Assembly: GCF_023151555.2 (NCBI RefSeq)
Contig: NZ_CP100425.1
Location: 3,224,001 to 3,288,000 of the forward strand
Origin: Photobacterium sp. CCB-ST2H9
GTDB taxonomy: Bacteria; Pseudomonadota; Gammaproteobacteria; Enterobacterales; Vibrionaceae
Direction: 5' to 3'
Length of the DNA: 64,000 nt
Shown: in pieces, positions 1-64,000 of the stretch
Position numbering within the stretch: position 1 is the first letter of the stretch
Layout of the letters: the number at the start of each line of letters is the position of its first letter
The notes under the pieces: generated by a model
The model's database searches: none
Seen by the model: only the letters and a program-made list of their open reading frames with translations
Told to the model about the DNA's origin: nothing
Program-made: the position numbers and the translations under genes

Positions 1-816
1 GTGATCTGCCACCGAAAACTGCGCCATCCCCTCCGCCGACAGCATGTCTGACGGGCTCTGGCTGCGGGCAATCATGGCCTCATTGTGCGTGACCGTGATG
101 CGGGAGACTTCCGGATTGGACTGACGAAAGCTGTCCAGCATGGTATCCATCCCGCTGACCTGATGCGGGCTGATCCCCAGCCGGAGGACAGGCGCCAGTC
201 GCTGCGTCACGATGTTGGCCATCGAGTCTGCTTTATGCTGCAGCCCCGACTGATAGAGCACGCCCACCATAAGAATCACACTGAGCGACATCACCGCAAA
301 CACCAGACCAAAGGCCGTCAGATAGCGGTTCGGACGGGTGCTGCGCAGCACCCGCCAGACAAACAGCCCGGCCAGCAATGCCACCAGCAGCAACATGGGC
401 TGAAAGTGTGCATCGATGACTTTTTCGGTCTCGTCATTGCTGAGCAGAATTTCCAGCACGCCCGCCTGCGCAAATTTATTGTTGAGCGGAATGCTCACCA
501 GACTGCCTTCCATCTGCTCGGTGGTGTAGCGATACAACGCCTGCTGACCCGAAACGACCCGTAAATCCACGACCGAGGCATCCGACTGCGCAATCGGTGC
601 CAGCACTTTTTCCAGCCCGGCAATCTCGTGCAGCGGCACGCCCGAGCTCAGGATTTGCTCGATACCGATTCTTGCCGCTTCCGTCTGGGCCAGAATCGCA
701 TCGCGGCTTTGCTGCTGATAACTTTTCTGCGCCTGTGCGTAACCAACCACCCAAATCAGTGACAGAGACAAAACCACCAGCAGTGCACCGAGCAGCAGTC
801 GGCTGTATTGCTTCAT
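1..816 (-). CDS. Membrane protein with duplicated extracytoplasmic sensor-like segment (partial, runs off left edge)
   Basis: This reading frame stays open to base 1, giving 272 residues with the C-terminus outside the window. Hydrophobic segments lie near residues 6-26, 140-157 and 167-189. The soluble stretches at about 36-90 and 198-245 resemble each other: both have a long helix, then a GI/SG turn, then a segment ending in hydrophobic strand-like VVDLRVV or VSRITV. This suggests a tandem sensor-like module outside the membrane. The gene follows the ATP-grasp gene by about 12 bases and is probably co-transcribed with it, as an appendix to the T6SS operon. A TTG at 825 sits 6 nt after AGGAG and is an alternative start, because the ATG at 816 is about 15 nt from that site. 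I do not recognise the family, and what follows the third membrane segment is unknown. Confidence 0.75.
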   Translation of the reverse strand, partial: MKQYSRLLLGALLVVLSLSLIWVVGYAQAQKSYQQQSRDAILAQTEAARIGIEQILSSGVPLHEIAGLEKVLAPIAQSDASVVDLRVVSGQQALYRYTTEQMEGSLVSIPLNNKFAQAGVLEILLSNDETEKVIDAHFQPMLLLVALLAGLFVWRVLRSTRPNRYLTAFGLVFAVMSLSVILMVGVLYQSGLQHKADSMANIVTQRLAPVLRLGISPHQVSGMDTMLDSFRQSNPEVSRITVTHNEAMIARSQSPSDMLSAEGMAQFSVADH

Positions 817-828
817 CGTGTTCAATCA

Positions 829-1989
829 TCACTCCTGAACATCGGCCAGCGCATCAAACTGCGCCGTCAGACAATGGGCCAGCGCCAGCGGACGTCTGGC
901 TTTCAGGAAAGACAGGCGGTTGAACACCAGCGACTGAACCAGATCCGTATAGCTCATCCCCTCACGCGCCAGATCATGGCAGACCAGACTGACCTGATTC
1001 CCTGCCGGGCGCTTCAGATCAGGTTTCGGATTGGTTTCCAGCACATACAGATTGCCCTGCTTGTCCATGCGCAAATCCACCCGGACCAGCGTCTGCAAGC
1101 CAAGCTGGCGGTAAATCTTCTGACCAATTGCCGCCAACTGACCGCGCAGCGGCTCTTCGTCGACCGCCACCAGACGGTCCTGCGTGATCGGTTTGACGTC
1201 CATCGACGTGAAAATCGGCTCGTCCGCGTCGAGCAAACGCTCGGTAATCGAAAACGCCAGCGGCGTCGTCGACTGCATCAGCCTGCCGTCTTTAAAGACG
1301 AACTCTCCGGCGACCGCGACCACAAACTCGCGTCCGCCGAGAAACGGTTCAATCATCACCGTGTTGTTGGTTGCCAGACGGACTTTTTCCACCACCGAAG
1401 CCAGCTCACGACGGTCAAACACCGGGTAGACATGAACCGAAGCGCGCCCCGAGACCGGCTTGACGATAAATCCCTCGTGAAAACCCGCCGCAATCTCATC
1501 AATGGCGGACTGCTTGCCCGGGTCATCGAAGCTTTCATCAATGCCGACAGTGACAAACGGCGCCGTCGGTAGCCCGGCCGCTTTGATCTCATGCTTGAAC
1601 AGATGTTTGTTATCGAGAATCCCGGCGGTCATCGGGGAATGCCCGACGTACGGCACGCCCAGCATCTCCAGCATGGAAGGCAGATGACACATCGAGTCAA
1701 ACCCTTGCAGGCCGCCACTGTTGGTGATCACCAGATCAATGCTTTTTTCACGCAATTGCTGAGCCAGATGAATGTCTTCCGCTAGCACTTCAACATGACA
1801 AAAGCCGGATTCCGATAGCGCCTGAGCAATATCATGGGCGACCGGTGCATAGGTTTTGGTTGAACGCGGGCTCAGGTTTTCAAAAATAAAACTACCGGTT
1901 TGCGTTTTGTCGCCCCCATGAATCACGGCCACTTTCAGATGCCGGCGTATCCACGCCAGTTGTGTCTGCGAAAAAACTGAATGTGTCAT
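829..1989 (-). CDS. ATP-grasp protein, D-alanine--D-alanine ligase-like
   Basis: This 386-aa protein carries the D-Ala-D-Ala ligase style central core. It includes a GVPYVGHS loop near residue 112, then DNKHLFKHEIKAAGLPTAPF-type sequence, the ATP-grasp lysine stretch FIVKPVSGRAS near 175, the MIEPFLGGREFVVAV segment near 213 and a terminal LYVLETNPKPDLK metal-binding segment. Family knowledge: such enzymes activate a carboxylate as acyl phosphate and join it to an amine. The substrate cannot be read from the sequence, and the position after tssH rather than in a mur cluster argues against the housekeeping Ddl. The N-terminal 40 residues look specific to this subgroup. It lies about 160 bases after tssH and directly before the membrane-protein gene. 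Inference: an accessory enzyme for a peptide or cell-wall substrate. Confidence 0.8.
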   Translation of the reverse strand: MTHSVFSQTQLAWIRRHLKVAVIHGGDKTQTGSFIFENLSPRSTKTYAPVAHDIAQALSESGFCHVEVLAEDIHLAQQLREKSIDLVITNSGGLQGFDSMCHLPSMLEMLGVPYVGHSPMTAGILDNKHLFKHEIKAAGLPTAPFVTVGIDESFDDPGKQSAIDEIAAGFHEGFIVKPVSGRASVHVYPVFDRRELASVVEKVRLATNNTVMIEPFLGGREFVVAVAGEFVFKDGRLMQSTTPLAFSITERLLDADEPIFTSMDVKPITQDRLVAVDEEPLRGQLAAIGQKIYRQLGLQTLVRVDLRMDKQGNLYVLETNPKPDLKRPAGNQVSLVCHDLAREGMSYTDLVQSLVFNRLSFLKARRPLALAHCLTAQFDALADVQE

Positions 1990-2070
1990 GTCATCTACTC
2001 GTCGTATCCGTTGCTCAATTAATCAGACGTCTGGCATCTGGTGCGGCAACAATTGGTGTTTTGGTTCTTG

Positions 2071-2112
2071 TTATCTGGTGCTTGCTTTCTGGTGATTGTT
2101 ATCTGGTGATTG
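2071..2112. repeat. Short direct repeats (TCTGGTG unit, period 14)
   Basis: Three copies of TCTGGTG followed by C/A-TTG start at 2074, 2088 and 2102. They fill part of the 160-base gap between tssH and the ATP-grasp gene. Function is unknown; they may reflect replication slippage. Confidence 0.6.
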
Positions 2113-2121
2113 CAGCTGAGC

Positions 2122-2143
2122 GCGGGTTACCCGGGTAACCCGC
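2122..2143. terminator. Perfect 22-nt palindrome after tssH
   Basis: Arms of 11 bases (GCGGGTTACCC and its complement) meet without a spacer just downstream of the tssH stop. No U-run follows on the minus strand, so it may be an mRNA-end hairpin or partial terminator, or a palindromic protein-binding site. Confidence 0.45.
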
Positions 2144-2149
2144 TGGTGA

Positions 2150-4759
2150 TCAGTCAATCTGAATCCGGAACCAGCCGTCTTCGACATCGACCCGCACCGC
2201 TTTGACCGGCTTGCTTTCGCTCATGCGCACGATGCACTGATTCGCCAGTTCCGGCATCAGTTGCCGGTTGATCAGTTGCTCAACCGCACGGGCACCGGTT
2301 TCCGGAGACTGATTCAGCGCGACCAGCAGCTGCACCACGTCCGGATGATATTCAAAGCTGGCACCGTAATGTGCCGCGACGCGTTTGCGGATGCGGTTCA
2401 GGGACAGAGTTGAAATCTGCGCCATTTCCTCATCATTGAGCGGGAAATAAGGCACGATGGTCGCCCGGCCCAGAAACGCCGGTTTGAAGAACTTCTGCAG
2501 CTCCGGGAAAATCGTCTGCGTCAGTTCCGGGACCGATGGACGGCCATCCTGGCATGCATGGACGACTGCACCATCGGCAGCATTCGACGTCATGATGATG
2601 ATGGTGTTACGAAAATCGATTTCGCGGCCTTCACTGTCGGAGATCGTCCCTTTATCGAAGATCTGATAAAAGATGTCGTGCACCCCAGGGTGCGCTTTTT
2701 CCATCTCATCCAGCAGCAGTACGGAGTACGGATTTTTACGCACCGCTTCTGTGAGCACACCGCCTTTGCCGTATCCGACATAACCGGCCGGTGAACCCAG
2801 CAGCATCGACACTTTATGTTCCTCTTTGAACTCGGTCATATTGATGGTGGTGATGTTGCGCTCACCGCCGTACAACAGATCCGTCAGCGCCAGCGCGGTT
2901 TCGGTTTTACCCACCCCGCTCGGGCCGCACATCAGAAAGACGCCGACCGGTTTACGCGGATCAGTCAGCCCGGCCCGGGCCATGCGAATCGCCTGAGCAA
3001 TTTCCGCAATCGGCGTCACCTGACCAATCACCCGCTGACCAATCTGAGATTCGAGATGCATCAGGCGCTCAACTTCCGCGCTCAGCATGTTGCCGACCGG
3101 AATCCCAGTCCACAGCGCCACCACTTCCGCGATGGTCTGCTGCGTGACCTGCGGCAGCACCAGGGGCTGCTCGCCCTGAATGGCATGCAGCTGCGCCATT
3201 TTTTCGGCCAGTTGCGCCCGCTCACTACCGGCTTCCAGGTCTTCGCCAGCCAGGAACTGCGTATCCAGAGCGGACTGAAGCGCGAGAATTTCTTCCACCA
3301 GCTGAGATTCCTGCGCCCAGCGGCGGGCAATCTCATCGTGCTGCTCAGCCAGCGTTTCACGGCGCAGCTTCGCTTCCTGCAGACGCGGATCCTCCAGCGA
3401 CCACAGCGCCGCTTCATGGGTCAGGGTTTCAATTTCGTTATCCGCATAGCGAATCTGCTCCGTAATGGATTCCATCTGACGCGGCGTCGCGCTCTGGCTC
3501 AGGCCAATCCGCGAGCACGCGGTGTCGAGCAGGCTGATGGCTTTGTCCGGCAGTTTGCGCTCCGGCAGATAACGTACCGACAGGGACACCGCCGCATCGT
3601 TCGCTTCCTGCATCACCTTGACGTTATGGTGCTGCTCCAAGCTCTTTTTCACTCCGCGCAGCATGTGCACGGCATCGGCTTCGCTGGGCTCGCCGACTGC
3701 CACCACCTGAAAACGGCGGGTCAGTGCCGCATCGGATTCAAAATACTGTTTGTACTCAGCCCAGGTGGTCGCCGCGAGCGAACGGAACTCTCCGCGCGCC
3801 AGCGCAGGCTTGAGAATATTAGCCGCATCGTTCTGGCCTGCAGTCCCACCGGCACCAATCAGAGTGTGCGCTTCATCAATGAACATGATGATCGGGGTGC
3901 TGGATTGTTTGATCTCATTGATGACATCTTTCAGGCGGTTTTCGAACTCACCTTTGATGCTGGCACCGGCCTGCAGCAGCGACAGATCCAGACTGCGCAG
4001 TTCCACATTCGCCAGCGCCGGCGGCACGTTGCCGTCAACGATTTGCTGTGCCAGACCTTCAACAATCGCCGTTTTGCCCACGCCCGGATCGCCGACCAGA
4101 ATCGGACTGTTCTGACGGCGGCGGCACAAGATATCGATCGCTTTGCGGATCTCATCACCCCGACCCGAGATCGGATCCAGACGGCCACTTCGCGCCGCTT
4201 CGGTCAGGTTTTGTGAGTATTTGTCGAGTGCCGGTGTCGCGGTGTCCCCATGCTCAGCGGCCGTCTGGGAAACCGCACCGGTGTTCATCTCACTGGGCGC
4301 GCTCACCGCCAGCGACTGGCTGCGCAGCCATTCCGAAGACAGCACGGTGACCCACTGACTGAGCAGGCCGTTGTAAGCGCCTTGCTCACGGCGCTGCTTG
4401 AGCACCATCAGCAAATGAAATTCATTGACACTCAGTTGCTGTTGATTGAGTGAGGCAATCATCCAGGCATCTTTCAGCAGCTCCACCAGCTCAGGCGACA
4501 GGGACGGTGACGCATCATTGCCCCGCGTCAGACCGGACAGATAGGTGTTCAGACCTTCCAGCAACGCTTCTTTGGCCACCGAGGCCTGATTCAATGCGGT
4601 TTCCCAGCCTTTGGACTGTTGCAGCAAATGCAAAAACCAGTGTTGTGGCTCGATGGAAAAATGGCCGCGACTGACGCACTCGCCTGCTGCCGCTTCAAGC
4701 GCGTTTTTCAGCAACGGGGTCAGCCTTTTGACCAGACTCTGTAATTCGATATTGATCAT
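2150..4759 (-). CDS. tssH: Type VI secretion AAA+ ATPase TssH (ClpV)
   Basis: This 869-aa ClpB/Hsp100-family protein disassembles the contracted TssB/TssC sheath in the cytoplasm so that its subunits can be reused. It has an N-terminal Clp repeat domain (about 1-150). The first AAA+ module has Walker A GDPGVGKT near 222 and Walker B MFIDEAH near 292. A coiled middle domain spans about 400-530. The second AAA+ module has GPSGVGKT near 600 and VLLLDEMEKAHP near 680. Length matches ClpV rather than a truncated Clp. The ATG at 4759 follows TTAGGA. It is the ninth gene of the minus-strand T6SS operon, 8 bases after tssG. Confidence 0.96.
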   Translation of the reverse strand: MINIELQSLVKRLTPLLKNALEAAAGECVSRGHFSIEPQHWFLHLLQQSKGWETALNQASVAKEALLEGLNTYLSGLTRGNDASPSLSPELVELLKDAWMIASLNQQQLSVNEFHLLMVLKQRREQGAYNGLLSQWVTVLSSEWLRSQSLAVSAPSEMNTGAVSQTAAEHGDTATPALDKYSQNLTEAARSGRLDPISGRGDEIRKAIDILCRRRQNSPILVGDPGVGKTAIVEGLAQQIVDGNVPPALANVELRSLDLSLLQAGASIKGEFENRLKDVINEIKQSSTPIIMFIDEAHTLIGAGGTAGQNDAANILKPALARGEFRSLAATTWAEYKQYFESDAALTRRFQVVAVGEPSEADAVHMLRGVKKSLEQHHNVKVMQEANDAAVSLSVRYLPERKLPDKAISLLDTACSRIGLSQSATPRQMESITEQIRYADNEIETLTHEAALWSLEDPRLQEAKLRRETLAEQHDEIARRWAQESQLVEEILALQSALDTQFLAGEDLEAGSERAQLAEKMAQLHAIQGEQPLVLPQVTQQTIAEVVALWTGIPVGNMLSAEVERLMHLESQIGQRVIGQVTPIAEIAQAIRMARAGLTDPRKPVGVFLMCGPSGVGKTETALALTDLLYGGERNITTINMTEFKEEHKVSMLLGSPAGYVGYGKGGVLTEAVRKNPYSVLLLDEMEKAHPGVHDIFYQIFDKGTISDSEGREIDFRNTIIIMTSNAADGAVVHACQDGRPSVPELTQTIFPELQKFFKPAFLGRATIVPYFPLNDEEMAQISTLSLNRIRKRVAAHYGASFEYHPDVVQLLVALNQSPETGARAVEQLINRQLMPELANQCIVRMSESKPVKAVRVDVEDGWFRIQID

Positions 4760-4767
4760 AGGTTTTC

Positions 4768-5751
4768 CTAACTTAACGTCAGTGGCATCTCGACAAACTG
4801 CCGGTGCTCCGTCTGATGATTCATCCAGGCCGACTGGCCGATACGTAATGCGCTGTCACTGCGCCCGGACAGTCTCACGCGCGGCAGATACTCGCTGTTC
4901 ACTTTCATATACAGGGCGTACTTGGTATTGACCCCCATGTAACTGCGCACCAGATGGTCCAGCGCACGGATCATGGCTTTGTCATGGCGAATCGCCAGAT
5001 AGTGGTCATAATCTCTCGGGCAGATTTTAATCTTCAGTTTCTGTCCGGCCATCGGCGTGGTTTTCCCGACCAGCGCACCCATGCCCAGTTGCCGGTTCTG
5101 TCCGGTCCGCCCGATCTGCGTCAGGGAACAGGGGGTCAGCGGCAGGTATTCCAGCGCGCTGCGCTCAATCGCAAATTCCGCCGAGAAGTAATCTTCCAGC
5201 ATGGCTTTCAGTGCCAGCGGGCAGGTCAGCTTCATCCCCAGCAGCCCGGTATACTGAATCAGATGGCTGGCCGGGATCGGACTTTCATGGCCGCTTTGTC
5301 CGGCCAGATTCGCCAGCATCCCGGTCACCGACAGCCGATGACGGTTCCAGCTGAACGACGCTTCTTCAATCTGGGCCGTCAGATCATGCTTGTGCTGGAC
5401 CTGGCAGTAGAGGCGAAAATAGCGGTTGTTGAAGGCGTCGAAAAAATCGAGCGGTGCCTGCTCCCCCAGATCAAAATTCGCGCTGAGCGCCTCTTTAAAC
5501 ATGGTGCGGGGCATGGTGCTCTGGCTGCCGGACAAGGCCGGCAGTGACGCCTTCAGGGTGTAATCCGAGACCGCATTCACGGCCACCCCGGTCACTTCAC
5601 TGGGGTAGTAAGCTGGTAACAGTTCCGCACTGAAACGGACCTCCGGACGACGGCCGGACAGCGCCGCCTGATGCTTGAACACCTGCCAGGCCTTCTCCAG
5701 TGCAACGCTGAACTGACCGCTCAGCAGGCGGTTTACAGCAGACTCTTGCAT
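4768..5751 (-). CDS. tssG: Type VI secretion baseplate protein TssG
   Basis: This 327-aa protein of the TssG/ImpH family belongs with TssE, TssF and TssK in the T6SS baseplate wedge. The ATG at 5751 is chosen because GAGGAG lies 6 bases upstream and the product then begins MQESAVNRLLSG. A longer frame exists upstream but lacks such a site. The gene overlaps the end of tssF by 19 bases, the usual arrangement for this pair. Recognition rests on size, position and sequences such as YLPLTPCSLTQIGRTGQN and the GQKLKIKICPRDY region near the C-terminus. Confidence 0.92.
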   Translation of the reverse strand: MQESAVNRLLSGQFSVALEKAWQVFKHQAALSGRRPEVRFSAELLPAYYPSEVTGVAVNAVSDYTLKASLPALSGSQSTMPRTMFKEALSANFDLGEQAPLDFFDAFNNRYFRLYCQVQHKHDLTAQIEEASFSWNRHRLSVTGMLANLAGQSGHESPIPASHLIQYTGLLGMKLTCPLALKAMLEDYFSAEFAIERSALEYLPLTPCSLTQIGRTGQNRQLGMGALVGKTTPMAGQKLKIKICPRDYDHYLAIRHDKAMIRALDHLVRSYMGVNTKYALYMKVNSEYLPRVRLSGRSDSALRIGQSAWMNHQTEHRQFVEMPLTLS

Positions 5752-7526
5752 CCGGTTCTCCTCGGAAACGCCATAAACACCCCGTCCTGGCCTTCCAGAC
5801 AAATATCGACCTGCGTGAAGCTGTTGAACCCGGCAAAGTAAGCAAAAAAGTGGTCCAGCAGACGGCTGAACAAGGCGAACCCACCGTTCACATTGCCCGG
5901 TGCCAGGGTCACGGTAATCTTGGTGCCGTACGCAAAACAGGTTTTCCCTGAAACCCGGATCGGGGCCACAACCTGTTCCTGCTCTATTTTCTGCACCGAC
6001 TCGATGTACAGATAATTTTGTGCACTCTGATTGTGGTTATAGAGATCGAACACGTTTTTCAGCGTCGCAGCCGGATTCTCCGTCCCCAGAATGGCGTGGT
6101 AGTTAAAATGCAGGTGGCACAGCAGCGCCCACACATTCTGATTCGCATCCCGGCTTCTGACCGGCAGTGCAGGACGACGCAGCAACTGCATGCGCGCCGG
6201 AATCGTCAGCGACTCACGGCAGGTGACGCGGCTGTTGACCGGCAGCGAACCGGCCCGGACGCCGTCGGTTGCCGTGGCACTGACCTGCCACACGCGTGGC
6301 GATCCCGTCGCATGATAGTGTTCCGGATCTGCCACTTTCAGGCTGCTGTCGAGCACGCCCCGTTCATGAAAGTTCTGCACCAGCTGCCAGCGCAGCCCCG
6401 TTTCCGCACGGTCAAATTTTTCGCTGTAAATCTGCGGCACACTGACCGGATCACCCGCGGTGACATCGAGCACTTCGTCCACGGAAAACACTTCCAGGAC
6501 TTTGCCCTGACTGGCATCCAGATGGACAGGGTACTGTTTATGGAAAAAATCGATCTGCAAGGGTTCCGACGCTTGCTGGTGCAGGTTAACCAGCGGCGTC
6601 GAGAACAGAGAAAAATGCTGGGCATTCAAGGTCCGGGCCAGCTCGACACTCAGCTCTTCGACAAAAATCTGCACCCGGAACTCACTGCCCGTGATCTGCT
6701 GCAATGCGTCCCGCACATCAATGCTGAACCCGTGAAAACGCTCGGGAAACATAAAAAATTCGGTCAGGAGCTTAAAGCCGCCAAAGCTGGCAGCCTGATA
6801 CGGCAGAACGGTATCTTCGGCATCAAAACCCACCGGACGCAATGCCGTCGGCCCCAGATCAACCCGGGTGTCCGTTCGGGTCACCGCACTGCAGATCCGC
6901 ACTTGCGACGTGCCCTGAGACAGCAGGTCATACAGACGCAGGGTGAAATGGCTGTCCCCTTTGAGGTGCAACCTCAATTCATCAATGTCCAGCGCCGACA
7001 GATCACAGCCCTCATCCGTCGCAGCGATGGTCAGCTCAATCATCGCTTTGGCATGCTCTGCCCCTGCCGGTTTAGCCATTTCAAACGGCGCAAAGGTCAC
7101 CTCTGCATTGCGGATGGTGACCGGCAACAGCGCGACGGTTTGGGTGGAACGAAAGATGGCACTTTCGCCCTGTTCATCCGCCAGCTCAAACTCGGTGCCT
7201 GCCGGAATCCGGTGCACAGCATTGGCTTCCGGTGAAATCTCGAAATCCAGCACGGTGTAGGACGGCACCGGGCGCAGATAATGGGGAAACAACAAACGAA
7301 CCAGACTTTCCGTCAGCTCCGGAAAGGAATCATCCAGACGCTGCTGAAGACGACCGTTCAGCAGCGCGACGCTCTCCACCAAACGGGCGATTTGCGGATC
7401 ATCGATGCTGTCTTTGCGAATGCCGAGCGCACGCGCCGCGCCCGGATGACGCGCCGAAAACTCAGTGGCTTCATCCCGGATGAAACGCAGTTCCTGTTCA
7501 AAATACGAGAGCAGAGAATCAGACAA
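5733..7526 (-). CDS. tssF: Type VI secretion baseplate protein TssF
   Basis: This 597-aa TssF/ImpG/VasA-family protein is a core subunit of the baseplate wedge, two copies joining one TssG. The N-terminus MSDSLLSYFEQELRFIRDEA followed by FSARHPGAARALG is characteristic, as is the SLVRLLFPHYLRPVPSYTVL block near residue 70. Full length for the family. The start overlaps the end of tssE by 8 bases and the end overlaps tssG, so the three are translated in a chain. Confidence 0.95.
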   Translation of the reverse strand: MSDSLLSYFEQELRFIRDEATEFSARHPGAARALGIRKDSIDDPQIARLVESVALLNGRLQQRLDDSFPELTESLVRLLFPHYLRPVPSYTVLDFEISPEANAVHRIPAGTEFELADEQGESAIFRSTQTVALLPVTIRNAEVTFAPFEMAKPAGAEHAKAMIELTIAATDEGCDLSALDIDELRLHLKGDSHFTLRLYDLLSQGTSQVRICSAVTRTDTRVDLGPTALRPVGFDAEDTVLPYQAASFGGFKLLTEFFMFPERFHGFSIDVRDALQQITGSEFRVQIFVEELSVELARTLNAQHFSLFSTPLVNLHQQASEPLQIDFFHKQYPVHLDASQGKVLEVFSVDEVLDVTAGDPVSVPQIYSEKFDRAETGLRWQLVQNFHERGVLDSSLKVADPEHYHATGSPRVWQVSATATDGVRAGSLPVNSRVTCRESLTIPARMQLLRRPALPVRSRDANQNVWALLCHLHFNYHAILGTENPAATLKNVFDLYNHNQSAQNYLYIESVQKIEQEQVVAPIRVSGKTCFAYGTKITVTLAPGNVNGGFALFSRLLDHFFAYFAGFNSFTQVDICLEGQDGVFMAFPRRTGCKSLL

Positions 7527-7935
7527 GATTCGATTTCCTTACATCTAGTTTGTTGCTGCTGAGATCCAAAAAGGAGTCCAGCACAATCGCTTCTTCACCC
7601 AGCTCAGAATGCACCACCGCAGAGAGACGAAAACACAGCTGGTTCTGGGCCGATTTATTCTCCTGAACCTCAATTTCAACCTGACTCAGACGGGGTTCAT
7701 ACAGGCGGATCAGACTGGCAATCTCTGCCGCGATCACATCACTGTTCGACTTACTCTGCGAGCGGGCCAGATTACGCATCCCCAGATTGGTGATGGTGCC
7801 CTCCCCGCTGCTGTAAGCGGCCGGCCAGATAGGGGCGCGGCTGGAGATGAGCGTGCAGACGTTGTCGACAATGGCATCACGTACACTGTCGATGTCGTCG
7901 TTCCAGCGCTGCGTCAGCTTGGCAATCAGGCTCAT
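7519..7935 (-). CDS. tssE: Type VI secretion baseplate protein TssE (gp25-like)
   Basis: This 138-aa protein of the gpW/gp25 family corresponds to the phage T4 gp25 wedge protein that starts sheath polymerisation. The region around residues 55-85 (NLGMRNLARSQSKSNSDVIA) and the following RLYEPRLSQVEIEV segment fit the family. In the latter, EPRL is the conserved tract seen in gp25-like proteins. The start overlaps the preceding tssC-like stop as ATGA, indicating coupled translation. Confidence 0.93.
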   Translation of the reverse strand: MSLIAKLTQRWNDDIDSVRDAIVDNVCTLISSRAPIWPAAYSSGEGTITNLGMRNLARSQSKSNSDVIAAEIASLIRLYEPRLSQVEIEVQENKSAQNQLCFRLSAVVHSELGEEAIVLDSFLDLSSNKLDVRKSNLV

Positions 7936-9293
7936 GGGCGCGCTCCGATATCCTGGCCAGAGACTGAGGTGGTCAGCACCACCTGGGCATCCATCATTTC
8001 GTACTGATACTGCGGCTGGAGCATGATTTCACACAGATAACGGGTCCGGTCCTGAGGCGATTCCTCTATTCGGACCTGACAGGACTTGAGCGGATAACGC
8101 GCCATGATCGAGTCTTCGCCGTAATCCACTTCACTGATGTAATTCTGCAGCCAGCGCTCCAGGCTGCGCTTACAGTCTTCCGCGCTGTCATAACGGCCGA
8201 TCTGATCCCGGATCTGCGCTTTGATGTAGTGACCGAACCGGCACGCCATCAAATTCGTCTGCAGCATGCCCAGCTGACGCGTCGCTTCATTCGGCGCACG
8301 CCAGACCGACTGATTACTGAAAAAGCCTTTGTGTCCGCTCAGGTATAAACTGGTCAGCGGGATAAATCCCTGTTGCGCCCAGAAGCCGTCATCTTCGCTG
8401 TACAGATCGACTTTGGCCTGAACCGACTCCGACGACGCCACAATCGCGCCGAATGAGGCGAACTCATCGTATGAACGCAAGAAACCAAACCAGCTGATGC
8501 GGTCAAATTCCCGGATGACATTGCTGGTCAGCAGATAGGCACTGTTGCCCCACAGCGCCTGATCGCGGCCCTGCATTTCACTGAACAGAAAGCCCGCGGG
8601 GTACTGTTGATAAGGCGGACGCTGCAGGTATTCCGGCATCACCAGATGCAGAAAGCGCGCAGATGGTTTGTCACGCAGCAGTTGCCAGGAGGCAAAATCA
8701 CGGCTGTTGACGATCCGCTCCGCTCTCGCGCTGTCATGCAGCTGACGGCTCTGATCATCACCAAAAAAGTGTTCATCCACGCCCATCACCACAGGACACA
8801 ATGCCAGCTCGCCGAGTTCGGAGAGCAACTGCAGGGTATAGAGATCGTCGTAACCCAGCTCGTCCCCGTAATCGGAAGTGACTTTGTGATCCACCATCAC
8901 CATGCCAAACGGCGTCCCGCCTGCGGTATCAAACTCTTTGGCATAGAGTTTTTTGTACAGCGCACTCTGTTTGAGATCGAACGAGTAATTGAGGTCGCTC
9001 GAAACCATGTGCCAGCTCAGATCGAGCAGTTTGATTTTGACCCGACGCTGAGAGACCGGCAGCGCCGTCAGTGAAGCCAATCCGAGCCAGGACGCTTCCA
9101 GCTGCTTAAAATGTTCATGCTGAATGACGGCCGACAGCTGTTCACTCACGGCTTGATCCAGCTCGGCAATCAGCCGGATCAGTTGTGCTTTGAATTGAGC
9201 CGTCGACTGGTTCCTGGCGCATACCAACAGCTCCTGCCAGGCCAGGTTCGCAAGCATCGGGGGCATCGCTGTGTGCTGAGGGTGTGTTTTCAT
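7932..9293 (-). CDS. Second TssC/VipB-like sheath protein
   Basis: This 453-aa protein is clearly paralogous to the TssC encoded next to it. It shares FKQLEASWLGLASL (TssC has FQKLEGTWLGLQKL), a KIKLLDLSW segment and EFDTAGGTPFGMVMVDHKV (TssC has EFGTAGGQPYGVLLGDYEF). It also keeps a C-terminal RYPLKSCQVRIEESP matching RHPLVEAKVTVEEQ. Known: one TssC per sheath subunit is normal, and some T6SS loci carry an extra TssC-like gene of uncertain role. It may cap or modify the sheath or baseplate interface. Start is the ATG at 9293; the spacing to tssC is 48 bases and the end overlaps tssE. Confidence 0.85.
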   Translation of the reverse strand: MKTHPQHTAMPPMLANLAWQELLVCARNQSTAQFKAQLIRLIAELDQAVSEQLSAVIQHEHFKQLEASWLGLASLTALPVSQRRVKIKLLDLSWHMVSSDLNYSFDLKQSALYKKLYAKEFDTAGGTPFGMVMVDHKVTSDYGDELGYDDLYTLQLLSELGELALCPVVMGVDEHFFGDDQSRQLHDSARAERIVNSRDFASWQLLRDKPSARFLHLVMPEYLQRPPYQQYPAGFLFSEMQGRDQALWGNSAYLLTSNVIREFDRISWFGFLRSYDEFASFGAIVASSESVQAKVDLYSEDDGFWAQQGFIPLTSLYLSGHKGFFSNQSVWRAPNEATRQLGMLQTNLMACRFGHYIKAQIRDQIGRYDSAEDCKRSLERWLQNYISEVDYGEDSIMARYPLKSCQVRIEESPQDRTRYLCEIMLQPQYQYEMMDAQVVLTTSVSGQDIGARP

Positions 9294-9341
9294 CGACTAC
9301 TCAATTCAAAACATTCGGAGGCGGTCTGCCTCCGAATCGGA

Positions 9342-10823
9342 TTAACCCGGAATATTGGCGACCATACGAAGCGAAGTCGTCAGTTCTTCCATCTGTAACC
9401 ACGGGCGAAGATAGGCAACCGCAGAATAGGCACCCGGACGACCGGCCTGCTCTTCAACGGTGACTTTCGCTTCCACCAGCGGGTGACGCGCTTTGGCTTC
9501 GTTGCCGATAGCGTTCGGGTTCACGTACTGGTGAATCCAGGTGTTGAGATCTTTCTCAACATCATTCGGATCCAGGTTCGAACCAATCCGGTCACGACCC
9601 ATCACCTTCAGGTACTGAGCGATACGGCTGCTGGCCATGGTGTACGGCAGACGTGCCGAAATCGCGGCGTTGGCAGTCGCATCCGCGTCGGTATAGGTTT
9701 TCGGCTTGTGCGTGGTCTGTGCACCCATAAACACCGCGTAGTTGGTGTTTTTGTAGTGAACCAGCGGCAGGAAGCCCAGATCGCTGAGCTCTTTTTCACG
9801 CTCGTCGGTCAGGTTCACCTGCGTCGGACACTGCTGGAGCAGATCTCCGGCATCCGAGTGGTAAGTGAAGTTCGGCAGGTTTTCGACTTTACCGCCATTT
9901 TCCGTTCCGCGAATGGCCGTACACCAGCCGTACTGGGTGTATGCCTGCGTCAGCAGCAGACCAAATTCGTATGCCGCGTTACTCCAGACGAAATCTTTGT
10001 CTGAAGAAACGATTTGCTGGCCGTTGTCGCGGGTCTTCAGCTCTTCAAAATCGAATGATTTCACCGGGATGGTCGCGGAGCCATACGGCAGGCGCGCCAT
10101 AGTTTTCGGCAGCGTCAGCGCAACATAGCGAGAGTCATCGCTGGCGCGGAATGCGTTCCAGCTGGCGTAAGCCGGTGAGTCAAACCCAGCGGCGACCGGT
10201 TTCCCGTCTGCAAACGTGGCAAACGAGTTGAAATCAAACATGCTGGCGTTGGCGGCGGCGATGAAGGGTGCATGAGATGCGGAAGCCACTTCGCCCATAT
10301 AACGCAGCAATGCGACGTCTTCGTCGCCGTAACCGAATTCGTAATCACCCAGCAGGACGCCGTAAGGCTGACCGCCCGCGGTGCCGAACTCTTCCTGATA
10401 AACCATGGTGAAGAAGCGGCTGCGATCGATCGCCGGCGCGTCTTCAAACTGCTCAAGCAGCTCATCTTTGGTGTAGTCGGCCAGCTTGATTTTCAGGTCC
10501 GGACCCAGTTCGCTGTTTTTAACCAGCTTTTGCAAGCCCAGCCAGGTGCCTTCCAGTTTCTGGAAGTCATTGTTCTTCATGACCGAAGACAGCTGCTCAG
10601 AAATTTTCGCATCCAGTGCGCTGATGGCTTTCTCAATCGTCAGCGTCAGGTTTTTGTCCCAGGTGACCGTGCCTTCCAGTGCCTGCGACGTCAGAATGCT
10701 CAGCAATTCTTTGGTGGTATCCACCGGTGTTTGTGCGGTCGCGGTGATGGCACGATCAAGAAAACTCAGCGACGCTTCAGCTTCAGCAGCGCCCTGCGTT
10801 GCGGTTTGTTGTTCGACAGACAT
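9342..10823 (-). CDS. tssC: Type VI secretion sheath large subunit TssC (VipB)
   Basis: This 493-aa protein is the large sheath subunit that polymerises with TssB around the Hcp tube and contracts to drive secretion. Typical sequences are FQKLEGTWLGLQKL near residue 88, EFGTAGGQPYG near 150, the LPYGSATIPVKSF region near 245 and the C-terminal RPWLQMEELTTSLRMVANIP that ends the family. The ATG overlaps the tssB stop by one base (TAATG), so the two subunits are translationally coupled. Confidence 0.97.
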   Translation of the reverse strand: MSVEQQTATQGAAEAEASLSFLDRAITATAQTPVDTTKELLSILTSQALEGTVTWDKNLTLTIEKAISALDAKISEQLSSVMKNNDFQKLEGTWLGLQKLVKNSELGPDLKIKLADYTKDELLEQFEDAPAIDRSRFFTMVYQEEFGTAGGQPYGVLLGDYEFGYGDEDVALLRYMGEVASASHAPFIAAANASMFDFNSFATFADGKPVAAGFDSPAYASWNAFRASDDSRYVALTLPKTMARLPYGSATIPVKSFDFEELKTRDNGQQIVSSDKDFVWSNAAYEFGLLLTQAYTQYGWCTAIRGTENGGKVENLPNFTYHSDAGDLLQQCPTQVNLTDEREKELSDLGFLPLVHYKNTNYAVFMGAQTTHKPKTYTDADATANAAISARLPYTMASSRIAQYLKVMGRDRIGSNLDPNDVEKDLNTWIHQYVNPNAIGNEAKARHPLVEAKVTVEEQAGRPGAYSAVAYLRPWLQMEELTTSLRMVANIPG

Positions 10824-11332
10824 TATTCCGCTCCCTCTTTATCCAGACCCAGTTCCTGCGCAAGCCCTTGAATGGCATCCGCACTTTGCAGCACTTCCTT
10901 CAGCAAACGCTCCAGATCGCGCGAGCGATCCGCTTTGCTCAGCAGTACTTTCAGTTGATTTCGGGTTTCAACCAGTTGTTTCAGCGGATCAATCTGTTCA
11001 ACCAGATTCTCCGGGTGGAAATCTTTCATCGAGCGGAAGCTCAAATTCACTTCAAACTGGCTGTCATCGTTGGCCAGTTTATTGTCGACTTTGTACGAAA
11101 GACGCGGATGGATGGTGCCCATCACCGTATCGAAGTTATCTTTATCGATACCGGTAAACTCACGCTCTTCAAGATCCACTTTTTCAGATTCTGGTTTGTG
11201 GCCGGAGAAGTCACCGATCACGCCGACCACGAACGGCAGCTCTTTGGTCTCAACAGAGCCATTCGTTTCAACATCATAGGTAATGCTGACGCGGTTTTTG
11301 CTGACGCGTTTATGTTGTGAGTTCAATGCCAT
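10823..11332 (-). CDS. tssB: Type VI secretion sheath small subunit TssB (VipA)
   Basis: This 169-aa protein pairs with TssC to form the contractile sheath. The N-terminal KNRVSITYDVETNGSVETKE and the LPFVVGVIGDFSGH strand are hallmark sequences, followed by the RSMKDFHPENLVEQIDPLKQ helix region that TssB proteins share. The gene follows hcp after a 70-base gap containing a hairpin. Confidence 0.97.
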   Translation of the reverse strand: MALNSQHKRVSKNRVSITYDVETNGSVETKELPFVVGVIGDFSGHKPESEKVDLEEREFTGIDKDNFDTVMGTIHPRLSYKVDNKLANDDSQFEVNLSFRSMKDFHPENLVEQIDPLKQLVETRNQLKVLLSKADRSRDLERLLKEVLQSADAIQGLAQELGLDKEGAE

Positions 11333-11369
11333 AACGGTGTCCCTAGTTCAGAATTTGCATCGAGAGAAG

Positions 11370-11392
11370 AAGCTCCATCTCAGATGGAGCTT
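11370..11392 (-). terminator. Hairpin between hcp and tssB
   Basis: AAGCTCCATCT and its perfect complement are separated by one base, so the realistic fold is about 8-9 bp with a small loop. No strong U-run follows on the minus strand. Inference: it protects or partly terminates the hcp message, so Hcp, needed in excess, is made in larger amounts than downstream products. Confidence 0.6.
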
Positions 11393-11402
11393 CCGGCGAA
11401 TA

Positions 11403-11921
11403 TTATTTAGAGCCTGACAGCAACTTGCCCTGTGGCAGGTTGTAAGTCACGATGCCGCCATCTTTGACTTCACCGCCTTCCAGCTCGTAGTTGTGCTTCT
11501 GAGAAATCTCAACGTAAGACAGAGAAATGCTCTCGTATGGCTGAGAACCATCGCTGCCGCTGACGTTGTAAGACACCAGACGTGCATTCGTCAGTTTCAC
11601 CTGGAAGTACAGTTTTGCACCTGAGCCGTCTGATTCTGGCTTGGTGAATGCGATCTCAACGGTTTTCCCTTCTTTACCCGGGTTAAACAGGAAAGACAGC
11701 AGGTCTTCTGAAGCACCGTCAACCTGTTTGGACAGGTTCACTTCGCTCATGGCCACCATGCCTGAGTCCGCGTTGTTACCGTTGCCGATGTCCATCGCGA
11801 CGTTACGAACGCCGCCCCAGGAATAGGAAGAGATAGCGAACCAGCCGTTACCTTCCAGACCTTCAACCGTTGCGCCGCCTTTGACATCAACGCCATCAAT
11901 ACGCATGTAAATACTTGCCAT
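11403..11921 (-). CDS. hcp: Type VI secretion tube protein Hcp (TssD)
   Basis: This 172-aa protein forms hexameric rings that stack into the inner tube propelled by the sheath, and it is itself secreted. MASIYMRIDGVDVKGGAT, the SYSWGG segment near residue 33 and the late SLSYVEISQKHNYE strand are typical of the family. GAAGGA lies about 7 bases before the ATG. It is the second gene of the operon after tssA. Confidence 0.97.
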   Translation of the reverse strand: MASIYMRIDGVDVKGGATVEGLEGNGWFAISSYSWGGVRNVAMDIGNGNNADSGMVAMSEVNLSKQVDGASEDLLSFLFNPGKEGKTVEIAFTKPESDGSGAKLYFQVKLTNARLVSYNVSGSDGSQPYESISLSYVEISQKHNYELEGGEVKDGGIVTYNLPQGKLLSGSK

Positions 11922-11952
11922 ATTCGTTCTTCCTTCTTTTCAGGATATGCAC

Positions 11953-13356
11953 TTACCAACGCAGGGCAGTTGAGCCCGGTTGTTCGTGACTTTCACTTTT
12001 TTGTTGAGGTTGGGTATCAGCAGCGGAAGTCTGTGATACATGCTTTTCAATACTCATTGACTCAGTCACGGGAGGAGTCTTTTCGGGTACCGAAATGTTT
12101 TCAATGCCTGCCTTCGGCAGTTCAACATCGGGCAGCCGTACCTGATCAAGATGATTCAGTCCGGCGGCATGAAAAATTTTGCTTAAGGTGTCTCCGCTCT
12201 GCTCGGCCATCATTTCCTGCAGCAATTCCGGCAACGGCAGATAGCCCCAGCGGATGGCTTTTTCCAGCAAAAATGACACCGGGCTGTGCGGCTCGCTCTG
12301 GCGGAAATAGTCTGAAATTTCACGCAGCTGGTGAAACGCCAAATCGCGGTTCATATTGTTTGCCGATGCGACCTGCGCAAGATTACCGGCACTCAGATTC
12401 AGCGGCGCGCCAGACACGGCAGAAGACTGTGCGGCCTGAGATGGCGTGGAATCATGCACAGCGTTTGTCACGGCCATGTTTTCCGCCTGGGAAGTTGTTA
12501 CCGCGCTTGACGCTGCAGTCAACGCCGCAACCGGCTCGGCTTTATGGAACGGTTTCATCCCGGTCAGCTGATGCAGGGCCTGCTCGAACCGGGTAAACAG
12601 GGCTTTGACGAAGCCAAAATTGGCCGCGGCTACACCGGCGCTTTGCGTGTGCTTTTGTACGGCAGCGCTTAAGCGCTCTACCTGCTCACAACAACGAACG
12701 GTGTTCTCCATGCGTTGCTGAATGTCCGCCCGTTGCTGCGCCACCACACCGGCAACCTGTGCTTTGAGCTGGCTCAGTTCGCCTTTGCGTTCCGCACTCT
12801 GGTAATCGTAAAACGAAATGCTGCCGGCCAGCGTCAGTTGCAACAGTGGCGCATACAGAATCGAGCTTTCTTCACTGTCGCCAATCAGCTGAAAAAAGGC
12901 TTTCACTTTGGCTTCAGCCTGCTCACGCTGCTGTTGGTCCGCCGCTTGGGATTTCAGTTTTTCCTGAGGCAGGACGGGGTTCAGGTGATCCCAGTGCTGC
13001 TCAGCCAGATCCGCCAGCCATGCCAGCGCGTTCGCCGCACTGTCCAGCGAAGCATCCAGCAATACCTGAGCAGCAATGAACCAGGCGATCAGCTCAATAT
13101 CACGAGTCGTGGTCTGAAATTGATTCAGCAGGCTCGCAGACAGGGTCTCCCAGCTGGCCAGACACGCCTTTTGCAGCGCTTCCACTTCATCTTCGCTTGG
13201 ATTCTGGCTCAGCTGACGCAATGCAGTCTGTGCCACATTGAATTCATTTCTCAGCGGACGAAAAGCGCTTTTATCCAGCTTCAGGTAGCTTCCGCAAATG
13301 GATTCTGATGAGATCGGGGCCGAAAGCTGTTCAATCTGTTGTTTTGAAAACGGCAT
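11953..13356 (-). CDS. tssA: Type VI secretion protein TssA
   Basis: This 467-aa protein has an ImpA-type N-terminal domain (about 8-125). The C-terminal block near residues 335-400 is the conserved LREISDYFRQSEPHSP region followed by a helical LLEKAIRWGYLPLPELL segment. TssA proteins prime or cap sheath and tube assembly at the baseplate. A low-complexity Ala/Ser/Gln-rich linker spans about 260-330, and the C-terminal 70 residues are also low complexity. First gene of the minus-strand operon; GCAGGTAAAGC precedes the ATG and a sigma-54-type promoter lies just upstream. Confidence 0.93.
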   Translation of the reverse strand: MPFSKQQIEQLSAPISSESICGSYLKLDKSAFRPLRNEFNVAQTALRQLSQNPSEDEVEALQKACLASWETLSASLLNQFQTTTRDIELIAWFIAAQVLLDASLDSAANALAWLADLAEQHWDHLNPVLPQEKLKSQAADQQQREQAEAKVKAFFQLIGDSEESSILYAPLLQLTLAGSISFYDYQSAERKGELSQLKAQVAGVVAQQRADIQQRMENTVRCCEQVERLSAAVQKHTQSAGVAAANFGFVKALFTRFEQALHQLTGMKPFHKAEPVAALTAASSAVTTSQAENMAVTNAVHDSTPSQAAQSSAVSGAPLNLSAGNLAQVASANNMNRDLAFHQLREISDYFRQSEPHSPVSFLLEKAIRWGYLPLPELLQEMMAEQSGDTLSKIFHAAGLNHLDQVRLPDVELPKAGIENISVPEKTPPVTESMSIEKHVSQTSAADTQPQQKSESHEQPGSTALRW

Positions 13357-13398
13357 GCTTTACCTGCGTACTCTTGTTGTAAATTGGCGTTGTGAAAT

Positions 13399-13414
13399 TG
13401 CAAGACAAGTCCCA
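13399..13414 (-). promoter_or_regulatory. Candidate sigma-54 (RpoN) promoter for the T6SS operon
   Basis: Read on the minus strand the site is TGGGACTTGTCTTGCA. It matches the -24/-12 consensus TGGCACG-N4-TTGCA with the GG and GC elements at the correct 10-base separation and two mismatches in the -24 box. The start point would fall near 13388, about 30 bases before the tssA ATG. Known: several Vibrio T6SS operons depend on sigma-54 and an enhancer-binding activator such as VasH; no such activator gene is visible in this window. Confidence 0.6.
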
Positions 13415-14327
13415 GTCAGCATTTGAGCAAAAGGACCCCTCAAGCAGTGATGACTGAAATCACAGCTTGCCGATCGGCACGCGCCGTACTTTTGGTTTAT
13501 CGAATAAATGAATATACAAATAATATAAAAATCAGCACATCGAAAGACGAATCGATATCACTCCCGCAACACCCCATATCTCGTCATCAATCAGGACAAG
13601 CCAATACTAAAATCAATATAAGCAAATTCTAATTTATCGAGATTTTCGTCCGCCGGTGATGGATATATTAATCAAGCTCGAAATCATACTTTTCGGTCAA
13701 AACAAATCAGACCAGACAAATCATTTTTTTATTTCATCAGTTTTTAATTTTTTAATTCAGGTAAATTTTGGTTCGCCATTTAAAGTCAATTATATCCAGA
13801 GATGGCACATTAAAAAGACACATTCACGCCACATTTAGGTGGCATTTAGGCCATACAAAACAATTAAAACGGACAGAAAACATGAGAAATAAACACACAA
13901 ACAACTGATTTAAAATACAAAAAACACACAATCACTCATGTCCATTTTATACATCCTTCCCGCAGCATAAGCGAAGGAACGAATATCTAATGGATGAAAT
14001 TTCATATAAAGATTGTTTAAAGGTAATCCATATAGCGTATTTATTGTTAATGAAGTTAATTTAGTGCATTTACTCGATTTGTTCATAAATCGATTACATT
14101 TGAACCTCACCCCATAAAATAGCAACAGGTAAAAAACAAAAGACGCTTTATGACTTGAATTCCAAAGACACAAACAATAAATTAAATCCCTATTGTTCTT
14201 TACTATTTTACCTTCACTCTCTTCCAGCACTTATTCACCCAGGTGTTTATCAACGCACTTTATTTGATGTTGATTCGATTTTTATTTAAGCAAAAAACCA
14301 CTTTTCGCTTACAGGAAATGAGGAAAT
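13415..14327. other. AT-rich divergent intergenic region between tssA and vgrG
   Basis: About 900 bases clearly richer in A and T than the flanking genes, with poly-A/T tracts, and no convincing gene. Short open frames here have no recognisable sequence or ribosome-binding site. It must hold the vgrG promoter and probably regulator sites; AT-rich DNA of this kind is a typical target of H-NS-like silencers. AGGAAATGAGGAAAT precedes the vgrG ATG. Confidence 0.6.
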
Positions 14328-16319
14328 ATGACCAGCAGTGAATTGCTCTCAAAAAGTCGTCCGCTGACCGTAAAACTCGCGGACAATAAAAATTATGTTG
14401 TCACCCATTTCACGGGTGAAGAAGCAATTTCTGAAGGTTGCCGATTTTCCTTGTCTATTGCTTCAAGCGCAGAGATCAAAGAGAGTAACCTCGGTAAAAA
14501 CGTCTCCGTCTCTCTGGAGCAGTCTTTAGAAACCCGCTGCTTCTCCGGGCTGTGCACTTCGGTCGAATTCACCGGGTTCAGTCAGGAAAAACAGCTTTAC
14601 TTCTATCAGATCGAAGCGGCTGATCCGATGTCCTTGCTGGCTTACCGCCGGAACCGTCAGATTTTTCAGAACATGACCACCCGGCAAATTCTGGATACCC
14701 TGCTCGGCGACGCTGACTTTAAAAACTATTTTTCCTATGCCGTCTCAGGCAGCGGAAAACAGCATGAATACTGCGTCCAGCTAGACGAAACCGATCAGCA
14801 ATTTATCCGCCGCCTGCTCGCCAGCGAAGGGTGGCATTTTCATATCCGTCATGAGTCCGGCAAACCTTCCGTCGTGATTGCAGATTCGAACCAGCGTTTT
14901 GAGTCCATGCCAGAACCGACGCTGTATTATCAGGACGGCAGTCAGGCATCGCACCGCGCACTCAGTCACTGGAGCCACGCCACACACATGGGCAGCACCA
15001 AAGTTTCTCTGGCTGATCACACCCAGGCACTGGCCGAGGTCTTTGAAAGCGGGGAACGGAAAAGTGCGTTTGACAGCGCACCGGCTGGTCTTGAGCAAGC
15101 CTGGTTCGGTTTGGGTCAGGACAATAAGAACGAAGCCCGCGATGCGGCCAAACGCCAGATGGAGGCTCTGGACGCAGCAAAGTCAGTCTCCAAAGCCAGT
15201 TCCAGTATTGCGGCCGTCGCCTGCGGATATAAGTTCCGCCTGAATAAACACCCGCTCAGTGCGATGAATCAGGAATACATCGTCACGCGCCTCACCCATC
15301 ATATCTCAACGGAAGAATCGGGGTCTGTGCCGGTCTATCGCAATCAGTTCAGCTGTATTCCGGCGTCTTCGGTGTACCGCCCGCTGGTTCAGGAAAAACC
15401 GAAAGTCCACAGCGTGCACACGGCGTCGGTGACCGGGCCCAGCGGCGAGGAAATTTACCGCGACAAAGCCGGACGCATCAAAGTCCAGTTCCACTGGGAC
15501 AGAAACGGGAAAAGTGATGAGAACAGTTCATGCTGGTTGCCGGTGTCGCAAGGTCTGGCCAGCAAAGGCTTTGGCGCCCAGTTTACACCCCGCGTCGGAG
15601 ATGAAGTCCTGGTGCAGTACATTGACGGCGATCCGGACCGTCCGGTCGTCACCGGCTCTCTCTACAACACGAAAAACGCCGCGCCGTACAGCGCAGCCAC
15701 CCAAAGTGGCATGAAAACCCGCTCGACCCCCAAAGGGAACAGTAAACAGGGCAATGAACTGCGCTTTGACGATCAGAAAGACAAAGAGCACATCTTCCTG
15801 CATGCGGAAAAAGACCTGCAGGTTGAGGCCAACAACGATCATCTGACGACCATCAAAGGCACGAAAAACACACAGGTTGAGAAGACGGTTACGCTGAGTG
15901 CCAAAGATGCGATTCTGGTTGAAGGCGACAAAACCATCACCACCAAAAGCAAGGAAGACTGGACGGGCGACAGCGGAAAAGATCTCAACCTGAAGGCGGG
16001 CGCCAGTATGGACCTGTCCGCCAAATCATCAGTCACCATTGACGGCAGCACCATCTCGCTCAGCGGAAAAAGCAAGATTGAACTGAAAGTCGGCGCCAGC
16101 AAAATTGAAATCAGCGCCAGCGGCATCAAGATCGATGCGCCGCAGGTCGCGATCACCGGCAAAGCAAAAGCCGAAATGAAAGCGGCCATGGTCACGGTCG
16201 AAGGACAGGGAAAAGCCGATGTCAAAGCCGCAATTGTGACCGTAAACGGCAGCGCCATGACCCAGGTGAAAGCCGGCGCCATGGTGCAGATTCAGGGCGC
16301 GATAGCCAAGGTAAACTAA
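14328..16319 (+). CDS. vgrG: Type VI secretion spike protein VgrG (TssI)
   Basis: This 663-aa protein is the trimeric needle tip at the end of the Hcp tube. The gp27-like part spans about 1-370, including the YAVSGSGKQHEYCVQ-QFIRRLLASEGWHF motif region near 145-170. The gp5 OB-fold follows with DKAGRIKVQFHWD near 385, SSCWLPVSQ near 400 and PRVGDEVLVQYIDGDPDRP near 425. The end (about 510-663) is the repetitive, Lys/Ala/Val-rich beta-helix of short VgrGs. No fused toxin domain follows, so effectors would have to be carried by PAAR, Hcp or adaptors. The stop overlaps the next start as TAATG. Confidence 0.96.
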   Translation: MTSSELLSKSRPLTVKLADNKNYVVTHFTGEEAISEGCRFSLSIASSAEIKESNLGKNVSVSLEQSLETRCFSGLCTSVEFTGFSQEKQLYFYQIEAADPMSLLAYRRNRQIFQNMTTRQILDTLLGDADFKNYFSYAVSGSGKQHEYCVQLDETDQQFIRRLLASEGWHFHIRHESGKPSVVIADSNQRFESMPEPTLYYQDGSQASHRALSHWSHATHMGSTKVSLADHTQALAEVFESGERKSAFDSAPAGLEQAWFGLGQDNKNEARDAAKRQMEALDAAKSVSKASSSIAAVACGYKFRLNKHPLSAMNQEYIVTRLTHHISTEESGSVPVYRNQFSCIPASSVYRPLVQEKPKVHSVHTASVTGPSGEEIYRDKAGRIKVQFHWDRNGKSDENSSCWLPVSQGLASKGFGAQFTPRVGDEVLVQYIDGDPDRPVVTGSLYNTKNAAPYSAATQSGMKTRSTPKGNSKQGNELRFDDQKDKEHIFLHAEKDLQVEANNDHLTTIKGTKNTQVEKTVTLSAKDAILVEGDKTITTKSKEDWTGDSGKDLNLKAGASMDLSAKSSVTIDGSTISLSGKSKIELKVGASKIEISASGIKIDAPQVAITGKAKAEMKAAMVTVEGQGKADVKAAIVTVNGSAMTQVKAGAMVQIQGAIAKVN

Positions 16320-16882
16320 TGACTTTACGCAAAATTCCATACCAAAATGCCAGCGACATCATCGGGTTGTACTCACCCAGTGATCCGTTCAGCCAACTGG
16401 CGGCAGAAGGCCATGCTCCCGGGGACCTGATTGAAGCGGCCATGACGCAGGAAATGTTTGCTGATGCTGTCACATTTCTCGCTCACGCCCTGCCTGTGCG
16501 CGAGTGCATCTGGTGGGCCGCCTGCTGCGCCGCGACGCGCAGTGACTGGAATGAACACGAAGCCAATGCAGTGCGCGCCGCAAAAGCCTGGGTTCATACC
16601 CCGGACGAAACCAGCCGTCGTTACGCGGAACAGATGGCCGAACTGGCCGGACTCGAATCAGGCGCCGGATGGGCGGCTCAGTCGGCTTTCTGGAGCGGTG
16701 GCAGCATGACCAGCCCCAAAGATCCGGTCGTACCGCCGCCACCCTACCTGTACGCACAGGCCGTGGCAGGCTGCATCAACTTAAGCGCCGTCCTGCCGGA
16801 TGGTGAAGATGCCAAACAACGATACCGTGATTTTATCGACATGGGTCTGAATATTGCCGCTGGCGGCAACGGCGAGAATTAG
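16319..16882 (+). CDS. VgrG-associated protein, DUF6931-like (possible adaptor)
   Basis: This 187-aa soluble protein has a conserved-looking VRECIWWAACCAATR segment near residue 60 and an AVRAAKAWV helix near 80. A proline-rich PKDPVVPPPPYLYAQAV stretch near 140 precedes a helical C-terminus. It fits the uncharacterised family DUF6931, which I recall as typically lying between vgrG and PAAR genes; that family assignment is from memory. It overlaps vgrG by one base and precedes the PAAR gene by 8 bases. Inference: a chaperone or adaptor for loading PAAR or cargo on VgrG. No signal peptide or membrane segment. Confidence 0.65.
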   Translation: MTLRKIPYQNASDIIGLYSPSDPFSQLAAEGHAPGDLIEAAMTQEMFADAVTFLAHALPVRECIWWAACCAATRSDWNEHEANAVRAAKAWVHTPDETSRRYAEQMAELAGLESGAGWAAQSAFWSGGSMTSPKDPVVPPPPYLYAQAVAGCINLSAVLPDGEDAKQRYRDFIDMGLNIAAGGNGEN

Positions 16883-16890
16883 GAGTTCCG

Positions 16891-17187
16891 ATGTTACCTG
16901 CAGCCCGTGCTACCGATATGCACATGTGTCCCATGCAAACCCCGGCGCCGGTCCCTATTCCGCACGTCGGCGGTCCGCTGCTGCCGTTGCCGACTACGGT
17001 CCTGATTGGCAACCTGCCCGCCGCCACTCTGGGGCAAATGTGCGTTTGTGTCGGCCCGCCGGACAGTGTGATCAAAGGCAGTGCCACCGTGCTGATCAAC
17101 AATAAGCCGGCCGCCCGGATGGGCGACCAGACCTCACACGGCGGGGCCATCGTGATGGGGATGCCGACCGTGCTGATTGGTGGCTAA
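16891..17187 (+). CDS. PAAR-domain spike tip protein
   Basis: This 98-aa single-domain PAAR protein forms the sharp cone that caps the VgrG trimer. It shows the repeated pattern of the fold: ARATDMHMCPM at the start, an IPHVGGPLLPLP turn, CVCVGPPDSVIKGSATVLINNKPAARMGD and the closing SHGGAIVMGMPTVLIGG. His and Cys residues that would hold the structural metal are present. There is no C-terminal toxin extension. AGGAG lies 5 bases before the ATG. Third gene of the vgrG operon. Confidence 0.93.
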   Translation: MLPAARATDMHMCPMQTPAPVPIPHVGGPLLPLPTTVLIGNLPAATLGQMCVCVGPPDSVIKGSATVLINNKPAARMGDQTSHGGAIVMGMPTVLIGG

Positions 17188-17234
17188 TTGGTAGCGGATT
17201 GGAAGCTGATTGGTAGCTGATCGTCGGCTGATCC
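17173..17234 (+). repeat. 11-bp degenerate tandem repeat at the end of the PAAR gene
   Basis: About five and a half units resembling CTGATTGGTAG run from 17173, starting inside the last codons of the PAAR gene and continuing past its stop. Copies drift by 1-4 bases. It looks like slippage expansion of the gene's 3' end; no function is evident. Confidence 0.6.
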
Positions 17235-17250
17235 ATTCAGACAGACGGAC

Positions 17251-18111
17251 TCAAATGCGGAGACAACTGCCGGTCGGGATATGCTCGATGCGATCGCCGA
17301 GCACCTGTTTCATGATCCGAAATGCTTTCATGCCGGTGCAATGGCCGGTGTAGAGGCGATCAATGGGGTAAGCGCTGAGTTGCTCCCCGATTTTCCGGAT
17401 ATCGGCCTCACTGCCACCCAAAGTATTGAAAAGCGGCAATCCCATCAGATGAAACCCGCCGACAACGGCTTTGATCCGGACACCCGGAAACATCTCCACC
17501 GCCGTCTCAATCATATTTAACACGCCGGAATGAGCACAGCCGGTGAAAATCACTAGCCCGTCCGGCTCCTGTATGATCATAAAGAGTTCATGCTCAAAAG
17601 GATCGGGCCTCAGACTATGTTTTTCCCCTGCGAACAAGTACCGGTTGCCGGCAGGCCGCGGATACTTTTCACTGATGTTCACGACACAGAACACATTGGG
17701 ACAGATCTCCGTGGTCTGACGAATCAGCCAGAGCCTGTCTTTAAAATCTTCCAGCGGCGTGACATCCAGGCCGACCTCAAACTGAAGTGCAGTGTATTTG
17801 AATATCGGGTATTTAAAAAAGTAAGACTCGGTCGGACACGCACGTAAGCAAACCCTGGCGTGCTGATTCTCGCGCAGAAAAACAGGTAAGCCGTTGCCAT
17901 GATCATGGTGCCGGTGAGACAGAACAGCGACATCGACACGTGCAATATCTAAATCCAGCTGCCGGGCATTCTGCAAGAAAGTCTGTCCGCCGCCGACATC
18001 AAAAAGGATGGCACACGCCCCGGTGCTGACGTGATAAGACAGACCTTTCTCCGCCTTCAAATCTGTTCTGTTGGCAATCTTTTGATTATCAGCCAGGACA
18101 TGAATGATCAT
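17251..18111 (-). CDS. MBL-fold metallo-hydrolase (DHPS-like subgroup)
   Basis: This 286-aa metallo-beta-lactamase-fold protein has the metal-binding HRHHDHG motif near residue 67, a further GCAHSG histidine near 197, FHLMG near 227 and GHCTG near 262. The overall pattern, with FDVGGGQTFLQNA before the motif and GCAHSGVLNMIE after it, fits the family that includes archaeal dihydropterin-ribofuranosylaminobenzene phosphate synthase and many uncharacterised bacterial hydrolases. AAGGAGG precedes the ATG. It follows the permease gene by 19 bases and is likely in one operon, suggesting action on an imported amino-acid-like compound or its derivative. Substrate unknown. Confidence 0.85.
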   Translation of the reverse strand: MIIHVLADNQKIANRTDLKAEKGLSYHVSTGACAILFDVGGGQTFLQNARQLDLDIARVDVAVLSHRHHDHGNGLPVFLRENQHARVCLRACPTESYFFKYPIFKYTALQFEVGLDVTPLEDFKDRLWLIRQTTEICPNVFCVVNISEKYPRPAGNRYLFAGEKHSLRPDPFEHELFMIIQEPDGLVIFTGCAHSGVLNMIETAVEMFPGVRIKAVVGGFHLMGLPLFNTLGGSEADIRKIGEQLSAYPIDRLYTGHCTGMKAFRIMKQVLGDRIEHIPTGSCLRI

Positions 18112-18130
18112 GTACGCCTCCTTTCTCCGC

Positions 18131-19327
18131 TTACATCAACAAGCCGACGGCAAGTGTGAGCAGGCTGATCCCGATAGCCACAAAGTAAATCAGCTGATAG
18201 TGCCGGTTTTTAATCATGACAATCGCCGGGAACAGCATCCCCACGGCGATGACTGCCGGACCGCTGATCATTTTAATCAGGTCAATGATATTCGGATTCA
18301 GGATCCCGATGCCGACGAGCGCAACCGTCACCAGAACCATCAGGCCTTTTTCGTCGACTTTTTTGCTAAGAGGGGAATCCTTTAATCCGTCCTTAACACC
18401 AATGACCGTGCCCATGAGCGCACCAAAAGACGCGGCAGCCACGATAAAGAAACCAACAACGTTGAACCAGCCGCCTCCCATCAGCTGTGCGACCAGTGAA
18501 ATTGAGTTGGCATTTTTATCCGCGCTGTCGAGCAATGCACTGTTCAGAGACATCGAAACAGAGAACGAAAAGAACATCACCGTCACTGCAATTGCGGAAC
18601 AACTGGCAAGCAGAGTCCGGGACGCAGATTGCTCACACACAGTTTTATTGTTATTGCTGTCTCGCATACTGGATTCGATGTACCCGGAGACGCAAGGAGA
18701 GAAATTCATGGCAAAGATGATGATCGGAATTAACGTGATGATCTCTTTCAGATGAAGTTCGGAAGGAGCAGACACAAGCTGCCAGTCCCATTTGGGAATT
18801 AACAAGCAGGACAGAAACAGAAGTACCAGAGATAAAGGCACAGCAATGTATTTCGTCAGCGACACGATCCGCCCGTGTCCTTGCGCCGAAAACAGATAAA
18901 TAACAAGACCGATGCCAATCGCAGCAGCAATGCGTGCAATGTCGGTGTATTCCGGCGGTACACTCTGGGAGATGGCAGCCACCAGTGCGATGAAGTTAAT
19001 CATGCAGATAGAAAAACTGGAAATAAACAACAAAGCGGCGTAAAGAAGCGAGGCCTTTTGCCCGGCCATGGATTTAATGGTCGCCACGGAGCCCCCGCCA
19101 GTTCCGCCGGAAATAATTAATCCGGAAAGTGTTTTATGATTCAGATAAGACAGCGGAATGCATAAAACAACCATGACCAAAAAGGCTGAAATACCGATGG
19201 TACCTGGTCCCAGCGCTTGCGGCACAAACAGCACCCCAATACCCATTGCAGTTGCGAAATGTGTTGCGACCCAACGGGAATTGACCCTATTGCGGGTGGC
19301 GGGGTGACTCACTGCAGACAAACTCAC
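18131..19327 (-). CDS. Amino-acid permease of the HAAAP/SdaC (serine/threonine) family
   Basis: This 398-aa inner-membrane protein has about eleven hydrophobic segments. The N-terminal ATAMGIGVLFVPQALGPG segment, with unwound-helix glycines, is typical of hydroxy/aromatic amino-acid permeases. The internal NFSPCVSGYIESSMRD near 205 fits SdaC/YhaO-type members that take up serine, threonine or related amino acids with protons. Start is a GTG at 19327, 8 bases after AGGAGG; a nearer ATG is out of frame. It is followed by the MBL-fold gene. Exact substrate is not visible. Confidence 0.88.
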   Translation of the reverse strand: MSLSAVSHPATRNRVNSRWVATHFATAMGIGVLFVPQALGPGTIGISAFLVMVVLCIPLSYLNHKTLSGLIISGGTGGGSVATIKSMAGQKASLLYAALLFISSFSICMINFIALVAAISQSVPPEYTDIARIAAAIGIGLVIYLFSAQGHGRIVSLTKYIAVPLSLVLLFLSCLLIPKWDWQLVSAPSELHLKEIITLIPIIIFAMNFSPCVSGYIESSMRDSNNNKTVCEQSASRTLLASCSAIAVTVMFFSFSVSMSLNSALLDSADKNANSISLVAQLMGGGWFNVVGFFIVAAASFGALMGTVIGVKDGLKDSPLSKKVDEKGLMVLVTVALVGIGILNPNIIDLIKMISGPAVIAVGMLFPAIVMIKNRHYQLIYFVAIGISLLTLAVGLLM

Positions 19328-19506
19328 GTTTCATGCCTCCTGAATCGTCTTCTCATTCAACCGATGCCCTAGTGTTTGATACAAAAAAAACATCAAACCG
19401 CCATCAATCATGGAAGACAAACATTTCACTCAATAACCAATATGAAACAAAAAGCATTAAATTAGACGACAATATCAGTCAATTCAACCAAATGAATGAT
19501 TGAGTT

Positions 19507-19587
19507 TAATATTTGTGACAACTACATATATTCCACATAAAGAGTGTGGAATATATACATCTAGATTGATATAAATCCCTCCATTGC
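19507..19587 (+). promoter_or_regulatory. Promoter region of tRNA-like gene A
   Basis: A TATAAA -10-like hexamer at 19570-19575 sits 12 bases before the mature 5' end. The box TAATATTTGTGAC at 19507 recurs upstream of tRNA-like gene B at exactly the same 63-base distance from its TATAAA. A 12-bp inverted repeat (19526-19537/19545-19556) covers the expected -35 position in this copy only. Confidence 0.55.
19526..19556. repeat. Perfect 12-bp inverted repeat with 7-nt spacer
   Basis: ATATATTCCACA and its exact complement are separated by TAAAGAG. It overlaps the likely -35 region of tRNA-like gene A, so it could be an operator. It is not followed by a clear U-run in either direction, so a simple terminator is less likely. 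Confidence 0.6.
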
Positions 19588-19684
19588 GGAGGGGTGCCTG
19601 AGTGGTCTAAAGGGAATATCTTCTTTCAGGGAGTATTGAGTGCATTCTCGCGCTCCGTAGGTTCAAATCCTGCTCCCTCCGCCA
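19588..19684 (+). tRNA. tRNA-like gene A: serine-type body with enlarged anticodon arm
   Basis: Acceptor stem GGAGGGG/TCCCTCC (7 bp), discriminator G and encoded CCA are intact. The D arm is CCT-GAGTGGTCTAA-AGG with the GG pair, and the T arm is GTAGG-TTCAAAT-CCTGC. The long variable arm GAGTGC-ATTCTC-GCGCTC forms a 6-bp stem. These are class II features with the serine-type G73. The anticodon arm (19615-19637) is 23 nt instead of 17: a 5-bp stem AATAT/GTATT closes a 13-nt region. Extending the stem as in copy B needs a C-A mismatch and G-U pairs, and would place TTC as anticodon at 19625-19627. A standard tRNA finder may call it undetermined or pseudo. It may be a divergent tRNA, a tRNA-like regulatory RNA or a decayed copy. 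Confidence 0.7.
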
Positions 19685-19729
19685 CTTCGACCCTCACCAG
19701 TCTGTGTCGCAACATTGATGTGAGGTCTT

Positions 19730-20647
19730 ATGTCTAAAGTATCCAGCCAGTTCAAAGCATGTCATTTCCGGGATGAGTTTCCTGACATCAAGCGGGAGAT
19801 ACACCCCGGGTACCAGTTCTCTTGCCTGAAAGGCATCAATGATGGCGTGAATCCCTTTCTTGTGTATCGGACCCTGAACGGCCAGGTCGACAAAATCTTC
19901 CACGAGGCGTCTTTCGACGACACTTGCGTCGATGCCTTTGTTCAGCTCATTGCCAATGAGTCTGTCATTACGGATAAACTGCTGGTTGCCGGAGCGCACA
20001 CTGTGGTTAACCTGAAAGACCGGCTTGAGATCGGAAAAGAGCCCATCGTCTCGCTTGATTTCAGCCTGAAGGCCATCGATAAAATCAACCAGCAGATCGG
20101 TATTGAGGCCGATTTCATGATCCCGCTGAACGATTTTTTCATGGAACATGACCCGTCAACGACCTCAGATCAGGCGGATAATAGATATCGTCAGGATGCC
20201 GTGTCCGAATATATTCTGCCGACACAAGCTGAGGAAATGTTCAAAGCCCACGCACGTCAGAGTGGCCGGAGCATTCAACCGTTTTATTGCAGTGAAAAAG
20301 GTATGGCTGACCGGTTTAACCGGCACATCAAAAATAAAAAGAAAGACTCTGAGCTTTTCGTTAGTTCGGATTCCGGGGCGAACTGGTACATGAGAATTGA
20401 AGATCAGTTCATTCCTGTCATTGAAAATAACAAACCCAACTGCGTTGCAGGCAACGCAGCCACGGAACGAGCCACCCGCTATCACATCACGCCAAACAAA
20501 CAGTTCGATCACTACACGTCCCGGATCGGAATCTATCCACGCTGCTCCATGAACAACGTACTGAACGGATACCGGGTTGCCTGCAAAACGTATGATCACT
20601 TTGATATGCCTGGGTATTTCGTGTTCTTTGGAGGCTCATGCGCTTAA
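19730..20647 (+). CDS. Unrecognised 305-aa protein between two tRNA-like genes
   Basis: A soluble protein without signal peptide or membrane segment. I cannot assign a family. Visible features are an N-terminal half rich in acidic helices, the segment EADFMIPLNDFFMEHD near residue 127, a basic patch RFNRHIKNKKK near 200, and a C-terminal half rich in Tyr, Cys and aromatic strands ending FVFFGGSC. GAGGT precedes the ATG. It begins 45 bases after tRNA-like gene A in the same direction, so co-transcription is likely. It ends before a strong terminator and is followed by tRNA-like gene B. Inference: it may act on, or with, the tRNA-like RNAs. Confidence 0.8.
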   Translation: MSKVSSQFKACHFRDEFPDIKREIHPGYQFSCLKGINDGVNPFLVYRTLNGQVDKIFHEASFDDTCVDAFVQLIANESVITDKLLVAGAHTVVNLKDRLEIGKEPIVSLDFSLKAIDKINQQIGIEADFMIPLNDFFMEHDPSTTSDQADNRYRQDAVSEYILPTQAEEMFKAHARQSGRSIQPFYCSEKGMADRFNRHIKNKKKDSELFVSSDSGANWYMRIEDQFIPVIENNKPNCVAGNAATERATRYHITPNKQFDHYTSRIGIYPRCSMNNVLNGYRVACKTYDHFDMPGYFVFFGGSCA

Positions 20648-20691
20648 CGAAGACAAAAGCATCTGCATAATAAAGTAATGTCACGAGCATA

Positions 20692-20724
20692 AAGGTCACA
20701 ACAGTGGCCTTTTCTTATTTTTCT
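20692..20724 (+). terminator. Rho-independent terminator after the 305-aa gene
   Basis: AAGGTCAC-AACA-GTGGCCTT forms an 8-bp stem (one G-U) followed by TTCTTATTTTT. It ends the likely tRNA-like A plus 305-aa transcript. Confidence 0.8.
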
Positions 20725-20969
20725 CTCCCGGCAACTTCCACTCAGATACCTTTTTCCCGCCAGTGTCTCGATCGATCCTGAAAGCTGAAAAACTCTTGCA
20801 AAAAGCTTTCTGCCCGACCAAGAGATCGGTGAAATGCAACCGATGGCTTCCGCCGCATCCATCCAAGAAAAATAAATAGCAATAAAACCCACTAATTGAT
20901 CAATATTAAGTCAAATAAGCAATTACAACCGATTATGATAGGTAATTTCACCTTTCATCATTCAATCAG

Positions 20970-21050
20970 TAATATTTGTGACCAGTGAGTTTATTCAGGA
21001 TATTTCCGCTGGATGGTATGAAATTGAATTGATATAAATACACCCATCGC
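20970..21050 (+). promoter_or_regulatory. Promoter region of tRNA-like gene B
   Basis: TATAAA at 21033-21038 and the TAATATTTGTGAC box at 20970 repeat the arrangement of copy A with the same 63-base spacing. The sequence between them differs, and the inverted repeat of copy A is absent. The 20725-20969 stretch before it shows no gene. Confidence 0.5.
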
Positions 21051-21147
21051 GGAGGGGTGCCTGAGTGGTCTAAAGGGAGTATCTTCTTCAACAGGATATT
21101 GAGTGTTACCATGCGCTCCGTAGGTTCAAATCCTGCTCCCTCCGCCA
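21051..21147 (+). tRNA. tRNA-like gene B: serine-type body, 8-bp anticodon stem, UCA anticodon
   Basis: Acceptor, D arm, T arm, G discriminator and CCA are identical to copy A. The variable arm GAGTGT-TACCAT-GCGCTC again forms a 6-bp stem with a different loop. The 23-nt anticodon arm (21078-21100) folds as an 8-bp stem: AGTATCTT pairs with AGGATATT through six Watson-Crick and two G-U pairs. It closes a canonical 7-nt loop CTTCAAC with U33 and A37. The anticodon at 21088-21090 is UCA, which would read UGA. Known: serine-type bodies with UCA occur in selenocysteine tRNA and opal suppressors, but those do not have this anticodon-stem extension, and the D stem here is serine-like rather than Sec-like. 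Function is unproven. Confidence 0.7.
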
Positions 21148-21344
21148 CATTTCTCTGCTTTGGAGCAACCGGGTTAGCGAATACCGTTTCCGTTCCGGGT
21201 ACCAGTTGTCGAGTGTTATCCTTCTTGAATCACATCCCTCAAATCAAGCACTTTTGTTCCCTGTATTCTTCGTGTTTTCAGCCCATGCTTTTGATTAATA
21301 TGCTTTCCTCAAATTTTAATGACGTGTAGAAACCTAAGAAAAAC

Positions 21345-22070
21345 ATGCGACATTTACTGATTTTGGTCCTGTTTCTGGGACTTTCAGGGTGCTCGACCCT
21401 TGGACAGCCGACATTCAACGTAGTGGTTGATTCTTTGACATCCGGTACAGCGCAGCATCAAAAAACCTATGTACTGCTGCCCGGAAATGCGGGTGTTTCG
21501 GTGAATGACCTTCAGTTCAGAGAATACTCGACTTATCTGGTGCGGGTGCTGCAAGCCAAAGGCTATGTTGCCGCAACCACCCCTGAATCCGCGGAACAGG
21601 CGATCTTTTTGTCTTACGGCATTGGTGAACCCCAAACCCAGCACTATTCGTATCAGCTGCCGACATGGGGACAAACCGGCGTCGCCTTTGCTAACAGCTA
21701 CAAGACCACCAGCACATTCGGCAGTATGACATCGCAGACCGGGACGACAATGAACACCCCGTCCTACGGAATCACGGGATATCAGACTTACACAGCTTCC
21801 GAAACCACTTTCCTGAAATATGTCCAGATCGAAGGCGTTGCTTTCGACAAAAACAGCCGCTCAGAAACACCGGTTCCGTTGTGGAAAACCACAGCGACCA
21901 GTTCAGATGCCAGTGACGATCTCCGTCGGGTATTCCCGGTTTTGGTGGCTGCATCGGCACCTTACCTAGCCGCCAACACAGGTCAGAAAGTCCATGTCGC
22001 TCTGACGGAATCCGATGCGGCCGTCAGTTCAGTGAAAGGCCTGCCAGTGAAAGGTCTGCCGCTGGAATAA
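21345..22070 (+). CDS. Putative lipoprotein of unknown function
   Basis: This 241-aa protein has a lipoprotein signal peptide MRHLLILVLFLGLSGCS, with Cys16 as the lipidation site and Ser at +2, so outer-membrane sorting is expected. The mature part has a LPGNAGVSVNDLQFREYSTYL-like strand/helix region and a Thr/Ser/Gly-rich middle with several aromatic residues. This pattern is reminiscent of DUF4136-type lipoproteins, but the match is weak. The C-terminus repeats KGLPVKGLPLE. It stands alone after tRNA-like gene B and ends at a terminator. Confidence 0.8.
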   Translation: MRHLLILVLFLGLSGCSTLGQPTFNVVVDSLTSGTAQHQKTYVLLPGNAGVSVNDLQFREYSTYLVRVLQAKGYVAATTPESAEQAIFLSYGIGEPQTQHYSYQLPTWGQTGVAFANSYKTTSTFGSMTSQTGTTMNTPSYGITGYQTYTASETTFLKYVQIEGVAFDKNSRSETPVPLWKTTATSSDASDDLRRVFPVLVAASAPYLAANTGQKVHVALTESDAAVSSVKGLPVKGLPLE

Positions 22071-22083
22071 CCCCCTCGGAATT

Positions 22084-22106
22084 GCCCGTCTGTCAGACGG
22101 GCTTTT
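22084..22106 (+). terminator. Terminator after the lipoprotein gene
   Basis: GCCCGTCT-GTC-AGACGGGC followed by TTTT, 14 bases after the lipoprotein stop. Confidence 0.8.
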
Positions 22107-22156
22107 CTGAAGCACGGCTTCTGATATCCTGCCCCACCTGCCTACTCAGGAAAGAA

Positions 22157-22474
22157 TCACGGCACCAGCCGGTAAGTAATGACATACAGCTGATCATCAT
22201 CCGGATAAATCTCCCGAATCACGGTTTTCAGCTCAGCCAGCGTCATATTTTCCTGCCGGGCATGAAATTCAGACAAGTCCTGAAATAAAATGGGTTCGAC
22301 GGAAAGAATCTCAAGCCGACAAAAGTCCCGGCCCTCTTCCAGCGTTGAGACCTGCACAACACTTCCAGGCACATAATGGCTTTCAGAAACATCCCGGATG
22401 GTGATGGTTTTCCGGCCCGACAGAATATCGGCTTCAAAACGGGCGAAAAATGTCATGGTCGTGGGTGCAATCAT
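22157..22474 (-). CDS. yqfB: N(4)-acetylcytidine amidohydrolase, ASCH domain (YqfB)
   Basis: This 105-aa ASCH-fold protein closely follows E. coli YqfB: TFFARFEADILSGRKTITIRD near residues 8-28, HARQENMTLAELK near 71-83 and the closing DDDQLYVITY strand. YqfB hydrolyses N4-acetylcytidine to cytidine and acetate, a salvage or clean-up step for modified nucleosides; Lys, Thr and Glu of these motifs form the active site in the E. coli enzyme. Its ATG overlaps the stop of the upstream membrane-protein gene by 4 bases (ATGA). Confidence 0.93.
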   Translation of the reverse strand: MIAPTTMTFFARFEADILSGRKTITIRDVSESHYVPGSVVQVSTLEEGRDFCRLEILSVEPILFQDLSEFHARQENMTLAELKTVIREIYPDDDQLYVITYRLVP

Positions 22475-22881
22475 CGGTGTCTCCCGAATTCAGATTGAGC
22501 GGTATGTTTCAGTGGTGTCAGGCACATGGCAATCCCGGCTGCATAAATCAGAGGCAGCACAGATACCGCTATCCCCACCAGAATTGCCGACGCATCAGTC
22601 ATCGCGCCTGTCACAATATCATAGGACGTGAAGGTCCGGACCAGCCCAATCAGAGCCGCAAAAAAGCCACTGACCCAGGCCATTTTCTCCGCACAGGCCA
22701 GTTTTTCCTGAAATGATTTCCCCTGTGAAGCCGCATAACCGGCAACAGAAACAGCAACGACATAACAAAGCGCCTGCGGGTCCAGTAACATCACAAGATC
22801 ATCGAAAGGGATGAGCAGACTTATCAGGAAAACAGGGACCATGGCATTCAGGCAATACGACGCAGACCATTTCATATTCAT
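22471..22881 (-). CDS. Small integral membrane protein
   Basis: About 136 aa from the ATG at 22881; a TTG further upstream and an ATG at 22875 are alternatives. Four hydrophobic segments are visible, the second pair separated by a hydrophilic QGKSFQEKLACAEKMAW loop. DDLVMLLDPQALCYVVAVSV loosely recalls the MotA/TolQ-type start of a second membrane helix, but I would not assign that family. It is the third gene of a four-gene minus-strand cluster and is translationally coupled to yqfB. Confidence 0.7.
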   Translation of the reverse strand: MNMKWSASYCLNAMVPVFLISLLIPFDDLVMLLDPQALCYVVAVSVAGYAASQGKSFQEKLACAEKMAWVSGFFAALIGLVRTFTSYDIVTGAMTDASAILVGIAVSVLPLIYAAGIAMCLTPLKHTAQSEFGRHR

Positions 22882-22954
22882 CAACTCGCAGTGCAAAACT
22901 TCAGCGGTTCAACCACCGCGAACCTGCGGTGCCTGTCAGTAAAGCGCTGTTGCA

Positions 22955-23338
22955 TCATGATTGATATTCCCCTGCCAGTAACTGCGCTGGAGACAATGGG
23001 TCTCCCTGCCAGACATAACGGTGACGGCTTTTGATCAAACCCGAGAGTTCAAGCAGAATCCGTTCTTCCACCAAGGATAAGCCGTCTTCACATAAATACT
23101 GCTGATGCAGCACAATGATAGGTTCCAGAAAAGAGAAAGAGCGCGGGTACACCTGCCGGTAAGCACGCTTCAGCGTATCAGCCGCCAGGTAAAAGTGACC
23201 GACAGCCAAACGCCGGCTGGAAAAAGGGGCCTGCGAAATTTCCGTGGCACTTTTTCCGGTTCTGGCATCCGTGACCGTCACCTGATCCCGAGCGACCTGA
23301 ATGTAAATCACCCGTCGATATTGCCGCAGTCTGTTCAT
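22955..23338 (-). CDS. Hypothetical protein, weakly actin/MreB-like
   Basis: 127 aa, soluble. The start RVIYIQVARDQVTVTDARTGK and a later FLEPIIVLHQQY strand resemble the alternating strands of an MreB/FtsA-type actin subdomain, but the protein lacks a complete nucleotide site and is much shorter than MreB. Annotated only as hypothetical. GAGG/AAGGA sequences precede the ATG. It lies between two membrane-protein genes of the same strand, so it may be their cytoplasmic partner. Confidence 0.65.
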   Translation of the reverse strand: MNRLRQYRRVIYIQVARDQVTVTDARTGKSATEISQAPFSSRRLAVGHFYLAADTLKRAYRQVYPRSFSFLEPIIVLHQQYLCEDGLSLVEERILLELSGLIKSRHRYVWQGDPLSPAQLLAGEYQS

Positions 23339-23375
23339 ACCTCGATCCTTTCTTCACTCACCCGATCTCATCAGA

Positions 23376-23789
23376 TCAAGCCTGATCCTTTTTCTCTTCC
23401 AGCAGGAATTTCCCGGACTGCACCAGGATCTTTCCGACACTGATCCAGATTTTCAGAATATAAAAACCGAAGAACAAAGCGATGATATTCATAAACGACT
23501 GCGAGACTTTGATTTCATGGCTGCCAAAAGCCAGAAAGAACCCCTGTTCCTGCGTATCAATCAGGTACTGATGCACCGGGCTGCCCGGAAACTCCTGAAT
23601 ATAGTCGTTCAGGTTCAGCGCCAGCAGCATCAGAACATAAGCGCCCATCACCAGCAGGCCACCGCCGATGATCAGCTGAAACAGCCGGGACAGACTCACC
23701 TTATTGCCTCGTGGCTGTGCGCGTTGGGGCCCCTGCGTTTGTGCGTGTTGCGAATTCGACTCGATGTGATGTATGCCGGCCTGCCGCAT
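23376..23789 (-). CDS. Membrane protein with two transmembrane segments
   Basis: 137 aa from the ATG at 23789, which has AGAGGA upstream; a longer frame to 23858 lacks such a site. A hydrophilic Gln/His-rich N-terminal tail of about 30 residues precedes a membrane helix (LIIGGGLLVMGAYVLMLLAL). An extracytoplasmic loop of about 45 residues and a second helix (SFMNIIALFFGFYILKIWI) follow, with a short charged tail. Family not recognised. First gene of the cluster that ends with yqfB. Confidence 0.7.
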   Translation of the reverse strand: MRQAGIHHIESNSQHAQTQGPQRAQPRGNKVSLSRLFQLIIGGGLLVMGAYVLMLLALNLNDYIQEFPGSPVHQYLIDTQEQGFFLAFGSHEIKVSQSFMNIIALFFGFYILKIWISVGKILVQSGKFLLEEKKDQA

Positions 23790-24075
23790 CGTAAACCATC
23801 CTCTGAGATCCCGACGTCCTTCGGAATCGGAATAAATGAAAACAGTTACGAGCGGCAACCAATATTGAAAAGATAAATAAAGACAATCGGTTATCTGAGT
23901 TTTTTGCGAGCTCTATTCAAAAAAAGGCACTTCATCACGGCACCGTGCACAAGGTTTTATAGATTCTGACGTTTTACTAATACAGAAGACAATGATGAAT
24001 AGCTGTATCCAATACAGCAGAACCCACCCGTTTGCCTGAAAAACACGGCAAATGAAGCATTCTAAGGGACAAACA
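23790..24075. promoter_or_regulatory. Divergent promoter region with inverted repeat at 24002-24018
   Basis: The gap between the minus-strand cluster and the yeh-like operon. It contains GCTGTAT-CCA-ATACAGC and a direct repeat AATACAG(A/C)AGA, one copy about 30 bases upstream of the other. This is a plausible regulator site for the operon that starts at 24076. Confidence 0.4.
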
Positions 24076-27000
24076 ATGAATATCAGTCAGGTGATTGACG
24101 CACTGCGAGAGAGCGGCTACTACCAGCGCTTAGTTCCCGAGCAAAGTGCGATCAACATTCGCAACTTTGTCTACGGCGACATGGACTACACCGATTTTCA
24201 ACCGAATCCGACCCTGCCCGGATTTTTCATGTCCAAGTTCTTCAAGGAAAATCTGAAAGACCTGGAAGATACCCCGGAACAGATCGCCCGGTATTTACAC
24301 GCGCTGGCCCTGTCGATGGAAGACAAGTCATGGGTCACCAGCGTCAACATCCGGAAACTAAGACAGTGGATGCCGACCTTCCATGACTACATCATGTCTC
24401 CGTCTCAACTGATGCAGCGCCTTTTCGCCGATGAGTATGATGCAGAAGATGGGATCGAACGACTCAGGAAGGAATTCTCAGAAACCGAAGTCCGCGAATT
24501 TCTTCAAAGTGACCACCTCAAAACAGACGGGCATTACAACGATGAACATCATCTGTACTGCCGCTATGTGTGGTTTCCTGAGCTCGAACAGGCGGTGGCA
24601 GAAAAAGATCCGGCCCGTTTCGAAGCACTGCTGCTCACTTACCTGCAGGCGCTGGCACACGATTATGCCAATGCCAGCTACATTCCCAACTTACGCAGAA
24701 GAAAACGTAAAGGGGACAACAACCAATACCGGACTTCGCTGCCGCCCGAAGCCATTCAGGCACTGACCGCGCTTCTGCAGGGACAGGGAGACTGGGATCA
24801 GGATCCGGAGCTGATCCGCAGCCACCTGAATCGCGAACCCATCTATAAACATGACCGGACCGCTTATACCCTGCTGGAAGCCGATCAGGATTTTTGTGCC
24901 CTGTTCCGCTGGATTTGCAATAGTGAAGACGAAATTATCCTGCAGTCCGGTGCGGCCAACAATCTGAAGCAGCTGGTCTTTTTGCTGGACCCGAACGTGT
25001 GGATTGAGCAGCATTTCCTGCAGGACTGCTACCACTATTGCAGCTGGTCTGATGAAGATGAGGTGATGGAGGAGCTGACCGCTGCAATCGAAGCCGCCCC
25101 TGACAAAAAAGATCAGCTCATTGCCTTTACCCTGCGCTACACCTTTGAACATTACGACTGCTCGTTCGGACGTACACCGGCAGGCACGCCGGAAAACAAC
25201 CCGCATAATCAGCTGATCCGCACGTTGATTGCGCAGTATGGTGCCCGCTACCTCTGGGAGACGTTCGAGCCCAGAAGCATTATTGAGCAGCGGCTGGGGT
25301 ATTACACCCTCGCCTCCCTGGCAGAAGACGGCAGCCTGGCTGAACTGAAAAACGCCTATGATCGCCAGTGGCTGGAAGGGCTCAGTGCCCGGTTCACCCA
25401 AAACGACAAAGATGCTCAATTACTGTTTGATTATCTTCTCTCCGGAGAACACGAAAGCCAGATCAGCAAATTAGCGATCAATCCAGAGTGTCGTTTCGGG
25501 ACGGTGTGTTATCTGGAAGACCCACTGCTGCAACGCCTCACCCGCGTAATGCTGAACGGCAAAAACACCAAACACTTCCCGCGCTATCTGATGGGTGCTC
25601 ACCGGCTCTTCACATCAGCACCGTTACGTCTGATTTCAGACGTGGTGCTTGAAAAACCGGCCTATCACGACATCGCTTTCAAAGCCTACGCCGAGTACGC
25701 CGAATCTTTTGCGGAGCGGAATGAGCTGGGGGATGACAGTTATCGCTGGCAGGGGATCGAGTTTACCGACCACATTGCCGCAGCAGAACTGGAATATCTG
25801 ATGCAGCATGGTATGGCCTGCGTGCACCAGCTCTCCAAACAGTCCGCCAAATATAAAGGGATTCTGCTGCCCATGCTGAAAGGGCGGATCTCCGTCGCCG
25901 AAGAAGCCCTGTTGCTGGTTGATTTCCTGAAAGAAAAACAGAAAGGGGTCATTACAGCCACCAAAGCATGTCTGAACGCCCTGCCGGAGGCACTCCGCCA
26001 GACCGTCCGCGAGAAAATTCTGACCGAACTTGCGACCTTCAATGCGCAGCAGGAAGTCCATGCGGTTGAAGTGCTGTGTGACCAAGGCATTGATTCAGAC
26101 ATGGCCCGTCAGCTGTTGGAACGGGTTCAGTCGACTGCATCCCGCACCCTGCTGGTTGAACAAGGCAATCTCGATTTCACGCAATTATATACCGGTGCTG
26201 GGGGTCAGTTTGATCTGGATGCCTATCTGGCGGAAAGCTATACCGCACCGAAAAAAGCGCCGCTCGATCTCAGTCTGCTGCCCCTGCCGGAACGGACCGA
26301 CGGCAAACCAGCAGACGACGCCGTCATGCAGCTGTGCCTGATCTATCAGAACCACGAAGGCTACAGCGTCAGTCAGGAAGCCCACGCGATTGCAGGCGCC
26401 TTTACGCCGGCATCTCTGTCGCAGTTTGCACACAGCCTGCTGAGCGGATTTGGCCCGAAAATCACCGCCAAGAATAAATGGTTGATGACGATCCCTGCTA
26501 TTCACGGTGATGCCAGCGTGATGAAAGCACTGGCGGCCCTGACGGAAAAATTCGCCAACGGTTCCAAGCACCAGCTGGCCGGTCACCTGATGAAAATAAT
26601 GGGGCTCAGCGGCCTGACGCAGGCCTACATGGAAATCGACCGCATCTGCCGCAATACCAAAAAGCAAAGTGTCAAAGATGCCGCCAACGAAGCCTTTGTC
26701 ATCGGCGCGAAGCAAGCGGGGATCACCAAAGACGAACTCGGCGATCAGCTGGTAGACGATCTGGGCTTTGACGGAGACCAGATTCCACTCGAATACAGTG
26801 GTCAGACGCTGTCACTGATCCTCAATGAGGAACTGAAATTTGTCATCCGCAAACCAGACGGCAAACTCACCAAAACCCTGCCGAAACCCAAGCAAGACGA
26901 TGATGCCGAGCAGGCGGAGCAGGCCAAACAGCATTTCAACGCGCTGAAAAAGCTGCTGAAAGACATGGTCGGCCTGCAGGTCAGACGCATGGAAGATGCT

Positions 27001-27711
27001 TTTGTGGCGTGGCGGATGTGGTCCCTCGACCGCTGGCAGGCTCTGTTTCTGGGGAATCCGGTGATGCACAAAATTGCCAGCCAGCTGGTCTGGGGGGTGT
27101 ACGAAAATAACCAGCTGGTCTGTACCTTCCTGCCGAATCCGGAACCGGTCGACATGGAAGATGAACCGGTCGACCTCCCGGCCAACGGCAACATCGGGCT
27201 GGTCCATCCAACCGAACTGTCTTCCGGACAACTGGAAGCCTGGCAGAGTTACTTTGACGACTGGAATCTGGAACCTTTGTTCGGCCAGCTGTCGCGGGAT
27301 GTCGTCGAACTGCAACCGGCCACGGGCAATCAGTACCATGTGCCGTGTTTCAGCCGCAAGTCGCCATCCACCGTCATTAACCGGCTGCGTAAAAACGGCT
27401 GGGCGGTCGGTTCCGTGCGCGACGGTGGTTCATTCGACGAACTCTACAAAGAGCTGGACGGGCTCAACGTCGGCATTGAAATCACCCTTGATGAAAGTGT
27501 CTGGCATGGCGGATACGGCTACGAAAGTGATGAATCGACAGTCACCGCGAAAACCGTCGAGTTCTACCGCACCGGTCGTCTGCACCGGGGCAGCTATATC
27601 TACGATGACTTGCAGGAAGAAGAATACGCCGATCTTCGCCTGACAGCTGACGACCTGCCGGAACGGGTTGCCCGCGAGCTGCTGCTGGAAGCCAAGAAAG
27701 CCTTCCTGTAA
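24076..27711 (+). CDS. DUF4132 protein, MolR/YehI family (first tandem copy)
   Basis: This 1211-aa cytoplasmic protein starts at the ATG at 24076, where AAGGGAC precedes it and the product begins MNISQVIDALRES like its neighbour. The N-terminal 850 residues are alpha-helical repeats without recognised catalytic motifs. The C-terminal part contains the DUF4132 region: KDMVGLQVRRMEDAFVAWR, then RWQALFLGNPVMHKIASQL, VWGVYENNQLV and a tail with a SPSTVINRLRKNGWAVGSV segment. E. coli has the same family as molR and yehI. The old molybdate-regulator label for MolR is not supported by anything here. It opens a seven-gene operon. Confidence 0.9.
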   Translation: MNISQVIDALRESGYYQRLVPEQSAINIRNFVYGDMDYTDFQPNPTLPGFFMSKFFKENLKDLEDTPEQIARYLHALALSMEDKSWVTSVNIRKLRQWMPTFHDYIMSPSQLMQRLFADEYDAEDGIERLRKEFSETEVREFLQSDHLKTDGHYNDEHHLYCRYVWFPELEQAVAEKDPARFEALLLTYLQALAHDYANASYIPNLRRRKRKGDNNQYRTSLPPEAIQALTALLQGQGDWDQDPELIRSHLNREPIYKHDRTAYTLLEADQDFCALFRWICNSEDEIILQSGAANNLKQLVFLLDPNVWIEQHFLQDCYHYCSWSDEDEVMEELTAAIEAAPDKKDQLIAFTLRYTFEHYDCSFGRTPAGTPENNPHNQLIRTLIAQYGARYLWETFEPRSIIEQRLGYYTLASLAEDGSLAELKNAYDRQWLEGLSARFTQNDKDAQLLFDYLLSGEHESQISKLAINPECRFGTVCYLEDPLLQRLTRVMLNGKNTKHFPRYLMGAHRLFTSAPLRLISDVVLEKPAYHDIAFKAYAEYAESFAERNELGDDSYRWQGIEFTDHIAAAELEYLMQHGMACVHQLSKQSAKYKGILLPMLKGRISVAEEALLLVDFLKEKQKGVITATKACLNALPEALRQTVREKILTELATFNAQQEVHAVEVLCDQGIDSDMARQLLERVQSTASRTLLVEQGNLDFTQLYTGAGGQFDLDAYLAESYTAPKKAPLDLSLLPLPERTDGKPADDAVMQLCLIYQNHEGYSVSQEAHAIAGAFTPASLSQFAHSLLSGFGPKITAKNKWLMTIPAIHGDASVMKALAALTEKFANGSKHQLAGHLMKIMGLSGLTQAYMEIDRICRNTKKQSVKDAANEAFVIGAKQAGITKDELGDQLVDDLGFDGDQIPLEYSGQTLSLILNEELKFVIRKPDGKLTKTLPKPKQDDDAEQAEQAKQHFNALKKLLKDMVGLQVRRMEDAFVAWRMWSLDRWQALFLGNPVMHKIASQLVWGVYENNQLVCTFLPNPEPVDMEDEPVDLPANGNIGLVHPTELSSGQLEAWQSYFDDWNLEPLFGQLSRDVVELQPATGNQYHVPCFSRKSPSTVINRLRKNGWAVGSVRDGGSFDELYKELDGLNVGIEITLDESVWHGGYGYESDESTVTAKTVEFYRTGRLHRGSYIYDDLQEEEYADLRLTADDLPERVARELLLEAKKAFL

Positions 27712-27724
27712 CACTGCGTCTCTT

Positions 27725-27755
27725 CCAGCCAGCCCTCACCTGACGGGCTGGCTGG
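27725..27755 (+). terminator. Intercistronic hairpin between the two DUF4132 genes
   Basis: CCAGCCAGCCC and its perfect complement form an 11-bp stem with a 9-nt loop, followed by TTTCTCCGTTTT. The U-run is interrupted, so it is likely a partial terminator that lowers expression of downstream genes or protects the first message. Confidence 0.6.
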
Positions 27756-27788
27756 TTTCTCCGTTTTACTCACGCTCAGGACAAAAGA

Positions 27789-30700
27789 ATGAATATCAGC
27801 ACGGTACTCGATCAGCTACGGGACAATCCGCTGTACGATGAGCCGGAAGCCGGGCAGGTCATCAGCCAGATCCGGGATTTTGTATACAGCGATACCAGTT
27901 TGAACCAATTCCAGGTCACGCCCTGCTTATCGCCCATTGATTTAGAAGTCTTTCTCAACCAGACCCTGGAGACGCTGGACGATACTCCGGACCACATTGC
28001 CCGATTTCTGCACGCCTTGATCCTGTCGACCGAAAATCAGCAATGGCTCAAAAGTGTCAGAATCAAAAAACTCCGCGCCGTCATGCCGACTTTTCAGGAC
28101 TGCATCAAAGCCGATTTTACGCTCATGGCGGAGATATTCTCCGACTATTTCGGCAGTGATGCCGGGATCAGCCATCTCCGCGCCATCTTCAGAGAAGATG
28201 ACCTGCGTCAGTTCTTCGCCGATGAGCGCCATAAAACCAACGGACACTATCACGGCCCCCACCACCTGTACTGCCGGGGAGTCCTGTTCCCTGAAATCAG
28301 ACAGGCGCTGGCGCGGCGTGACGCCGCGCACTTTGAAGAAGCGCTGATCACTTATCTGCAGGATTTAACCAGTGATTATGCCAACTGTGATTCGTTTCCC
28401 GATGCCGATGCGCTGGACAAGAACGACATCAGCCAGTACCGGGCTGCACTGCCGGTCGAGGCAATCACAGGACTCACCGAGCTGCTGCGCGGACAGGGCG
28501 ACTGGGAGCAGACCCCAGCGCTGATCCGGGCGCATCTGCACCGGAAGCCTCTTTTCTATCATCAGCAGGCCGCATTTACGCTGCTGGAAGCCGACGAGGA
28601 TTTCACCGATTTATTCCACTTTCTCAGTGACAGCAAGGATCCCATCGTCCACCAGTCTGTTGCGGCCAACCATCTGAAGGAACTCGTCTTTCGGCTGGAA
28701 CCTTCGCTCTGGTTTAAGAAACAGCTCAAATTAAATGGCTTCCCCGATTGCCGCTGGTCCAGCAAACGGGAGGTTCTTGAAGAACTCAATCAGGCCGTTG
28801 CTGCAAATCCGGATATTCAGGCGCCACTCATTGCATTCATTGTCCGATACAGCATCGAACACTATGCCTGTTCTTTCTCTCGCATACCGGCCGATGCCCG
28901 AAAACCCAACCCGCACGATCAGATTCTGCAAGCTCTGATTGAAACCTACGGCGCCCAAACCATCTGGGAGAGTTTCGAACCGCGCGATAATACCGTCGCA
29001 CTTCGGGGTTATTACACGCTCAACCGGCTCGCCGCTGACGATCAGCTGGCGGCTCAGAAAGCCGAACGCGATCGGCAGTGGATTCAATCGTTCAGCCCGG
29101 CGCTGACAGACAATGCTCAGGATGCCGAGCTGCTCGCTGAATACCTGCTGACCGGGAAACACGAAGCAGCAATCGGCACGCTTACACTTCAGCTTGCGGA
29201 AGACAGCAAGTTCCCGCCAGTCTGCTATCTGGAAGATCTGCAGTTACAACGCCTGACCCGGGTCATACTGAACGGAAAAAATGACCCGCTTTTCGCCGAC
29301 TTCTTCAAGGCTGCGGAACGAAAATTTACAGCGACCCCGCATCGGCTGATCTCTGCGATTGTGCTGGAGCGACCTGAATACCAGGCCATCGCTTTCCCGG
29401 TTTACGCCGACTTTGCCGAAACATTTGCTGAAATCAACGATCGCCGTTCAGACGAGTATGAATGGCGCAACGTCAGATTCCGGCGTCATATTGCTGCCAA
29501 TGAACTGCAGTATCTGCATCAGCATGGCGTGGCTGTGGTTCAACAGCTGTCAACCCTGCCCGCCCGGTTCAGAGCCATTGTGCTGCCGTTTTTCAAAGGC
29601 CAGATCACGACCATTGAAGAAGCGCAGCTGCTGGTTTCCCTGCTGAAAGACAAACACAAAGGCGCCATTGCCGCGGTGAAGGACTGCATTCTGGCGTTAC
29701 CGCATCCGATCCGGGCTGCCGTCATGAATCAGATAATCGAAGACCTGACGACCTTCAGTGCCCCGCAGGAAGCGCATGCGATTGAACTCATCTGTGCGTC
29801 TGGCGTGAATACGCCAACCGCCTGTCAGTTACTGGATAAGGTCAGTACCGCCGCTTCCCGCGCCCTCTTGATCGAACACGGCAAGATTGATCTCTGCAGC
29901 CTTTATACCAATTCTGCGGACACCAATGCAGCAGGCGGATTTGATCTGGATGCCTATCTGGCCGACAACTATCACCAACCGAAAAAATCACCGGTTGATT
30001 GCAGCCTGCTGACGCTGCCGGAACGTAGGGATGGTAAGCCGTCAGCCGATGCCGCCATGCAACTGTGCCTGATTTATCAGCATCACGACGGCGACCACAG
30101 CAGCCAGGAAGCGAACGCGATTGCCGGCACTTTCACTCCGGATTCGCTGGCACAATTTGCGCACAGTATCCTCAGTGCCTACGTCGACAAAATCACGAAC
30201 AAAAACAAATGGCTGCTGTCGATTCCGGCCATCCATGGTGATGCCAGTGTGATAACCGCACTGGCAACACGACTTGAAAAATTTGCCGGAAGTTCGAAAC
30301 ACCAGCTGGCCGGGTACGCGATGAAACGCATGGGACTCAGTGGCCAGAAGGTCGCCTTCATGGCCATTGACCGCATCAGCCGCAACAGCAAAAAGCAAAG
30401 CGTGAAAGATGCGGCCCGGGCAGCTTTTACCATCGGTGCCAGACAGGCCGGGATCAGCCCGGATGAACTCGGCGATCAGCTGGTGGACGATTTGGGTTTC
30501 GACGGCGACCACATTCCGCTCGACTACTGCGGTCAGACGCTGTCGCTGGTTCTCAATGACGATCTGAAATTTGTCATCCGCAAACCAGACGGCAAACTCA
30601 GCAAAACCCTGCCGAAGCCGAAACAGGGCGATGACGCCGCGCAGGCAGTGCAAGCCAAACAACACTTCAACACCCTGAAAAAGCTGCTGAAAGACATGGT

Positions 30701-31442
30701 TGGACTGCAGGTGAAGCGCATGGAAGATGCCTTTGTCGCCTGGCGGACCTGGTCCTTTGAGCGCTGGCACGCACTCTTTCTGGGCAATCCGGTGATGCAC
30801 AAGATTGCCGGTCAGCTGATCTGGGGCGTCTATGATGATGATCAGCTCATCCGCACTTTCCTGCCGAATCCGGAACCTGTCGATACGGCAGATGAACCGG
30901 TGACGATTCAGCCCGATGCAAGAATCGGCCTGGTCCATCAGACAGAGCTGTCTGACCCGCAACTGGCCGCCTGGCAAAGCTATATGGACGACTGGAACCT
31001 GACGCCGCTGTTTGGCCAGCTGACACGGGAAATTGTCCGGCTCGAACCCGCCACCAGCAATCAGTACAAAGTGCCGGGCTTCGGCCGCAAATCGCCCTCG
31101 ACCGTGATCAACCGGCTGCGTAAAAACGGCTGGTCGGTTGGTTCCGTACGGGATGCCGGTTCTTTTGACGAAATCTACAAAGAGCTGGACGGCCTCAGTG
31201 TCGGGATTGAAATCACCTTCGATGAGGACATCTGGCACAGCAGTGACGGCTACGAAAGCGATGAACCCAGGGTCACCGCCAAAACCATTGAGTTTTACCG
31301 TACCGGTCAGTTGCCGCGGGGCAGTTACGTCTACGATGACCTGCAGGACAAAGCATACGCCAACCTGCGTCTGGCCGTCGACGATCTGCCGGTCCGGATT
31401 GCCCGCGAGTTGCTGCTGGAAGCTCAAAACGCTTTCCAGTAA
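27789..31442 (+). CDS. DUF4132 protein, MolR/YehI family (second tandem copy)
   Basis: This 1217-aa paralogue is colinear with the preceding gene from MNISTVLDQLRDN to the last ARELLLEAQNAFQ. The C-terminal 450 residues are the most alike, including KDMVGLQVKRMEDAFVAWR, LGNPVMHKIAGQL and SPSTVINRLRKNGWSVGSV. The N-terminal halves have diverged far more. This indicates an old duplication with a constrained C-terminal DUF4132 and a faster-changing helical region, which may hold the partner- or target-binding part. The start is the ATG at 27789 (AGGACAAAAG upstream). Confidence 0.9.
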   Translation: MNISTVLDQLRDNPLYDEPEAGQVISQIRDFVYSDTSLNQFQVTPCLSPIDLEVFLNQTLETLDDTPDHIARFLHALILSTENQQWLKSVRIKKLRAVMPTFQDCIKADFTLMAEIFSDYFGSDAGISHLRAIFREDDLRQFFADERHKTNGHYHGPHHLYCRGVLFPEIRQALARRDAAHFEEALITYLQDLTSDYANCDSFPDADALDKNDISQYRAALPVEAITGLTELLRGQGDWEQTPALIRAHLHRKPLFYHQQAAFTLLEADEDFTDLFHFLSDSKDPIVHQSVAANHLKELVFRLEPSLWFKKQLKLNGFPDCRWSSKREVLEELNQAVAANPDIQAPLIAFIVRYSIEHYACSFSRIPADARKPNPHDQILQALIETYGAQTIWESFEPRDNTVALRGYYTLNRLAADDQLAAQKAERDRQWIQSFSPALTDNAQDAELLAEYLLTGKHEAAIGTLTLQLAEDSKFPPVCYLEDLQLQRLTRVILNGKNDPLFADFFKAAERKFTATPHRLISAIVLERPEYQAIAFPVYADFAETFAEINDRRSDEYEWRNVRFRRHIAANELQYLHQHGVAVVQQLSTLPARFRAIVLPFFKGQITTIEEAQLLVSLLKDKHKGAIAAVKDCILALPHPIRAAVMNQIIEDLTTFSAPQEAHAIELICASGVNTPTACQLLDKVSTAASRALLIEHGKIDLCSLYTNSADTNAAGGFDLDAYLADNYHQPKKSPVDCSLLTLPERRDGKPSADAAMQLCLIYQHHDGDHSSQEANAIAGTFTPDSLAQFAHSILSAYVDKITNKNKWLLSIPAIHGDASVITALATRLEKFAGSSKHQLAGYAMKRMGLSGQKVAFMAIDRISRNSKKQSVKDAARAAFTIGARQAGISPDELGDQLVDDLGFDGDHIPLDYCGQTLSLVLNDDLKFVIRKPDGKLSKTLPKPKQGDDAAQAVQAKQHFNTLKKLLKDMVGLQVKRMEDAFVAWRTWSFERWHALFLGNPVMHKIAGQLIWGVYDDDQLIRTFLPNPEPVDTADEPVTIQPDARIGLVHQTELSDPQLAAWQSYMDDWNLTPLFGQLTREIVRLEPATSNQYKVPGFGRKSPSTVINRLRKNGWSVGSVRDAGSFDEIYKELDGLSVGIEITFDEDIWHSSDGYESDEPRVTAKTIEFYRTGQLPRGSYVYDDLQDKAYANLRLAVDDLPVRIARELLLEAQNAFQ

Positions 31443-31452
31443 TCCAAACCGA

Positions 31453-31478
31453 ACCGTCAGCCCTGAGCTGCTGACGGT
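31453..31478 (+). terminator. Intercistronic hairpin before the MoxR gene
   Basis: ACCGTCAGC-CCTGAGCT-GCTGACGGT, a 9-bp stem followed by GTTTG. Too weak for full termination; probably tunes the ratio of the large proteins to the ATPase. Confidence 0.5.
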
Positions 31479-31550
31479 GTTTGAATGTGAACCACGGCGC
31501 TCTGGTGAACAACACCTGCACCACAAGCCATTTTCGACGAGATAAAAACG

Positions 31551-32648
31551 ATGCAAAACGCACAACGTTACCCTGCAGAAACCCTGTATGCCGCTGAGCT
31601 GGCTGCCCTGCGCAACGCTGATCAGGGCCAGAAACCGGCAGGCTGGCAGCTCAGCCCGCGTATGGTCCGTACCTTCATTCTGGGCAGCAACAACGAGCCG
31701 GTTCAGGGTACGACCATCAGCCGCAAGATTTACGGCAATGACGCCGTCGTCGAACGTGCCATTGTGACTTTAATGAGCCAGCAGGGGCTGATGCTGGTCG
31801 GCGAACCGGGTACCGCGAAATCCTTGCTGTCAGAGCTGCTTGCCGCCGCGATTTCAGGCCAGAGTACCCTGACCGTTCAGGGCAGTGCCGGACTGTTTGA
31901 GGAAAATATCCGCTACAGCTGGAACTATGCCGCGCTGCTCAAGGACGGTCCGAGTCTGGCGGCCATGGTGCCCGGCCCGCTCTTTCACGCCATGCAGCAG
32001 GGGCAACTGATGCGGTTTGAGGAAATCACCCGCTGCCCGACCGAAGTTCAGGACAACCTGATCCCGGTGATGTCTGACCGCATCCTGCAAATTCCGGAAC
32101 TCAAAGACAGCGACGCAGCCTACATGCTGTCCCAGCCCGGCTTTAACATCATTGCGACGGCCAACCTGCATGACCGCGGTGTGAATCAGATGTCTTCGGC
32201 ACTGAAACGCCGCTTCAACTTTGAAACCCTGCAACCCATCAGCACCAAAAAACAAAAGACAGAGCTGGTGATGACTCAGGTCAACCGTCGTCTTCAGCAG
32301 GACGCCCTGGATGTTCAGATTGATCTGGATACCACCGAGCTGCTGATCACCGTCTTTGATGAGCTGCGCAACGGCAATGTCTCCGGGCTGGCAGTGACCT
32401 CACCGACCACCCTGCTGTCGCTGGCCGAAGCGATGAACGTTGCCTATAACGCGGCCATCAGCAGTCACTATTTCGGCGATCAGCAGGTCTCCGCCGAGCA
32501 TCTGCCCCCTTTTATGCTCGGCACCATCATCAAGGACAATGAAAAAGACCGCGCCTGTTTCGAGGACTATATCCGGGTGATCAGGCGCAAACGGGCAGAC
32601 GAACCCCACTGGCAGGCGTTTCTGGCCGGATGTCAGAACCATGGCTGA
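31551..32648 (+). CDS. yehL: MoxR-type AAA+ ATPase (YehL-like)
   Basis: This 365-aa cytoplasmic protein has one AAA+ module. Walker A is GEPGTAKS near residue 84, the Walker B/sensor region is MRFEEITRCPTEVQDNL near 162, sensor 1 is NIIATANLHDRGVN near 200, and an arginine-finger-like SALKRRFNFE follows near 217. This pattern is typical of MoxR ATPases, which remodel or insert cofactors into targets together with a VWA partner (compare RavA-ViaA, NorQ-NorD). Here the VWA partner is encoded two genes downstream. Length matches E. coli YehL. The 3' end overlaps the next gene by 8 bases. Confidence 0.92.
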   Translation: MQNAQRYPAETLYAAELAALRNADQGQKPAGWQLSPRMVRTFILGSNNEPVQGTTISRKIYGNDAVVERAIVTLMSQQGLMLVGEPGTAKSLLSELLAAAISGQSTLTVQGSAGLFEENIRYSWNYAALLKDGPSLAAMVPGPLFHAMQQGQLMRFEEITRCPTEVQDNLIPVMSDRILQIPELKDSDAAYMLSQPGFNIIATANLHDRGVNQMSSALKRRFNFETLQPISTKKQKTELVMTQVNRRLQQDALDVQIDLDTTELLITVFDELRNGNVSGLAVTSPTTLLSLAEAMNVAYNAAISSHYFGDQQVSAEHLPPFMLGTIIKDNEKDRACFEDYIRVIRRKRADEPHWQAFLAGCQNHG

Positions 32649-35055
32649 ATCGTCCGGATTACAGGCCTGCCTGGCGGCCCTGCATGCGAACCCGCAGCTG
32701 ATCTGGGCGCCGGTCCGTCACCACAGCCCGATGTGCAGCTGGCAGCTTGGTCGTCTGTTCAGACAACATCAGCCTGAGGTGGTACTGATTGAAGGGCCGC
32801 AGGATGCCAGTTTCCTGATCCCCTTTCTGCAGGATGAACAGACGCAGCTGCCGCTGGCGATTTACAGCTATCTGCGGGATAACACCTTATCCGACCTTTC
32901 GCCGGTACCTGACAAAGAGACGGATGAACCTTCACCGCCAAGACTCAAGTCCAGCCGGGTCTTTATACCGTTTGCGGAGATGTCGCCGGAATGGCAGGCC
33001 ATCCGGCTGGCCAAACAGGCGCAGGTTCCCTGCCAGTTTATTGATTTGCCCTATGCCGCTCGGGCAACTGATGGGGCAGCCGATGCTGAACGGGATCAGT
33101 TGCTGTACGACAACAGAAAACTGGAAGAGGGCGAATATCTCACGGCCCTGCTGGCCGACAGTGATTGCGACGATTTCGACCCGTGGTGGGATCGCCATTT
33201 CGAATCTGCGGGTCATACTTCCCCGGATGAATTTTTCACGCAGATGCACCAGTTTTGTCTGCTGATGCGAGACCTCTCTGTCGACAGCGACCCGGAAACC
33301 CTGCAGCGCGAACAGTTCATGGCGCAGCAGATCCGGCCTTTTCTGGCTGAAGGCAAGCGGGTGCTGGTGGTCTGCGGCGGCTATCACTGTCTGGGCATTG
33401 CGCATTTTCTGGCATCCGACGGAGCGGATTCGGTCTCAGTGCCACCACGCCAGCCATTGCCCGGACACTGGGAGTCTGGCTCCCACCTGATCCCTTATGC
33501 TTTAAACCGTTTCAGTAAAAAACAGGGGTATCCGGCGGGCCTGACCGATTGCGGGTATTACCACCAGCTCTGGCAACGACTGTCCCGGCAGCCAGCTCAA
33601 TTGCCCGGTGATTTCACACGTCGCTACCATACCGATCTGACGGCCGGATTCATGGCCTTTCTGCAGCAGAAAAACTACCCCGTGGCGCTGCCGCAACTGA
33701 CCGACGCGCTGGTCATGACCGAACAACTGGCAAATTTACGCGGCATTCCTGCCGGACGCTCCGAATTGCGCGAATCGCTCACGACTACCTTGCTGAAGTC
33801 CCACCAGCCTTCGGACACCTTTTTCCGCCGGTGGCTGGATGATTATTTTGATGCGCCAGCGATTGGCCGGGTGCCTGCCGGGCTGCCGGTCGCACCTTTA
33901 ATTCAGGATTTCCGCATGCTCACTGCACAACTCGGTTTGCCCAGAGATTTTCTGGCCGGGGCGGTGAAAAAAGAGTTGTCGATCTACCGTAAACCGAAAC
34001 ACAGAGCGGTGTCCCAGTTTCTGCACCGGCTGAATTTTCTCAATATCCCTTATGCCTGTCTGATTGCCGGGCCGGATGCCAATGATCCGGGATCGCTGCA
34101 TCTGGTCCGGGAGCGCTGGCAGTGCCAATGGCAGACAGAAACAGACGCGGCGCTGATCGAATCCAGCCATCTGGGTGCCAGCATTGTGGATGCCGCCCGT
34201 CACAAGCTGCAAGTTGCATTCGAGCAGGAAGATCCCGGTTCGGTTGAAATGGTGTCTCTGCTGCTTCAGGCGATGCAAATGGGCGTCCAGCAATGGCTGC
34301 GTCCGATTTTTCACCGGGTTCAGCAACTGCTGGAACAGGAAACCGATCTTGCGGCCCTGCATCAGTCGCTTCAAATGCTGCTGACCTGCAGTCACGGCGG
34401 CGGGATATTCAGTGCCGTCTCCACCGACGATCTGGCAGGTTTAATCCAGCACACCTTTATCCGGATCTGTACCCGTCTGCCACGCCTCGATAACAGCTAC
34501 CCGACGGAAGCCTGTGCCGGATGGATTGCCGCTCTGTCTTTCATGACACGCCTGTATCCTGAACTTTGTCCGGCAACCTATTTCATCGATGCCGTCGAAG
34601 CCAGTTATCACCGCTCTCCCTCTGCCCTGCTGACCGGCGCCTGTGCCGGGGTTCTGATCCGGCATGACCGGCTCAGCGATCCGCTGGAAACCTGTCTGGA
34701 ACAGGCTTTTGCCCGGCAACACAGTGATCCGGAAGCCGTCGGCGATTTCCTTTTCGGCCTGCTGACCACCAACAAAAGTCAGCTCCTGCAACCCGAACCT
34801 CTGCTGCCGGTGCTGAACCACCAGCTCTCACAGCTCGATGAAGCGACCTTTCTCACCTGTCTTCCGGCCCTGCGGCGCGCCTTTTCTCAGCTGACACCCA
34901 GAGAAGTTGCGGATTTCAGTCAGCTGAGCCTGACGGATACCGGCTCGGGTTTGCCGGTACAGACCCCGGCGGTTTCACAAGACACACTGCTTGCCGCGCA
35001 ACAGCTGCGTGAGCTGCTGCGCTCCAGCCAGACTCATTGGGGGATCAACGCATGA
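32641..35055 (+). CDS. yehM: DUF5682 protein (YehM-like)
   Basis: This 804-aa cytoplasmic protein begins with WAPVRHHSPMCSWQLGRLF and VVLIEGPQDASFL, the conserved start of DUF5682. It continues with FAEMSPEWQAIRLA and an AEGKRVLVVCGGYHCLGIAHFL strand-loop near residue 240. The His and Glu of the first motifs and the GGYH motif resemble a TraB/ChaN-like metal- or ligand-binding core, but no activity is established. The rest is helical. It overlaps yehL by 8 bases and its TGA overlaps the VWA gene start (ATGA), so three proteins are made in coupled fashion. Confidence 0.88.
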   Translation: MAESSGLQACLAALHANPQLIWAPVRHHSPMCSWQLGRLFRQHQPEVVLIEGPQDASFLIPFLQDEQTQLPLAIYSYLRDNTLSDLSPVPDKETDEPSPPRLKSSRVFIPFAEMSPEWQAIRLAKQAQVPCQFIDLPYAARATDGAADAERDQLLYDNRKLEEGEYLTALLADSDCDDFDPWWDRHFESAGHTSPDEFFTQMHQFCLLMRDLSVDSDPETLQREQFMAQQIRPFLAEGKRVLVVCGGYHCLGIAHFLASDGADSVSVPPRQPLPGHWESGSHLIPYALNRFSKKQGYPAGLTDCGYYHQLWQRLSRQPAQLPGDFTRRYHTDLTAGFMAFLQQKNYPVALPQLTDALVMTEQLANLRGIPAGRSELRESLTTTLLKSHQPSDTFFRRWLDDYFDAPAIGRVPAGLPVAPLIQDFRMLTAQLGLPRDFLAGAVKKELSIYRKPKHRAVSQFLHRLNFLNIPYACLIAGPDANDPGSLHLVRERWQCQWQTETDAALIESSHLGASIVDAARHKLQVAFEQEDPGSVEMVSLLLQAMQMGVQQWLRPIFHRVQQLLEQETDLAALHQSLQMLLTCSHGGGIFSAVSTDDLAGLIQHTFIRICTRLPRLDNSYPTEACAGWIAALSFMTRLYPELCPATYFIDAVEASYHRSPSALLTGACAGVLIRHDRLSDPLETCLEQAFARQHSDPEAVGDFLFGLLTTNKSQLLQPEPLLPVLNHQLSQLDEATFLTCLPALRRAFSQLTPREVADFSQLSLTDTGSGLPVQTPAVSQDTLLAAQQLRELLRSSQTHWGINA

Positions 35056-36170
35056 GTACTCACAACGCGCTGTCCCGGCGCTGGCGGCTGATCCTGGGGA
35101 ATGTCCATCCGCATGAGTTAACCGGCGAAGACAGAGCTCGGGATGAATGTCTGGAGACCCTGTATGCCCATGAATACCATGGCCGGGGTGGCAGCCAGCA
35201 AGGGAACGACCTGCAGGGCGGTACCGCCTCCGGCATGCCGAGACCGGTCACCTGGCTCAATCAGGTCCGGAAAGCCTTTCCGGTGCCTGCAGCCGAAATC
35301 CTGCAAAAAGAAGGAATTGAACGCTACGGCATTCAGGAGTTGCTGCTGGATAAAAACATTCTGGCCACCATGAAACCGGATATCGGGCTGTTGCAGACCA
35401 TTCTGGCCTTTCGTTCCCAGATCCCGGCGTCGCTGGAAAAAGAAATTGAAGCCATCGTGACTCAGGTCTGCGCGGAACTGGAAGAAGTTCTGTCACAGCC
35501 GGTTCAGGCGCCGTTTGCCAGCCAGCGCACGCCGTTTCGCAGCAGCCGGAAAATGCCGGTCGCGCTGACGGACTGGCGCAGCAGTCTGATGCGCAACCTG
35601 AAACACTATCAGCCGGACGAGCAGGTGCTCCTGCCGGAGCGGATGTTTTTCTTCCAAAGCCAGGTCAGTCAGGTGTGCTGGGACATCCATCTCGTGGTGG
35701 ATCAGAGCGGCTCCATGGTCAACAGCCTGATCCACGCCACGGTGATTGCCGCCATTTTCTGCCGGTTATCGGTGCTGAATGTCCGGCTGGTGCTTTTTGA
35801 TACCCGGGTGGTCGACATGTCGGAATTTATTGATGATCCGATCAGAAATCTGCTGTCTGTTCAGCTGGGCGGCGGCACGGATATCGGCAAGGCGATGCAA
35901 TATACCCGGAAGCAAATCACCCAGCCGCACCGCACCATCGTCGTGCTGATCAGTGATTTCTACGAAGGCGGCTCCCCGGTCAATCTGTATCAGCAGGTCG
36001 CCAAAATGCAGGAAGCCGGAGTCACCCTGCTTGGCCTCACCGCTATGGATTCAAACGGCGCTGCCAGTTACGACCATTCCGTGATTGATCGCTTACTGAA
36101 GATGGACATGCCGATCGCGTCGATGACACCGGAAAACCTGAGCCAATGGGTCGCCGATGTCATCCGGTAG
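35052..36170 (+). CDS. yehP: VWA-domain protein with intact MIDAS (YehP-like)
   Basis: 372 aa from the ATG at 35052, which overlaps the yehM stop. A helical N-terminal half is followed by a von Willebrand A domain. It contains the metal-ion-dependent adhesion site residues: DQSGS near 219, the LGGGTDIGKAM threonine near 275 and VVLISDFYEGG aspartate near 300. MIDAS proteins bind ligands through a divalent metal and commonly pair with MoxR ATPases. Inference: the adaptor that recruits targets, perhaps the DUF4132 proteins or DUF5682, to the YehL ATPase. Confidence 0.92.
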   Translation: MSTHNALSRRWRLILGNVHPHELTGEDRARDECLETLYAHEYHGRGGSQQGNDLQGGTASGMPRPVTWLNQVRKAFPVPAAEILQKEGIERYGIQELLLDKNILATMKPDIGLLQTILAFRSQIPASLEKEIEAIVTQVCAELEEVLSQPVQAPFASQRTPFRSSRKMPVALTDWRSSLMRNLKHYQPDEQVLLPERMFFFQSQVSQVCWDIHLVVDQSGSMVNSLIHATVIAAIFCRLSVLNVRLVLFDTRVVDMSEFIDDPIRNLLSVQLGGGTDIGKAMQYTRKQITQPHRTIVVLISDFYEGGSPVNLYQQVAKMQEAGVTLLGLTAMDSNGAASYDHSVIDRLLKMDMPIASMTPENLSQWVADVIR

Positions 36171-36202
36171 CCAGTGCACAACACACAGAAGAGAAAGACA
36201 CC

Positions 36203-37831
36203 ATGCGTTTATCTGACTGGACCCGCCAGCTCACTGATGAATACCTGATCAACTGGACCAGCAAAGGGCTGTTCCGCCGGGCCGTGAAAATCGCGGAAAA
36301 ACATCCGGATATCGTCCCGGCCGACCCGACATTGCCCCTGACTTTGCCGATCGACAGTTTTGACGTCACTTTATCGGATACCGATCTGGCGCATTTCAGC
36401 TGCCAGTGCGGCACGTTGGGCAGTTGTGTCCACCAGCTTGCTTTTCTGCTGAAACTGCGCGAACTGAACGAGAATGAAACCGCACCGCCCGCTGAACCAT
36501 TTCGGCCCGAACGCTGGTGCATTGCTTCCCGTGAAGCCCTCGATCAGGCTTATGGCCGCGGCAATGCCACGCAGGCGATCAAGCTTTACCAGAAAGGAGT
36601 ACTGGTCACGATTGAGCCGCAGGCGGATCACTGTGCCGTGAATCTAAGCCTGCACAGCCAGAAATCCTTTCAACTGCTCTTGCCCGCCACCGGTGAATGG
36701 TCATCCGTACTGTGCAGCTGTAAAGAGACATCCTGTGTGCACCGTTCACTGGCGATTCTGGTTCTTTCCGTAAAGCACAAGACCTTTTCGGCGGAATCAG
36801 ATGCCGCATTCGATACCCTGAATCCCGAACAGGCTGAACTGGTCAGCACTGCGCTCGATTGGCTTCAGGCCCTGATTCAAACCGGGACCATGGAATTTCT
36901 GGGTTCACAGATCGAACAGGGCAACGGATACTGCACCGAGCTCAATCAGGCCGACCTGCCCAGACCGGCGGCCCTGCTCCGCGGTGTGACCGCAACGCTC
37001 AGCCTGATGCAGCAAAAACATCAGCAAGCCTCACACACCCGGCTGCTTGAACAAATCGCGGAAACCCTGTTGCATTTAAATGCCCTCAGTCAGTCCACAT
37101 TGCCGCAACCACTGAGTGCGCTGGCCGGTCAGCATCGCCGGCTCTACCGGCCGCAGGCACAGATGACGCTCGTGGGTCTGAATGCGGTGTACTGGGATGA
37201 CCGGCATGGCGGACGGGGTTTCCGGTACTATTGCTATGATCCGCAGACGGCAGATTTCTACACCGTGTCTTCCAGTCGTAAACATGGTTTTGACTCTTCG
37301 TGGTCGCCGCATCAGGGATTCCACGACTGTCAGCTGAGCCGGTACCCGCTCAGCGCCCTGAGCTTCCGGGAATTTGAATTTGCCGGCGCGGCCAGCGAGG
37401 ACGGTAGCATCAATGCCTCACAAACCCGACACCTGAACCTGTTGCGGCCGGTTTCGCAGCAGATGCTGCGTGAGCTTCCTAGCATTTCAATTCAGGCCCA
37501 GTGGCGAAGACTGGCAGCACGGCTTGCGGCTCCCACGGCCCCGGATCACCGGGATTATCTGGGCTGGGTTGCAGCAACAAGCAGAAATCCCTTTGTCTCT
37601 TTCCCTTCGCTGGGGATATGGCGGGCAGAATGCCAGAGCCAGTGCGGGCAGGCCGTTACCGTCGAAATACCGGCCCGTGAGCTGACCCCGGGTATCCAGA
37701 AATGCTGGGATTCAACAGCTGAAATGGTCCTGTTCGGCCGCTGGCAGACTGAGCTGGGCATCCCGGCATTCCAGCTCATCTCTCTGATTGATGACGACTT
37801 GATACAGGCGAACCGGAAAGAACACGCATGA
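36203..37831 (+). CDS. yehQ: Double SWIM zinc-finger protein (YehQ-like)
   Basis: 542 aa from the ATG at 36203 (GAGAAAG upstream; the longer frame lacks a site). Two SWIM motifs of the CxCx4CxH type are visible: CQCGTLGSCVH near residue 63 and CSCKETSCVH near 166. SWIM fingers bind DNA, RNA or proteins through one zinc. The remaining two thirds has no recognised enzyme motif; NAVYWDDRHGGRGFRYYCYD near 320 stands out as an aromatic-rich conserved-looking block. Its stop overlaps the start of the last small gene (ATGA). Confidence 0.88.
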   Translation: MRLSDWTRQLTDEYLINWTSKGLFRRAVKIAEKHPDIVPADPTLPLTLPIDSFDVTLSDTDLAHFSCQCGTLGSCVHQLAFLLKLRELNENETAPPAEPFRPERWCIASREALDQAYGRGNATQAIKLYQKGVLVTIEPQADHCAVNLSLHSQKSFQLLLPATGEWSSVLCSCKETSCVHRSLAILVLSVKHKTFSAESDAAFDTLNPEQAELVSTALDWLQALIQTGTMEFLGSQIEQGNGYCTELNQADLPRPAALLRGVTATLSLMQQKHQQASHTRLLEQIAETLLHLNALSQSTLPQPLSALAGQHRRLYRPQAQMTLVGLNAVYWDDRHGGRGFRYYCYDPQTADFYTVSSSRKHGFDSSWSPHQGFHDCQLSRYPLSALSFREFEFAGAASEDGSINASQTRHLNLLRPVSQQMLRELPSISIQAQWRRLAARLAAPTAPDHRDYLGWVAATSRNPFVSFPSLGIWRAECQSQCGQAVTVEIPARELTPGIQKCWDSTAEMVLFGRWQTELGIPAFQLISLIDDDLIQANRKEHA

Positions 37832-38136
37832 CTGAACTGACCCTCACCACTTTCATTCAGGACTGGCAATTCTGGGCGGAACGATATCTGGCCCAGGGGC
37901 TGAATGCCCCGGCCCCATATAATATTCAGCTGGCACGGCAATGGCAGACACAGGCGGAACTACTCGGCTTTTCAGATCTCGCTACACTCGCGGCGCAACT
38001 GACCGATGCCGAGCTGAGTCCGGCACAACAGGCACAGGCGTTCCGGCAACTGGTTATGCAGATGCATCTGCTGAAACGCCAGGCACTCGGGCAGCAGCTA
38101 GCTTTGCTGACAACGGACATGTCTGCGGAGCCATGA
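37828..38136 (+). CDS. Small helical protein closing the yeh-like operon
   Basis: 102 aa, no signal peptide or membrane helix, predicted mostly helical with Gln- and Leu-rich amphipathic stretches (AQALTDAELSPAQQAQAF-like region near residues 55-75). The ATG overlaps the SWIM gene stop by 4 bases, which makes it very likely translated. Family not recognised. Inference: a small subunit or regulator of the preceding complex. Confidence 0.8.
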   Translation: MTELTLTTFIQDWQFWAERYLAQGLNAPAPYNIQLARQWQTQAELLGFSDLATLAAQLTDAELSPAQQAQAFRQLVMQMHLLKRQALGQQLALLTTDMSAEP

Positions 38137-38147
38137 CACATCCGGCA

Positions 38148-38180
38148 TAAAAAACGCCCCGGTGATAAACATCCGGGGCG
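38148..38180 (-). terminator. Terminator of the subtilisin gene
   Basis: On the minus strand CGCCCCGG-ATGTTTATCA-CCGGGGCG is followed by TTTTTTAT, about 30 bases after the protease stop. It also separates the convergent yeh-like operon. Confidence 0.85.
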
Positions 38181-38212
38181 AAACAGTGAAACACATTATG
38201 AACCGATAGGAC

Positions 38213-39784
38213 TTAGAAACTGGCCTGTAATGTCAGACCGCTATAGGCGCTGTAACCATGCAACATGACGTAGTAGCGGCCGGACTTGGATGGTGTAATG
38301 GTACAGGTTTCACCATTACCCGCACGGTAAGGACGGCAGTCCCAGCTGCTTCTTGTCGCTTTCTGACCGAAGCGGACGTACAAGTCTGCGTCACCGGAGC
38401 CGCCTGAGGTTTTCACCGTCAGCGTACGGCCGGCCGTCACATCAATGTAGAAGTGCTGCTCGCTGCCGGAGGTTCCGTTCAGACCCGTTACTGCTTTGCC
38501 GTTTTCCAGCTTGCCGTCCGTCGGGGTGCCTGGATCGCCCCCGTCGCTGTCGGTGCCGCTGTACGCCAGTTTGTTGACCGTATTACGGGTATCGCTCACT
38601 TTGCCGCTCGTACCGCGCAGGACCAGCAGCTGACTGAGCTGAGCCGGGCTCAGACCCGGATTTTCATCCAGATACAAGGCGCCGATCCCTGCAACGTGCG
38701 GCGTTGCCATTGAAGTACCGCTGATGGTTTTATAGCTGCCGTCATACCAGGCTGAAGTAATGGATGAACCCGGTGCAAAGAGATCCACACAGCTGCCCCA
38801 GTTCGAGAAGCTGGAACGCTGATCTGAGCTGGTGGTGGAACCGACAGTGACACCTGCGGCAACACGGGCCGGAGACACATTACAGGCATCCTGATTCTCA
38901 TTGCCCGCAGCCAGCATAAAGCTGACGCCTGAGCTGATCGCGCTGTTGATGGCGCTGTCCAGTGCGGTTGAAATCCCGCCGCCTAAACTCATGTTTGCCA
39001 CAGACGGACCGTTCGCATTCTGTTTCACCCAGTCCACACCGGCAATGACGCCAGAGGTGGTACCCGAACCACTACAGCTCAGCACCCGGACGCCGACAAT
39101 ACTGACGTTTTTAGCAATACCATAGGTGGTTCCCCCAATCGTCCCGGCAACATGGGTACCATGACCGTTACAGTCGGTCGCATTGGAGTCATTGTCCACA
39201 AAGTCGTAACCCGAACGGGCACGGCCGCCAAACTCACTGTGAGTGGTCGTCACCCCGGTATCAATGACATAAGCGGTCACGCCGGTACCGTTGTACTGGG
39301 CGACATAGCTGCCATTCAGAGGCAGGTTGCGCTGATCGACACGATCCAGTCCCCAAGTCGCATTACTTTGCTGAGCATCAATGGCTTCCGCGTACACAGG
39401 ATCCAGTGAGATCACCTGATCCTGTTCAATATAATCAACCTGTCCGTCCTGACGCAGCGCCGCCAGCTGGTCCGGCGTCAGCGCTGCCACAAACCCGCTC
39501 AGGGCCGCATCGAACACCCGCTCCGCTTTCACCGCATGACTTGCAGCCATGCTTTCCACTGCGCGCGTGACGAATTCGGCCCGGGCAGCCTGATCATTGC
39601 CGATAAAAGCCGGCTCTTTCAGCACCACGATATACTGATTCGCAACCGCTTTGTCTGGCGCAGCCTGAATCAGCGCCGCCTGATAGTCACCACTGACAGC
39701 CGTCTGAGCGTCCGCTGCCCAGACCGAGACACTGGCCAGGGCCAGCGCAGACGTGATACAGCAACCTAGCATTGTCTTATACAT
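38213..39784 (-). CDS. Secreted subtilisin-like serine protease (S8) with I9 propeptide and PPC domain
   Basis: 523 aa from the ATG at 39784, which has AAGGGA 7 bases upstream. A signal peptide (MYKTMLGCCITSALALASVSVWA) is followed by an inhibitor I9 propeptide (about 40-115, QYIVVLKE to VDYIEQDQ). The S8 catalytic domain has Asp in VIDTGV near 172, His in NGHGTHVAGT near 205 and Ser in SGTSMATPHVAG near 358. A C-terminal prepeptidase domain (about 430-523) contains GSGDADLYVRFG and a cysteine pair. Known: such enzymes are exported, self-process and degrade extracellular protein; PPC domains are often removed during maturation. Stands alone with its own terminator. Confidence 0.95.
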   Translation of the reverse strand: MYKTMLGCCITSALALASVSVWAADAQTAVSGDYQAALIQAAPDKAVANQYIVVLKEPAFIGNDQAARAEFVTRAVESMAASHAVKAERVFDAALSGFVAALTPDQLAALRQDGQVDYIEQDQVISLDPVYAEAIDAQQSNATWGLDRVDQRNLPLNGSYVAQYNGTGVTAYVIDTGVTTTHSEFGGRARSGYDFVDNDSNATDCNGHGTHVAGTIGGTTYGIAKNVSIVGVRVLSCSGSGTTSGVIAGVDWVKQNANGPSVANMSLGGGISTALDSAINSAISSGVSFMLAAGNENQDACNVSPARVAAGVTVGSTTSSDQRSSFSNWGSCVDLFAPGSSITSAWYDGSYKTISGTSMATPHVAGIGALYLDENPGLSPAQLSQLLVLRGTSGKVSDTRNTVNKLAYSGTDSDGGDPGTPTDGKLENGKAVTGLNGTSGSEQHFYIDVTAGRTLTVKTSGGSGDADLYVRFGQKATRSSWDCRPYRAGNGETCTITPSKSGRYYVMLHGYSAYSGLTLQASF

Positions 39785-40302
39785 TATGATTCCCTTTCTC
39801 TGTTTATCCGTTTTGAGGAAATGCCTTACCACCGCAGGCACAAATAAAAGCTATACGCAATCAATTACTCATGCATAAGTGCGAAATACTGAATTTTCAG
39901 ACTGAAACAGAGAGAAGAGTTATTACATTCAAGTTGCGAGACACAACAAAAATCACTTAACGTCTTGTTTTAATTGGCAGCTGTTGTAAATAGCCAGAGT
40001 GAAATTGACAGGAATTCAGATGTAAAAAAATAGTGACAGAGAAATAAACCAACATATTTATCCCGAACATCAGCGTATTACGGCAAAAACCACACATATT
40101 TTTAACAAAGTACAGTCTTTGCAAATTTACATCAGAAAAAAATCAATTCAGACCCGGTTTTGTAAAGCACAATATTTCATCTAACAGCAGAACACTTTGT
40201 CCTGCCCGTGAAGTCATTTCATGTCTCAGTGTGTAACAGGCAAAATTCCCTGCTGTCGTTCAGACTAAGAGAGTTCCCCGTCACCGATCTGAGGAGAGCT
40301 TC
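39785..40302. other. AT-rich intergenic region
   Basis: About 500 bases between the divergent protease and metallopeptidase genes, AT-rich near 39850-40200. It must hold both promoters; no gene, repeat or RNA is evident. GAGGAGAG precedes the 40303 ATG. Confidence 0.5.
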
Positions 40303-41193
40303 ATGCGTTGGCGTAATACCCGGCAAAGCAGCAATGTTGATGACCGGCGTGGCCAGGGGCCCGCACAATCCGGCCTCCCCGCGGCAGCTTTACTGCGATT
40401 TCTTCCGTTTCTGCTGAAAACTAAAGTCGGTAAGCTGATCCTGGTGGTCGGCGGGCTCTATCTGGCCTACCAATACTTCACCGGCGGCCCGGGGATGGTC
40501 GGGGTTCAGCAGGGCTCCGGACCGCTGCAGCAACAAACCTCTTCAGGCAGCAAGCTGCCCGCCCGTGATGAAGATGCCCAGTTCGTCGCCGCCATTCTGG
40601 GCACCACGGAAACCGTATGGCGTCAGCTCCTCAACGATCAGTATCCGGAACCTCAGCTGGTCCTGTACGAGAACATGACCCAGACGGGCTGCGGAATGGG
40701 CCAGGCTCAGTCCGGCCCTTTTTACTGCCCGGCCGACAGCAAGGTCTATCTGGATCTCAGCTTCATGGACGAGCTGAAAAAGCTCGGAGCGCCCGGCGAT
40801 TTTGCCTTTGCCTATGTCATCGCGCATGAAGTCGGACACCACGTCCAGAATGTCCTGGGTACCCATAAACAGGTGGCACAACAGCAGCAACAGGCCAGTG
40901 AAACCGAGGCCAACCGCCTCAGTGTGATGCTCGAACTTCAGGCCGACTGTTATGCCGGGGTCTGGGGCTATTATGTCCATCACGACATGCAGTTACTGGA
41001 GCCGGGTGATATTGAGGAAGGATTGCAGGCTGCCAGTACTGTCGGGGATGACAGATTGCAGGAAATGGCCGGACGGGCCGTCCAGCCGGATGCATTCACC
41101 CACGGCACGTCAGCGCAACGGGTCAGTTGGTTCAAAAAAGGCTTCGCATCCGGCAATCCCAAGGACTGTGATACTTTCCAGAGCCTGGAATAA
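40303..41193 (+). CDS. ypfJ: Neutral zinc metallopeptidase, YpfJ family
   Basis: This 296-aa membrane-anchored protein has an N-terminal MRWRNTRQSSNVDDRRGQG, the standard start of the family, and one membrane helix near residues 45-65. The peptidase core contains the zinc motif YVIAHEVGHHVQ near 182-193, plus SETEANRLSVMLELQADCYAGVWG with the third-ligand glutamate region. GCGMGQAQSGPFYCPADSKVYLDLSFMDEL is the conserved core of the family. Substrate unknown. Monocistronic. Confidence 0.92.
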   Translation: MRWRNTRQSSNVDDRRGQGPAQSGLPAAALLRFLPFLLKTKVGKLILVVGGLYLAYQYFTGGPGMVGVQQGSGPLQQQTSSGSKLPARDEDAQFVAAILGTTETVWRQLLNDQYPEPQLVLYENMTQTGCGMGQAQSGPFYCPADSKVYLDLSFMDELKKLGAPGDFAFAYVIAHEVGHHVQNVLGTHKQVAQQQQQASETEANRLSVMLELQADCYAGVWGYYVHHDMQLLEPGDIEEGLQAASTVGDDRLQEMAGRAVQPDAFTHGTSAQRVSWFKKGFASGNPKDCDTFQSLE

Positions 41194-41589
41194 AGCCGAA
41201 TTCAGGACAGGAAAACCGGTTCCGGTCCAAACCGAAACACCCGTAACTGTCAACACCGACCAGATAAGCAACTTCACACATAAAGTAAACTCAGGCATAC
41301 ACCCGGGGATGACCTTTTTCCGTTTCCGGATACGACTCGGGAAATGCCATGATGCCGGATGAGAAGCATTTACCTCCACCGCCATGCAAAATGTCTGCAA
41401 ATCGCAGCACCAGTGGGCCTGAAACCGGACCAATTGGGGTCTTTCTCATCCCTTCAACAGCTCAGAAACTGATGCGAATGTGATCAGTTACACGAAAATT
41501 TTGTCCATATGAGATCGATTGGGTCTCACCGAGATAGGTTTTCAAAATGCTATGATAGACTATGACGCAAGTCGCTTTTTTGAGGAAGT
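41194..41589. promoter_or_regulatory. Intergenic region upstream of zur
   Basis: About 400 bases with no convincing gene. TATGATAGAC near 41550 can serve as the -10 region of zur, and TGAGGAAG is its ribosome-binding site. Confidence 0.4.
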
Positions 41590-42036
41590 ATGGCAAATCA
41601 TATGCAACTGCTGAACCAGGCTCAACTGCTCTGTGAACAACGGGGAGTCCGGTTGACGCCACAACGTCATAAAGTACTGGAACTGATTCTGTCTCATCGC
41701 AGTTCGATCAGTGCTTACGAGCTGCTGGATTTGCTGCGGGAGTCCGAACCTCAGGCTAAGCCTCCGACAGTTTATCGTGCCCTCGACTTCCTGCTCGCTC
41801 AGGGATTTGTTCATAAGGTCGAGTCCACAAACAGCTATATTGCCTGTCATCTGCCGGATCATGCTGACCATTGTTCCCAACTGCTGATTTGCGATGAATG
41901 CAGTCATGTGGAGGAATGTCACGATGATGAACTGGCAAAAATGCTAAAACTAAAAGCGCAGCAGCAAGGCTTTCAGATTTCTCATCATGTTGTAGAAAGC
42001 CACGGCGTGTGCCAAGCATGCCAACGTAAGAAGTAG
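41590..42036 (+). CDS. zur: Zinc uptake regulator Zur (Fur family)
   Basis: This 148-aa protein has a winged-helix DNA-binding half (RLTPQRHKVLELILSHRSSISAYELL, PPTVYRALDFLLAQGFVHK) and a metal-binding half. The latter has CHLPDHADHCSQLLICDECSHVEECH and a C-terminal CQACQRKK. Zur with zinc represses zinc importers and alternative ribosomal proteins. The CxxC pairs and the SYIACH pattern separate it from Fur. It precedes cheX by 36 bases and may be co-transcribed with it. Confidence 0.92.
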   Translation: MANHMQLLNQAQLLCEQRGVRLTPQRHKVLELILSHRSSISAYELLDLLRESEPQAKPPTVYRALDFLLAQGFVHKVESTNSYIACHLPDHADHCSQLLICDECSHVEECHDDELAKMLKLKAQQQGFQISHHVVESHGVCQACQRKK

Positions 42037-42072
42037 TCCGTTTCCGTACAACAACAAGGCAATCCAGATCCT

Positions 42073-42537
42073 ATGCGAGCAGAATTTGTAAACCCATTTC
42101 TGGCCTCTCTGCTGAATGTGCTCAAGACCATGGCGTCAATGGAGCTGGCCCCGCAAAAACCTCTGCTGAAAAAAGATGAAATCGCCCGGGGTGATGTCTC
42201 TGGCCTGATTGGCATGGTGGGACCGCAAACCCGGGGCTCCATGTCTATCACTTTTGATGAAGGCCTGGCACTTGAGATTATGCAGCGTATGCTGGGCGAG
42301 CGTCCGAATGGTATTAATGATGAAGTCACTGACATGGTCGGTGAAATCACCAACATGGTCACCGGCGGCGCCAAGCGTATTCTGTCAGAAAAAGGCTATG
42401 ATTTTGAAATGGCCACACCCGCTGTCGTCTCCGGCCGGGGTCACACGATCACGCACAAGAGTGAAGGGGCAATTATCATCATGCCGTTTGAATCCGAATA
42501 CGGCAAAGCCTTCATCGAGATCAGTTTCGACCGCTAA
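42073..42537 (+). CDS. cheX: CheX-type chemotaxis phosphatase-like protein
   Basis: This 154-aa protein of the CheC/CheX phosphatase fold has a GLIGMVGPQTRGSMSITFDE strand pair near residues 45-63. Its catalytic-type helix DEVTDMVGEITNMVTGGAKRIL has the E-x2-N pattern near 92-96. Known CheX enzymes dephosphorylate CheY or related response regulators. Here it is outside any flagellar or chemotaxis operon, next to zur, as a lone signalling gene. Confidence 0.85.
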   Translation: MRAEFVNPFLASLLNVLKTMASMELAPQKPLLKKDEIARGDVSGLIGMVGPQTRGSMSITFDEGLALEIMQRMLGERPNGINDEVTDMVGEITNMVTGGAKRILSEKGYDFEMATPAVVSGRGHTITHKSEGAIIIMPFESEYGKAFIEISFDR

Positions 42538-42785
42538 TTTCCATCCGATTTCATCTTTTCTCGGGCCAGTTCAAACTGGCCTGACCTATTGATGCGAGCT
42601 GCATTGTTTTCCCTCACCTTTTTGCATATTTGACGCATAAAAGATTGCTCCTTGATTCGGTTACGATCTAGACTGGAAATGCTGTTGAAGTATCAATGCA
42701 TATAAAAAGATGCTTATCAATAGTGTTCGTGTTGCCTGCCTTCGGGTAACGCAAGGAAATGAGATTACAAAGGAAAGATCGTCAA
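42538..42785 (+). promoter_or_regulatory. Long leader region of the cold-shock gene
   Basis: About 250 bases without a gene upstream of the CspA-family start. Such genes characteristically have long 5' leaders that refold with temperature. I cannot place the start point; AAAGGAAAG lies about 10 bases before the ATG. Confidence 0.4.
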
Positions 42786-42995
42786 ATGAGTAAACTGACA
42801 GGAACCGTAAAATGGTTCAACGATGAAAAGGGTTTTGGCTTTATCTCTGGCGCCGACGGCAAGGACGTTTTCGTTCATTTCAGCGCAATTCAGGCTCAGG
42901 GGCGTCGTACCCTGAAAGAAGGCCAAAACGTTGAGTTTATCGTTACTGACGGCCAGAAAGGCCCGCAAGCCAGCGAAGTGGTCGCCCTGTCTTAA
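42786..42995 (+). CDS. CspA-family cold-shock protein
   Basis: 69 aa from the ATG at 42786, giving [21 protein letters not shown] single cold-shock domain with both RNA-binding motifs intact: KGFGFI (RNP1) and VFVHF (RNP2). These small OB-fold proteins bind single-stranded RNA and DNA and melt mRNA structure. Whether it is cold-induced or constitutive cannot be read from the protein. Ends at a bidirectional terminator shared with pgi. Confidence 0.93.
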
Positions 42996-43018
42996 CCGAA
43001 AGGCATGCGCAACTCATA

Positions 43019-43048
43019 AAAAACGCCGCAACACTGCGGCGTTTTTTT
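43019..43048. terminator. Bidirectional terminator between csp and pgi
   Basis: AAAAACGCCGCA-ACAC-TGCGGCGTTTTTTT, with A- and T-runs on both sides, serving the convergent cold-shock and pgi genes. Confidence 0.88.
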
Positions 43049-43071
43049 ATCTGTGAACAATCCGTCTGTTT

Positions 43072-45121
<2,050 letters not shown>

Positions 45122-45574
45122 TTAAGGGAACAGGGACAACTGGGCCGCTTCGGGAGGCGAACACTGCATTGCCCCGGCAATCAGGTGAAAATCGTGTGCG
45201 GAGATCTCAAATAAACCGTATCGGAATCTGGCTCCCCAGTGACGACTTCCCTGATGAAAAGCAAGACGCGCCAGCAGAGAGTGAATCTGTACCGGTGTCG
45301 TCTCCAGCCAGCTGACATCACGCCGGAATGGCTTGAAACCATGCCCCATATCAACCTGATATGGGGCTTTGTCCTGCACACAACAGATCCCGGTAAACGC
45401 TTGCAGCTTACTTCTTTGCCCGTACGTTTGCGACGGTGAGTAATACACTACCCTATCCCCCGCTGACAGCCGTTTCAGCGGCGTACCTTTGCCGTGGCAA
45501 ACCTGCATGATGCCCCACACTTTCCCGCGGTCGACGTGATCGGCTGACGCGGTCGCCACCCAGAACCGGGTCAT
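45122..45574 (-). CDS. EVE-domain protein
   Basis: 150 aa. The start TRFWVATASADHVDRGKVWGIMQVCHGKG, then RLSAGDRVVYYSPSQTYG and LQAFTGICCV, matches the EVE domain, a PUA-like fold with an aromatic cage thought to bind modified bases in DNA or RNA. No nuclease or other domain is fused. Lies 2 bases after the VOC gene on the same strand, so likely co-transcribed. Confidence 0.85.
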   Translation of the reverse strand: MTRFWVATASADHVDRGKVWGIMQVCHGKGTPLKRLSAGDRVVYYSPSQTYGQRSKLQAFTGICCVQDKAPYQVDMGHGFKPFRRDVSWLETTPVQIHSLLARLAFHQGSRHWGARFRYGLFEISAHDFHLIAGAMQCSPPEAAQLSLFP

Positions 45575-45576
45575 GG

Positions 45577-45954
45577 TCAGCTCGCTACCAGATATCGGAT
45601 CCGATTGCGGTCCGGGTCCAGCACCACAAAGGAATACCCGAACTCAGCCTCAGACGGCACCTGAGCAATAGCGAATTCCTGATTCAGACAGTGTTGATAA
45701 GCCTGATCAACGGCCGCCCGGTGAGACTGAAGCAGGCACAGTTCACCGCTCTGTCTGACCGTGGCCTGCGATTCAGATAACGGCGGCAAAACATCCGGTT
45801 CTGACCACAACCCCAGCATCGCGGATGAATTGAGTTGAAACATTGCAAATGAAGGGGATGATTCAATGGCGGCAGATCCCAGCAATTGCTGGTAGAAGAC
45901 TTCACTTTGACTGATCTGGCTGACATACCAGATGTTCATTGAAGGGACTGACAT
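45577..45954 (-). CDS. VOC-family (glyoxalase/dioxygenase-like) protein
   Basis: 125 aa from the ATG at 45954, with AAGGAG upstream. A single vicinal-oxygen-chelate module: NIWYVSQISQSEVFYQQLLG at the start, an LGLWSEP strand near 45 and the terminal FGYSFVVLDPDRNRIRYL with its metal-ligand-type region. Such small VOC proteins act as dimers in resistance or catabolic steps. Downstream of the broken YafY-type regulator and upstream of the EVE gene; regulator/VOC pairing is common for this regulator family. Confidence 0.82.
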   Translation of the reverse strand: MSVPSMNIWYVSQISQSEVFYQQLLGSAAIESSPSFAMFQLNSSAMLGLWSEPDVLPPLSESQATVRQSGELCLLQSHRAAVDQAYQHCLNQEFAIAQVPSEAEFGYSFVVLDPDRNRIRYLVAS

Positions 45955-46018
45955 GATGGTGACGCTCCTTACTGTGATTTGATACAGCAAGGCTAATCGC
46001 ACCGCGTGACAATTCTTG

Positions 46019-46720
46019 TCAGTAGGAAGATGCCCTTTCTTTAATTTTTTCTGCTTCCCGCCATCGCCTCAGCAACTGGTAACGGGGTTCGGGATATTTG
46101 CGCCCCGATTCAGTGAAAGACTGAATACGCTCAACCCGGAAATGCCTGAATGCCTGCCGTGCTTCGCACCAGGCTACAAGCAGATAGCATTGCTGAAAAA
46201 AACCGATCACCACGGGCCAGACATCACGCTGAGTGACCTGACCGTTTAAGTCGGTATAACCCATGGAAACCACAGACTCCTGTCGGATGGCTTTTCTGAT
46301 GTCGGCCAGTTCAACCTGTAACTCAGGCGCCGCTGGCCCCGGTGCGACCCGCATCGTTTCCGTCGCCAGCTAGAGTTTCAGTTCGGTCGGCAGCACTGCC
46401 GAGATTTTGGCAATTGCGTTTTGGGCCGCCACCGAAAATTCACCATTGGCCTGACTGGAAATCCATTCCGCGCCCATCAGCAACGCTTCCAGTTCATCGA
46501 CGGAAAACATCAGGGGCGGCAGCGTAAAGCCGGGTTTCAGGATATACCCCAGGCCCGCTTCACCTTCAATCTCGGCCCCTTGCGCCTGCAAGGTGGCTAT
46601 ATCCCGGTACACCGTCCGCACACTGACACCCAGCTCACGAGCCAGCGTCGCAGCTGACACCGGATATTTATGACAGCGCAAATGCTGAAGAAGATCAAAC
46701 AGACGTTGACTACGGGACAT
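46019..46720 (-). pseudogene. YafY-type HTH/WYL regulator interrupted by an in-frame amber codon
   Basis: The frame from the ATG at 46720 starts MSRSQRLFDLLQHLRCHKYPV, the winged-helix of YafY/DeoR-like regulators. It runs 116 codons to a TAG at 46370-46372. The same frame then continues without shift through LATETMRV, the EVVSMGY-like WYL core (SVVSMGYTDLNGQV), VIGFFQQCYLLVAWCEARQAFRHFRVERI and a normal end at 46019. The total of 232 sense codons equals the usual family length. The break separates the DNA-binding part from the ligand-binding WYL domain, and a CAG-to-TAG change would explain it. Either a recent pseudogene or a sequencing error. The truncated N-terminal part might still bind DNA. 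Confidence 0.85.
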
Positions 46721-46937
46721 ATTCTTGAAGAAACAGTGAAAAATATGCGGTGATTCTAGCCCAATCCCGTCAGATGACGAAAGAGCGTCGCGACAAAGAA
46801 CCGGACCCGACGGCACAGAAATCACAAGCGGGGCTCCCCGTTCGGCGTCCGTTTTGGGTATCCTGTCTTCATCCATCAGGCTAGACGGGTGGCATCAAGT
46901 GCCACCAGCCAATCATCTTTTACAGCGAGCAGAATCA

Positions 46938-47357
46938 ATGTGGTTTCAAAAATCGATTCAGTTAAAACCCCGTTCCCGCGGATTTCACCTCATCACCGAT
47001 GAAATTGAACGGCAACTGCCAGAACTCAGCAATTTTCAGATCGGGCTGGCGCACCTGTTTATCCAGCACACCTCCGCCAGCCTGACCGTCAATGAGAATG
47101 CCGACCCGACGGTGCGCAGCGATATGGAAGCTCACTTCAACCAGTCGGTGCCGGAGCGGGCTCCTTATTACCGCCACACTGACGAAGGTGACGATGACAT
47201 GCCGGCCCACATCAAAGCCTCAACCTTAGGCAGCAGTATAACCCTGCCGATTGCCAGCGGTCGTCTGGCGCTGGGGACCTGGCAGGGCATTTACCTGGGA
47301 GAACACCGCAACCACGGCGGCAGCCGCAAAGTGATTATCACGCTGCAGGGCGAGTAA
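46938..47357 (+). CDS. yjbQ: YjbQ family protein (UPF0047)
   Basis: 139 aa from the ATG at 46938. Conserved blocks: [12 protein letters not shown] near 12-23, [28 protein letters not shown] near 39-66, and the metal-site histidines with [16 protein letters not shown] near 115-130. The family forms trimers with a His-cluster site; E. coli YjbQ has a weak thiamine-phosphate synthase activity but its main role is uncertain. Its 3' end overlaps the convergent GNAT/C39 gene by 20 bases. Confidence 0.93.
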
Positions 47358-48462
47358 CGGCCTGATTCGGGTGGATCACCACGCAGGCCGTATGCTTCTG
47401 GCGGCCAAAGCCGAGGATCTGGTTCAGACCGGCTTTGTTCAGCGGAATATGGGCCCGATGACCAATATCGGTCTTGTCTTCCGCATAGGGGTCATGAAAG
47501 AAGAAGAACTGATCACTGACCCCGCTCAGCACTATCCAGTGCGGCTCTTTGCTGCCGTTGAAGCGATAGGTGCTGATCAACATCAGCAGACAGCACCCCT
47601 GCTTGAGCCAGTCCTCAATTTGTTCTACCGCTGGCATGGCGTCAACCACAGGGACACCGGCTTCATCCAGTTGCTGGCAGAAGTCCTGGTGCACTAGTTC
47701 AATGATGTCTTTCTTTTTCGGATCCCGAACACTGTCGATAAAAGGCGTGGAGAGGGACTGAGTCCAGAGTTCAACCCGGCATCCGCGGCGGTGTGCCGCC
47801 AGTGCCAGACCATGCCCGCTGCATCCCCCGTGGCCCGATGCCATAAAGATGGTGGTGGCCTCACGCCACAGCTGCATCTCTGCCTGCCGACTGGGCTGAT
47901 AATCAGGATCGAGATAAGACAGACTCATCATCAGACAGGATGGTCCGCAGGTAAACGGGGTCGTCTGGACATATAACGGTAACGGCAACAGCTGCTTTGC
48001 CTCAATGGGACTCAGACGCTTTTGCATCCGGATTCCATCCGCCAGATCATCGTAATAATGGATTAAAACTTTTAATGGTTTATATCCACATTTTTCATAG
48101 AGATTTCGCGCGGCGACATTGTCATTCCGCACTTCCAGCCTTAATGTATTGAAACCGTTTTCCAGTGCCGCCGCTTCACACGCAGACAGTAACTGCTGGG
48201 CAATGTGCCTGCCTCGGTAAACGGGATCGACGGCAAGGGAATACAATCGTGCCAGCTGGGTACCCCGGTGAAACAACACCAGCCCGTAGCCGGCAATTTG
48301 GCCTTCATCTTCCGCGACAAACAGCACACTCTGAGGTGATTTAATAAACCGCCGCATCTGACGGGGAGAAATTCGATCTCCGTCGAAAAGCTGAGCCTCG
48401 AGAGTATTTAAACTAACTAGATCATAAAGCTGTGCAATACGGACTATCATGGACTGATTCAC
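47338..48462 (-). CDS. GNAT acetyltransferase fused to a C39-like cysteine peptidase domain
   Basis: 374 aa. An N-terminal GNAT domain (about 1-150) has [19 protein letters not shown], the acetyl-CoA binding tract, and [16 protein letters not shown]-terminal papain-like C39 domain (about 165-360) has the nucleophile Cys in TPFTCGPSC near 173 and the His in EPHWIVLSG near 307, followed by an aspartate in [10 protein letters not shown]39 peptidases usually cleave double-glycine leaders, but here there is no ABC transporter. The gene is divergent from the RimK-like ligase gene 63 bases away, a pair that suggests joint making or maturing of a peptide or a peptide tag. Confidence 0.9.
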
Positions 48463-48525
48463 GCTTGAGTGGACTAGTTCGATTTAATCCCAAAATTAGC
48501 CGCAAGGCTATAGGTGAATGAAAAG

Positions 48526-49992
48526 ATGACTAAAGTCCTCATTATTACCGACAACGACAGTGACTGGCGGCAGTATTTCCCCTCCGACAGGGTCGTCACT
48601 GTCGATACCTATTTGCAGCAGGGTGCGTTTTGTGAAAACAAGGCGACGCAGGTAATCAACCTCTGCCGCGACTACGGCTATATGAGCAGCGGCTACTATT
48701 GCTCGCTGATGGCGGAAGCCCGCGGACACCGGGTGATCCCGAGGGTCATGACCATCAATGATCTGTCCCAGCCCTTCCTGTTATCCGTGCCGTCTGATCA
48801 GCTGGAAAAAGCATTTGCCCACCAGCTGCTGTCACCCGGTGAACAGCTGGAAGAGAAAATTTACTTTGGTCAGTCGAAGGTGCCGGGCTTTGAAAAAATT
48901 GCACGCCGCCTGTTCGAGCATTTTATGGTGCCTGTCATCAAGGTGACGATTCGCCGTTCGGATGCGCACTGGCAGGTAGATCAGATCCTGCCGTTTCCCT
49001 TTCAGGATCTGACCGATCCGGAACAGGATTTATTTGCCGAGGCACTGGAGCGCTTCTCGAACAAAGTCTGGCGATCGCCAAAGCCAAACAAAAACGCCCG
49101 CTATGATCTGGCGTTGCTGATTGATCCGAGCGAGAAAATGCCGCCATCCGACAGCACGGCGCTGAGCAACTTCAAAAAGGCGGCCAAACGACTGGGGATG
49201 CGCCTGCAAACCATCACCCCGGATGATCTGTCACGGTTAGGGGAATTTGACGGCCTGTTTATCCGCGCCACGACCAATATCGGCAATTTTACCTACCGTT
49301 TCGCCAAAACGGCCGAGAAACTGGGACTGGTGGTGATGGATGATCCGGAATCCATCATGAAGTGCACCAACAAGGTCTTCCTGACCGAGCTGCTGCGCTT
49401 ACACAAAGTGCCGACACCGAAAAGCGCGGTCCTGAAAAGTTTCGACCCCGGCTGGCTGGAGCAGGCTGAGAACGACATCGGCTATCCGATGGTCCTGAAA
49501 GTGCCGGACGGTGCTTTCTCGGTGGGCGTGGTCAAAGTGAAGAACCGCGACGAATTACTGACACAGATGGACACCCTGTTTGCCCGCAGTACCCTGATTC
49601 TGGCTCAGGAGTTTCTGCCGACAGACTTCGACTGGCGGATTGGTGTTCTGAACCGGCAGCCACTGTTTGCCTGCAAATATTATATGAGCCGTGGTCACTG
49701 GCAGATTTATCAGCACCACAACAGCGGCCGGGTCAGTTCCGGGGGCTTTGAGACCCTGGATCTGAAACAGGTGCCAAAGAACGTGATTGATGTGGCGCTC
49801 AAGGCAGCCAACCAGATCGGTTCTGGTCTGTATGGTGTCGATCTGAAAGAAGTGAACGGTCAGGTGGTGGTGATTGAAATCAACGATAACCCGAGTATTG
49901 ACCATAAAGTTGAAGATGCATTTCTCGGCGATTTGCTCTACGACCGGGTGATGACTGAATTCCTGCGCCGGATCCAGCTGCGCGGCTTCTGA
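48526..49992 (+). CDS. RimK-like ATP-grasp ligase
   Basis: 488 aa from the ATG at 48526 (AGGTGA 8 bases upstream; a GTG at 48514 is an alternative). The N-terminal about 200 residues form the extra domain of long RimK-like proteins. The ATP-grasp core shows LFIRATTNIGNFTYRFA near 245, MKCTNKVFLTELLRLHKVPTPKS near 283, PMVLKVPDGAFSVGVVKV near 322 and GVDLKEVNGQVVVIEINDNPSI near 443 with metal ligands. Known RimK enzymes add glutamate or other amino acids to peptide ends. It is divergent from the GNAT/C39 gene. Confidence 0.88.
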   Translation: MTKVLIITDNDSDWRQYFPSDRVVTVDTYLQQGAFCENKATQVINLCRDYGYMSSGYYCSLMAEARGHRVIPRVMTINDLSQPFLLSVPSDQLEKAFAHQLLSPGEQLEEKIYFGQSKVPGFEKIARRLFEHFMVPVIKVTIRRSDAHWQVDQILPFPFQDLTDPEQDLFAEALERFSNKVWRSPKPNKNARYDLALLIDPSEKMPPSDSTALSNFKKAAKRLGMRLQTITPDDLSRLGEFDGLFIRATTNIGNFTYRFAKTAEKLGLVVMDDPESIMKCTNKVFLTELLRLHKVPTPKSAVLKSFDPGWLEQAENDIGYPMVLKVPDGAFSVGVVKVKNRDELLTQMDTLFARSTLILAQEFLPTDFDWRIGVLNRQPLFACKYYMSRGHWQIYQHHNSGRVSSGGFETLDLKQVPKNVIDVALKAANQIGSGLYGVDLKEVNGQVVVIEINDNPSIDHKVEDAFLGDLLYDRVMTEFLRRIQLRGF

Positions 49993-50042
49993 CCCGGATT
50001 CATGGGCTCCCGTCTTTGACGGTATCTATGTCCGCCGAAAAC

Positions 50043-50074
50043 AAACAAGCCGTGGCGGAAACCACGGCTTGTTT
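50043..50074. terminator. Bidirectional terminator between rimK-like gene and alr
   Basis: AAACAAGCCGTGG-CGGAAA-CCACGGCTTGTTT, a 13-bp perfect stem with A/T flanks serving two convergent genes. Confidence 0.85.
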
Positions 50075-50133
50075 ACTATCAGGCTTCGAGATTTCAGGAA
50101 ACAATACCGCTTCCGTCATCATACCGGTGATCA

Positions 50134-51213
50134 TTAACGGTAAGCCATGGCGACCCGGGAAGTCAGTTTGGTGACCAGCTCATACGCAATGGTCCCCACA
50201 TAATCTGCCACCACTTCGGCAGGCAGCCCCTGCCCCCATAAAACAGCCTCATCCCCGACTTTGTCTGTCGCATCCGGACCAAGATCAACCGTCAGCATGT
50301 CCATCGACACCCGTCCGGCAATCGGCACCTGACGACCATTGATCAGCACCGGCGTGCCGTTCGGCGCCGTACGCGGATAGCCATCACCATAGCCAATGGC
50401 AACCACACCAATTTTCGTATCCCGTTCACTGACCCAGGTACCGCCATACCCGACGGCTTCACCCTTTTTCACCGTCCGCACGGCAATCACACTGGAGGTC
50501 AGTGTCATCACAGGGCGCATGCCAAGGGCTGCTGCAGAATGGCTCTTCTCGGCAAAAGGCGAAATGCCGTACATGATGATCCCCGGACGAATCCAGTCCA
50601 GGTGGCTCTCAGGCCAGGCCAGAATCCCGGCAGAGTTTGCCAGCGAACGTTCGCCGCGACATCCTTCCGTCAGCGACATAAATGTTTGAATCTGTGCTTT
50701 CGTTTCCGGACTGTCCAGTTCGTCAGCACAAGCGAAATGGCTCATATAACGCAGCGGTTGCGCCACGTTCGGGCTGGCGTGCAGACGGTCGACAAATGCT
50801 TCAAACTCTTCCGGCCGGACACCTAGCCGGTGCATGCCGCTGTCAATCTTCAGCCACACTTTCACCGGTGTATCCAGTGTCGCCTGCTCCAGGGCTTCCA
50901 GTTGTTCAAGCGTATGGACCACCGTCTGAATGTTGTTGGTCACCAGCACCGGTAAATCGGTTGGCGAATAGAACCCTTCCATCAACAGAATCGGCTTCAC
51001 CACGCCACAGGCACGCAGTGACAGCGCTTCTTCAATCCGGGCAACCCCGTAACCGTCCGCATCCGGCAGCCCGGTCGCCACCTGCTCCAGCCCGTGCCCG
51101 TATCCATTGGCCTTGACCATCGCAAGTAACTTACAACCCGGTGTCTGCTGTCTGAGCAGACTGACGTTCTGGCGCAGGGCCTGGAGATCAATATAGGCGG
51201 TCGCGGCTTTCAT
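50134..51213 (-). CDS. alr: Alanine racemase
   Basis: This 359-aa PLP enzyme makes D-alanine for peptidoglycan. The PLP lysine is in [13 protein letters not shown] near residue 34, the catalytic tyrosine in MYGISPFAE near 253, and the family continues with [11 protein letters not shown] and [10 protein letters not shown]. Follows dnaB by 23 bases, the usual gamma-proteobacterial arrangement. Confidence 0.97.
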
Positions 51214-51236
51214 TCATTTTCCTACTGCTGGGGATT

Positions 51237-52637
51237 TCAATACTCATCATCAAAAGCCGGGCCGGCATAGTTATCGAAACGGGAGAACTGGCCCTGGAAG
51301 GTGAGACGTACGGAACCAATCGGACCGTTCCGTTGTTTACCGATGATGATTTCTGCAATGCCTTTGAGGGCACTGTCTTCGTGATATACCTCATCACGGT
51401 AAATAAACATGATCAAGTCCGCATCCTGCTCGATGGCACCGGATTCACGCAAGTCCGAGTTCACCGGGCGCTTATCGGCACGCTGCTCCAGCGATCGGTT
51501 CAGCTGTGACAGTGCCACCACCGGCACATTCAGCTCTTTCGCCAGTGCTTTCAGGGAGCGGGAGATTTCTGCAATCTCCAGGGTCCGGTTATCCTGCAGA
51601 CCCGGCACTCGCATCAGCTGAAGGTAGTCGACCATGATGAGGCTCAGACCGCCGTGTTCACGGGCAATCCGGCGGGCACGGGATCGGACTTCCGTCGGTG
51701 TCAGACCCGAGCTGTCGTCGATGTACATGTTTTTCTTTTCCATCAGAATGCCCATGGTTGACGAAATCCGTGCCCAGTCTTCGTCATCCAGCTGGCCGGT
51801 CCGGATTTTGGTCTGATCGACCCGGGACAGCGAGGCCAGCATACGCATCATGATTTGTTCCGCGGGCATCTCCAGCGAGAAGATCAGCACCGGTTTTTCC
51901 TGCTCCATCGCCGCATTTTCGCAAAGGTTCATGGCAAAGGTGGTTTTACCCATCGACGGACGGGCTGCGACGATAATCAGATCCGAGCCCTGCAGGCCGG
52001 CGGTTTTTTTGTTCAGATCAGTAAAACCGGTCGAAACCCCGGTCACACCATCCTGCGGCGACTGATACAGCAGCTCAATCCGTTCCAGCGTCTTTTCCAG
52101 AATGGTATCGACGTTCTGCGGACCTTCGTTCTCATTGGTGCGCTGCTCGGCAATGGCGAAAACCTTACTCTCAGCCATGTCCAGCAGATCTTCACTGCTG
52201 CGACCCTGCGGATCGTAACCGGCATCGGCAATTTCGTTCGCAACCCCGATCATGTCACGGATCAGCGCCCGTTCACGGACGATATCGGTATACGCGGCAA
52301 TGTTCGCCGCCGACGGGGTGTTTTTGGCCAGCTCGGCCAGATAAGCGAAACCGCCCACATCATCCAGCTGGTCTAACTGCTCCAGCCGTTCTGACAGGGT
52401 GATTAAATCGAGTGGCTGACCGGATTCCAGTAGCCCGGCGGCCGCCTCAAAAATCATCCGGTGCGGACGACTGTAGAAATCGCGCGACACGACCTTCTCT
52501 GCGACGCTGTCCCAGCGCTCATTATCCAGCAACAGGCCGCCCAGTACCGACTGCTCTGCTTCCAGAGAATGAGGCGGCATCTTGATGGCGTCCATCTGAC
52601 TGTCTTTTGCTCGATTGGATTTACTGTTTTCTGCCAT
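51237..52637 (-). CDS. dnaB: Replicative DNA helicase DnaB
   Basis: 466 aa from the ATG at 52637; a GTG four codons upstream is an alternative. The N-terminal domain (SLEAEQSVLGGLLLDNERW) contacts primase. The RecA-like motor has Walker A ARPSMGKTTFA near 227 and Walker B LIMVDYLQLM near 335. Hexamer that unwinds DNA ahead of the replication fork. No intein or insertion. Confidence 0.98.
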   Translation of the reverse strand: MAENSKSNRAKDSQMDAIKMPPHSLEAEQSVLGGLLLDNERWDSVAEKVVSRDFYSRPHRMIFEAAAGLLESGQPLDLITLSERLEQLDQLDDVGGFAYLAELAKNTPSAANIAAYTDIVRERALIRDMIGVANEIADAGYDPQGRSSEDLLDMAESKVFAIAEQRTNENEGPQNVDTILEKTLERIELLYQSPQDGVTGVSTGFTDLNKKTAGLQGSDLIIVAARPSMGKTTFAMNLCENAAMEQEKPVLIFSLEMPAEQIMMRMLASLSRVDQTKIRTGQLDDEDWARISSTMGILMEKKNMYIDDSSGLTPTEVRSRARRIAREHGGLSLIMVDYLQLMRVPGLQDNRTLEIAEISRSLKALAKELNVPVVALSQLNRSLEQRADKRPVNSDLRESGAIEQDADLIMFIYRDEVYHEDSALKGIAEIIIGKQRNGPIGSVRLTFQGQFSRFDNYAGPAFDDEY

Positions 52638-52922
52638 AACCACTTGCACGATTAACCTGAATCCGGCCCGTTAGTATACCTGAACATCCCCGCCCGCAGG
52701 CAGCCATTGAGACAAAAAAGCCCCGCAAATAATCACCCTGCCCAATCTTACGGCACTTCCACAAAATATATGCCGAATTGGCTGACATTCTGACGAACAG
52801 CTGACATTTTTCGGCTACACTGCGCCGCTCATACGCAAGTCCTCCCAGAAAAACTTGCGTCTGTATTCATCTGCACTTTTTTGTGCCCCTTGTCGTTTCT
52901 TGTGTCGGTCGTTGGAGGGCAC

Positions 52923-53690
52923 TTGGCAAATCAATGCATACTGCTTTGTGCAATGACAGCAGGACTGATTCTGGCCACGCCTGCCCGTGCTGAGGATGTC
53001 CCCGAACTCCCGCCGATCACCTCGCCCTGGAACAGTGAACTGGAACTGGGGTACCAATCGCTCTCCGGCAACTCGAATACGAAATCCCTGAACTCCCGCC
53101 TGGGCCTGACCTATGTGAAAGATCAGTTCAGGCAGCAGGTCGAAGCGAAGTATCTGCTGGCCGAGGAAGATAACAAAGAAAAGAAGCGCAAAGGCCAGAT
53201 GGAGCTGCAGAGCGACTACATCATCAATGAGCGGGCCTATGTGCTGGGCAACACCAGTTACATTGATGACAAATACGGGCCTTACTTCAAGGATTTCACC
53301 CTGGCGACGGGTCTGGGTTACCGGGTATTCCGGCTGGAAAATCTGATGATGGAAGTTGAAGCCGGACCAGGCTACCGCCATCAGGAGCCCAATGTTGACG
53401 AGATCGACGATGATGACATCGTCGTGCCGGAAACCGTCGATGAACTGATCCTGCGGGGCAGCACCCGGGTCATCTGGAAACCGTCCAAAGACGTCGAGCT
53501 GAGCCTCAAACTGACCGGCATTGCCGGAAACAGCAACAGCACGCTGGAAACGCAGGTTTCAATGACCAGTGCGGTCTCCGAGCACATTGCCATCAAACTC
53601 AGTAATACCCAGAAGTTCAACAGTTGGGTACCGGAAGGGCTGCAAAAGCGAGACGGCACCATGACCGTCAATCTGCTGTTCCAGTACTAA
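52923..53690 (+). CDS. DUF481 (YdiY-like) outer-membrane protein
   Basis: 255 aa if translation starts at the TTG at 52923, which has GGAGG at 6-bp spacing and gives a proper signal peptide ending TPARA before EDVPELPP. A longer frame upstream would bury that signal. The mature protein is a series of beta strands with alternating hydrophobic residues (ELELGYQSLSGNSNTKSLN, SRLGLTYVKD, QMELQSDYIIN), ending in FQY as outer-membrane barrels do. DUF481 proteins are small barrels induced by salt in some species; function unknown. Monocistronic, opposite to the dnaB and rplI operons. Confidence 0.85.
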   Translation: MANQCILLCAMTAGLILATPARAEDVPELPPITSPWNSELELGYQSLSGNSNTKSLNSRLGLTYVKDQFRQQVEAKYLLAEEDNKEKKRKGQMELQSDYIINERAYVLGNTSYIDDKYGPYFKDFTLATGLGYRVFRLENLMMEVEAGPGYRHQEPNVDEIDDDDIVVPETVDELILRGSTRVIWKPSKDVELSLKLTGIAGNSNSTLETQVSMTSAVSEHIAIKLSNTQKFNSWVPEGLQKRDGTMTVNLLFQY

Positions 53691-53730
53691 ATTACTTACC
53701 GCATTATTTCATCTGGCAGATTTCAGAGAC

Positions 53731-53760
53731 AAAAAAACCAGCCCGGAGGCTGGTTTTTTT
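53731..53760. terminator. Bidirectional terminator between the DUF481 gene and rplI
   Basis: AACCAGCC-CGGA-GGCTGGTT flanked by A- and T-runs, ending both convergent transcripts. Confidence 0.88.
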
Positions 53761-53780
53761 CGCAGACGCGTGGCAACTGA

Positions 53781-54233
53781 TTACTCAGCAGCAACAACGT
53801 TCACGTTTACTGTTGCGAATACGTCAGAGTGCAGCTGCAGGCTGATCTCGAATTCGCCAGTAGTGCGCAGTGCACCTTCTGGCAGACGTACTTCGCTCTT
53901 CGCTACTTCAACGCCAGCAGCAGTTACTGCATCAGCGATGTCACGAGTACCGATAGAACCGAACAGTTTACCTTCGTCACCCGCTTTAGAAGCAATCACT
54001 ACTGCTTCCAGAGCGTTAACTTTCTCAGCGCGCGCTTGAGCAGCAGTCAGTTGCTCAGCAACTTTCGCTTCCAGCTCAGCACGACGTGCTTCGAACATTT
54101 CAACGTTCGCTTTGGTAGCCATAACAGCTTTACCCTGAGGGATCAGGAAGTTACGAGCATAACCAGCTTTAACGCTTACCTGATCACCAAGGCTGCCCAG
54201 GTTACCGATTTTATCAAGTAGAATAACTTGCAT
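53781..54233 (-). CDS. rplI: 50S ribosomal protein L9
   Basis: 150 aa with the L9 signature [24 protein letters not shown] at the N-terminus, a long connecting helix and a C-terminal rRNA-binding domain ([17 protein letters not shown]). Last gene of the rpsF-priB-rpsR-rplI operon. Confidence 0.98.
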
Positions 54234-54268
54234 TATCTTGTCCTCTTAAACTTAATGAAACCGGCCAA

Positions 54269-54815
<547 letters not shown>

Positions 54816-54822
54816 TCAATGA

Positions 54823-55209
54823 TTACTCAGCTGCAGCTTCGTCTTCAGATTGTGCTTCTGCACGCTCGTCACGACGTGGGGCACGCTCTTCTTTAGCCTT
54901 CATCATTGGAGATGGCTCAGTGATAGCGCCTTTAGTGCGCATGATCATGTTACGGATCACAGCGTCGTTGAAGCGGAAGTTAGACTCCAGCTCGTCGATA
55001 ACAGACTGCTCTGCTTCAACGTTCATCAGAACGTAGTGAGCTTTGTGCAGTTTGTTGATTGGGTAAGCCAGTTGACGACGGCCCCAATCTTCCAGACGGT
55101 GGATCTGACCGCCAGAATCTTTGATAGCACCAGTGTAACGCTCGACCATGCCAGCAACTTGCTCGCTTTGATCTGGGTGCACCATAAATACGATTTCGTA
55201 ATGACGCAT
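54823..55209 (-). CDS. rpsF: 30S ribosomal protein S6
   Basis: 128 aa: [18 protein letters not shown], the [26 protein letters not shown] core and an acidic, low-complexity tail (SEDEAAAE) that is modified by RimK in E. coli. First gene of the operon, with a leader hairpin upstream that probably binds S6:S18. Confidence 0.98.
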
Positions 55210-55233
55210 TTGTTGCTCCTTACGGATTATTCA

Positions 55234-55267
55234 GCTTCCCTGTTCGGCTCGGTCATCCTGGGGAAGC
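55234..55267 (-). promoter_or_regulatory. rpsF leader hairpin, candidate S6:S18 binding site
   Basis: On the minus strand GCTTCCC and GGGAAGC form a 7-bp stem enclosing ACCGAGCCGAACA, 25 bases before the rpsF ATG. Known: the S6:S18 complex represses its own operon by binding a leader hairpin that carries a CCG-containing bulge. Position and content fit that element; the exact fold was not computed. Confidence 0.65.
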
Positions 55268-55384
55268 AAGGAACTAAGGGTATAAAACCGAGAATTTAGG
55301 CGCGAGATAGTACAGAATTACACCGGCGAGCGCAACTAAAACTGTGACGGCAGACCCTCAATCAGCGATATTTTTCCATCGCAT

Positions 55385-55411
55385 AAAAAACGCCACCCGA
55401 ATGGGTGGCGT
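55385..55411 (-). terminator. Terminator of the rnr-rlmB operon
   Basis: ACGCCACCC-ATTC-GGGTGGCGT followed by TTTTTATGC on the minus strand, about 40 bases after the rlmB stop. Confidence 0.88.
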
Positions 55412-55450
55412 TTCAGTCAAACTCCAGGCAAACGCTGCGCTGCGGATTTG

Positions 55451-56188
55451 TTATCCCTGACGCTGACGCACCGCCTCAAACAGGCAAATTCCGGTCGCTA
55501 CCGAGACGTTCAGACTGGACACAGAACCGGCCATCGGGATTTTAATCAAATCGTCACAGGTCTCACGGGTCAGACGTCGCATGCCTTCCCCTTCAGCCCC
55601 CATCACAATGGCCAGCGGTCCGGTTAGTTTGCTCTGATACAGGTCATGTGTTGCTTCACCGGCAGTCCCGACAACCCAGACGCCTTTGTCCTGCAATGCG
55701 CGCAGGGTACGGGCCAGGTTCGTCACCCGGATGAGCGGCACGACTTCTGCGGCGCCGCAAGCCACTTTCGATGCTGTCGCATTCAGCTGCGCTGCGCGAT
55801 CTTTCGGTACGATCACTGCCGCCACGCCCGCTGCATCAGCATTTCGCAGACAGGCACCCAGATTGTGCGGATCGGTCACGCCATCCAGCACCAGTAACAA
55901 TGGGTTTTCCTGCCCGGCCAGAAGGTCGTCCAGATCATTTTCATTGTACTGTTTGCCCGGTTTGACCCGCGCCACAATGCCCTGATGACTGCCACCATCG
56001 GATTTGTCATCCAGTGCCTTACGACCCGCTTGCTGAATGGTCACACCCAACCGTTGCAGTTCATTCAACAGCGGCAGCAAACGCTCGTCCTGACGCCCTT
56101 TCAGCACAAAGACTTCAATGAAACGTGCCGGGTCGGAACCCAGCACTGCGCTTACGGCATGAATGCCGAAAATCATATCATTACGCAT
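55451..56188 (-). CDS. rlmB: 23S rRNA (guanosine-2'-O-)-methyltransferase RlmB
   Basis: This 245-aa SPOUT methyltransferase modifies G2251 of 23S rRNA. It has an N-terminal substrate-binding domain ([11 protein letters not shown]). The knotted SAM domain has [23 protein letters not shown] near 110, [19 protein letters not shown] near 195 and [19 protein letters not shown] near 215. Its start overlaps the rnr stop by one base (TAATG). Confidence 0.97.
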
Positions 56189-58731
56189 TATTTTTTCTTC
56201 TTCGCCGCCCGTTCTTTCTTACCGGCCCGCTGCTTGCGGGCCTTGACCGATTTCTTTTTCGCTTTATCTTTTTTCTTGGCTTTTTTGCCTGGCTGACCGT
56301 CGTCACCTTCCGGCCGCGGCACCATACCTGATTTCAGTTGCTGACGCACGGATGAACGCTCTTTTTTCGATTCCGCTTTGTGCTCTGGCTGGGCTTCCCC
56401 GTTCTCGACCCGGAACACTTTCAGACTCTGACGTTGCAAGCCTTCCGCCTTACGCATCCGCTGTTGCTTATCACGGGTCTGGGCTGTTTTCCCGGGTCTG
56501 CGTACCTTACGGCCGCCACCGACCAGTTCAAAATCAATCTGGCGATCATTGAGGTTGATTGCCGCGACTTTGACCTTCACAGCATCACCGAGTCGATAAA
56601 TCTTGCCGGAAGCATCGCCAATCAGCCGCTGGCCGATCGGATCATACTGGTAGTAGTCGTTGTCCAGATTCGAGATATGTACCAGCCCGTCGATGTTCAG
56701 CTCATTGAGGCGGACAAAGAAACCAAAACCGGTGACATTAGCAATCACACCGTCAAACTCATCTCCGACGTGGTCCTGCATGTATTCACACTTGAGCCAG
56801 TCCGCCACATCACGGGTCGCATCATCAGCACGGCGCTCAGTCATCGAACACTGTTCGCCCAGCACATCCATATCGTCGAAGGAATAGTGGTAGCCACCCG
56901 TTGGTGTCCAGCGATCAGTGTTCGTGCCGTTTTCTTTCGCAATCAGATACTTGAGTGCGCGGTGCAATGCCAGATCCGGATAACGGCGGATCGGCGAAGT
57001 AAAATGCGCGTACGAATTCAGGGCCAGACCAAAATGACCAATGTTATCCGCCTGATAAACAGCCTGCTTCATGGAACGCAGCAGCATGGTCTGAATCAGT
57101 TCTTTATCCGGACGATTCTGGATCGCCGCAGCCAGATGCGCGTAGTCGCTCGGCGCAGGTTCCAGCCCGCCGGTCAGGTTCAGACCCAGCTCACCCAGGA
57201 AATCCCGGAAACCGGTCAGACGCTCTTCACCCGGGGTGTCATGCACCCGGTACAAGGCCGGCTCTTTGGCTTTTTCCACCAGCTTGGCTGATGCGACGTT
57301 CGCCATGATCATACATTCTTCGATGATCTTATGGGCGTCGTTGCGCTCTGCGGGCACAATGCGGTCGATCTTCCGGTCAGCATTGAAGATGAACTGGGTT
57401 TCCACCGTTTCAAACTCAATGGCACCCCGCTCTTCCCGGGCCTGCTTCAGCACCTTGTACATTTGGTACAGCTCTTCCAGGTGCGGAACCAGTGGCGCAT
57501 AACGCTCTCGCAGGGGCTCATCCCCTTCCAGCATCTTGCTGACTTTGGTGTACGTCAGACGGGCATGAGAATTCATGACCGCTTCATAGTGTTTATAGCC
57601 CGACAGCTTACCCGCTGCAGAGATGGTCATTTCACAGACCATGCACAGACGATCGACCTGCGGGTTCAGCGAGCACAGTCCGTTCGACAGTACTTCAGGC
57701 AGCATCGGAATCACCTGAGACGGGAAATAAACCGAGTTACCGCGCTGGATCGCTTCTTTGTCTAACGCTGAATCTGGACGTACGTAATAACTGACGTCGG
57801 CAATGGCAACCCACAGGCGCCAGCCGCCAGACTTTTTCTTCTCACAGTAAACGGCGTCATCAAAGTCGCGGGCATCTTCACCGTCAATCGTGACCAATGG
57901 CAGTTCTCGCAGATCAACCCGGCCTTTTTTGGCTTCTTCCGGGACTTCTTCCGAAAGGTGAGCGACCTGTTTCTCGACCTCTGCTGGCCACACATGCGGA
58001 ATGTCATAAGTGCGCAGTGCAATTTCGATTTCCATGCCCGGCGCCATATTTTCGCCCAGCACTTCGACCACTTTACCCACAGCGTTGTACTGACGCGTGG
58101 CACGCTGGGTGATCTCGACCACCACCACATTCCCCATCCGGGCACCCAGACGGGCATCCTGCGGAATCACGATATCCTGTGCGATACGTGAATCATCCGG
58201 CACGACAAACCCCATGCCGTCTTCAATAAAATAGCGGCCGACGATCTGACCGCTGTATTCCTGCAGCACGCGTACAATCCGCCCTTCACGGCGGCCGCGC
58301 TTATCGACTCCGGCAACCTGAACCAGCACATAGTCACCGTGGATCACGCCACGCATCTGGTGGGCTGGCAACAGCAGGTCATCCTGGCGGGCAGTACCGC
58401 TGCCTTCCGGACGCAGGAAACCAAAGCCGTCTTTGTGACCAATCACATGGCCTTTGATCAGATCCAGCCGCTCCGGCAGGGCATAACACTGACGGCGGGT
58501 ATACACCAGCTGGCCATCGCGTTCCATCGCCCGTAAACGCCGACGCAGGCCTTCATACTGGTCTTCACCTGCCAGCTGCAGTGCTGTAAACAGCTGATCA
58601 CGGTTGACCGGGGTGCTGAAGCCACGGATGACTTCTAAAATCAGTTCACGGCTGGGGATGGGATTTTCGTAATTTTGAGCTTCCCGCTCGCGGAAAGGAT
58701 CGACAGGTAAATCAGTTGTACCTTTGGACAT
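56188..58731 (-). CDS. rnr: Ribonuclease R
   Basis: 847 aa from the ATG at 58731 ([13 protein letters not shown]). A 3'-5' exoribonuclease that degrades structured RNA and acts in trans-translation quality control. Cold-shock domains occupy about 65-240. The RNB catalytic domain has [18 protein letters not shown] near 270, with the metal-binding aspartates, and [15 protein letters not shown] near 560. The S1 domain lies about 645-725, and a Lys/Arg-rich tail ([14 protein letters not shown]) of more than 80 residues is typical of RNase R. Confidence 0.98.
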
Positions 58732-58989
58732 AAAATAATCCGTATTGGCAGCTAATGAACCTAAGTATATAACTGCCATCAAAAATTAGTGGGGAGCAGG
58801 TCAAGTTCCGCTCCAATCAATGAAAACTATCAGTGCGTGTAAATCTGTCGCTTGCACGCTTTTTCTGTATAGCTGCCTGACACTGGGCAACGTTGGCTAC
58901 GCGACAAAACAGATGCCGCTCAGATCACATTCTAAGCGCTCACTGCCTGAAAAGATACCGCGGCCCAAAAATCGCCGCGATCATGGGGA
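58732..58989. other. Gap between rnr and motX
   Basis: About 260 bases holding the rnr promoter. A plus-strand frame from 58820 has a signal-like start but overlaps the motX 3' end and lacks a ribosome-binding site, so it is not called. Confidence 0.4.
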
Positions 58990-59616
58990 TTACCAGAAGT
59001 TCTCGCGACGTTTGGCGCGGGCAACCACATTGGACGGCATACGCTGTTCTAAGTCGTAGCGTAATTTGGTGATCTTACGATGTGTATGGCGATCTGCCGT
59101 TGCAGACTGATACAGCCAGCGATAGGCATCTTCATAATCCAGCGGGCTGCCGTAATCCTGGAGCAGTAACTCGGCCAGCTCGATACGTGCGGCCAGATTT
59201 CCCATGGCCGCGGCTTCACGCAAATACGGAACAGCACGCTCTCTGTCCTGCTGCACCAGAGTGCCTTTAGCATAGTAACGGCCAAGCTGTTCCAGTGCCG
59301 ACGGTAACCCTTGCCGGGCCGCCGATTCCATATAATACAGCCCCTGCTCAACGTCGCGTTTGACGCACACGCCCCAGGCCAGCATATCACCGTAGAGAAA
59401 CTGGTAAGCAGGTGACTCCACTCGCTCCGCACGGGCTTCAATATCCTGCACCAACTGGCAGTCATCGGCTTTCACGCGCTGCAACTGCTGGTTGTCGTCA
59501 AACAGATGGATCAGCTCCGCCTCTGAATACAGAGGAACAGCATCACCAACATCTGTAATGGCGCTCACTGGCAAAGACACCAGCAGGGCTGAAAATACGG
59601 TTGCACGCAGAACCAT
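58990..59616 (-). CDS. motX: Sodium-type flagellar motor protein MotX
   Basis: 208 aa from the ATG at 59616, which begins a signal peptide (MVLRATVFSALLVSLPVSA) cut before ITDVG. The mature protein has Sel1-like repeats (AYQFLYGDMLAWGVCVKRDVEQGLYYME, SALEQLGRYYAKGTLV, AARIELAELLLQDYG). MotX with MotY forms the T ring that holds PomAB stators in sodium-driven polar flagella. Position next to purA matches Vibrio. Not in a flagellar operon. Confidence 0.92.
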   Translation of the reverse strand: MVLRATVFSALLVSLPVSAITDVGDAVPLYSEAELIHLFDDNQQLQRVKADDCQLVQDIEARAERVESPAYQFLYGDMLAWGVCVKRDVEQGLYYMESAARQGLPSALEQLGRYYAKGTLVQQDRERAVPYLREAAAMGNLAARIELAELLLQDYGSPLDYEDAYRWLYQSATADRHTHRKITKLRYDLEQRMPSNVVARAKRRENFW

Positions 59617-59750
59617 TCCGCTCTCTCTTTTGATCGACACTTCATACAACTAAGCTGGTTTCACCTGATTCGGGTTCAGACGGAAACACAGCGTATGAAG
59701 TCTATCGGCAGTCATGTCTCAGACTTTAGCCAAAATTACAGAAAGCGAAA

Positions 59751-59780
59751 AACAAAAAGCCAACCTGACGGCTGGCTTTT
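59751..59780 (-). terminator. Terminator of purA
   Basis: On the minus strand AAAGCCAGCC-GTCA-GGTTGGCTTT (one non-Watson-Crick pair) is followed by TTGTTTTTCG. Confidence 0.8.
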
Positions 59781-59806
59781 AATCATCGATTCAGTTTACC
59801 GGGCAA

Positions 59807-61111
<1,305 letters not shown>

Positions 61112-61227
61112 TCATCTATCAGTTGTTAAAAATGGATTCTAGCACCTTCCAAAATTGCTTGCAGTCATTTTTTGACCATGAGCCAGAAATTCCTAAGGCG
61201 GGCTTCACGATTAGCTCAGGCTGAGAT

Positions 61228-61422
61228 TTACAGCCGGGTAAACATGATATATGCAATGACAGCACCGGCGACAACCAGACAACCGCCAATCCGGCGTAAA
61301 GTCGGATCATCCTGACGGCTGAGCTGACTGACCATCTCCCGCCAGCCTCTGGGTGCCAGCAACGGCCCCAGTCCCTCTAAAATCAAGACCAATCCGACGG
61401 CCAGCCAAAATACTTGGCTCAT
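61228..61422 (-). CDS. yjeT: DUF2065 membrane protein (YjeT)
   Basis: 64 aa with two membrane helices (FWLAVGLVLILEGLGPLLAP, then IGGCLVVAGAVIAYIMF) and the conserved PRGWREMVSQLSRQDDPTLRRIG loop between them. Function unknown; found between hflC and purA in many gamma-proteobacteria. AAGGAGA precedes the ATG. Confidence 0.93.
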   Translation of the reverse strand: MSQVFWLAVGLVLILEGLGPLLAPRGWREMVSQLSRQDDPTLRRIGGCLVVAGAVIAYIMFTRL

Positions 61423-61472
61423 TCTGTATCTCCTTTTGCATCAGATACCTGCCTCCCGGGAGACAGGCAAAA

Positions 61473-61500
61473 AAAAGACAAGGCAATTGCCTTGTCTTTT
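61473..61500 (-). terminator. Terminator of hflKC
   Basis: A perfect palindrome with 14-base arms (AAAAGACAAGGCAA) flanked by A/T runs on both sides, 18 bases after the hflC stop. A second smaller hairpin, CTGCCTCC-CGGGAGACAG-like, lies just beyond it. Confidence 0.8.
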
Positions 61501-61518
61501 TGTCAGCGCCGAACGGAC

Positions 61519-62520
61519 TTAGTTCAGGCTGTTCGATTCCTTCATGTACTTGAAGAATTCACTGTTCGGATCCACGACCAGAATATCCTGCTTAGAGCTG
61601 AAGCTGTTTTCATAGGCTTTCAAAGAACGCAGGAAGTTATAGAACTCTGGATCTTTGTTGAAAGCCGTCGCATAAATGTCTGCAGCTTTCGCATCCGCAT
61701 TACCGCGTTGGATACGGGCAACACGCTCTGCATCAGAGATGATCTTCGCCACTTCCAGCTCAGACTGAGCTCGAATCACTTCAGCTTTCTCACGGCCCTG
61801 AGAACGGTGCTTACGGGCTACCGATTCACGCTCGGCACGCATCCGGCGATAAATCGATTCACTGATCTCATCCGGCAGGTTGATCTTCTTCATTCGGAAA
61901 TCGACCACTTCAATCCCCAGGTCACGGGCACTGATCTGTGTTTCCGCCAGAACGTCTGCCATGATCTTGTCACGCTGACCTTCCAGTTCTTTCTTCGGAG
62001 CGACTTCTTCGACGATTTCCGAAGCGATGGCAACACTTTTATCTTCGTCAGGCACTGCACCTTCATCAACATTGTTGCCGCGATCCGGACCAGATACGAT
62101 CTGCTTGATCTCTTTCGAACCGATCTGGGCACGCAGGCTATCCACCACCTTACGCTTCAGCAGGCCTTCAGCCGTCGAAGTATTGCCGCCGCCGGTTGCC
62201 AGATAGTACTGACCGAAATCCTTGATACGCCACTTCACGTAGCTGTCGATGATCACGTCTTTTTTCTCAGATGTGACAAAACGGTCAGCCTGATCGTCCA
62301 TCGTCTGGATACGGGAATCCAGCGTACGCACACGGTCAAATACCGGCACTTTAAAGTGCAGGCCCGGTTCATACACCAATGCCATATTGGTTGTGTCATC
62401 TTTAATGATTCGGCCAAAGCGAACCACGATTCCACGCTCGCCTTCTTTCACCACGAAGACGGACATCAACACCACAGCGATGAGAATGACCACGAGCGGG
62501 ATAATTAACTTACGCATCAT
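61519..62520 (-). CDS. hflC: FtsH protease modulator HflC
   Basis: This 333-aa SPFH/prohibitin-family protein has an N-terminal membrane anchor (LIIPLVVILIAVVLMSVFVV) and a large periplasmic part. With HflK it forms a cage around the FtsH protease and restrains degradation of membrane proteins. Segments such as VVKEGERGIVVRFGRI, ARDLGIEVVDFRMKKINLPDEI and AERVARIQRGNADAKA are typical. Its start overlaps the hflK stop (TAATG). Confidence 0.97.
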   Translation of the reverse strand: MMRKLIIPLVVILIAVVLMSVFVVKEGERGIVVRFGRIIKDDTTNMALVYEPGLHFKVPVFDRVRTLDSRIQTMDDQADRFVTSEKKDVIIDSYVKWRIKDFGQYYLATGGGNTSTAEGLLKRKVVDSLRAQIGSKEIKQIVSGPDRGNNVDEGAVPDEDKSVAIASEIVEEVAPKKELEGQRDKIMADVLAETQISARDLGIEVVDFRMKKINLPDEISESIYRRMRAERESVARKHRSQGREKAEVIRAQSELEVAKIISDAERVARIQRGNADAKAADIYATAFNKDPEFYNFLRSLKAYENSFSSKQDILVVDPNSEFFKYMKESNSLN

Positions 62521-63674
62521 TAATATCTCCCCTGACGACCAGTGTCAGCACGCGGTGCCGAGGAAGAGGAAGACGTATCTTCAGACTTCTCCAGCTCAAT
62601 GCCGTAGGTACTGGATGGGCTGGCCTGCTTCTTCGTCTGCTCTGTCTGATTCATCAGCTTATCCAGAGGCAGATACAGCAGATTGCTGCCCGACTTCGAA
62701 TCCACCATGACTTTACTGGTGTTCCCATAAACACGTTCCATGGTTTCCAGATACAGGCGGTTTCGGGTCACTTCTTTCGCAGCATGATACTCAGGTAACA
62801 GTTTCTCAAACTGAGCAACTTCACCCAACGCACCATTGACCACTCGCTCCGTGTAACCTTCAGCTTCTTTCTTCAGTCGCTCAGCACGACCTGTTGCTTT
62901 CGGCAGAATGTCGTTGCTGTAAGCTTCCGCTTCACGAACAAAACGCTCTTCATCCTCACGCGCTGCAATTGCATCATCGAAAGCATCTTTCACTGCTTCC
63001 GGCGGACGCGCAGACTGGAAGTTCACATCCACAACCAGGATACCCATATCGTACGTTTCGATAATTTTATCGATGTCCGTCTGGGTATTCGCACGAATTG
63101 TCTGACGGCCACGCGTCAGGGCTTCGTCCATGGTGGAGTCACCAATGACCGCACGCAGCGCTGAATCCGTCGCCTGACGCAGGCTGTCGTCTGCATTGGT
63201 CACGCTGAACAGGTATTTCTGTGCATCAGACACTTTGTACTGAACTTCCATTTCAACTTTCAGTACGTTTTCATCTTTCGTCAGCATCAGTCCGGAGCTG
63301 CGCAGAGAACGAATTGCCTGCACATTGACCAGCTCAACATCATCAATGAAGGTTGGTTTCCAGTTCAGACCCGGATCAACCATTTCATAGAATTTACCGA
63401 ACCGCAGTACCACACCACGCTCGGCTTCGCCGACGGTGTAGAAACCGGAAAAACCCCAAATCGCAGCAGCGATAACAGCAATCACCCCAAGACCGGCAGC
63501 ACCACCGCCACTTGAAGGTCCACGCTTATTCCCAAAAATACCACCAAACTTACGACTCAGTTTTGCAAACACTTCATCGAGATCAGGCGGCCCTTGATCA
63601 CGGCCACCACGATTCTTGTTCCCCCAAGGGTCCTGATCGCGGCCACCGTTGTTTCCAGGCTCATTCCACGCCAT
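62520..63674 (-). CDS. hflK: FtsH protease modulator HflK
   Basis: This 384-aa partner of HflC starts with a Gly/Asn/Asp-rich cytoplasmic segment (MAWNEPGNNGGRDQDPWG). A membrane helix lies near residues 62-80, followed by the SPFH domain (GLNWKPTFIDDVELVNVQ, VLVVDVNFQSARPPEAVKDAFDDA) and a coiled-coil region. The C-terminus is Ser-rich and low complexity. Upstream is hflX. Confidence 0.97.
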   Translation of the reverse strand: MAWNEPGNNGGRDQDPWGNKNRGGRDQGPPDLDEVFAKLSRKFGGIFGNKRGPSSGGGAAGLGVIAVIAAAIWGFSGFYTVGEAERGVVLRFGKFYEMVDPGLNWKPTFIDDVELVNVQAIRSLRSSGLMLTKDENVLKVEMEVQYKVSDAQKYLFSVTNADDSLRQATDSALRAVIGDSTMDEALTRGRQTIRANTQTDIDKIIETYDMGILVVDVNFQSARPPEAVKDAFDDAIAAREDEERFVREAEAYSNDILPKATGRAERLKKEAEGYTERVVNGALGEVAQFEKLLPEYHAAKEVTRNRLYLETMERVYGNTSKVMVDSKSGSNLLYLPLDKLMNQTEQTKKQASPSSTYGIELEKSEDTSSSSSAPRADTGRQGRY

Positions 63675-63729
63675 TATAGAACTCCATCAATATGATATGA
63701 CGACAGTTTTTTATTACTCTAGCAGTCCA

Positions 63730-64000
63730 TCAGGCAAGGATAAAGTCATCCAGCCCCTGCTCTTCTCTTTTTTGCAGCCGTGCCCAGTCCGTCATGGGCA
63801 GGCGGACATCCAGCAACAGGCTGCCATCTTGCTCATACTCTTCCCGGACAATAGCCCCCAGCTGATAGAACTTGCTGCGGATACGCCCAATGACTGCAGG
63901 CGGCAAGCGCAAGGTATGCGTCACCATAGTGCCCGCAAGGCGTTCTGTCAGTGCGGTGAAGAGAAAATCAATCCCCAGCCCGTCCCGGGCAGACACCCAG
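63730..64000 (-). CDS. hflX: GTPase HflX, C-terminal fragment (cut by right edge)
   Basis: Ninety codons of the 3' end are visible, reading WVSARDGLGIDFLFTALTE, the G5-type SAR motif of HflX GTP-binding domains, then the family's C-terminal domain ending LQKREEQGLDDFIL. HflX splits stalled or stressed ribosomes. The gene continues beyond base 64000. Lies 55 bases upstream of hflK in the same orientation. Confidence 0.92.
   Translation of the reverse strand, partial: WVSARDGLGIDFLFTALTERLAGTMVTHTLRLPPAVIGRIRSKFYQLGAIVREEYEQDGSLLLDVRLPMTDWARLQKREEQGLDDFILA

What the first reader, a model, noticed from the sequence alone, without database searches (positions are those of the whole stretch)
19588..21147. 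Two serine-type tRNA-like genes with a 23-nt anticodon arm flank an unknown gene
Both 97-nt copies have a perfect acceptor stem, D arm, T arm, long variable arm, G discriminator and CCA, so they do not look decayed. Both have exactly six extra nucleotides in the anticodon arm. The variable-arm stem is kept in both copies while its loop differs, as expected for selected RNA structure. Possible roles, all inference: a specialised seryl-tRNA for tRNA-dependent chemistry, a decoy against anticodon nucleases, a nonsense suppressor, or a regulatory RNA.
Basis: partly seen in the sequence, partly recalled or inferred. Interest (0 to 1): 0.82.

Follow-up and report, generated by a model that had tools for sequence, protein, structure and literature searches.

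The report
Serine tRNA that lost its anticodon
A travelling set of bacterial genes carries its own serine transfer RNA whose message-reading loop has been replaced by a plain hairpin, next to an enzyme shaped like those that handle charged tRNAs, which suggests a tRNA kept to supply serine for making a small molecule rather than protein.

The parts
19588..19684 (+). serine-type tRNA-like gene, copy 1 (97 nt, CCA encoded)
   Evidence: ARAGORN; RF00005 36.3 bits; parse
19615..19637 (+). 23-nt anticodon arm of copy 1, no sound anticodon loop
   Evidence: 9 of 10 opposed positions pair
21051..21147 (+). serine-type tRNA-like gene, copy 2 (97 nt, CCA encoded)
   Evidence: ARAGORN; RF00005 35.8 bits; parse
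21078..21100 (+). 23-nt anticodon arm of copy 2
   Evidence: 9 of 10 opposed positions pair
19730..20647 (+). [quoted passage not shown]
   Evidence: no Pfam match for it; 53 homologues (own included), 76 with the profile; AlphaFold2 pLDDT 89.6; Foldseek and VIA to class I aaRS; repeated on an alphaproteobacterial member
18131..19327 (-). amino-acid transporter of the serine/threonine transporter type, divergent from copy 1
   Evidence: TIGR00814 E 9.8e-43 but 146.7 bits against a cut-off of 525.8; PF13520 below cut-off; homologues beside ORF305 elsewhere
17251..18111 (-). metallo-beta-lactamase-fold hydrolase
   Evidence: PF00753; homologues beside ORF305 elsewhere
19507..19519 (+). TAATATTTGTGAC, box shared upstream of copy 1
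   Evidence: identical in both upstream regions
19566..19576 (+). TTGATATAAAT, extended -10-like box before copy 1
   Evidence: identical in both upstream regions; promoter function inferred, not listed by the scan
20970..20982 (+). TAATATTTGTGAC, box shared upstream of copy 2
21029..21039 (+). TTGATATAAAT, extended -10-like box before copy 2
   Evidence: promoter function inferred

Best explanation
The two genes make a serine tRNA that cannot decode: its anticodon loop has been replaced by a hairpin. The host seryl-tRNA synthetase, which does not read the anticodon, charges it with serine (inferred). Because it has no anticodon and carries a weak EF-Tu pair in the T stem, its serine is kept away from the ribosome (inferred). 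ORF305, a freestanding class I synthetase-like protein, takes the seryl group from this tRNA and transfers or condenses it into a small serine-derived product, much as SbzA or cyclodipeptide synthases do (inferred from fold and linkage). The transporter moves the product out, and the metallo-hydrolase finishes it or protects the producer (inferred). The cassette moves between bacteria on plasmids and islands. Shown: the RNA anatomy, the linkage, the predicted fold and the scattered, plasmid-borne distribution.
Against: Six of 15 ORF305 loci show no such RNA at E up to 10: L013, L015, L016, L019 (alphaproteobacteria; L015 and L016 from one MAG), L014 (Tannerellaceae) and the relic L026. L015 is cut at the contig end, L014 has an in-frame stop and L019 a frameshift, but L013 and L016 are whole, so ORF305 may work with ordinary tRNA. 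The window's own copies match the other kinds at only 44-45 of 56 (37 for the decayed one), barely above the 42 with the host UGA tRNA. Of the marks of the staphylococcal escape tRNAs, A49-U65 and loss of G18 G19 are not met. Seven of nine whole-RNA minimum-energy folds show the arm hairpin; copy 1 and L012 do not. No charging, expression, binding or product is shown. HIGH and KMSKS are unrecognisable or absent; comparison with the host CysRS found nothing. Foldseek TM-scores are low (0.42 and 0.36 on the query for the best hits). The E. coli arm can be drawn with a CUU anticodon loop (ARAGORN and RefSeq: tRNA-Lys). The serine/threonine-type transporter could import.
Confidence: 0.58

Rival explanations
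1. ORF305 is itself a synthetase: it charges the tRNA-like RNA with serine or another amino acid, and the charged RNA serves a metabolic enzyme or is the carrier form of the amino acid.
For: Class I aaRS fold; closest structural kin are ArgRS, CysRS and the ligase MshC; the shared T stem in two phyla suggests a common protein partner.
Against: No recognisable HIGH or KMSKS; the chain ends about where KMSKS would begin (by eye); the serine-type body already explains charging by SerRS; alphaproteobacterial loci lack the RNA.
Confidence: 0.14
2. Toxin-antitoxin or defence module: ORF305 discharges or sequesters seryl-tRNA and the anticodon-free RNA is a decoy or antitoxin.
For: Small plasmids and islands; RNA next to gene; PMC7609411 mentions such a guess for defective allo-tRNAs.
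Against: A transporter and a hydrolase have no place in it; no PADLOC match for ORF305; two loci without the RNA keep an unbroken ORF305.
Confidence: 0.1
3. Regulatory RNA: a serine-charging sensor or processing element controlling ORF305.
For: Copy 1 ends 45 nt before ORF305 and may be co-transcribed.
Against: In the enterobacterial loci the RNA is divergent from ORF305; in L012 it lies about 3 kb downstream; encoded CCA and a full tRNA body are not needed for this.
Confidence: 0.07
4. Decayed tRNA copies or attachment-site remnants of mobile elements.
For: tRNA genes are common insertion targets (recalled); one second copy (L023, 5566-5668) is in fact decayed; L018 has an ordinary tRNA-Ser 4 kb away.
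Against: Bodies are intact in 10 of 11 copies and near-identical between two phyla; arms keep pairing; present on small plasmids whose listed genes include no integrase (the list is incomplete).
Confidence: 0.04

Closest known systems
SbzA (isoleucyl-tRNA-synthetase-like transferase, SB-203208 pathway)
   Same: Class I aaRS fold; uses an aminoacyl-tRNA made by the housekeeping synthetase to modify a small molecule (PMC6331615 and PMC12945691, passages read)
   Different: SbzA keeps the full IleRS architecture with slightly altered HIGH and KMSKS and works with Ile-tRNA from bulk tRNA; ORF305 is a 300-aa core of no known family with a tRNA gene beside it
Cyclodipeptide synthases
   Same: Small class I aaRS-like proteins that consume aminoacyl-tRNA (PMC12945691, PMC9437257 passages)
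   Different: Akin to TyrRS and TrpRS; here ArgRS, CysRS and MshC rank first by VIA and one CDPS (7azu) appears at rank 29 of Foldseek for the second model; I saw no dedicated tRNA reported for them
Staphylococcal non-proteinogenic tRNA-Gly
   Same: tRNA variants thought to escape EF-Tu and feed a non-ribosomal pathway; A51-U63 in place of G51-C63 (PMC4052509 passages)
   Different: Their other marks (A49-U65, loss of G18 G19) are absent here; in the passages read they are not described as losing the anticodon or as part of a mobile cassette
Allo-tRNAs
   Same: Serine-type bodies with non-serine anticodons, some not usable in translation (PMC7609411 section 7)
   Different: Allo-tRNAs have 8/4 or 9/3 acceptor branches; these are 7/5 and have lost the anticodon loop
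Valanimycin VlmL and VlmA
   Same: Seryl-tRNA as serine donor for a natural product (PMC12945691 and PMC4052509 passages)
   Different: VlmA is a GNAT-fold transferase, and how Ser-tRNA is steered from translation is called unknown there

Membership tests
Serine tRNA (class II body) | 7/5 acceptor and T stems, long variable arm, G73, CCA | tested here: met
   10 copies parsed (the 11th, L024, equals L020): 10 of 10 have the variable arm and GCCA; 9 of 10 an acceptor without mismatch, the second L023 copy has one
Serine tRNA (class II body) | 7-nt anticodon loop with a serine anticodon | tested here: not met
   arms of 16 to 30 nt, no serine anticodon loop
Serine tRNA (class II body) | charged by SerRS | not testable with these tools
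   inferred from the body and from SerRS not reading the anticodon (PMC7609411)
Allo-tRNA | 8/4 or 9/3 acceptor branch of 12 bp | tested here: not met
   7/5 in the copies parsed
Class I aminoacyl-tRNA synthetase | class I Rossmann catalytic fold | tested here: met
Class I aminoacyl-tRNA synthetase | HIGH and KMSKS motifs | tested here: inconclusive
   by eye residues 100-104 (EIGKE, HVGxE in some others) may stand for HIGH, none for KMSKS; hhalign with own CysRS gave no useful alignment
Class I aminoacyl-tRNA synthetase | tRNA anticodon-binding domain | tested here: not met
   chain ends within a few residues of the last strand of the core; in the alphaproteobacterial member a low-confidence tail of about 25 residues follows
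Cyclodipeptide synthase | CDPS fold and catalytic serine | tested here: inconclusive
   7azu at rank 29 in Foldseek for the second model only; no Pfam match for ORF305
Aminoacyl-tRNA-dependent transferase | consumes aminoacyl-tRNA to make a small molecule | not testable with these tools
   inference from linkage and fold

The most novel reading that the evidence does not exclude
Bacterial mobile elements carry a tRNA that has become a dedicated metabolic cofactor: a seryl-tRNA with its anticodon replaced by a hairpin and its EF-Tu contact weakened, paired with a new family of minimal class I synthetase-like transferases, and kept together in at least two bacterial phyla as a portable small-molecule factory.
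Probability: 0.5. Interest if true: 0.92.

Novelty: new variant of a known kind. Interest (0 to 1): 0.85.

Why it matters
How aminoacyl-tRNA is steered from translation into other pathways is called unclear in most cases, and unknown for seryl-tRNA in valanimycin, in a 2014 review (PMC4052509, passages read). A cassette that brings its own non-decoding tRNA would be a direct answer, testable in E. coli because natural plasmids of about 6 kb carry tRNA, enzyme and transporter. It would also give a minimal tRNA-dependent enzyme with a donor tRNA that does not disturb translation, and a candidate new class of secreted serine-derived compound. RefSeq annotates the plasmid gene as tRNA-Lys, so such RNAs may be mislabelled elsewhere.

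Tried and rejected
Homologues in close kin: none in the 147 other genomes by DNA at E 1e-6 or by protein at E 0.001. By profile, besides the own genome: one relic among 393 (order), none among 368 (class) and 397 (phylum), and in 44 genomes of the family of G461 only that relic (these sets overlap). Genome contigs with the single protein found nothing; with the alignment it found 8 loci. Viral contigs: no ORF305 and no long-arm RNA by exact pattern. Phages: no match to copy 2 or to protein P0025. Plasmids with the window's copy 2 and flanks: none.

Specificity control: model R1 over 394 genomes of the order (own included), E at most 1e-14, hit 7 genomes; the two window copies score 91.4 and 89.2 bits, the six other genomes at most 76.9. 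Of those six I opened five; ARAGORN calls them ordinary tRNA-Ser, four GCU and one GGA. Strict filters and 10 scored candidates per genome limit this. R1 was built from nine of the RNAs it is used on.

Sequence route to the fold failed: no match for ORF305 in Pfam or NCBIfam and none for its profile among PDB sequences; scattered members have Pfam matches of E 0.017 or weaker to unrelated families; hhalign with CysRS was empty. My by-eye likeness to CysRS and ArgRS motifs is a lead only. Very permissive ARAGORN settings gave noise. Defence idea: only weak PADLOC hits for the window's hydrolase, E 0.0012 and 0.0068. Promoter and terminator scan: no clear excess over shuffles. dN/dS for the L022/L023 pairs was saturated and is not given. 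Proteins P0050, P0052 and P0074, which look chimeric, and other fragments were left out of the alignments: A2 has 38 rows (37 of the 53 hits and the window's own), A4 26 of 76. The tree needs one change between the 7 labelled rows with and the 2 without the RNA, 46 of 500 shuffles do as well, and L012 sits in an unresolved fork, so it does not tell gain from loss.

Not in print, as far as searched: the nine listings showed no title or abstract on an anticodon-free tRNA in a biosynthetic cassette; the library lacks most subscription papers and all preprints.

Full report
What is there. The window lies in a 5.17-Mb genome of three contigs, two of them 3.6 and 1.5 Mb, as its stretch C1:3224001-3288000. 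ARAGORN reports two tRNA genes in the 64 kb, at 19588-19684 and 21051-21147, both on the + strand, and gives them contradictory anticodons, Glu and SeC. Each parses as a serine-type class II tRNA: 7-bp acceptor stem with one G-U pair, 3-bp D stem, D loop with GG, 6-bp variable arm, 5-bp T stem, T loop TTCAAAT, G73, CCA. Between the D stem and the variable arm stands a 23-nt arm rather than the usual 17. These 23 nt can pair along most of their length (9 of 10 opposed positions in either copy). Folded whole, copy 2 shows the arm hairpin in its minimum-energy structure and copy 1 does not; z-scores are -1.67 and -1.86. The genome has ordinary tRNA-Ser genes (UGA, GCU, GGA), so the two copies are not needed for translation.

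Not decay. A decayed pair would drift everywhere. Instead the two copies are identical at all 56 acceptor, D and T positions compared, differ in the arm and the variable loop, and share two upstream boxes, one of them an extended -10-like TTGATATAAAT 11 nt before the RNA. None of the 147 other genomes has them. That is the pattern of an imported cassette.

The cassette. The gene between them, ORF305 (19730-20647), matches no Pfam or NCBIfam family but has 53 hits in the large protein collection, its own entry included, and 76 with a profile. The few with names come from Rahnella, Pectobacterium, Salmonella, Shigella/E. coli, Edwardsiella, Alphaproteobacteria, Veillonella, Fusobacterium, Cetobacterium and Lentisphaerae. 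I fetched 15 ORF305 loci: this window, 8 from genome contigs (L012-L019), 5 of the 20 plasmid records found (L020-L024) and one relic (L026). Of the 20 plasmid records (of 72,556) 15 are E. coli; the three small ones opened are 5.8, 6.0 and 8.8 kb, with Rop- and Mbe-type genes (ColE1-like is my label). Their listed genes, besides ORF305, are the transporter (there called hypothetical), mobilization and replication genes and, in L024, two more hypothetical genes. On the Enterobacter and Salmonella plasmids the neighbours are annotated 'threonine/serine transporter' and 'MBL fold metallo-hydrolase'. Their kin stand at 18131-19327 and 17251-18111 in the window.

The RNA goes with it. Reading the sequence next to ORF305, a regex scan and then a covariance model show a serine-type tRNA-like gene in 9 of the 15 loci: window (two copies), L012, L017, L018, L020, L021, L022, L023 (two copies) and L024. 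R1 was built from nine of these RNAs and so matches them by construction; the second L023 copy was not in it, L024 equals L020, and the finding preceded the model. L020, L021 and L024 are near-copies, so the kinds are four: window, Lentisphaerae, long-arm enterobacterial, and small E. coli plasmid. In E. coli the RNA occurs in 21 of 5,426 genomes and the ORF region in 22. All are on plasmids and the 21 are among the 22; the exception, NZ_CP010203.1, is a 4.4-kb plasmid whose match starts inside ORF305. The long-arm RNA occurs in 3 of 72,556 plasmids, all with ORF305.

What is kept and what is not. The body of the Lentisphaerae copy agrees with the Serratia, Enterobacter and Salmonella copies at 52 of 56 positions; no copy agrees with the four serine tRNAs compared (own UGA, GCU, GGA; Edwardsiella UGA) at more than 43. 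The window's copies are the outliers: 44-45 of 56 with the other kinds, 42 with the own UGA tRNA. The anticodon arms are 16, 23, 28, 29 or 30 nt. L017 has a perfect 12-bp stem with a 5-nt loop. L023 has the same architecture with two double compensatory changes and one mismatch against L017 (by hand). L022 and L018 pair 11 and 10 of 13 positions and end in GCAA and GAAA, GNRA tetraloops, in place of an anticodon. The E. coli form folds as GG-G-CUC-UCUU-GAG-G-CC, although a 7-nt loop with CUU can also be drawn, presumably why RefSeq calls it tRNA-Lys. In the nine whole-RNA folds the arm hairpin appears in seven, not in copy 1 and L012. All 10 copies parsed have T-stem pair A51-U63 and the four serine tRNAs have G51-C63. 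A review names G51-C63 as a strong EF-Tu pair and its replacement by A51-U63 as one mark of the staphylococcal glycine tRNAs that may escape translation (PMC4052509, passages); the other marks given there, A49-U65 and loss of G18 G19, are not met here. Another review states that SerRS does not recognise the anticodon (PMC7609411, section 7). So the RNA looks built as a serine carrier that cannot decode. This is inference from anatomy; no charging was shown.

The rest. A serine/threonine-type transporter gene is present in 8 loci (split in L018), an MFS gene in L012 and an EamA gene in L014; in the other five I found none by these queries. Three unrelated transporters in one role fit export of a product better than import of serine. 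The hydrolase is present in 11 of 15 loci, including the relic, and was not found on the small E. coli plasmids or in L014. Each of the 15 loci has at least one of the two. ORF305 and transporter of two E. coli plasmid types are under purifying selection (dN/dS 0.14 each).

Against. In L013, L014, L015, L016, L019 and L026 the model finds no such RNA at E up to 10; its only match there is a 16.4-bit one in L026. L015 is cut at the contig end, L026 is a short relic, L014 has an in-frame stop and L019 a frameshift; L013 and L016 are unbroken with readable flanks. Counting only unbroken, readable loci, 8 of 10 have the RNA, but that cut was made after seeing the result. In the tree (20 rows, 7 labelled with and 2 without the RNA) the window's clade and the enterobacterial clade are starred, on branches of 1.53 and 1.11, and L012 is a lone row in an unresolved fork; one change explains the labels and 46 of 500 shuffles do as well. 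So either the alphaproteobacterial clade lost the RNA and uses host seryl-tRNA, or the RNA was added later, perhaps more than once. Three ORF305 copies (L014, L018, L019) are broken, one is a relic and one second RNA copy is decayed, so the cassette is also often lost.

Verdict. Known parts: aminoacyl-tRNA-dependent biosynthesis by synthetase-like enzymes, and tRNAs that escape translation. New, as far as my nine paper searches go: a tRNA stripped of its anticodon as a conserved part of a mobile cassette, and this minimal enzyme family.

Noticed in passing
window 14328-17187: vgrG, a DUF6931 gene and a PAAR gene (type VI secretion) lie beside the cassette; I did not look for such genes at the other loci beyond reading their gene lists.
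   Followed up: partly
window 24052-31442: Two tandem genes for 1219- and 1217-aa DUF4132 proteins.
   Followed up: no
window 55289-55207 (-): RpsF leader RF02893, 42.5 bits, the only family over gathering in the window scan.
   Followed up: no
E. coli plasmids, e.g. L020:357-445 (-): RefSeq annotates the anticodon-free serine-type RNA as tRNA-Lys.
   Followed up: yes
L026:700-2000 (G461): Relic of ORF305 with an in-frame stop beside a remnant of the hydrolase gene in a 2.7-Mb genome; by eye the start of the same 3.5-kb piece holds part of an ordinary tRNA-Ser, though ARAGORN reports no gene there.
   Followed up: partly
P0052, P0050, P0074: Metagenomic proteins that run from an EamA transporter, a PF05857 or a PF18860 protein into the C-terminal part of ORF305; recombination or assembly chimeras.
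   Followed up: no
G000:C1:3299380-3299487: Two overlapping partial tRNA matches among host tRNA genes.
   Followed up: no
L014:7971-8870: The Tannerellaceae ORF305 homologue has one in-frame stop codon and is followed by an EamA transporter gene.
   Followed up: partly
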